Below are positions 1 to 21,839 of a stretch of 21,839 nucleotides of DNA, in pieces; within the stretch, counting starts at the first letter, position 1, and each line of letters opens with the position of its first letter. The stretch comes from a virus. The notes under the pieces were generated by a model. That model saw only the letters and a list, made by a program, of their open reading frames with translations, made no database searches and was not told the DNA's origin. The stretch lies in IMG/VR virus record IMGVR_UViG_3300020179_003432, positions 1-21,839 of that record. One strand, written 5' to 3'. A program made the translations under genes and the position numbers.

Positions 1-984
1 TGCAACTGTCCAACATCCTGAAGGAGCCGGAGCAGAGTCACTGAACACCCCCAACAAATATATTTGATCACCCACAGAAAGACCGTGAGCTGAAAGTGTT
101 GAACAACTGACTGTATTTGTGGTTGCTGGGAATGGACTAGCAACAGTACCTCCATTGGAGCTTAATGCAGGTCTAGTAGTGGAAGTGGTAATTGGTATGG
201 CCGCCCCAGTATAAAAATTACAAGGAAAAATTAAAGTTTTATTATAATCTGTAACGTTTCCGGTCACAACATTTCCTTTTGCAAAATATGAAAATGAAGA
301 TAATGCTGGTGTAGATGCTTCTGCGAGATAAAACCCGTTTGCATTTGGATCCAGAGCGTCTTGAACGTATATGGGTGTGTTTGTTGGATATAAAACTGAT
401 CCTCCAATAAGTGAATTTGGTCCGTTAGGGAGTTGTAAGGCAGCGCCACTAACCACCACAGTTCTTGTTGGTCCCCCTGCAAATGAAAGTCTTCCGGAAA
501 GTCCTGCTAAAAAATTATTTGTTGCCCCGAGAGAAATATTATTAAAAGTTAAAGGATAAGTCGGATCATAAAATAAAGTGGGGCGGTTGTTGACGAGCTG
601 AACAAATTCCCATTTGGTGCTTTGCAGACCATATTCAAAATCTGTGTCAATAAGTGATTGGGGTGTGGACACCCGGTTTTTGCCCACCGGATCGATTAGT
701 TCTTCTTCCGGTTCAACCTTTAAAAAGGGTGCGTCATAAATCACCTGAAGCAAATCGTTTGATGCGTGACCCGCCGCGTTTGTATCAAATGCCAGAGTAA
801 GTGTTTTTCCGTTTGGGTCCCACACTCCACCCAATCCATCAACACTTTCTGCATATATGATTGAATTGCGTGTTTGGTTTACCACCACCATCAATCGATT
901 GTTTGTAAATCCAGCTATGCCTGAAAAACTAAGTGTCTTTGTGCTCGGAGAAAATGTTGGATTTGGGCTTAAAACTGATTTCAT
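1..984 (-). CDS. Partial virion structural protein (T4-like marine phage baseplate/tail type), C-terminus beyond window
   Basis: An open frame runs from an ATG at 984 to the left edge with no stop, giving 328 N-terminal residues. It is rich in Ser, Thr, Gly, Asn and Pro with few charged residues, as in beta-rich virion proteins. Around residues 90-125 it reads VEPEEELIDPVGKNRVS followed by TPQSLIDTDFEYGLQSTKWE. I associate this segment with large structural proteins of marine T4-like phages, where it precedes an NNRP-type stretch, also seen here. The exact role (baseplate, tail or fibre attachment) cannot be settled without the rest. An AATAAATA element lies nine bases before the ATG. Family assignment is from memory of the motif, not a search; that the frame is coding and structural is well supported. 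Confidence 0.75.
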   Translation of the reverse strand, partial: MKSVLSPNPTFSPSTKTLSFSGIAGFTNNRLMVVVNQTRNSIIYAESVDGLGGVWDPNGKTLTLAFDTNAAGHASNDLLQVIYDAPFLKVEPEEELIDPVGKNRVSTPQSLIDTDFEYGLQSTKWEFVQLVNNRPTLFYDPTYPLTFNNISLGATNNFLAGLSGRLSFAGGPTRTVVVSGAALQLPNGPNSLIGGSVLYPTNTPIYVQDALDPNANGFYLAEASTPALSSFSYFAKGNVVTGNVTDYNKTLIFPCNFYTGAAIPITTSTTRPALSSNGGTVASPFPATTNTVSCSTLSAHGLSVGDQIYLLGVFSDSAPAPSGCWTVA

Positions 985-993
985 TTCTTATGT

Positions 994-1001
994 TATTTAT
1001 T
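994..1001 (-). promoter_or_regulatory. Late-promoter-like octamer AATAAATA
   Basis: Read on the minus strand, AATAAATA lies nine bases before the ATG at 984, in the 22-base gap between two structural genes. It resembles the T4 late promoter TATAAATA. With a start site six bases after the octamer, the leader would be about four bases. Confidence 0.45.
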
Positions 1002-1006
1002 AATAT

Positions 1007-1312
1007 TTAGCTGAATAAGACTGCGGAGATAAATCCATAAAATGCACTATTGGCGTTCAGATTGGTATAAGCACTGTTTCCGCCCTGCCAGTTGGCGCTG
1101 CTTGAATTTACCGTGCTGTAGGTGCTGTTCCAGTAGGCACTGTTTTGATTTACAACAGAATATGCTTGAAATCCTGTAAGATTTGCAACAATCGTATTGA
1201 TTAGATTATTGTAATTAATTCGGGTTTCAGAAATGTTTTGATAACCAACCAGATAATCAGTTGATCCTAAACCACTTAGTTCCTGGAATGTTGCGAAAGT
1301 ATCGTTGGCCAT
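1007..1312 (-). CDS. Small virion protein with NSAxW-type repeats
   Basis: This 101-residue protein is unidentified by name. Its second half is a degenerate repeat built on Asn-Ser-Ala plus an aromatic: NSAYWN, SSANWQ, NSAYTN and NSAFYG at about residues 58-93, joined by STYSTVN-like linkers. Such short Ser/Asn/aromatic repeats are typical of phage fibre and other beta-structured virion proteins. The N-terminal half (FQELSGLGSTDYLVGYQN) also looks like the start of a fibre or neck-whisker type protein. The ATG at 1312 lies one base after the stop of the upstream membrane protein, so it is probably co-translated with it. A role in the virion is inferred from composition and from structural neighbours on both sides. 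Confidence 0.7.
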   Translation of the reverse strand: MANDTFATFQELSGLGSTDYLVGYQNISETRINYNNLINTIVANLTGFQAYSVVNQNSAYWNSTYSTVNSSSANWQGGNSAYTNLNANSAFYGFISAVLFS

Positions 1313-1313
1313 A

Positions 1314-2273
1314 TTACATTCCCATTCCGCGTTGAGGTTGTTCTTTGAATATCACCTTTTCTGTTTCCTTGTGTATGATCTTGGGTTTCTCTATGATATG
1401 GTGTTTTTCAACTATTTGAGGCTCATGTATTATTTCAATATTATTTAGTCTGGTTTTTTGCAAATACTGATAAAGAAGCACCAATGCAAGGGCCATAGGA
1501 TCAAACACAAAAATTAGTATCAAAATAAAATAACGCACGGTTTTGTCCAAATCCATGCCCAATCCATCCGCTATGAACTTGAATGTCAAAATATCACTAT
1601 TTTTGGCTTGTTGCTGACGACTCTCCAGTATCTGTGTTTCCAGTTCCAATATTTCTCGTTGCACAACATCATATTCTTTGAGAAGGTTGGAATATTCAGC
1701 ATTCGCGTTTTCAATCGCTTTTGTTGATATTTCAATCATTTTATCCTTGGTTTGCTGGGCCCGTTTGTCGTTATAAACAATTTGATCTCCTTCTTTGTCT
1801 TTGACCTGAACCATGGTGGTGCTTTTAACAGCATCATTAAGACGTTGTTCCTGATCTTTTTTGGTTTCATTCAGGCTTTTTAAACGACCATCATATTGAA
1901 CCAAAACTTCCTGCTTTTTATTTTTGATGCTTTCCAGATTCTGAATCTTGCCTTCATCAATGCTGTATTCTGCTTTGCTAACAGTGTACGCAGAACTTAG
2001 AAATCCATAAATGCCAAGGCTGGTGATGATGCTGAGTGCCACAACTCCAGTGAAAAGATACACTTTCAAGAACTTGTTCAGACGATTCCACAAACGATGT
2101 AACCCTATGGTTGCGGTAAATTTGGCCGCTTCAAGCCCCAATCCCAGTATGATGATGCTGATAAACTGACTTTTAAAAAGATGAGCCATTCCATAAACTG
2201 AAAAAAACGCAGCACTCCCTGCAAGAATCAGGACACTTCCCAACAGGGATGACTTGAACCAACTTAACTTCAC
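1314..2273 (-). CDS. Four-TM membrane protein with long coiled coil
   Basis: Predicted integral membrane protein of 319 residues. Hydrophobic segments lie at about 9-30, 35-57, 71-96 and 246-270. Residues 100-220 are a long charged coiled coil (KIQNLESIKNKKQEVLVQYD and similar heptads), and the last 45 residues are a polar tail rich in His, Lys and Ile. The last membrane segment contains FDPMALALVLLYQ, a phrase I recall from uncharacterised phage membrane/coiled-coil proteins. The start is GTG, overlapping the TGA of the upstream gene as GTGA, with no visible Shine-Dalgarno, so translational coupling is likely. Possible roles are a membrane-acting structural factor, lysis control or superinfection exclusion; nothing in the sequence decides this. 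Confidence 0.8.
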   Translation of the reverse strand: MKLSWFKSSLLGSVLILAGSAAFFSVYGMAHLFKSQFISIIILGLGLEAAKFTATIGLHRLWNRLNKFLKVYLFTGVVALSIITSLGIYGFLSSAYTVSKAEYSIDEGKIQNLESIKNKKQEVLVQYDGRLKSLNETKKDQEQRLNDAVKSTTMVQVKDKEGDQIVYNDKRAQQTKDKMIEISTKAIENANAEYSNLLKEYDVVQREILELETQILESRQQQAKNSDILTFKFIADGLGMDLDKTVRYFILILIFVFDPMALALVLLYQYLQKTRLNNIEIIHEPQIVEKHHIIEKPKIIHKETEKVIFKEQPQRGMGM

Positions 2274-2713
2274 GAAAGGAACGTTATATCACCAGATGAA
2301 GGAGCACCACCGCCTGCTGTGATTCGGGCACCACTCGCATTGATGGGAAGAACTCCAACCGGAACTGTTCCAAAACTTACCCACTGACCACCCACATAGA
2401 AATCATAGGCTTTGCTTGCTCCCACAAAAACATTGGCAGCTGCGGAAGCAGAATCCACTATTGTGTTGACAGTTATTGGAACGGCTTTGGTGAATCCGGC
2501 CGGTGTGGTTACGACAGCATATCTGTTGTATATGAACGGTTGAACGTCTACTATGGCAGGATTAGCACATACACTGGGATTCAGAGTAGAATCCAGTATT
2601 TTGCTATTATAAGTAGTTACGGGAGGAAAAACAGTACTATATACCAGTTCTTTGAACTTTCCTTCTTCAAATGTTTGATAAAAACGTACTATTTGCGCCG
2701 GTAATGTTGCCAT
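2270..2713 (-). CDS. Virion-like protein of unknown function
   Basis: Unidentified 147-residue protein. The first third (ATLPAQIVRFYQTFEEGKF) looks helical and the rest is beta-rich with Val, Thr, Ala and Gly, e.g. VFVGASKAYDFYVGGQWVSF and a Gly/Ala/Ser-rich end. The composition matches small phage structural proteins, and the neighbours are structural. It has its own late-promoter-like element (AGTAAATA, 2719-2726) exactly five bases before the ATG. It is co-transcribed with the membrane protein downstream through a GTGA overlap. I would read it as a minor virion protein, by context and composition only. Confidence 0.65.
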   Translation of the reverse strand: MATLPAQIVRFYQTFEEGKFKELVYSTVFPPVTTYNSKILDSTLNPSVCANPAIVDVQPFIYNRYAVVTTPAGFTKAVPITVNTIVDSASAAANVFVGASKAYDFYVGGQWVSFGTVPVGVLPINASGARITAGGGAPSSGDITFLS

Positions 2714-2718
2714 ATCAG

Positions 2719-2726
2719 TATTTACT
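2719..2726 (-). promoter_or_regulatory. Late-promoter-like octamer AGTAAATA
   Basis: Read on the minus strand, AGTAAATA is followed by CTGAT and then the ATG at 2713. This five-base spacing would place a T4-type late transcription start at the A of the ATG. Exact AGTAAATA occurs three times on this strand of the window, each time just before a gene start. Confidence 0.55.
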
Positions 2727-2736
2727 AAATTTTACT

Positions 2737-2934
2737 TTAAAAAATAAAACCGTTTTTCAAATTATATACTATATTTTCTTCAATATCTGTAATTTCAAGA
2801 ATTTCCTCCGAATAGTTATTTATTTTTTCAAAAATAAATTTGTGAGCTTCTTGAGGATCAAGAGCATTAACATCTTGAGTACGGATTTCTTTTTTTTCGT
2901 TGTTTACGACTTTTACAGTGTATTTTTCACTCAT
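2737..2934 (-). CDS. Small hypothetical protein
   Basis: Unidentified 65-residue acidic/lysine-rich protein beginning MSEKYTVKVVNNEKKEI. It appears to be a small alpha/beta fold: a beta hairpin, then a helix around DPQEAHKFIFEKINNYSEE, then a strand. No catalytic motif or membrane segment is visible. The best support for it being real is a perfect CATAAATA element five bases before its ATG. A longer plus-strand frame (2671-3105) covers the same DNA, but it starts inside another gene and encodes low-complexity Phe/Ile/Lys-rich sequence, so the minus frame is preferred. Confidence 0.6.
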   Translation of the reverse strand: MSEKYTVKVVNNEKKEIRTQDVNALDPQEAHKFIFEKINNYSEEILEITDIEENIVYNLKNGFIF

Positions 2935-2939
2935 AAGCC

Positions 2940-2947
2940 TATTTATG
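2940..2947 (-). promoter_or_regulatory. Late-promoter-like octamer CATAAATA
   Basis: CATAAATA on the minus strand, then GGCTT, then the ATG at 2934. The five-base gap is the same as at 2719-2726 and 4784-4791. It implies a leaderless transcript if the T4 late start-site geometry holds. Confidence 0.6.
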
Positions 2948-2961
2948 GTTCTTTTATATTT

Positions 2962-3177
2962 TTAAAGGGGTTTGGGACGACAAACATCCAGCGTAAAATT
3001 TTCGCAACCAACACAATCCTCTATTTTGAAACAACGAAACCGACCATCATTAAGCTGAACAATAAACATGGGGCTATGATCAATCCCATAATCAATCAGT
3101 ATTAACGCCCTACCCTCGCCATGATCTTTTGCCTGCACCCAAATAGGTGGTTCCAGCTGCAGCAATGTTTGCCTCAT
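2962..3177 (-). CDS. Small conserved-looking phage protein, function unknown
   Basis: A 71-residue protein starting at an ATG that overlaps the upstream stop as TAATG, so it is probably translated by re-initiation. It reads like a small beta-barrel: LEPPIWVQAKDHGEGRALIL, then IDYG, then MFIVQLNDGRFRCFK. Small T4-like marine phage proteins with the pattern PPIWV, G-x-G-x-A, DYG and a strand ending in dG are familiar to me, but I know no function. Three Cys residues (two in DCVGCEN, one near the end) might bind metal, though the pattern is incomplete. Role unknown. Confidence 0.65.
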   Translation of the reverse strand: MRQTLLQLEPPIWVQAKDHGEGRALILIDYGIDHSPMFIVQLNDGRFRCFKIEDCVGCENFTLDVCRPKPL

Positions 3178-3536
3178 TAGAAGCTACCCAATAATTCTAT
3201 TCCGCTTTTTTTGTTTAAAATATGATTTTCGGTCAGCACAAAATTACCATAAACATTTGTTTTCAAAATACTTTTATTTTGTAAATTAATGTTTCGTCCT
3301 AAAAATTTGTCTGTATAAACTTCAACGATAAGGCAAGGAGCAAACCCATTAAAAAACATGATTTGGCTGCGCCATTCATAAACATGGGTATTGCCTTGAA
3401 CTTGTTTCAGGAACAAAACAGGATCTTTCTCGCAAAATACTCTTAGGTAATCATCTATTTTTGCAAAATTTTGTTGACGGGGTTGATTTTGGTAATATAA
3501 TGATGCGATATCACGGTAATCCTTTGCAAGCTTCAT
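3177..3536 (-). CDS. Hypothetical protein
   Basis: Unidentified 119-residue protein, mixed alpha/beta, with no signal peptide or membrane segment. The N-terminal 50 residues are helical (KLAKDYRDIASLYYQNQPRQ). The rest alternates beta strands with turns (YEWRSQIMFFNGFAPCLIVE). It is the first gene of a two-gene unit with the 71-residue protein downstream (TAATG overlap). An AGTAAATA element lies six bases before its ATG, back to back with the metallopeptidase gene on the other strand. No family recognised. Confidence 0.65.
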   Translation of the reverse strand: MKLAKDYRDIASLYYQNQPRQQNFAKIDDYLRVFCEKDPVLFLKQVQGNTHVYEWRSQIMFFNGFAPCLIVEVYTDKFLGRNINLQNKSILKTNVYGNFVLTENHILNKKSGIELLGSF

Positions 3537-3542
3537 CTCTTA

Positions 3543-3560
3543 TATTTACTATTCTAAATA
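3543..3560. promoter_or_regulatory. Divergent pair of late-promoter-like octamers
   Basis: The 33-base gap between 3536 and 3570 holds AGTAAATA on the minus strand (3543-3550), six bases before the ATG at 3536. It also holds TCTAAATA on the plus strand (3553-3560), nine bases before the ATG at 3570. The two octamers are only two bases apart, so polymerase bound at one would probably block the other. Confidence 0.5.
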
Positions 3561-3569
3561 TTATATAAA

Positions 3570-4016
3570 ATGCATCTTAAACTGTGTTTTACCCGACGTT
3601 TCAATCGTTTGTGCAACGAGTTGAAAATACCGGAAGAATTTTTGAAAAATGAAATGCAGAATTGTTTTCGAGGCATAAAAAAACCCTTAAACGCAAAAAG
3701 ATTGTATTTGGACACGCACGGCAACCTTAAAAACTCAGTTTATCACAGCGTATGTAATCTTGTATCGGTCGTCACCTATTCCGTTCAGGATATGCCGTTT
3801 TGCAATCAAAGAAAATATTTTCTCCGGGATTTGTTTCATGAACTTCGACATTTTCAGCAGGATAAAATTTATGGAACAAACATGGATGAGTATAGCATGA
3901 AGGACATGAATGAAGGAACCGGCAACTATTACAACAGCAAAATAGAAAAAGATGCCAGAAAATTTGAAAAGCGTTCCCTGAAAATCTATCAGCGTCTCAG
4001 AAAATTTTATGGTTGA
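3570..4016 (+). CDS. Predicted zinc metallopeptidase (HExxH)
   Basis: A 148-residue protein with a clear HExxH zinc-binding helix, LFHELRHFQQD, at residues 89-99 (ligands His90 and His94, catalytic Glu91). A second acidic helix, KIEKDARKFEKRS at 124-136, supplies a plausible third ligand (Glu126), as in gluzincin-type peptidases with an ExxA-like second helix. There is no signal peptide, so it would act in the cytoplasm or be packaged. It is the only plus-strand gene in the structural block and has a TCTAAATA element nine bases upstream. Its 3' end overlaps the opposing membrane-protein gene by 20 bases. Candidate roles are processing of a virion or host protein, or a regulatory (ImmA-like) protease; the substrate is unknown. 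It is too short and too different to be called the gp21 prohead protease. Confidence 0.65.
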   Translation: MHLKLCFTRRFNRLCNELKIPEEFLKNEMQNCFRGIKKPLNAKRLYLDTHGNLKNSVYHSVCNLVSVVTYSVQDMPFCNQRKYFLRDLFHELRHFQQDKIYGTNMDEYSMKDMNEGTGNYYNSKIEKDARKFEKRSLKIYQRLRKFYG

Positions 4017-4275
4017 AGAAATACAGGATTCCGGGAATGCACAAAAAATAAAATCCCAGATCAAAAAAACATATTCCCAGAAATAAACTCAGCCAAAAGC
4101 TGATGCAGATGTGACAACCGCTTAGTCTTGCCAGAAGCGGATATTTTAGCGCAAGGTAATCCTGAAGAGAGATTTTTGTGAAAAATTTGAAATGTTCCTG
4201 AATGGGACTTTTAAACCATATAACCAACATGGTTTCAACAATTAACCCACAAAGTATAAGATTTTTAAGAAGCAT
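3997..4275 (-). CDS. Small membrane protein with CxxC
   Basis: A 92-residue, very hydrophobic protein with three probable membrane segments: about 4-21, 53-71 and 72-87. Between the first and second lies a polar stretch with Lys and Phe. The second begins with LSGCHICISFWLSL, placing Cys54 and Cys57 as a CxxC at the membrane edge. A similar Cys-x-x-Cys-x-Ser-Phe-Trp phrase occurs in small uncharacterised membrane proteins (DUF1360-like), but the match is from memory. It starts inside the end of the upstream gene (11-base overlap) and has GGAAA before the ATG. It could be an inner-membrane effector, holin or spanin-like protein; no evidence separates these. Confidence 0.6.
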   Translation of the reverse strand: MLLKNLILCGLIVETMLVIWFKSPIQEHFKFFTKISLQDYLALKYPLLARLSGCHICISFWLSLFLGICFFDLGFYFLCIPGILYFFNHKIF

Positions 4276-4486
4276 TTTCCAGAGTCAAATTTTTTTTGAT
4301 ATTTTGAATCGTCTGGGTACGAAGATTATTGTGCATGCAAGGATAACACCCTGCTTGTTTTTTCAAACTATTGTTTGATGCAATATAACTGTTGCGAATA
4401 CCTTGGCAATTTTTTATCTCAACTGGACATGGTTGGTCAAGCATGAAAAATTGATTGATAATGTTATATTCCCGGACAATGTCCAT
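4265..4486 (-). CDS. Small cysteine-containing protein, possible zinc ribbon
   Basis: A 73-residue protein with four cysteines arranged CPVEIKNC (20, 27) and CYPC (47, 50), a spacing that could bind one zinc. It ends in a basic helix (NNLRTQTIQNIKKNLTLE). Small phage proteins ending in GC-x-x-C plus a basic helix are common in T4-like marine phages but uncharacterised. It lies between the small virion gene (four bases upstream) and the membrane protein it overlaps by 11 bases, so all three are probably on one transcript. No function assigned; a metal-binding or redox role is only a possibility. Confidence 0.5.
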   Translation of the reverse strand: MDIVREYNIINQFFMLDQPCPVEIKNCQGIRNSYIASNNSLKKQAGCYPCMHNNLRTQTIQNIKKNLTLENAS

Positions 4487-4490
4487 AAAA

Positions 4491-4778
4491 TCAATTAAAG
4501 TATGGAATTTTTACAGCGCTACCATTTAGGGTTACAGTGAAATAACCTATTGGAACATAAGAACGATTTTCTTGTCCACTAATTGCTGTGAACGATGTGG
4601 AAAAATTTGTAAAAGTTAGTCCATTCAGAACTGCCGGAATGGTTGTGGAAATTGTTCCAGAAAGTGCGGTTAATCCCACACTATAGGTGCTATCAATTAA
4701 ATTTTGAAAATCCTGTGCAGAGGGTATTTGCCCTGCTGCAAAATTATCATATAAATTATTTTTGCTTACTTCGGACAT
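4491..4778 (-). CDS. Small virion protein
   Basis: A 95-residue protein beginning MSEVSKNNLYDNFAAGQIPS. The phrase GQIPSAQDFQNLIDS resembles the start of many phage fibre and tail-associated proteins, which read G-x-I-P-t-x-x-d-F-x-x-L-I-D-S. The remainder is beta-rich Ser/Thr/Gly/Ala sequence ending in a strand (SYVPIGYFTVTLNGSAVKI). It sits directly after the portal gene with a CATAAATA element overlapping the portal stop codon, five bases before its own ATG. A small fibre, collar or head-decoration-like protein is the likeliest reading; the exact position in the virion is unknown. Confidence 0.65.
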   Translation of the reverse strand: MSEVSKNNLYDNFAAGQIPSAQDFQNLIDSTYSVGLTALSGTISTTIPAVLNGLTFTNFSTSFTAISGQENRSYVPIGYFTVTLNGSAVKIPYFN

Positions 4779-4783
4779 AACAT

Positions 4784-4791
4784 TATTTATG
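4784..4791 (-). promoter_or_regulatory. Late-promoter-like octamer CATAAATA inside the portal stop
   Basis: On the minus strand the portal frame ends GCA-TAA, and this TAA is part of CATAAATA. ATGTT follows, then the ATG at 4778. The element therefore overlaps the portal stop codon and keeps the same five-base spacing as the other sites. Confidence 0.6.
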
Positions 4792-6598
4792 CAGGGGTTG
4801 GCGTTTCTCCACCCCCAGCAGGTGTTTCCGGTATGGGGGGTGTTTCCGGAGGTGTTTCCGGAGGTGTTTCTGCCCCTGCTTCAGGGGTTTCTTCAGGAGT
4901 AGGGGTTGGACCGCCCGGAGATGGGCCAAATTCAGGAGGTGTTTCCTCTCCTCCAGCTTTAGGTGCTTTGGCGCGGGGTCCTCCTTCAAATTGCTTACGC
5001 CAATCCGGTCCGGCCCCGGATATCTGATCCAGTTCCCATTTAAGTTCAGAATCTTTTCGCAAAAATTCACGGTTGGCCAATACCATGCGGTCAGTCCATC
5101 CCAGAACCTTCTTTTGCATGTACATTTTGCTGATGCTTTCGTTTGCGGTGATATCGTTAAAGCTTTTGGTTCGCATTTCCATCTTTTGCAGTTCCCGCAT
5201 CTCATAGAAGTTGGTGGGAACATTGAAAGCCAGATCAAAATGATTTTCTTTTAAACCATATTCGTTCCACATTTTCTTTAGTTTGAGATTTGTTATAAAC
5301 CCATTTTTCAACCCTTCAGCAAACCTTTGTTGTTGACGAATTATAAATTTAGAAAACTTAAGTTCTTCCCGAAGAATTTCTGTTCCATCCTTATAGGTAT
5401 CTTCTGGATTCAAACGAGAACCAGGAACCTTCAAACTTCGGTAAAGCTTTTTAAGAAAGTACATCAAGTCATTCAGTTCACCTAGATTTTGTCCACCTTG
5501 AAGCTGGGTTACATTTGTACCTTCTTGACCTGTACGTTTGGCAAACCAAAAACTGTCTAACATGCTTTGTGGATTAAATTTTTGTACAGTCGCATCCTGA
5601 CCTGTATCAAAAGTTTTACGGCTCCAATATTGTTGCATGAGGCGACGCATATAACCTTCAGCTTTGGCCGGACTCATGTTGCCTACATCTACATTGAAAA
5701 CTAGCTTTTCCGGAGCACGGACCAACCGATAAATCACGATACTGTCTTCGATCAGGGAAAGTTGACGATAAGCACGACGAGCATTTTCAAGGAAAGGAAG
5801 ACGAACAGTTTTGTTTTCATTCCAGATTCCGCTATTGATGTATGTGACTTGATTTTTATCAAGAGGAACAATCTGATAATCCACAACCTTGGTTGGATTG
5901 GTTTTATCAAAAACAGGTTTTCTGAGAACAAATCCCTTGACCAAAAGGTTTTGCACGTTTCCAAAAATTGGATCAATTAATTCTGGAGGGATACTTACTA
6001 CACCAAGAATACCTTCATTCGGATAATCTTTATGAATGATATGCTCAAAATAAATTTCAGCATCTACCATAAGATGACGAAAATATTCCCATCCCCGATT
6101 ATCTAATTCAAACAAGTTCACATAACGATAAAATTCTTTTTGTATCTCTTCTTTTTGGATATCAGAAATATCCGTATCATGAAAACGAAGTTTTACAATT
6201 CTTCCTTCATCATCAACATTAACCACCTCATCGCATATTTCGTCTAATGCATCTGCCACTTCAGAAAATGCTGCCATTACCCGGTAGTCTCTAATTCGAG
6301 CTGCTTTATCTGCTTGAATATTTGCATAAAGATAAGTTGAGAGACTATTGTCGCTGGCAATTGCACCAATGCTGGTTTCATTGATACCGGTGCTGCTGCT
6401 GATACTATGTTTTGCTATAGCTTCGGTTCTGCGACCTCCAATGTCTTGAAACAAATTAAACTTTGGATTCAACTGAGAAAGAACGTCCACAACAGAATAA
6501 TTGTTGTATGGAAGACGTTCACTTATAAACTTTTGCAGTGTGCGACCAAATGTTGTCGCGCCTCTATCGTTTGCAGAGGAGTAATCCGGTTGAGCCAT
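4787..6598 (-). CDS. 20: Portal protein, T4 gp20 type
   Basis: Dodecameric head vertex through which DNA is packaged and ejected, and the site where the head meets the neck. The match to T4 gp20 is strong over the core: residues 284-318 read EDSIVIYRLVRAPEKLVFNV and DVGNMSPAKAEGYMR, followed by GTNVTQLQGGQNLGELND (360-377) and KKLYRSLKVPGSRLN (383-397). The 400-440 region continues the gp20 pattern with basic helices. At 603 residues it is longer than T4 gp20 (524). Much of the excess is a tail from about 539 to 603 rich in Pro, Glu, Thr and Gly with repeated ETPP units, probably disordered. A TATAAATA element lies six bases before the ATG, and the preceding gap of 57 bases holds nothing else. 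It is followed by small virion genes. Confidence 0.95.
   Translation of the reverse strand: MAQPDYSSANDRGATTFGRTLQKFISERLPYNNYSVVDVLSQLNPKFNLFQDIGGRRTEAIAKHSISSSTGINETSIGAIASDNSLSTYLYANIQADKAARIRDYRVMAAFSEVADALDEICDEVVNVDDEGRIVKLRFHDTDISDIQKEEIQKEFYRYVNLFELDNRGWEYFRHLMVDAEIYFEHIIHKDYPNEGILGVVSIPPELIDPIFGNVQNLLVKGFVLRKPVFDKTNPTKVVDYQIVPLDKNQVTYINSGIWNENKTVRLPFLENARRAYRQLSLIEDSIVIYRLVRAPEKLVFNVDVGNMSPAKAEGYMRRLMQQYWSRKTFDTGQDATVQKFNPQSMLDSFWFAKRTGQEGTNVTQLQGGQNLGELNDLMYFLKKLYRSLKVPGSRLNPEDTYKDGTEILREELKFSKFIIRQQQRFAEGLKNGFITNLKLKKMWNEYGLKENHFDLAFNVPTNFYEMRELQKMEMRTKSFNDITANESISKMYMQKKVLGWTDRMVLANREFLRKDSELKWELDQISGAGPDWRKQFEGGPRAKAPKAGGEETPPEFGPSPGGPTPTPEETPEAGAETPPETPPETPPIPETPAGGGETPTPA
4839..4874 (-). 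repeat. 12-bp tandem repeat in the portal tail
   Basis: Three adjacent 12-base units, ggtgtttccgga twice and then a variant, with one more partial copy at 4821-4832. In the portal frame they encode repeated Glu-Thr-Pro-Pro. In-frame slippage would change tail length without breaking the gene. Confidence 0.85.
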
Positions 6599-6604
6599 AT
6601 TATT

Positions 6605-6612
6605 TATTTATA
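6605..6612 (-). promoter_or_regulatory. T4 late promoter TATAAATA before the portal
   Basis: An exact match to the T4 late consensus on the minus strand, six bases before the portal ATG at 6598. It lies in the only structural-region gap longer than 40 bases (6599-6655), which otherwise shows plain AT-rich sequence with no hairpin or gene. Confidence 0.65.
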
Positions 6613-6655
6613 AAATTAAAGTTAAATTCAATATAAAACATTATTTTACAAATAT

Positions 6656-7036
6656 TTAAATCATCTGAACATATGAAAATCGGCTGGAATCACTTGCCTT
6701 GGCATAACCTGCTTCATTTGCAAAAATAAAATCAATTTTACAAGATCCCAAATACAGACTGGGCATGCGAAATTTTAGTACATTATTATTTAAAATTTCA
6801 TAATTCTCTATGGGATAACCTTTAAAAGCCGGAAATTTTGCACTTATACTTTTTGTATTTGAATAAAAATCAAAACTTGAAAGAATTGGGTTTATTACAT
6901 TCGCAGACAGATACAATCCATTTCCAACAATGTAACTAAACATATCTCCTTGAAAAGTAAAAATTGCTGCACTGGAACCCTGTGTGATTGTAATCGTAGG
7001 TTCTTTGTTTAATTCAGGATAAAATCGTTTAATCAT
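6656..7036 (-). CDS. Small beta-rich virion-like protein, possible IPT/TIG fold
   Basis: A 126-residue beta-rich protein. The second half, with PIENYEILNNNVLKFRMPSL followed by LGSCKIDFIFANEAGY, resembles an IPT/TIG immunoglobulin-like domain: a strand ending in NVL-F, then P-x-L-x-x-G, then a strand ending FaNeaGYa. Such domains are common in phage tail and head-decoration proteins. It overlaps the gp15 stop as ATGA, so it is made from the gp15 transcript, and the portal gene follows 57 bases later. A neck, tail or decoration role is inferred. The IPT assignment is tentative and no enzymatic motif is seen. Confidence 0.6.
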   Translation of the reverse strand: MIKRFYPELNKEPTITITQGSSAAIFTFQGDMFSYIVGNGLYLSANVINPILSSFDFYSNTKSISAKFPAFKGYPIENYEILNNNVLKFRMPSLYLGSCKIDFIFANEAGYAKASDSSRFSYVQMI

Positions 7037-7851
7037 ATATCAACATCTATGCTTACAGGTCCAAGGAACTGTGGGTTTGCACTAAGACTTATCACATCCG
7101 TATTATAAAAAGCACTTTGTGGAGAATTCAAAGTATATGCTTCTGCCTTGAGTGCATAATAATTATCATATTCAAGAATGGCTTTTGCTGAAACAGCCGT
7201 GAGATACGTGTTAATATAATAAATGTTTTTGACCGGATCTGTTTCTTCTGGAAATATCCAACCCTTGATAGTGAAACTAGTATCCGCAACTATAAGTGAT
7301 TTGGAATTTGGATCCTGTTCCACCGGATATTGAAGATTAACTGTTCCACTCCAAAGAACCTCACTTCGTATTTCTTGTTGAATACTCAAATTATAAGAAG
7401 TGGGTATTTGCCAAGAAAGAATAATATAAGGATTGTTAAAAGGAATAAAATTACTGAGAATCTGATCCATATCGGTTTGATAACGAGTAAGAATTGACAT
7501 GTTAATTCCAATATCGATAGGAACCGGTGTTCTGAAGAAATTAGTAAGTGCATTCTTTTTTGTTTCAGCATCTCCTTGGGGAACGTAAAATCCGGCTATT
7601 TTGTTGAATACCCGGCTTTCATCCCGGGTAAGTCCTGTTATGGTCACAGCAACCACCGGGAGTGTCAGGTTTTGACCGGGAGTTACAATATCAAACAATA
7701 CCCTTTGCTTTGGTGCGTAAAGATAGCGAACCTTGACTTCTTTTTCAGCTGCCCGATTTTGGTTGAATCTTTTGATTACGGTGCCGTCAAAAGCATCTAT
7801 GAAAGATGCTATAAGATCTTTTACTTCAAAATGATACGATTGTTGCAGCAT
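7033..7851 (-). CDS. 15: Tail completion and sheath stabilizer protein, T4 gp15 type
   Basis: Caps the head-proximal end of the contractile tail and helps join tail to neck. The 272-residue length equals that of T4 gp15, and landmarks fall in the same order. An N-terminal FIDAFDGTVIKRF is followed by EVKVRYLYAPKQRVLFDI (T4: IRVPITYASKEHFMMKL). Next comes MSILTRYQTDMDQILSNFIP (T4: LSIFTRYEDDMFQIVEQILP), then a late FTIKGWIFPE (T4: FEVNGWMYPP). These pairs are recalled, not aligned by software. An AGTAAATA element lies 15 bases upstream, and AGGATAAA gives a good Shine-Dalgarno. This makes it the one structural gene here with a conventional leader. It is followed by the IPT-like gene (ATGA) and then the portal. 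Confidence 0.8.
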   Translation of the reverse strand: MLQQSYHFEVKDLIASFIDAFDGTVIKRFNQNRAAEKEVKVRYLYAPKQRVLFDIVTPGQNLTLPVVAVTITGLTRDESRVFNKIAGFYVPQGDAETKKNALTNFFRTPVPIDIGINMSILTRYQTDMDQILSNFIPFNNPYIILSWQIPTSYNLSIQQEIRSEVLWSGTVNLQYPVEQDPNSKSLIVADTSFTIKGWIFPEETDPVKNIYYINTYLTAVSAKAILEYDNYYALKAEAYTLNSPQSAFYNTDVISLSANPQFLGPVSIDVDI

Positions 7852-7854
7852 ATC

Positions 7855-7862
7855 TTTATCCT
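7855..7862 (-). promoter_or_regulatory. Shine-Dalgarno AGGATAAA before gp15
   Basis: AGGA with seven bases to the ATG at 7851. This is the clearest ribosome binding site in the structural block. It is notable because other octamer-preceded genes have almost no room for one. Confidence 0.6.
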
Positions 7863-7866
7863 AAAT

Positions 7867-7874
7867 TATTTACT
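7867..7874 (-). promoter_or_regulatory. Late-promoter-like octamer AGTAAATA before gp15
   Basis: AGTAAATA immediately follows the upstream stop codon and lies 15 bases before the gp15 ATG. With T4-like start geometry the leader would be about ten bases and would include the AGGATAAA site. Confidence 0.55.
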
Positions 7875-8219
7875 TTAAGATAAAGCACTTAGAACCAAAT
7901 TTGTATTATAAAATTTTTTCTTTTTGGGGATGGGAAGGGTTTTCAGGCTGGAAGTTATATTGTGCATTCCTTTACTCAAGTGACTCAAATGATAATCAAA
8001 TTCCAAATAATTCTTTTTGGACCTAAATTCAAAAGGATAAGGTATTTCGAAAATCTTGCGTTCTTTTCGTTCGCAACTGATTGTAAAATTAAGATAAAAA
8101 TCCTTAACGGAAAAAAGAAGCAACCGACCTTCCCGATAATGTTTATTTTCACAAATGAATACCACCTTTTTCTGAAGGTAATTCAGAATTGAATTTTCAA
8201 TATCTTCGGGAAGTTTCAA
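7875..8219 (-). CDS. Hypothetical protein with TTG start
   Basis: Unidentified protein of 114 residues from a TTG at 8219 that overlaps the upstream TGA as TTGA, matching the overlap style of this genome. A farther TTG at 8285 would overlap the upstream gene by 70 bases and is less likely. The sequence has a short N-terminal helix (LPEDIENSILNYLQKK), then strands VVFICENKHYREGRLLLFSV and FYLNFTISCERKERKIFEI, and ends in a basic stretch (PIPKKKKFYN). It looks like a small beta-barrel or beta-sandwich. No family recognised; location just before gp15 makes a virion or assembly role possible but unproven. Confidence 0.6.
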   Translation of the reverse strand: MKLPEDIENSILNYLQKKVVFICENKHYREGRLLLFSVKDFYLNFTISCERKERKIFEIPYPFEFRSKKNYLEFDYHLSHLSKGMHNITSSLKTLPIPKKKKFYNTNLVLSALS

Positions 8220-8599
8220 CTGTCCATGTACCTCATTTTTTCCCGGGGTGAGAGAACCGCCAGTTTCTTTTCGAAAAATTCCCAAAACTTTTCAGAAGAA
8301 ATGATTTGAATCATATCACAATCATCCATGTTTATGTTTCGGTAATCCTGCATGATAATGTCCCACACATTCAATACATTTTTTGCTGTCCGGTTGAAAT
8401 AAGGAACGGGTTTAGTTGTTGTCACGGGTCGGAAATTTAATGTAATTCGTCCTGCCGGTGAATTCAAAAACTTTTTATCATTAGTGCAAATCATGCGTCG
8501 TTCAATCGGATGACCGGCTTTGGGTCGGCGGCGAACAAACCGAATTTCAACGACGTTTGTTTCTAGGATTGTTTTTAGGGCTTGAAGCGCTATTTTCAT
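8216..8599 (-). CDS. WYL_2 / SH3-barrel-like phage protein
   Basis: A 127-residue protein from the ATG at 8599. A longer start at 8653 would overlap the upstream gene by 107 bases instead of 53. The order of landmarks is a helix (ALQALKTILE), then VVEIRFVRRRPK, then ERRMICTND, then RITLNFRP, then NVLNVWDIIMQDYRNINMDD. The pairing of an Arg-Met-x-Cys-Thr strand with a C-terminal VWD-x-x-x-x-x-[YW]R strand is what I recall of WYL_2 (DUF2693) and of phage proteins described as SH3 beta-barrel fold-containing. WYL-type folds can bind nucleic acid or ligands, so a regulatory role is conceivable. The gene overlaps the GroES-like gene in another frame and is translationally coupled to the next gene by TTGA. 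Confidence 0.5.
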   Translation of the reverse strand: MKIALQALKTILETNVVEIRFVRRRPKAGHPIERRMICTNDKKFLNSPAGRITLNFRPVTTTKPVPYFNRTAKNVLNVWDIIMQDYRNINMDDCDMIQIISSEKFWEFFEKKLAVLSPREKMRYMDS

Positions 8600-8996
8600 T
8601 TTTTCTTGATTTACAAACACCGAAAATTCTTTGTTCGTTGATGAAAATTCCATTCCTTACCAAACCATAACCAACCACTTGAATTTTACTTATTTGAACA
8701 CCCATATTGTTTGGAAACATAATGATATCATTTTTTTTCACAAGCTTGCAGTTGGATCCAAGCAGAATTACCTTTGCGGTGCGCCACGCATTTGTCATGG
8801 CATTTGTTTTCACAATGATTCCGTTTCGTATAACTTCATCCTGGGAATCCGAAGCCAAATCAGTGAATTCTGCGAGAATCACATCGTCCAATATTTTTTC
8901 TAAATCATAACCAGAAAAAACACTGTCAAAACTACTTCCGGCATGACCACCCAAATCAATTAAACTTTTTTGCGTGGGGATATTATCTATATTCAC
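8547..8996 (-). CDS. GroES-like co-chaperonin (gp31-type) candidate
   Basis: T4-like phages often supply their own co-chaperonin (gp31) to fold the capsid protein in the host GroEL chamber. Residues 34-128 follow the GroES order: KILDDVILAEF (first strand), VIRNGIIVKTN (the G-I-x-x-P-like strand before the mobile loop), AWRTAKVILLG (GeVvavG strand), KLVKKNDIIMFPNNMG (VkvGDkVlF-x-x-x-x-G) and GIFINEQRIFGVC (last strand). A poorly conserved 33-residue N-terminal extension and a basic tail (KNNPRNKRR) flank the domain. The start is GTG, eight bases after the upstream stop. The typical mobile-loop sequence is not recognisable, so GroEL binding is uncertain; a general GroES-fold protein is the safer reading. 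Confidence 0.55.
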   Translation of the reverse strand: MNIDNIPTQKSLIDLGGHAGSSFDSVFSGYDLEKILDDVILAEFTDLASDSQDEVIRNGIIVKTNAMTNAWRTAKVILLGSNCKLVKKNDIIMFPNNMGVQISKIQVVGYGLVRNGIFINEQRIFGVCKSRKNENSASSPKNNPRNKRR

Positions 8997-9004
8997 AGTA
9001 GTAA

Positions 9005-9400
9005 TTATGAATCAGAATAAATTTGCAACAGATTTTCCAATTCTTTATCATCTATTGATCGTATCAAAAGCTCGGTATCCCGGGTTCCCAATTCCATATT
9101 TTTTGACAATATAGGAAGTGGATTCTGCTTTTTGTCCTTATTTTTATTTATATAATTTATTTTTTTATATGATTTTTTTGGCAAAAATACAAATAAGAAT
9201 TTTGACAATAAATCAAAGTCTTCGGTCAAATATTGCCTGTTTGCTGATTCATTTACCAGTTTGCAGTTTTCTGCATCATAAAAACTGCACCAACGGTTCA
9301 GCATGAAACCACCCATGCTGTCACTGCAATTTTCTTTTCCTACGTTTCTTTTGTTTTTTGTGAAAAGAATATTGTTAATATACTGGAAAAAGTTCAGCAT
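9005..9400 (-). CDS. Possible clamp-loader small subunit-like protein (gp62-type)
   Basis: A 131-residue protein. The first half reads FFQYINNILFTKN, then GGFMLNRWCSFYD, then KLVNESANRQY, followed by a helix and FLPKKSYKKINYINKNK. This order (short helix, F-M-x-N-R-x-x-S, a v-N-x-x-n helix, P-K-x-K-x-x-x-y-x-K) resembles a phage family I associate with the gp62 clamp-loader small subunit of T4-like phages, often about this size. The match is from memory and is weak over the insert at residues 19-29. The C-terminal half is polar and helical. Its start overlaps the upstream gene by seven bases. It might instead be an unrelated small helical replication or structural factor. Confidence 0.5.
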   Translation of the reverse strand: MLNFFQYINNILFTKNKRNVGKENCSDSMGGFMLNRWCSFYDAENCKLVNESANRQYLTEDFDLLSKFLFVFLPKKSYKKINYINKNKDKKQNPLPILSKNMELGTRDTELLIRSIDDKELENLLQIYSDS

Positions 9401-9960
9401 GCAGTTGATTTCAGAAATACTGAATCTGTCAGCTTATAAAACATGTCCACAACAATCTGAGACATTTTCTTGACCTGATCTTCTGGCAAATTCATTTCAT
9501 ATGTGTAAGCCGGTGCATCATTTCCTGCTTTATTGCAGATTGCAATATGACCCAAACCACATCCATTTACGATTCTGTAACGGGCAATGTTCAAAACTCC
9601 CTGCGTTTGAATCAAACCTTTGCGTTTGTATTCCCGATTCACAATAATGTTGTCCATGTTTACCGAAAGAGGAATTTTTAGAAATTCCTGGGAAAGCACG
9701 TTGGCAATCGAACTGACAAGAAAGTGAGAAAACAAAGCACCGGAAACTGAATCTCGGATCAAGGGATTTTCATAAACGATGTGAAGTGCATCTTCCATGT
9801 CATCAATCGCAAATGGAGAATAATCATAACCTTTTCCTGGTTTCAGTAATCCGGAAAAGACCAAAACATTTCCACTGGGAAGTGCTTTGTCCTTGAAATA
9901 AGCGTGAACAAATCTTTTGTTTATGATTTCCAGATTATAATTTTGTTTTGGTAGTATCAT
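9394..9960 (-). CDS. Unidentified protein, weakly DUF366-like
   Basis: A 188-residue globular alpha/beta protein with no membrane segment. Landmarks are GNVLVFSGLLKPGKGYD (30-46), IDDMEDALHIVYENPLI (52-68), FSHFLVSSIANVL, then DNIIVNREYKRKGLIQTQG and LGHIAICNKAG, ending in a helix with DMFYKLTDSVFLKSTAC. The order of a G-x-[IV]-x-x-F-x-G strand, a D-x-E-D helix and a later conserved strand recalls DUF366, whose function I do not know. The similarity is slight and unverified. The gene starts as ATGA at the guaC stop, so it is probably made together with the GMP reductase. A nucleotide-related role is a guess from that pairing only. Confidence 0.6.
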   Translation of the reverse strand: MILPKQNYNLEIINKRFVHAYFKDKALPSGNVLVFSGLLKPGKGYDYSPFAIDDMEDALHIVYENPLIRDSVSGALFSHFLVSSIANVLSQEFLKIPLSVNMDNIIVNREYKRKGLIQTQGVLNIARYRIVNGCGLGHIAICNKAGNDAPAYTYEMNLPEDQVKKMSQIVVDMFYKLTDSVFLKSTAC

Positions 9961-10955
9961 ATGATTCTATAATGAGTGTGACCAAGATCATCAATATTAT
10001 ATCCTCCTGAATAGGAAATGCTACTTTGCAGATCCTGTTCTATTTCCAAAAGCATTTCCTCGTAAGTCTTGCCGTTACATTCTATCAAAACAGTCTTTCC
10101 TTCAATATTTTCAGGTTTTAAATTGTTTATCCTTTTATTTTCAAAACTAGCCGATCCAAAATATTTTTTATATATTTTAGATTGTTTAAAGATTGGATCG
10201 CTTTTGGAATCTACCAATGGATATTCATGAACGGTTTCGGCTGGACTGTCTGAGCAAGCCGAAAACATGCTGCCAATCATGCTGATGGTGGATCCCGCCA
10301 CGATGCTTTTGGCAATATCTCCATGACACCGCACACCCCCATCCGCCATGATGGGAATATCCACCTCGGAACATTCCTGAATGCATGTGAAGATCGGAAG
10401 GGTAAATCCAGTTTTGTCTTTGGTGATACATGCTTTTCCAGTTCCAATCGAAACCTTGACCATATCTGCTCCCCAATACTTAAGCTCTTGGGTTCCTTCC
10501 CGTGTTGTCACATTACCAGCAATCACAAAAACATCCGGTAAAACCTTTTTTATATTGTGTATGGCTTGTTTAACCATGACGTGATGACCGTGCGCAACAT
10601 CAATACAAATGCAGTCCACCTTAAGGTTTCTTTTTCCTATCTCATTTATGATAGTATCACATTTATCCTGAACACCCACAGAAATGCTTATGAACTTCCA
10701 ATTTTCAGCATTCGCTTTTTCTACAAAAGCCAGTGTATCCCCAAACCTATGCATGATATAAAAATACTGATTTTCTGAAAGAAACTTGCTCAATTCTTCA
10801 TTTATGGTGCAAATCATATTGGAGGGACAAACAGGCAGACGAAAAACATGATCGGCCACACATATCTTAGTATGAGCATCTTTTCTGGTTTGCAGTTCAC
10901 TATATTTTGGAACCAAAACAATATCTTCAAACCCTAGTGCTTTTTCTTGTTTCAT
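9957..10955 (-). CDS. guaC: GMP reductase, Bacillus-type GuaC
   Basis: Reduces GMP to IMP and ammonia with NADPH, on an IMPDH-type TIM barrel. At 332 residues it matches the length of B. subtilis GuaC (326) and lacks the CBS domains of IMP dehydrogenase. Visible landmarks are GFEDIVLVPKYSE (8-20), LPVCPSNMICTINEEL (40-55), YFYIMHRF (64-71), DVAHGH (119-124), VIAGNVTT (144-151), and the catalytic loop GTGKACITKDKTGF with Cys176. The GMP site MADGGVRCHGDIAKS (203-217), KYFGSAS (264-270) and the terminal EQDLQSSISYSGG (306-318) complete the set. The loop reads SIGTGKAC where Bacillus has GIGPGKVC. A short insertion lies near 240-258. It is coupled by ATGA on both sides, to a glycosyltransferase upstream and a DUF366-like gene downstream. 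A pool-balancing role for DNA or sugar-nucleotide synthesis is inferred. Confidence 0.9.
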   Translation of the reverse strand: MKQEKALGFEDIVLVPKYSELQTRKDAHTKICVADHVFRLPVCPSNMICTINEELSKFLSENQYFYIMHRFGDTLAFVEKANAENWKFISISVGVQDKCDTIINEIGKRNLKVDCICIDVAHGHHVMVKQAIHNIKKVLPDVFVIAGNVTTREGTQELKYWGADMVKVSIGTGKACITKDKTGFTLPIFTCIQECSEVDIPIMADGGVRCHGDIAKSIVAGSTISMIGSMFSACSDSPAETVHEYPLVDSKSDPIFKQSKIYKKYFGSASFENKRINNLKPENIEGKTVLIECNGKTYEEMLLEIEQDLQSSISYSGGYNIDDLGHTHYRII

Positions 10956-11731
10956 CGCCGTTGATTATAATATTCCGACAGCATTTGTAAAGAACTTTCC
11001 GACATTTTAACCCTTTCTTTCAAACGCTCCAAGTTTTTTGCTTCTGTATTTCTTCCCAAAATATTATAATTTATAAAAAAAGAAACATCTGTGATGTATC
11101 TGGAATATTTATTATTTTCAAATTTATGCTTCAAATAATGTTCGGCATTCCAAATGTCCGGATAATTAAAATAATTATTGTCAAAAATTTCCCGTAATCT
11201 TTGGTGGGTGCAAACAAAACAGGAATCGTCAAACGCCCAAAGTCCGCTATCCCGAAAGTCAAAAGTGTCCGTATCATATAGCTTGAATGAATCTGTTTTG
11301 TGCAAAATGTTTTTGTGCTTTTCTGTCCACTTTCCTTTTTCCACAAGATATTCGATTTTATATGAAAGATTGATCATTTCGTGATCTGTGTTTAAAACCA
11401 AATTTTTCAGATCATCCCGGTTTTGTTCGGTTGCTTCATAAGAGAAAGTATCGTCCTGGTAAAAGAAAAACTTGTTGATTTGCTTACCTTCCAAGAAATT
11501 CATAAGATAGCGGATGCAATCGCAATAGGTATTGTTGTTAAAAACAAACAGAATTGAGTTTTTTAATATCTTGTTCTTTGTCACATACTCTTTCACTTCA
11601 TCCGAAGGATTGTGAAGAGATATGATGTTCATGTCAAAGTTATCTATAAAATCTTGAAAACATTTGTCCTCGGCCCGGATCTTGAGCAGGGGCAACCGAT
11701 TTCCGTAACTTTGAAAAAAAGAAACGTTCAC
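10952..11731 (-). CDS. Putative glycosyltransferase, GT-A-like
   Basis: A 259-residue protein of uncertain family. The N-terminal half has Rossmann-like strands (MNIISLHNPSDE, NSILFVFNNNTYCD) leading to NKFFFYQDDTFSYE at about 85-98. There the QDDT could serve as the metal-binding DxD of a GT-A fold. Later, SGLWAFDDSCFVCTHQRLRE resembles the acceptor-side segment of such enzymes, where a displayed residue after a strand is followed by a helix. The surroundings support this: the next gene upstream is a clearer glycosyltransferase, joined by an ATGA overlap. Donor and acceptor are unknown. An inactive or regulatory homologue cannot be excluded because the DxD is not perfect. Confidence 0.5.
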   Translation of the reverse strand: MNVSFFQSYGNRLPLLKIRAEDKCFQDFIDNFDMNIISLHNPSDEVKEYVTKNKILKNSILFVFNNNTYCDCIRYLMNFLEGKQINKFFFYQDDTFSYEATEQNRDDLKNLVLNTDHEMINLSYKIEYLVEKGKWTEKHKNILHKTDSFKLYDTDTFDFRDSGLWAFDDSCFVCTHQRLREIFDNNYFNYPDIWNAEHYLKHKFENNKYSRYITDVSFFINYNILGRNTEAKNLERLKERVKMSESSLQMLSEYYNQRR

Positions 11732-12651
11732 CCGACGGTTTTCTTGATGCTTTCAGCTGCAGCGATGGCTACATTGCTATCGTTCTGTTCCAGATGTCGC
11801 ATGTTTGTGGGATTGAATCCCCGTTCCATGGGATAGTCTCCGGGGTATTCCAGCATGAATGTGGCATCAATATTATGCAGAGGAATGTCCCGCATGGTGT
11901 TGCGCACATGATGGTCCACATAAAACTCCGTGGCTTCATCGTTTCCAGCCAGCTTTGCATAGTCCTCCACAAAATGAAACATCTCACAATAACGGCGCAT
12001 CACTTCATGATTACCCATGGCAAAGCGGTCGTTTACATGACCGCCTGATATAACTGAAATATAATGCTGGGGTGTTCCCAACACATTGTGTTTTGCCACA
12101 AATTCCAGATCGGTATCCTGAAGACGATCAAACCAAAATTCATCCGGTCTTCCCCGTACAATAATATCATACTTAAATCCATTTTTCTTTTCATATTCTT
12201 CAATCAGATCGTAGCATCCTTTGATGTTATAAAGCTGACCCAAAACGTGATCAGCCACTTCCATGCCCCATCCCCGGCTTACATGATCTGGATATTTGTG
12301 ATGCAAAACTTCCGGAACCGGTATTTTGATTTTGCTACGATCCTGAATTTTAAATGCTCTAATATTGTGATATCCCATGACAGTTTCCGAATCTTTTTCA
12401 ATACCTTCTTTGCTACACCATCCATGAACAAAAACATCTGCCCGGATTGGATCGATCATGAACTTGTTGACCCATTCCATGGTCACGGCAAAATTACGCA
12501 ATCCTCCGGAAAGAAGAACCGCAATTTTCAGATTAGTTTTGGTTTCGGGCACATTTATTTTAAAAAAATCTCGATTAACCAATTGATACACATATCGCAT
12601 ACGGCTTCTTGTGGCATGTCGCACCTGATCCTGCATTTGTTCCGGTGTCAT
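11728..12651 (-). CDS. Glycosyltransferase-like protein (nucleotide-sugar transferase fold)
   Basis: A 307-residue protein with the layout of a family seen in phages, giant viruses and marine bacteria. KIAVLLSGGLRNF at about 42-54 starts the Rossmann part, ADVFVHGW at 71-78 is the next strand, and YDIIVRGRPDEFWF at 162-175 carries an RxRPD motif. HVNDRFAMGNHEVMRRY at about 206-222 is the N-D-x-F-a-x-G segment these proteins share. A C-terminal region with LEYPGDYPMERGFNP is polar. I recall this as a putative glycosyltransferase (DUF7796-like) without a defined substrate. The gene starts the minus-strand unit that continues through guaC. Its upstream region has only AGTAAACT, a poor match to the late octamer, six bases before the ATG. 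Confidence 0.65.
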   Translation of the reverse strand: MTPEQMQDQVRHATRSRMRYVYQLVNRDFFKINVPETKTNLKIAVLLSGGLRNFAVTMEWVNKFMIDPIRADVFVHGWCSKEGIEKDSETVMGYHNIRAFKIQDRSKIKIPVPEVLHHKYPDHVSRGWGMEVADHVLGQLYNIKGCYDLIEEYEKKNGFKYDIIVRGRPDEFWFDRLQDTDLEFVAKHNVLGTPQHYISVISGGHVNDRFAMGNHEVMRRYCEMFHFVEDYAKLAGNDEATEFYVDHHVRNTMRDIPLHNIDATFMLEYPGDYPMERGFNPTNMRHLEQNDSNVAIAAAESIKKTVG

Positions 12652-12722
12652 ATGTTTAGTTTACTTTTAAAAATTATTTTTCAACAATTCTTGAATTATA
12701 AGGTGTTTTGTTAATTAAAAAC
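12652..12722. promoter_or_regulatory. Divergent intergenic region between two glycosyltransferase genes
   Basis: This 71-base AT-rich gap separates a minus-strand gene from a plus-strand gene and should hold promoters for both. On the minus side, AGTAAACT lies six bases before the ATG, a degenerate version of the late octamer. On the plus side only TTATAAGG is seen. No clear -35/-10 pair or hairpin is visible. Confidence 0.3.
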
Positions 12723-13358
12723 ATGGACGTTAACTTTATTGTCACCTGTTATAACCGGGAAAACTATTGGCCGTATTTGAAGGAAATTCTTAATTCTTAC
12801 AAAATAATCAAACCTCATATCGCATATTGTTATAATGGTGTCAATCCGGATGAGGTTTGTGATTTTCGTTGTGGCAATCGAGGACATATTGAAGGGGATA
12901 CTGACATGATGATTGGGGGTTATAATCTTTTGAAAGACAATGGTGTTAAAAATTGGATCAAACTGAGCGTGGACAGTTGGCTATTGGATGAACAAAAGGT
13001 GGTGGATATTCTCAATTTAATGGAGGAAAAGGATTATGTTTATGCCGGTTGTCGTTGGACAGGTGATCCTTGGTTTAGCACAGATGTTTTCTTTGCCCGG
13101 GAAAACGAATTCCGATTCATGCATAAATATGCAAAATGGGCCATTCATTACATTGAAAAAGTGGATTATTCAATTGAAAGGTGCATTGCAGATCTAGCCA
13201 AACAAAGCGGCAAATATTATTTGATTCCGGAACGGGACCCGGTTCCGGGCAATCACGGCACCCGTTATGTTGTGGAAAAGCTGGGATGGGCCATGTACCA
13301 CGAACTGGACAAGAATCTTGAAATGCTGGAAAATTACAAAAAGTCCAAGCTTTTGTAA
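12723..13358 (+). CDS. Putative GT-A glycosyltransferase, plus strand
   Basis: A 211-residue protein from the ATG at 12723; an alternative TTG at 12708 adds five residues and has AAGG closer to it. It begins with NFIVTCYNRENYWPYLKEIL, typical of a GT-A Rossmann start. It continues with WIKLSVDSWLLDEQKV, in which Asp in VDS takes the place of a DxD, and VYAGCRWTGDPWFSTDVFFA, an acceptor-side segment. It is short for a full enzyme but complete in domain order. It is the only plus-strand gene in the glycan region, and its 3' end overlaps the opposing GDPD-like gene by 25 bases. It could have been inserted separately. Substrate unknown. Confidence 0.6.
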   Translation: MDVNFIVTCYNRENYWPYLKEILNSYKIIKPHIAYCYNGVNPDEVCDFRCGNRGHIEGDTDMMIGGYNLLKDNGVKNWIKLSVDSWLLDEQKVVDILNLMEEKDYVYAGCRWTGDPWFSTDVFFARENEFRFMHKYAKWAIHYIEKVDYSIERCIADLAKQSGKYYLIPERDPVPGNHGTRYVVEKLGWAMYHELDKNLEMLENYKKSKLL

Positions 13359-13783
13359 CTTTCAATAATGTCGGAGCATATTCCGGCACATCCAAAAACA
13401 TCATCTTTGTTTACCTCCGGCAGCACAGCAATACTGTTTTTTACCGGTTGTTTTCCGGGATAAACCCAAACATATCCTTTGCTTGTAAGGGTCATATCGT
13501 CTTTATCGTGCCAAAAATAGTTAAGTTCCGGATGATTCTGCATCAGTTCCATGCTTTCATGATCTTTACAGTGAATCCAAAGATTTTCTTTTCTTTCTAT
13601 TAGCCACCTTATTCCAACCGGATAAACCGGATTGTCGTGACCCGAATGAACAATCCCGTCATTTATACGAATGTCCACTTCACAATCATATCCCTGGTGC
13701 AAAACTTCATCAATGCAACTGGGATGATTTTCCCTCTTTTTATCGCTGCCTTTTAGATTTCCCCGATGAGATATGAGAATCAT
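13334..13783 (-). CDS. Small GDPD/PI-PLC-like phosphodiesterase domain protein
   Basis: Glycerophosphodiester phosphodiesterases are TIM-barrel enzymes. Here 149 residues show the start of the fold: ILISHRGNLKG (His6, Arg7), DCEVDIRIND (Glu35, Asp37) and VHSGHDNPVYPVG (Gly-His-Asp at 48-50), which match the HRG, ExD and GHD active-site motifs. Later WIHCKDHESMEL and YFWHDKDDMTLTSKGYVWVY look like further barrel strands. It is only about half to two thirds of the usual GDPD length (roughly 230-350), so it may be a compact family. Such short proteins are known to me from surface-polysaccharide clusters, where they might act on lipid-linked or phosphate-linked glycans. It overlaps the fusion gene upstream as ATGA. 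Confidence 0.65.
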   Translation of the reverse strand: MILISHRGNLKGSDKKRENHPSCIDEVLHQGYDCEVDIRINDGIVHSGHDNPVYPVGIRWLIERKENLWIHCKDHESMELMQNHPELNYFWHDKDDMTLTSKGYVWVYPGKQPVKNSIAVLPEVNKDDVFGCAGICSDIIESYKSLDFL

Positions 13784-15156
13784 TCAGGTCGGTTTTTCAA
13801 AAAGTATTCCAAATCTTCGGGAACGCCCAAGCCCCACATCTTTTCAATATTAAACACTTTGATTTTCTTTCCGTCCTGTATTGCTTCGTTAAACACTGGA
13901 CAAACATAAAATTCGTTATTGACTCGAATGTTCTTTCCAATCATTTGTTCGGCATATTTGACATAGTCCGATCCTTTTTTCCAATAATAAACACCTACGG
14001 TTGCTATGTTGCTGATAGGATTCTTTTCCGCCACTTCACTCACAAACCCATCTTCATTTACCTTTGCATAGCTCCACTTGGGATGGGTTGAATTAAAAGT
14101 GAGAATTCCTGCGTCGATATTGTCTGCAATCATGGAATACATGAATTCGTTGCTGTCCCATTCAATAAACTGATCAGAATTCGCAATAATCAGGCTTTTA
14201 TCGTCATTAAAATATTCTTTGGCCAAAAGAGTGGTGCAAGCTGCTCCTTCTGTCAGACCCTGGGTCTGCACAATCTTACAGTTGGGAGATATTATATTTA
14301 AAAGATTTTTTAAATTATATTTTTCGTAATGTTCCTTTTGGACTATGAAAACATGCTCGGCATCAATGTTAAGATTTTCAATAACAACCTGAATCATGGG
14401 TTTGCCCCGCACTTCAATCAATGGCTTGGGAAATGTATATCCGGCCCGTTCAAAACGGGAACCTGCACCTGCCATGGGAATGAGCACTCGCACATCTCCC
14501 CGTCCTTGCCATTTGGGTTTTATCATGTGTGTTTCCTTTTTATCTATGAATGCTTTCAGTTTTTCATAGTTTAAATCGTTACTATTTTTAACAGCAAAAA
14601 GATGTGCTCCAGATCTTTGGGCGGCTTTTCTTCCAATATGAGAATCCTCCACGATCACCGTTTCATCTGGATTGGCACAGCAAGCCAGCATTGCCCGCAG
14701 ATAAACCTCGGCACTTGGCTTGGGGTTTGTCACATCCTCATTTGAAAATAAATGGTCGATATATTCGAAAAATCCTTTTCGCAACAGTTGGATTTTGGAT
14801 GTTTCCCGTATGGAATTGGTGCAACAACAAATTTTCTTTCCATCCTGTTTGATTTTTTTTAAAATTTCCCGGATACGTTCATCCGTTTGAAAACTTTCAA
14901 TAATATCTTTTGTGTATTTTTGTTTAAGTTCCCAAACCCGTTTATGTAATTCCGGAGGCAAACCTTTCTTTTCGCTGAGTATTTTAAGCTTTTTTGTTGT
15001 ACTAAGCCCGTCAAATGTGGAAAGATGCTCCTCTTTGTTTATTATATATTTTTTATCAATATCCTCCAAGGCTCGATTTAGACTAGCATAATGCAGTTCC
15101 CGGGAATCGACCAGAACACCGTCCAGATCAAATATGACCAGTTTTACATCACTCAT
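13780..15156 (-). CDS. HAD phosphatase - nucleotidyltransferase fusion
   Basis: A bifunctional 458-residue enzyme that would remove one phosphate and add a nucleotide to a sugar phosphate. Residues 1-205 are a beta-phosphoglucomutase-like HAD domain: VIFDLDGVLVD (Asp10, Asp12), CCTNS (111-115), KPSAEVY (146-152) and VIVEDSHIGRKAA (167-179). Residues 222-458 are an NTP-transferase domain: LIPMAGAGSRFERAGYTFPK then PL, with GxGxRF at 230-235, EGAACTTLLA, and NSDQFIEWDS (Asp327). WGLGVPEDLEYF ends it, as in dTDP-glucose pyrophosphorylase-like proteins of LPS clusters. The ATG at 15156 overlaps the kinase TGA as ATGA; a start at 15204 would overlap the kinase by 52 bases. With the HldA-like kinase upstream it could carry out the dephosphorylation and nucleotidylation steps of activated heptose synthesis. 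Nucleotide and sugar are unknown. Confidence 0.85.
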   Translation of the reverse strand: MSDVKLVIFDLDGVLVDSRELHYASLNRALEDIDKKYIINKEEHLSTFDGLSTTKKLKILSEKKGLPPELHKRVWELKQKYTKDIIESFQTDERIREILKKIKQDGKKICCCTNSIRETSKIQLLRKGFFEYIDHLFSNEDVTNPKPSAEVYLRAMLACCANPDETVIVEDSHIGRKAAQRSGAHLFAVKNSNDLNYEKLKAFIDKKETHMIKPKWQGRGDVRVLIPMAGAGSRFERAGYTFPKPLIEVRGKPMIQVVIENLNIDAEHVFIVQKEHYEKYNLKNLLNIISPNCKIVQTQGLTEGAACTTLLAKEYFNDDKSLIIANSDQFIEWDSNEFMYSMIADNIDAGILTFNSTHPKWSYAKVNEDGFVSEVAEKNPISNIATVGVYYWKKGSDYVKYAEQMIGKNIRVNNEFYVCPVFNEAIQDGKKIKVFNIEKMWGLGVPEDLEYFLKNRPE

Positions 15157-15890
15157 AGGGTTGGTGTGGTTACTCCTCGATGTTTGGCCACTTCGGACGC
15201 GCAACGATTGGCAAAAACTATGCTTTGATGAATATCGTTTGTTTTAAGATATTCAACAACCAAACCCGCCAAAAAGGTGTCACCACAACCGGAAGTGTCC
15301 TTTACTTCTATTCGTTTGGTTGGATAAATCTTTCCACCATATTCACAACCGTCTCCTCCTTTTGTGCAAATTATCTTGCTTTGCAGTTCAGGTGTCAATG
15401 TTTCCTTGCTTCTTTGATATTCAAAGTTATTAATTTTTATATATTTTGATTTGTTTGCCCAGGATCCCAGTTTCTTTTTCGTGTCAATAAACACGTTGGA
15501 ATGATTTGAGCATATTTCTTCAATATCTTCTTCATTTAAAAATCCTTTATTATAATCGGAAATGACAATTAATTTATAATCATATCGAAGCAAAGATTTG
15601 TCTATTCTGTCAATATTGTGATCAGTATCCACCCGCATGAACATATGATTGGTTTGTTCATGCACATATCTTGTTTTTGATACATGAATCCAGTTTGTGT
15701 TTGTGATAATGTTGCAATCTTGATTCAGGGAAAGAATGTTTCTTTGAACATTCTTGGCCATTCCTTCGTTTTCAGTCTGACGAATGACTTTTAACGCTGG
15801 AACGGGAATATCAGGACACAAACGAGTACAATCACAGTAAACAAAAATATCTCTACAACTTTCACCGATGATGAGAATATCGTTGTTCAT
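15153..15890 (-). CDS. Heptose-kinase-like PfkB family sugar kinase (HldE/HldA N-domain type)
   Basis: PfkB-fold kinase of 245 residues, shorter than typical HldA/HldE kinase domains (about 320). N-terminal DILIIGESCRDIFVYCDCTR and CPDIPVPALKVI match the heptose-7-phosphate kinase pattern (GD-x-x-xD, then sPEaPVPVvkv). KYIKINNFEYQ (149-159) is the central strand. DTSGCGDTFLAGL at 198-210 carries the anion hole GCGD and catalytic Asp204, and FANRCASEVAKHRGVTTP ends it, as in HldE. The usual GGAANV is EGMAKNV here (42-48), so one glycine is lost and the sugar pocket may differ. It starts five bases after the TPP enzyme stop and passes by ATGA to the fusion gene. A heptose or related phosphorylated sugar is the likeliest substrate. 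Confidence 0.75.
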   Translation of the reverse strand: MNNDILIIGESCRDIFVYCDCTRLCPDIPVPALKVIRQTENEGMAKNVQRNILSLNQDCNIITNTNWIHVSKTRYVHEQTNHMFMRVDTDHNIDRIDKSLLRYDYKLIVISDYNKGFLNEEDIEEICSNHSNVFIDTKKKLGSWANKSKYIKINNFEYQRSKETLTPELQSKIICTKGGDGCEYGGKIYPTKRIEVKDTSGCGDTFLAGLVVEYLKTNDIHQSIVFANRCASEVAKHRGVTTPTL

Positions 15891-15895
15891 TCATT

Positions 15896-17080
15896 TTAGA
15901 AGCAGCTTTTCTTTTCCACCACCATGCAAGGACGATTGGAATTGATTGCGTTCTGGTAGGCAATCACAGCTTCTTTACCTGTGTTTGGAACATAGATGGG
16001 GAAATCCACCATGTGGCGGAATCCTTCAGTAAAGTCCTGTGAATGAGTCGGACCCGAATAAAAGGGCCCAGAATCAGCCACAACTGAACGAAGAATGACC
16101 GGAACCTGATATTCCCCGTGAGATATTCTTTCAATGTGATTCACATGATTCACAATGGCATCTGCTGCTACCAGCATGAAATCATGACGCTCGTAATAAA
16201 CTACTGGCTTGAATCCTTCAAACGACATGCCAATTCCAAGACCGGTCATCAGGTTTTCAGCCACGGGGGTTTCAATCTTTTGGGTTTTGTCTACACCCTT
16301 AAGTGTTCCCATGGCATCTCCGTTGGCAACATTGTATCCGATAAACACTGAATTCATTTTGCCAATCTCCGTCATCATTTGATTGATAGCATCTTTGAAC
16401 TTGATGTCTTCCGGGGGATTTACAACCGGAAGCTCTTCTTTTGATAAAGGAGGAAAATAGTCATCATGGGTTTTTACTTTGGTTTTACCCAGATTGATCA
16501 TGTCTTCGGTGCGGGCATGGGGCCAAGTAATATCGTAATAATATTTTCTTACACAAGGAAAGAATGTTGGATCGAGTGCCTTGCCCCAACGCTCTGTTTT
16601 ATCAGTTGTGACAGATCGATTATTGTCCTCAATAACAAAAGTGCAGGGCAGATCAAATCCATGAACATATCGAGCCGCTTCAAAAAGATGTCCGGAATCT
16701 TCAGTACCATCCCCAACAAAACACCATACCTTCTTGTCAGATCCTTTTCTTTTCAGGGCAAGGGCGATTCCAGCAGCAATTGCGGCAGTCCCCCCGATAA
16801 TAGCAGATGTAAAGAAGTTTCTTTTCCGATCATAAACAAACATGCTCCGTCCGTTCTTAATCCTGTCCTCCAATACATCTGCAGGAATGCCATGCAAAAG
16901 GGCATGATAATGATTGCGATGAGTTGCCAAAACATAATCACCTTCCTTAATTTCTTTGAAAATCTCAATCAATTGATCTTCATTTCCGCCAGAAAGATGA
17001 AAAAGAAAGGGAAGCTGACAATCCCGGTAAAGGTCTGCAATTCGATTTTCAAAATTCAGTAGATCATTTTTGTTTAGCAT
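15896..17080 (-). CDS. Compact TPP-dependent E1-like enzyme (alpha-beta fusion)
   Basis: Thiamine-diphosphate enzyme of 394 residues. Residues about 50-210 match the PP domain of E1-alpha: ATHRNHYHALLHG, GGTAAIAAGIALALK, and the diphosphate motif GDGTEDSG (123-130) with Asn153-Asn154 after a strand. Residues about 225-394 match the PYR domain of E1-beta: VFIGYNVANGDAMG, TPVAENLMTGLGIGMSFEG (Glu275 is the cofactor-activating residue), and FDFPIYVPNTGKE-like end. The third transketolase-type C-terminal domain is missing. Separate E1 alpha and beta chains are each about 330-400, so this is unusually short. No lipoyl partner gene is present. In a sugar cluster it may transfer a two-carbon unit or decarboxylate a keto acid onto a sugar; the reaction is unknown. 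It lies 13 bases from the dehydrogenase. Confidence 0.75.
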   Translation of the reverse strand: MLNKNDLLNFENRIADLYRDCQLPFLFHLSGGNEDQLIEIFKEIKEGDYVLATHRNHYHALLHGIPADVLEDRIKNGRSMFVYDRKRNFFTSAIIGGTAAIAAGIALALKRKGSDKKVWCFVGDGTEDSGHLFEAARYVHGFDLPCTFVIEDNNRSVTTDKTERWGKALDPTFFPCVRKYYYDITWPHARTEDMINLGKTKVKTHDDYFPPLSKEELPVVNPPEDIKFKDAINQMMTEIGKMNSVFIGYNVANGDAMGTLKGVDKTQKIETPVAENLMTGLGIGMSFEGFKPVVYYERHDFMLVAADAIVNHVNHIERISHGEYQVPVILRSVVADSGPFYSGPTHSQDFTEGFRHMVDFPIYVPNTGKEAVIAYQNAINSNRPCMVVEKKSCF

Positions 17081-17093
17081 AAAATTTATTTTA

Positions 17094-18095
17094 TCAGGGG
17101 CGAATCATAATTCTACCGGCTTTTCCATTTTTTACCAAATCTATGGCAGTATTCACCTGATCCAGACTGAATCGGTGGGTTATGAGTTTTTCAAAATTAA
17201 TATTTCTTTTTTTATACAAATTTACATATCGGGGAAAGTCCTCGGATGGATTCACGTTTCCACCCTGTGTGGAGCGAATGATTTGACCGTTTCCTGAGAA
17301 AAAGTTTGCAGGATTTTTTATTTCCAAATTATTCTTTTCGTGGGGTTGACTTACAATTATGCATCGGCCCCGGGATGATAGGAGCGGTAGATAATGGGAA
17401 ACCACTAACATGTTGCCAGTAGTATCCACAATACAATCTATTTTTTCACATATTTGATTGGCTCCTCCAACAAATCTTGCCCCTAGTTCTTCCACCATGG
17501 CTTGTTTTTCACTGGAAATATCCACCCCGTAAATGTTTCCGGATCCTGCCATGTTTGCAGCCATGATGATATTCAATCCCACACCCCCACAACCTATCAC
17601 CAAAACAGATTCTCCAAACTTTATGTTTGCGTCATAGTTCACGATTCCAAGCGCAGTGCTCATACCGCACCCAAGAAGTGCGCAAAATTCATCCGGTATA
17701 TCCTGTGGGACCACAGTCAATCGGTTTTCTGAAACAATACTCTTTTCGCTTAATGTGGTTATTTTTCCGCTGCTTATACGCTTACCATCATAAATGTATT
17801 CGGGAAATGGAGATTCTATACCCTCTCCTTTTTTCCAATGAAGTATGACTTTATCACCTGTTTTAACTCTTGTTACACCTTCTCCAACACATTCCACGAT
17901 TCCGCAACCTTCATGGCCCAAAAGATGAGGAACAAACTTGGCATTTCCTTTTTGACCGGCAATCTCCTGAAGCTGCGCCCCACATACACCGCTGACATTT
18001 ATTTTAACAGCTACCTGACCAAATTTCATTTCAGTCAGGGCCACATCTGCCACCACAAGCGGGTGGTCAATCTTTTCCAGAATTGCTGCCTTCAT
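17094..18095 (-). CDS. Zinc-type medium-chain dehydrogenase without structural zinc lobe
   Basis: MDR-family oxidoreductase of 333 residues. Catalytic zinc ligands are visible: Cys38 in VSGVCGAQLQ, His61-Glu62 in LLGHEGCG, and Cys143 in LLGCGMSTALG. The Rossmann motif is VLVIGCGGVGLN (164-175), with Asp192 after the next strand favouring NAD(H). The usual four-Cys structural-zinc loop is absent and replaced by HWKKGEGIESPFPEYI (86-101), a form I recall from exopolysaccharide and LPS clusters. The start overlaps the methyltransferase stop as ATGA, and the TPP enzyme follows. It probably oxidises or reduces a sugar or a sugar precursor made by its neighbours; the substrate cannot be told from sequence. 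Confidence 0.8.
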   Translation of the reverse strand: MKAAILEKIDHPLVVADVALTEMKFGQVAVKINVSGVCGAQLQEIAGQKGNAKFVPHLLGHEGCGIVECVGEGVTRVKTGDKVILHWKKGEGIESPFPEYIYDGKRISSGKITTLSEKSIVSENRLTVVPQDIPDEFCALLGCGMSTALGIVNYDANIKFGESVLVIGCGGVGLNIIMAANMAGSGNIYGVDISSEKQAMVEELGARFVGGANQICEKIDCIVDTTGNMLVVSHYLPLLSSRGRCIIVSQPHEKNNLEIKNPANFFSGNGQIIRSTQGGNVNPSEDFPRYVNLYKKRNINFEKLITHRFSLDQVNTAIDLVKNGKAGRIMIRP

Positions 18096-18781
18096 TTCTT
18101 TCGACCAATATAAAGCAAGGTGGCATAGTGACTGTCCGGAGCACGTCCCTCTTGCCTGTTCAGAATCTTATCAAATACTGGTTCATATTTTGAAAGAAAT
18201 GGTTTGGCATCTTCGTGATCAAAACGAATGGGATGCATCATACCATGGGGATCATCTTTGGGTGTTTTATTAAAATCCTCCTGATTGGTAAGATCATTTC
18301 CCAAAACAAGAATTCCTCCCTTTTTCAAATTATTATATAAAGATTCCATACACTTGGGCATGCTATACACATGATCCAGCACATTAATGCAAACAATCAT
18401 GTCTACCGGTTCTTTTGTGGTCCATTCCTCAAGAGGCTTGGCACTGAGGGTTGCCTTCACATCCATGGCAAAACTTGCCACTGGACGATTCATATTCACA
18501 TAATCCTTCAGCAAAGGATCACTGAGAAAGTATTTGGTGGGTTTATTTTGCAGTGCCTGAACCACAAACTGGATATTTTTGGCAATCGGACCACAACCAA
18601 CTTCGGCTATGGAATCCACTTTTTCATTTGCAATCGAAACATAATGGTCAAATTTCATTTTCCACCACATGTTCCAATCGTCTCCGATATTGTTGGCTTC
18701 CCACAGTTTAAGTTCCATTTGCTGGGATTCGCTTGCCCAAGCATCCTTGGGTATTTCCTTGTATCTTTCAGTAATGTTCAT
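18092..18781 (-). CDS. Class I SAM-dependent methyltransferase
   Basis: A 229-residue protein from the ATG at 18781, which overlaps the FkbM stop as ATGA; a start at 18802 would overlap more and lacks support. SIAEVGCGPIAKNIQFV at about 57-73 is motif I of a class I methyltransferase (E/D-x-G-x-G). VDMIVCINVLDHVYSMP is motif IV-like with an Asp-His, and LKKGGILVLGNDL is the final beta strand. The N-terminal half before motif I is helical. Substrate is likely a sugar, lipid or small metabolite because the next genes are FkbM and dehydrogenase. It is placed in the same overlapping operon as the glycosyltransferases. Confidence 0.75.
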   Translation of the reverse strand: MNITERYKEIPKDAWASESQQMELKLWEANNIGDDWNMWWKMKFDHYVSIANEKVDSIAEVGCGPIAKNIQFVVQALQNKPTKYFLSDPLLKDYVNMNRPVASFAMDVKATLSAKPLEEWTTKEPVDMIVCINVLDHVYSMPKCMESLYNNLKKGGILVLGNDLTNQEDFNKTPKDDPHGMMHPIRFDHEDAKPFLSKYEPVFDKILNRQEGRAPDSHYATLLYIGRKK

Positions 18782-19443
18782 TTGGCATATAACATTCCCC
18801 AACGCATTTTGCGTTCAGGTTCAATGTCCTCGTCTTTTACAAGATCCTCCCAGCTTTTGTATTCCAAAGATGGATTGAATTCCTGTATGGTTTCACTTGT
18901 TCCTTCCCAATGGCTATCATTGGCAAACTGGTTATAGCCAAGTTTTTTTAACATTTCAACACATTTTTTTGTATCTGTGAAAAATTCCTCACCCCATTCC
19001 AATAAAACGGTGCCGCATTTTTGCGATAATCCGCTTAATGCAATTGATTCTGCCCCTTCAATATCCAATTTTATAACATCGGGAATGCCATAAACACTTA
19101 TCATCTTGTCCAAAGTTGTGGATCTGACCTTTATTTCTCGTTTGGTTTTTTGAAAATAATGACTGTGTCGGATCTTTTCTATCCATTCCGGGTTTATGGA
19201 GTTGATGCCTGGATTACTATCACAAATAAAAAGAGAAACATCTTGTCTGCAGGAATCTGAAACAACACCATCAATATATGTTACGTTTGGAATAGGGTTA
19301 TTTTCAAACATTTGTTTGTATATGGGGTGGCCATCCACACCTATTATTTTTGCATTTGGATACATGCTCAAAATACATTTTGTAAAATTTCCCACGTTGT
19401 ATCCAATATCAAAAATTAGGGGGTAATTATCGTTCATAGACAT
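18778..19443 (-). CDS. FkbM family methyltransferase
   Basis: FkbM-type enzymes O-methylate sugars, often the terminal residue of a glycan chain. The 221-residue sequence has FDIGYNVGNFTKCILSMYPN at 11-30 (SAM-binding motif I), then AKIIGVDGHP (31-40). RSTTLDKMISVYGIPDVIKL followed by DIEGAE at about 107-132 is the FkbM signature. A C-terminal region with SHWEGTSETIQE follows. The ATG at 19443 overlaps the upstream gene by 17 bases; Met3 (19437) is an alternative start. It is coupled to the second methyltransferase by ATGA. It would decorate the sugar assembled by the neighbouring glycosyltransferases. Confidence 0.85.
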   Translation of the reverse strand: MSMNDNYPLIFDIGYNVGNFTKCILSMYPNAKIIGVDGHPIYKQMFENNPIPNVTYIDGVVSDSCRQDVSLFICDSNPGINSINPEWIEKIRHSHYFQKTKREIKVRSTTLDKMISVYGIPDVIKLDIEGAESIALSGLSQKCGTVLLEWGEEFFTDTKKCVEMLKKLGYNQFANDSHWEGTSETIQEFNPSLEYKSWEDLVKDEDIEPERKMRWGMLYAK

Positions 19444-20119
19444 GCCAATTCAATCGGTTGGTTGGATATTCCCATGGCTCAATCGGTTTTGTATATCTAT
19501 GCATGTACAGGGGTTTATCCAATTGTTTAAAAACCAGATCCACCATGAACATGACGCAGGATTCTATCACATGCACTTCTTTTGCATTCTCAATTATTTT
19601 GCAATAATCAAATATGTTGTTTGTGTATTCTGGTTTAACCCGGAATATTTTTAAATTTTTATCCTGTATTTTGTTTGTGTCCACAACCTGATTGCGGTCC
19701 AGATCATCATGAATAAAAGCATATTCTCCGGGTTGAAAACCAAAGCTGGAATACATTTTGTTTTCCCGTTCAGGATCCCGTTCCACATAAAAGCTTTCCC
19801 ATTTCTTGTTAAAATCCACTCCTGCTTGTGCATAAAAGCTTTTTTCCACTGTGTCTGCCCCACCTATTCCCAATTTGTAAAAATTTTTAATTCCATGCAG
19901 ATTTGTAAAATATTGTGCTCCGCTTTCCTCTATGGGGAAAACTCTTAAGTTGGGCAAATCCCGATACATGAATTCAATATTATAATAATATTTCAGCTTG
20001 CTATACACATACAGTTTTGGATGCCGTTTATAAAGTTCTCGAACAAGACCGTTGCAAGTAACCTGATCGCCCAACCCAAGATGTGTAAGAACATGCCCTT
20101 CTTCTGATTTAATAATCAT
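19427..20119 (-). CDS. GT-B-like glycosyltransferase
   Basis: A 230-residue protein. The N-terminus THLGLGDQVTCNGLVRELYK is a phosphate-binding G-L-G-D loop followed by a helix, as in GT-B heptosyl/fucosyltransferase-like enzymes. The strand KLYVYSKLKYYYNIEFMYRD follows. The C-terminal half has IFDYCKIIENAKEVHVIESC and VDLVFKQLDKPLYMHRY, where the Glu-Ser-Cys segment sits where GT-B donor-binding residues lie. It is shorter than a full two-domain GT-B, so part of the fold may be reduced. Family not certain. It is coupled by ATGA to the CgeB-like gene and overlaps FkbM, so it probably acts in the same pathway. Confidence 0.65.
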   Translation of the reverse strand: MIIKSEEGHVLTHLGLGDQVTCNGLVRELYKRHPKLYVYSKLKYYYNIEFMYRDLPNLRVFPIEESGAQYFTNLHGIKNFYKLGIGGADTVEKSFYAQAGVDFNKKWESFYVERDPERENKMYSSFGFQPGEYAFIHDDLDRNQVVDTNKIQDKNLKIFRVKPEYTNNIFDYCKIIENAKEVHVIESCVMFMVDLVFKQLDKPLYMHRYTKPIEPWEYPTNRLNWHVYER

Positions 20120-20964
20120 AGGGTCTGAACGTATTTGATAAGGCTTTTTGCTCGATTCTTGAAAGTATGTTTTTGTCGAACAAATTGTTCTCCTTTGATA
20201 CCAACGTCCTTGGCAACCAGAGGATTTGCTTTCAAATAATTTATTTTATCAATTGCTTCTTCCAAGCTTTTGTATGTGAAAAATGTTTCGCTTTCCTTGA
20301 ATCCCAGATCATTATACTGATCATCATAACTGGTCAGAAGACATGTTCCACATCCAGCCGTTTCAAAGCTGCGGTAATTGATATCGTTGAAAATATTCTT
20401 GTTAAACAGAACCACGTATGAATTGATGGCCCGGATCATGTGAATTCCCCGCACGTCAATGTCCATTTTAAACTCGGGAAAACGGTTGTAGATCGCATCA
20501 AACAAGGGCTTTCGGTTACAATAGTTTCCGCAAAATCCCAAAAATGTATTTTTACCTATGTAGGGCAATGGAGTTATGAAATCCGAATCATAACAGTTAG
20601 GAAACCAAACACTGTTTTCGTCCACAAAATACCGGGTGGCTTCCAGTATTTTCCGATATTTTCCCTTGTTGAAAATGTTCATATAATAGGATTTTCCCTG
20701 ACAATGACTATCAATAGCCCAAAGAAGCTTGATCGGTTTGTTATATTCTGAAAGATCCGGAACCCATCCCACATCATAATTTTCCAAATTGATGATCACA
20801 TCATAGGAATTATAATCCGGTTTCTTTTCAAAATTATCATGACCCAAACCCCAAACATCGCATTCCTCTCCATGAAACCAAAGAGCACGGCAAAGACTAT
20901 GGCATTCCCGCAAATGACGGCTAACCAGATGGCGTCCATTTTCCTGTATGATCAAGAATTTCAT
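20116..20964 (-). CDS. CgeB-like GT-B glycosyltransferase
   Basis: A 282-residue protein. The N-terminal part has FLIIQENGRHLVSRHLREC and a Rossmann-like DVIINLEN strand. The C-terminal part, with NYRSFETAGCGTCLLTSYDD (about 216-235), ESETFFTYKSLEEAIDKI and HTFKNRAKSL, is the classical end of GT4/CgeB-type glycosyltransferases. There the R-x-F-E-x-x-a-x-G segment contacts the donor and the helix after Y-x-s-l-e-E-a closes the fold. Donor and acceptor unknown. It overlaps genes on both sides by ATGA. The best current name is spore-maturation CgeB-like glycosyltransferase. Confidence 0.75.
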   Translation of the reverse strand: MKFLIIQENGRHLVSRHLRECHSLCRALWFHGEECDVWGLGHDNFEKKPDYNSYDVIINLENYDVGWVPDLSEYNKPIKLLWAIDSHCQGKSYYMNIFNKGKYRKILEATRYFVDENSVWFPNCYDSDFITPLPYIGKNTFLGFCGNYCNRKPLFDAIYNRFPEFKMDIDVRGIHMIRAINSYVVLFNKNIFNDINYRSFETAGCGTCLLTSYDDQYNDLGFKESETFFTYKSLEEAIDKINYLKANPLVAKDVGIKGEQFVRQKHTFKNRAKSLIKYVQTL

Positions 20965-21704
20965 AGGTAATATTTTCTTCGATGATGATAAAACAGTTGT
21001 TTATAAGGGGAATCCTGTTTTACCCGGTGATTGCCCCATTGGGAAGGGTCCCGATGAATAGTTATTTTGTATCTTATGGAAAGCAATGAAAGGATGGATT
21101 GATCGTGGCGATGGTCCTGAAAATCCCCGTTAAAATTTTCTGTGATGTTTGGGGCATCTGAAATTATATTATAATTTTGACAAACATCCAGATAACAACT
21201 GAAAAATTTCTGGCTGAAATCTGTTTTGCGAAAAACGATATAAGAAGCATTTACCTGATTGCCGTACAGATATTCATCTGTTTTCAGACTCATAAGGTTA
21301 AAACAATCTGATTTGGTCCACAAGTTGTTTTTCCAAACATTACCGTTTGGTTCTCCGTCCGTGTTTTCAAACAAGATGATTCCTTTTGTATCATTTTTGC
21401 ACAATTCAAACAACGGAGTTAAATCTCCTATTACCTCGTTACCAGAATCCACGTACATGAAAACATCATCATCACTTGCCCTGTCCAAAAACTTTTTTAT
21501 AAAATAACTTTTCCATACCCAATAACCAAATCCCCGTTTATCGTTGAAATGATTTATGTTCTTTTTGTAAAAATCAGATTCTATGTCCGGTTCTTTCAGA
21601 ATATGAACACTGTCCACATTCCCGTTTTGCAGGGCTGTTTGTTTCAGCACATCCAGGGTCGGGTAATATCTCCAGTTTCCAAAACTGAAAAGTGTTTTCT
21701 TCAT
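20961..21704 (-). CDS. GT-A-like glycosyltransferase family protein
   Basis: A 247-residue protein with a layout common in surface-glycan clusters. FGNWRYYPTLDVLKQ starts the Rossmann part. RGFGYWVWKSYFIKKFLDRA (57-76) is a characteristic Gly-Tyr-Trp-x-Trp-Lys helix. DDVFMYVDSGNEVIGD (78-93) holds Asp87 and Glu90, possibly in place of a DxD for metal and nucleotide binding. SYIVFRKTDFSQKFFSC and a conserved-looking FQDHRHDQSILSLL (about 195-209) complete the pattern, with RHDQS a likely acceptor or structural motif. Family name not assigned. It starts as ATGA at the stop of the gene that runs off the right edge. Confidence 0.7.
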   Translation of the reverse strand: MKKTLFSFGNWRYYPTLDVLKQTALQNGNVDSVHILKEPDIESDFYKKNINHFNDKRGFGYWVWKSYFIKKFLDRASDDDVFMYVDSGNEVIGDLTPLFELCKNDTKGIILFENTDGEPNGNVWKNNLWTKSDCFNLMSLKTDEYLYGNQVNASYIVFRKTDFSQKFFSCYLDVCQNYNIISDAPNITENFNGDFQDHRHDQSILSLLSIRYKITIHRDPSQWGNHRVKQDSPYKQLFYHHRRKYYL

Positions 21705-21839
21705 TGAATTTTACTAAGATCTGCTTTGATTCCAAGAACCTTTTCCCAATTTTTGGCTTCTTTGATGCGTTCATCATACAATTTTGGCCAAATAAGATCA
21801 GAATGCTCTTTGTTTTCTCCTTCATGTTTGCGGAGTGTT
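21701..21839 (-). CDS. Partial C-terminus of an upstream glycan-cluster gene
   Basis: The minus-strand frame entering at 21838 is open for 45 codons and ends in TGA, which overlaps the next ATG as ATGA. It ends in a polar helical stretch: IWPKLYDERIKEAKNWEKVL, then GIKADLSKIQ. Too little is present to identify a family. Its tight coupling to the GT-A-like gene makes it part of the same operon and shows that the glycan cluster continues beyond the window. A shadow frame (21574-21825) overlaps it and is not supported. Confidence 0.65.
   Translation of the reverse strand, partial: TLRKHEGENKEHSDLIWPKLYDERIKEAKNWEKVLGIKADLSKIQ

Follow-up and report, generated by a model that had tools for sequence, protein, structure and literature searches.

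Phage-borne LPS and sugar-nucleotide genes are already known, and for pelagimyophages and cyanomyophages rfaE, other LPS genes and UDP-glucose dehydrogenase have been listed in a paper from which the word transketolase is absent (PMC7029224). Within the set of papers searched, nothing specific linked cyanophage transketolase and heptose. Outside phages, the E1-like pairs AviB1/AviB2 and Pau11/Pau12 (PMC4753412) and EvdU5/EvdS3 (PMC10338323) are proposed, and not yet demonstrated, to act on sugars. A trio of genes for an MDR dehydrogenase, an E1-like TPP enzyme and a short HldA-like PfkB kinase, in this order and here termed module A, is already present in the named cyanophages S-SM2 and P-TIM68.

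Here we have analysed a window of 21,839 bases, which is the entire virus record IMGVR_UViG_3300020179_003432. The record is viral, as indicated by a portal protein (phrog_213, E 1e-107) and a tail sheath stabiliser (E 7e-20), and its source is a T4-like phage, a virus of bacteria. Module A and a phosphatase-nucleotidyltransferase fusion form four consecutive genes of a tightly packed operon, with the following features.

13334..13783, minus strand: small protein of 149 aa, labelled GDPD-like by motif only; constant partner of the fusion
13780..15153, minus strand: fusion of a HAD-IA phosphatase (about residues 1-200; HAD_2 6e-29) and a GT-A nucleotidyltransferase (about residues 221-457; NTP_transferase 2e-13)
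15153..15890, minus strand: short HldA-like PfkB kinase, 245 aa (Pfam PfkB; TIGR02198 9e-26)
15896..17080, minus strand: E1-like TPP enzyme, 394 aa (Pfam E1_dh and Transket_pyr; phrog_34187 2e-190)
17094..18095, minus strand: MDR (zinc) dehydrogenase, 333 aa (Pfam ADH_N and ADH_zinc_N; phrog_2640 6e-84)
18092..18790, minus strand: SAM methyltransferase (Methyltransf_23 8e-7), overlapping the MDR gene by 4 nt, same operon
18778..19443, minus strand: FkbM-type methyltransferase (Methyltransf_21 2e-8), same operon
19427..20119, minus strand: putative glycosyltransferase with an N-terminal LGLGD motif, whose relatives adjoin MDR in the neighbourhoods of phages and Patescibacteria
20116..20964, minus strand: glycosyltransferase, Glyco_trans_1_2, CgeB-like (Pfam 1.5e-16), same operon

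The four sugar genes are intact and lie where the initial annotation had placed them, with spacings of -4 nt from the methyltransferase to the MDR gene, 13 nt from there to the E1-like gene, 5 nt to the kinase gene, -1 nt to the fusion and -4 nt to the next gene. The fusion comprises 457 aa from an ATG at 15153; a start at the TTG of position 15204, for 474 aa, is unlikely because the frame would then enter the kinase gene. Two features had been missed in that annotation: the operon extends upstream to about 21704, and the GDPD-like gene at 13334-13783 goes with the fusion. For the protein of 19427-20119, hhalign did not establish a relation to GT9 heptosyltransferases, aligning 36 columns at 2.6% probability.

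The kinase most resembles heptose-7-phosphate kinase, both in its sequence and in its predicted structure, and the corresponding activity is predicted for it. The match to the profile for that enzyme, TIGR02198, compares with 2e-7 for ribokinase; the score of 90.8 bits is below the curated cut-off of 345 bits, and about 30-70 residues of full-length HldA are missing, as seen in the alignment to full-length HldE/HldA. This alignment and 88 relatives demonstrated retention of the motifs R-x-x-P-x-x-P-x-P, G-x-A/G-x-NV, K-x-R, R-x-D, D-Y-x-K-G, N-x-x-E and G-A-G-D, with the Asp of GxGD kept in all 88. Structural comparison could have moved the kinase to an unrelated PfkB enzyme such as ribokinase. 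The AF2 model (pLDDT 93.9) instead matched HldA best (4e84), with B. cenocepacia HldA first in Foldseek at 3.6e-17, ahead of the next family at 5.5e-13, and a VIA Z of 25.4 for HldA vs 23.7.

The other two proteins of module A also have intact active sites. In the dehydrogenase, the catalytic zinc ligands Cys38, His61 and Cys143 are kept in 76, 76 and 75 of 76 relatives, and the cofactor motif is of the NAD-type, GxGGxG...D, with Asp192; these are the features of a zinc-dependent MDR, and the structural-zinc Cys cluster is absent by eye. The E1-like protein has a PP domain followed by a Pyr domain, a Mg/TPP site at Asp124...Asn153, a catalytic Glu275 and His346, with these four residues invariant in 34 of 34 sequences, and so combines the domains, Mg/TPP motif and catalytic Glu of the transketolase/PDH-E1 superfamily. 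The C-terminal transketolase domain is missing, the 394-aa chain stopping after Pyr, just upstream of the kinase gene.

A small transketolase giving sedoheptulose 7-phosphate would suit ordinary ADP-/NDP-heptose synthesis, in which host GmhA would act next, followed by the kinase, the HAD phosphatase and the nucleotidyltransferase; we regard this as improbable. The HldA-like kinase speaks for it, as does a whole-chain structural match of the E1-like AF2 model (pLDDT 90.8) to transketolase (Z 20.9, 353 residues aligned); the alignment to human transketolase reaches only residue 477, and HHalign against whole transketolases was weak (22.6%). The nearest relative by sequence is, however, pyruvate-dehydrogenase E1, and the constant MDR gene would be left unexplained. 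Moreover, a separate transketolase is present in 9 of the 12 genomes carrying the E1-like gene, so there is no obvious need for extra sedoheptulose 7-phosphate. The candidate role of sole transketolase of its carriers was rejected for these nine genomes.

The active sites of the fusion (DxD/K/DS in the HAD part, GxGxR...K and D in the nucleotidyltransferase) are intact and were found in 84 of 84 relatives. Its two domains do not belong to the families of the heptose pathway. The phosphatase is HAD-IA, of the beta-phosphoglucomutase type, whereas GmhB is HAD-III(A) and histidinol-phosphatase-like; true GmhB proteins in L074 match TIGR00213 at 6e-50. The nucleotidyltransferase is an RmlA/GlmU-like NTP_transferase (PF00483) of the GT-A type, not cytidylyltransferase-like (TIGR02199) as are HldC and HldE domain II. 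It does have the GxGxR...K of the HddC-type domain, also PF00483, yet the uncharacterised PDB relative 4evw (2e-19) is nearer than the C. jejuni heptose-pathway nucleotidyltransferase 5xhw (6e-7); a further PDB relative of the fusion is TM_1254, at 4e-15. Thus, the likeness to ADP-heptose synthesis is one of gene order only. The heptose-type pathway proposed in the initial annotation is supported for the HldA-like kinase and for the kinase gene preceding the fusion, but not for the phosphatase or the nucleotidyltransferase; its observation that the window has no GmhA was borne out, and no HldD was found in the window either.

Analysis of gene neighbourhoods demonstrated that the four genes are two modules side by side, and not one inherited pathway. 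The comparison set held 58 distinct viral E1-like proteins, 67 distinct fusion proteins and 15 cellular E1 proteins. In 56 of the 58 viral and 12 of the 15 cellular cases, an MDR gene was among the three genes upstream of E1; the kinase was among the three downstream genes in 49/56 and 8/15, respectively. The dehydrogenase and E1-like enzyme had been described as standing outside the heptose pathway; while this is right for E. coli, both are constant partners of the kinase. The fusion, by contrast, mostly occurs without the kinase, which is close by in only 5 of 67 cases (E1 in 2/67), and mostly with a GDPD-like gene, found within five genes in 53/67. This indicates that the locus is a junction of module A with a module B, consisting of the fusion and the GDPD-like gene, whose product has no Pfam match at 0.05 and a conserved H-R-G, E-x-D, H, K pattern. 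As a general statement, a single four-gene heptose pathway was rejected on the rarity of the kinase near the fusion and on the different families of the two fusion domains.

These counts bear on whether the modules make one product. As its usual partner is the GDPD-like gene, the substrate of the fusion may be unrelated to the kinase: module A would then make one sugar phosphate, the fusion and GDPD-like protein another NDP-activated compound (e.g. a glycerol- or polyol-phosphate donor), and their adjacency would be accidental. We consider this a serious possibility, though not the leading one. In keeping with it, a search for cellular homologs of the fusion in 194 Cyanobacteriota-phylum genomes found GDPD-like, HAD-IA and nucleotidyltransferase genes together, with no module A, in four of them; in L025, module A is accompanied by an HldC of its own, and the fusion lies elsewhere; and named phages with a full-length fusion give no kinase match. 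However, the kinase gene is directly followed by the fusion in two separate phage lineages, the group of the window and L186/L187, the latter lacking E1 and MDR, and no second phosphatase or nucleotidyltransferase that could take up the kinase product is seen in the window contig.

Module A is also associated with heptose genes elsewhere. Many cyanophages, including P-TIM68 and S-SM2, have it with HldC, an HldD-like epimerase, a small HAD and a cupin. In Prochlorococcus it lies beside hldD-hldE-gmhB and gmhA, and in a Woesearchaeote beside GmhB, an HldA-GmhA fusion and HldC, complete sets that would suit ordinary heptose synthesis; against that pathway, four Patescibacteria with module A have no GmhA and no HldC. 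Gene T4-GC306 of cyanophages, a 'phosphoheptose isomerase' in RefSeq, was rejected as GmhA, having no NCBIfam/Pfam match and motifs resembling a small HAD phosphatase. Large phage records of 174, 165, 121 and 101 kb that carry module A were found to have neither the fusion nor a clear HldC; together with the four Patescibacteria, these suggest that the kinase need not feed such nucleotidyltransferases. The phage records and MAGs may be incomplete.

The frequent occurrence of module A without any tested nucleotidyltransferase might also reflect a metabolic role, in which MDR and the E1-like enzyme would break down or convert a sugar or 2-oxo acid, and the kinase would capture what they form for use in central metabolism during infection. 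This seems very unlikely, because glycosyltransferase and methyltransferase genes surround module A in Patescibacteria as in the window phage, where they are operon-tight with it.

Our leading reading, held tentatively at slightly below an even chance, is that two sugar modules adjoin within a glycan operon of the phage, with module A making a heptose-like sugar and the fusion activating it. The E1-like enzyme would carry out a TPP-dependent two-carbon transfer onto a sugar (phosphate) carbonyl, and MDR an NAD-dependent oxidation or reduction coupled to this step. The kinase may then phosphorylate the heptose-like sugar at the anomeric carbon, and the fusion strip the other phosphate and couple the sugar-1-phosphate to a nucleotide, thereby doing the work that in related cyanophages falls to the small HAD phosphatase and HldC. 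Neighbouring glycosyltransferases and methyltransferases could add the sugar to a glycan of the host surface or of the virion. The genes, their intact active sites and families, the two-module arrangement and the association with heptose genes are observed; we infer the substrates, the redox direction, the product and the service of the fusion to the kinase. More broadly, it is possible, though on balance doubtful, that module A represents a TPP-dependent pathway not yet described, in which a compact two-domain E1-type enzyme builds an extended or branched heptose-like sugar. On this view, T4-like phages, Patescibacteria and Prochlorococcus would share the pathway, DPANN archaea would have forms of it that are split or differ in the kinase, and viruses and cells would have exchanged it. 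The trio is a widespread, conserved and uncharacterised enzyme unit of phages, Prochlorococcus and ultra-small bacteria, cells whose metabolism is strongly reduced; should it build an unusual sugar, this would be a new use for E1-type TPP enzymes, embodied in three concrete proteins. A caution is that gene order alone pointed to the heptose pathway, while two of the four domains come from a different, equally widespread module.

Known systems that resemble the locus include the cassettes of S-SM2 and P-TIM68, which have the same MDR-E1-PfkB order, except that in S-SM2 a further gene separates E1 from the kinase, and identities to the window proteins of 60-63% for E1, 52-62% for the kinase and 54-55% for MDR. 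Their kinase is accompanied by a separate HldC-type nucleotidyltransferase, a small HAD and an HldD-like epimerase, whereas that of the window is accompanied by the fusion. Full-length fusions 56-59% identical to that of the window occur in Synechococcus phages B23, S-CAM9 and S-PRM1, which, unlike the window phage, give no kinase match, and the Cyanobacteriota-phylum gene sets have the same GDPD/HAD/nucleotidyltransferase partner domains as module B. With the bacterial ADP/NDP-heptose pathway (GmhA, HldA/HldE, GmhB, HldC or HddC, HldD) the locus shares an HldA-family kinase and the order of kinase, phosphatase and nucleotidyltransferase, but differs in the families of the latter two, in lacking GmhA and HldD, and in its extra E1 and MDR. 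Likeness to the pelagimyophage and cyanomyophage LPS genes consists of phage-borne sugar-nucleotide and glycosyltransferase genes (PMC7029224). Finally, AviB1/AviB2, EvdU5/EvdS3 and Pau11/Pau12 are two-subunit PDH-E1-like enzymes of branched-sugar pathways, which share with the window an E1-like TPP enzyme without an E2 gene (PMC4753412, PMC10338323); judged by their descriptions, they are set apart from the window E1, which is one compact chain, phage-borne and tied to an HldA-like kinase.

All four genes described in the initial annotation are present on the minus strand, and their families were confirmed with Pfam and NCBIfam as an MDR dehydrogenase (MDR), an E1-like TPP enzyme (E1), a PfkB kinase and a fusion of HAD and NTP_transferase domains. 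They belong to a run of 10 minus-strand genes, from ~21704 down to 13334, that overlap or nearly abut, and the active-site residues of the four proteins are intact and conserved among relatives.

Genes of the window considered here
17094-18095, minus strand: MDR dehydrogenase
15896-17080, minus strand: E1-like TPP enzyme
15153-15890, minus strand: short, HldA-like PfkB kinase
13780-15153, minus strand: HAD-IA/nucleotidyltransferase fusion
13334-13783, minus strand: GDPD-like gene
12708-13358, plus strand: lone gene within an otherwise minus-strand operon
9957-10955, minus strand: GMP reductase-like gene (NF003966, 5e-92, just below cut-off)

Judged from its portal and tail sheath stabiliser, the contig, a whole virus record of 21,839 bases, is a fragment of a T4-like phage. 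The portal is only ~35% identical to its best-scoring named relatives, which are Synechococcus phages, and the host is therefore not fixed by this match. The lone plus-strand gene keeps the same position in near relatives, and the GMP reductase-like gene recurs in three relatives (L008, L009 and L121).

The four genes had been read as a single sugar-activation set, in which the kinase, phosphatase and nucleotidyltransferase follow the order known from NDP-heptose synthesis. We examined this reading through the gene neighbourhoods of loci fetched by matches to E1 (64 viral and 48 cellular, about half of the latter being only distant E1-family matches), to the fusion (80) and to the kinase (28). 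MDR lay no more than three genes upstream of E1 for 56 of 58 distinct viral E1 proteins; among the 56 that could be judged for the short kinase, 49 had it no more than three genes downstream. By the same criteria, 12 of 15 cellular E1 proteins had MDR and eight had the kinase. The fusion keeps other company: the GDPD-like gene was found within five genes of 53 of 67 distinct fusion proteins, while E1 was near two and the kinase near five, so that the kinase is not part of its usual setting. These counts around E1 and the fusion indicate that the noted set is two modules joined, an MDR-E1-kinase trio and a pair of the fusion with the GDPD-like gene, and the claim of one four-gene set does not hold in general. 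What survives is a plausible functional coupling of kinase and fusion in the window phage. The window shares this pairing with its two near relatives, and the pairing is also seen, apart from them, at two further loci (L186 and L187), where the end of the kinase adjoins the start of the fusion and neither E1 nor MDR was found nearby. In Cyanobacteriota-phylum genomes (L237-L240), a conserved set of GDPD-like, HAD-IA and two nucleotidyltransferase genes, usually with a small cupin, is the cellular form of the fusion module.

The kinase retains HldA/HldE motifs but is without one segment of the full-length enzyme, and its predicted structure (pLDDT 93.9) best matches Burkholderia cenocepacia HldA. 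E1 is a two-domain PP-Pyr chain whose halves are nearest in sequence to pyruvate dehydrogenase E1 alpha and beta; its model (pLDDT 90.8) covers transketolase except for the C-terminal domain. A separate transketolase was present in nine of 12 genomes carrying E1. In MDR, the residues that bind the catalytic zinc are retained, as is a motif of the NAD type.

Phage-borne LPS genes, rfaE among them, were already known (PMC7029224). The cyanophages P-TIM68 and S-SM2 carry the same trio as the window, together with an HldD-like epimerase, an HldC-type nucleotidyltransferase, a small HAD and a cupin. Their trio is annotated gene by gene, as 'transketolase central region', 'zinc alcohol dehydrogenase' and 'carbohydrate kinase', and no description of it as one unit was found in the literature searched. 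RefSeq cyanophage genes of 103-115 aa are also labelled 'phosphoheptose isomerase' (T4-GC306):

L002, 19974-20285 and 21615-21944: two T4-GC306 genes
L003, 15471-15809: T4-GC306 gene
L006, 8713-9057: T4-GC306 gene

These genes show small-HAD motifs, and the one tested (L003) gave no GmhA match; the label looks wrong.

In Prochlorococcus, MDR and E1 stand tail to tail with hldD-hldE-gmhB and gmhA is close by, and in a woesearchaeote E1 adjoins GmhB, an HldA-GmhA fusion and HldC. Four Patescibacteria genomes (G003, G199, G200 and G201) have the trio, and no GmhA or HldC matches were found in them; likewise, a number of large phage records that carry the trio yielded no GmhA, HAD-nucleotidyltransferase fusion or clear HldC. 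Viral and cellular E1 sequences are interleaved in the tree, where well-supported branches force at least six label changes and the Prochlorococcus E1 falls within a mainly viral clade. A cyanophage-like MDR-E1-kinase-HldC-cupin cassette occurs on a contig titled as a Bifidobacterium breve MAG (L077), which is probably mis-binned. Among DPANN and related loci (L085-L096), those lacking MDR often have a radical SAM gene next to E1, as though it stood in for the dehydrogenase, and in several loci of this group E1 is split into genes of ~205 and ~174 aa.

To the observed gene content, intact active sites and association with heptose-type genes we add inferred enzyme steps, in which E1 would perform a TPP-dependent two-carbon transfer, MDR a redox step paired with that reaction, and the kinase phosphorylation at the anomeric position; in the window phage, the fusion may then remove a phosphate and activate the sugar with a nucleotide. 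E1-like pairs have been proposed to form the branched sugars of avilamycin, paulomycin and everninomicin (PMC4753412, PMC10338323), and these pairs offer a precedent for this type of chemistry rather than evidence of homology.
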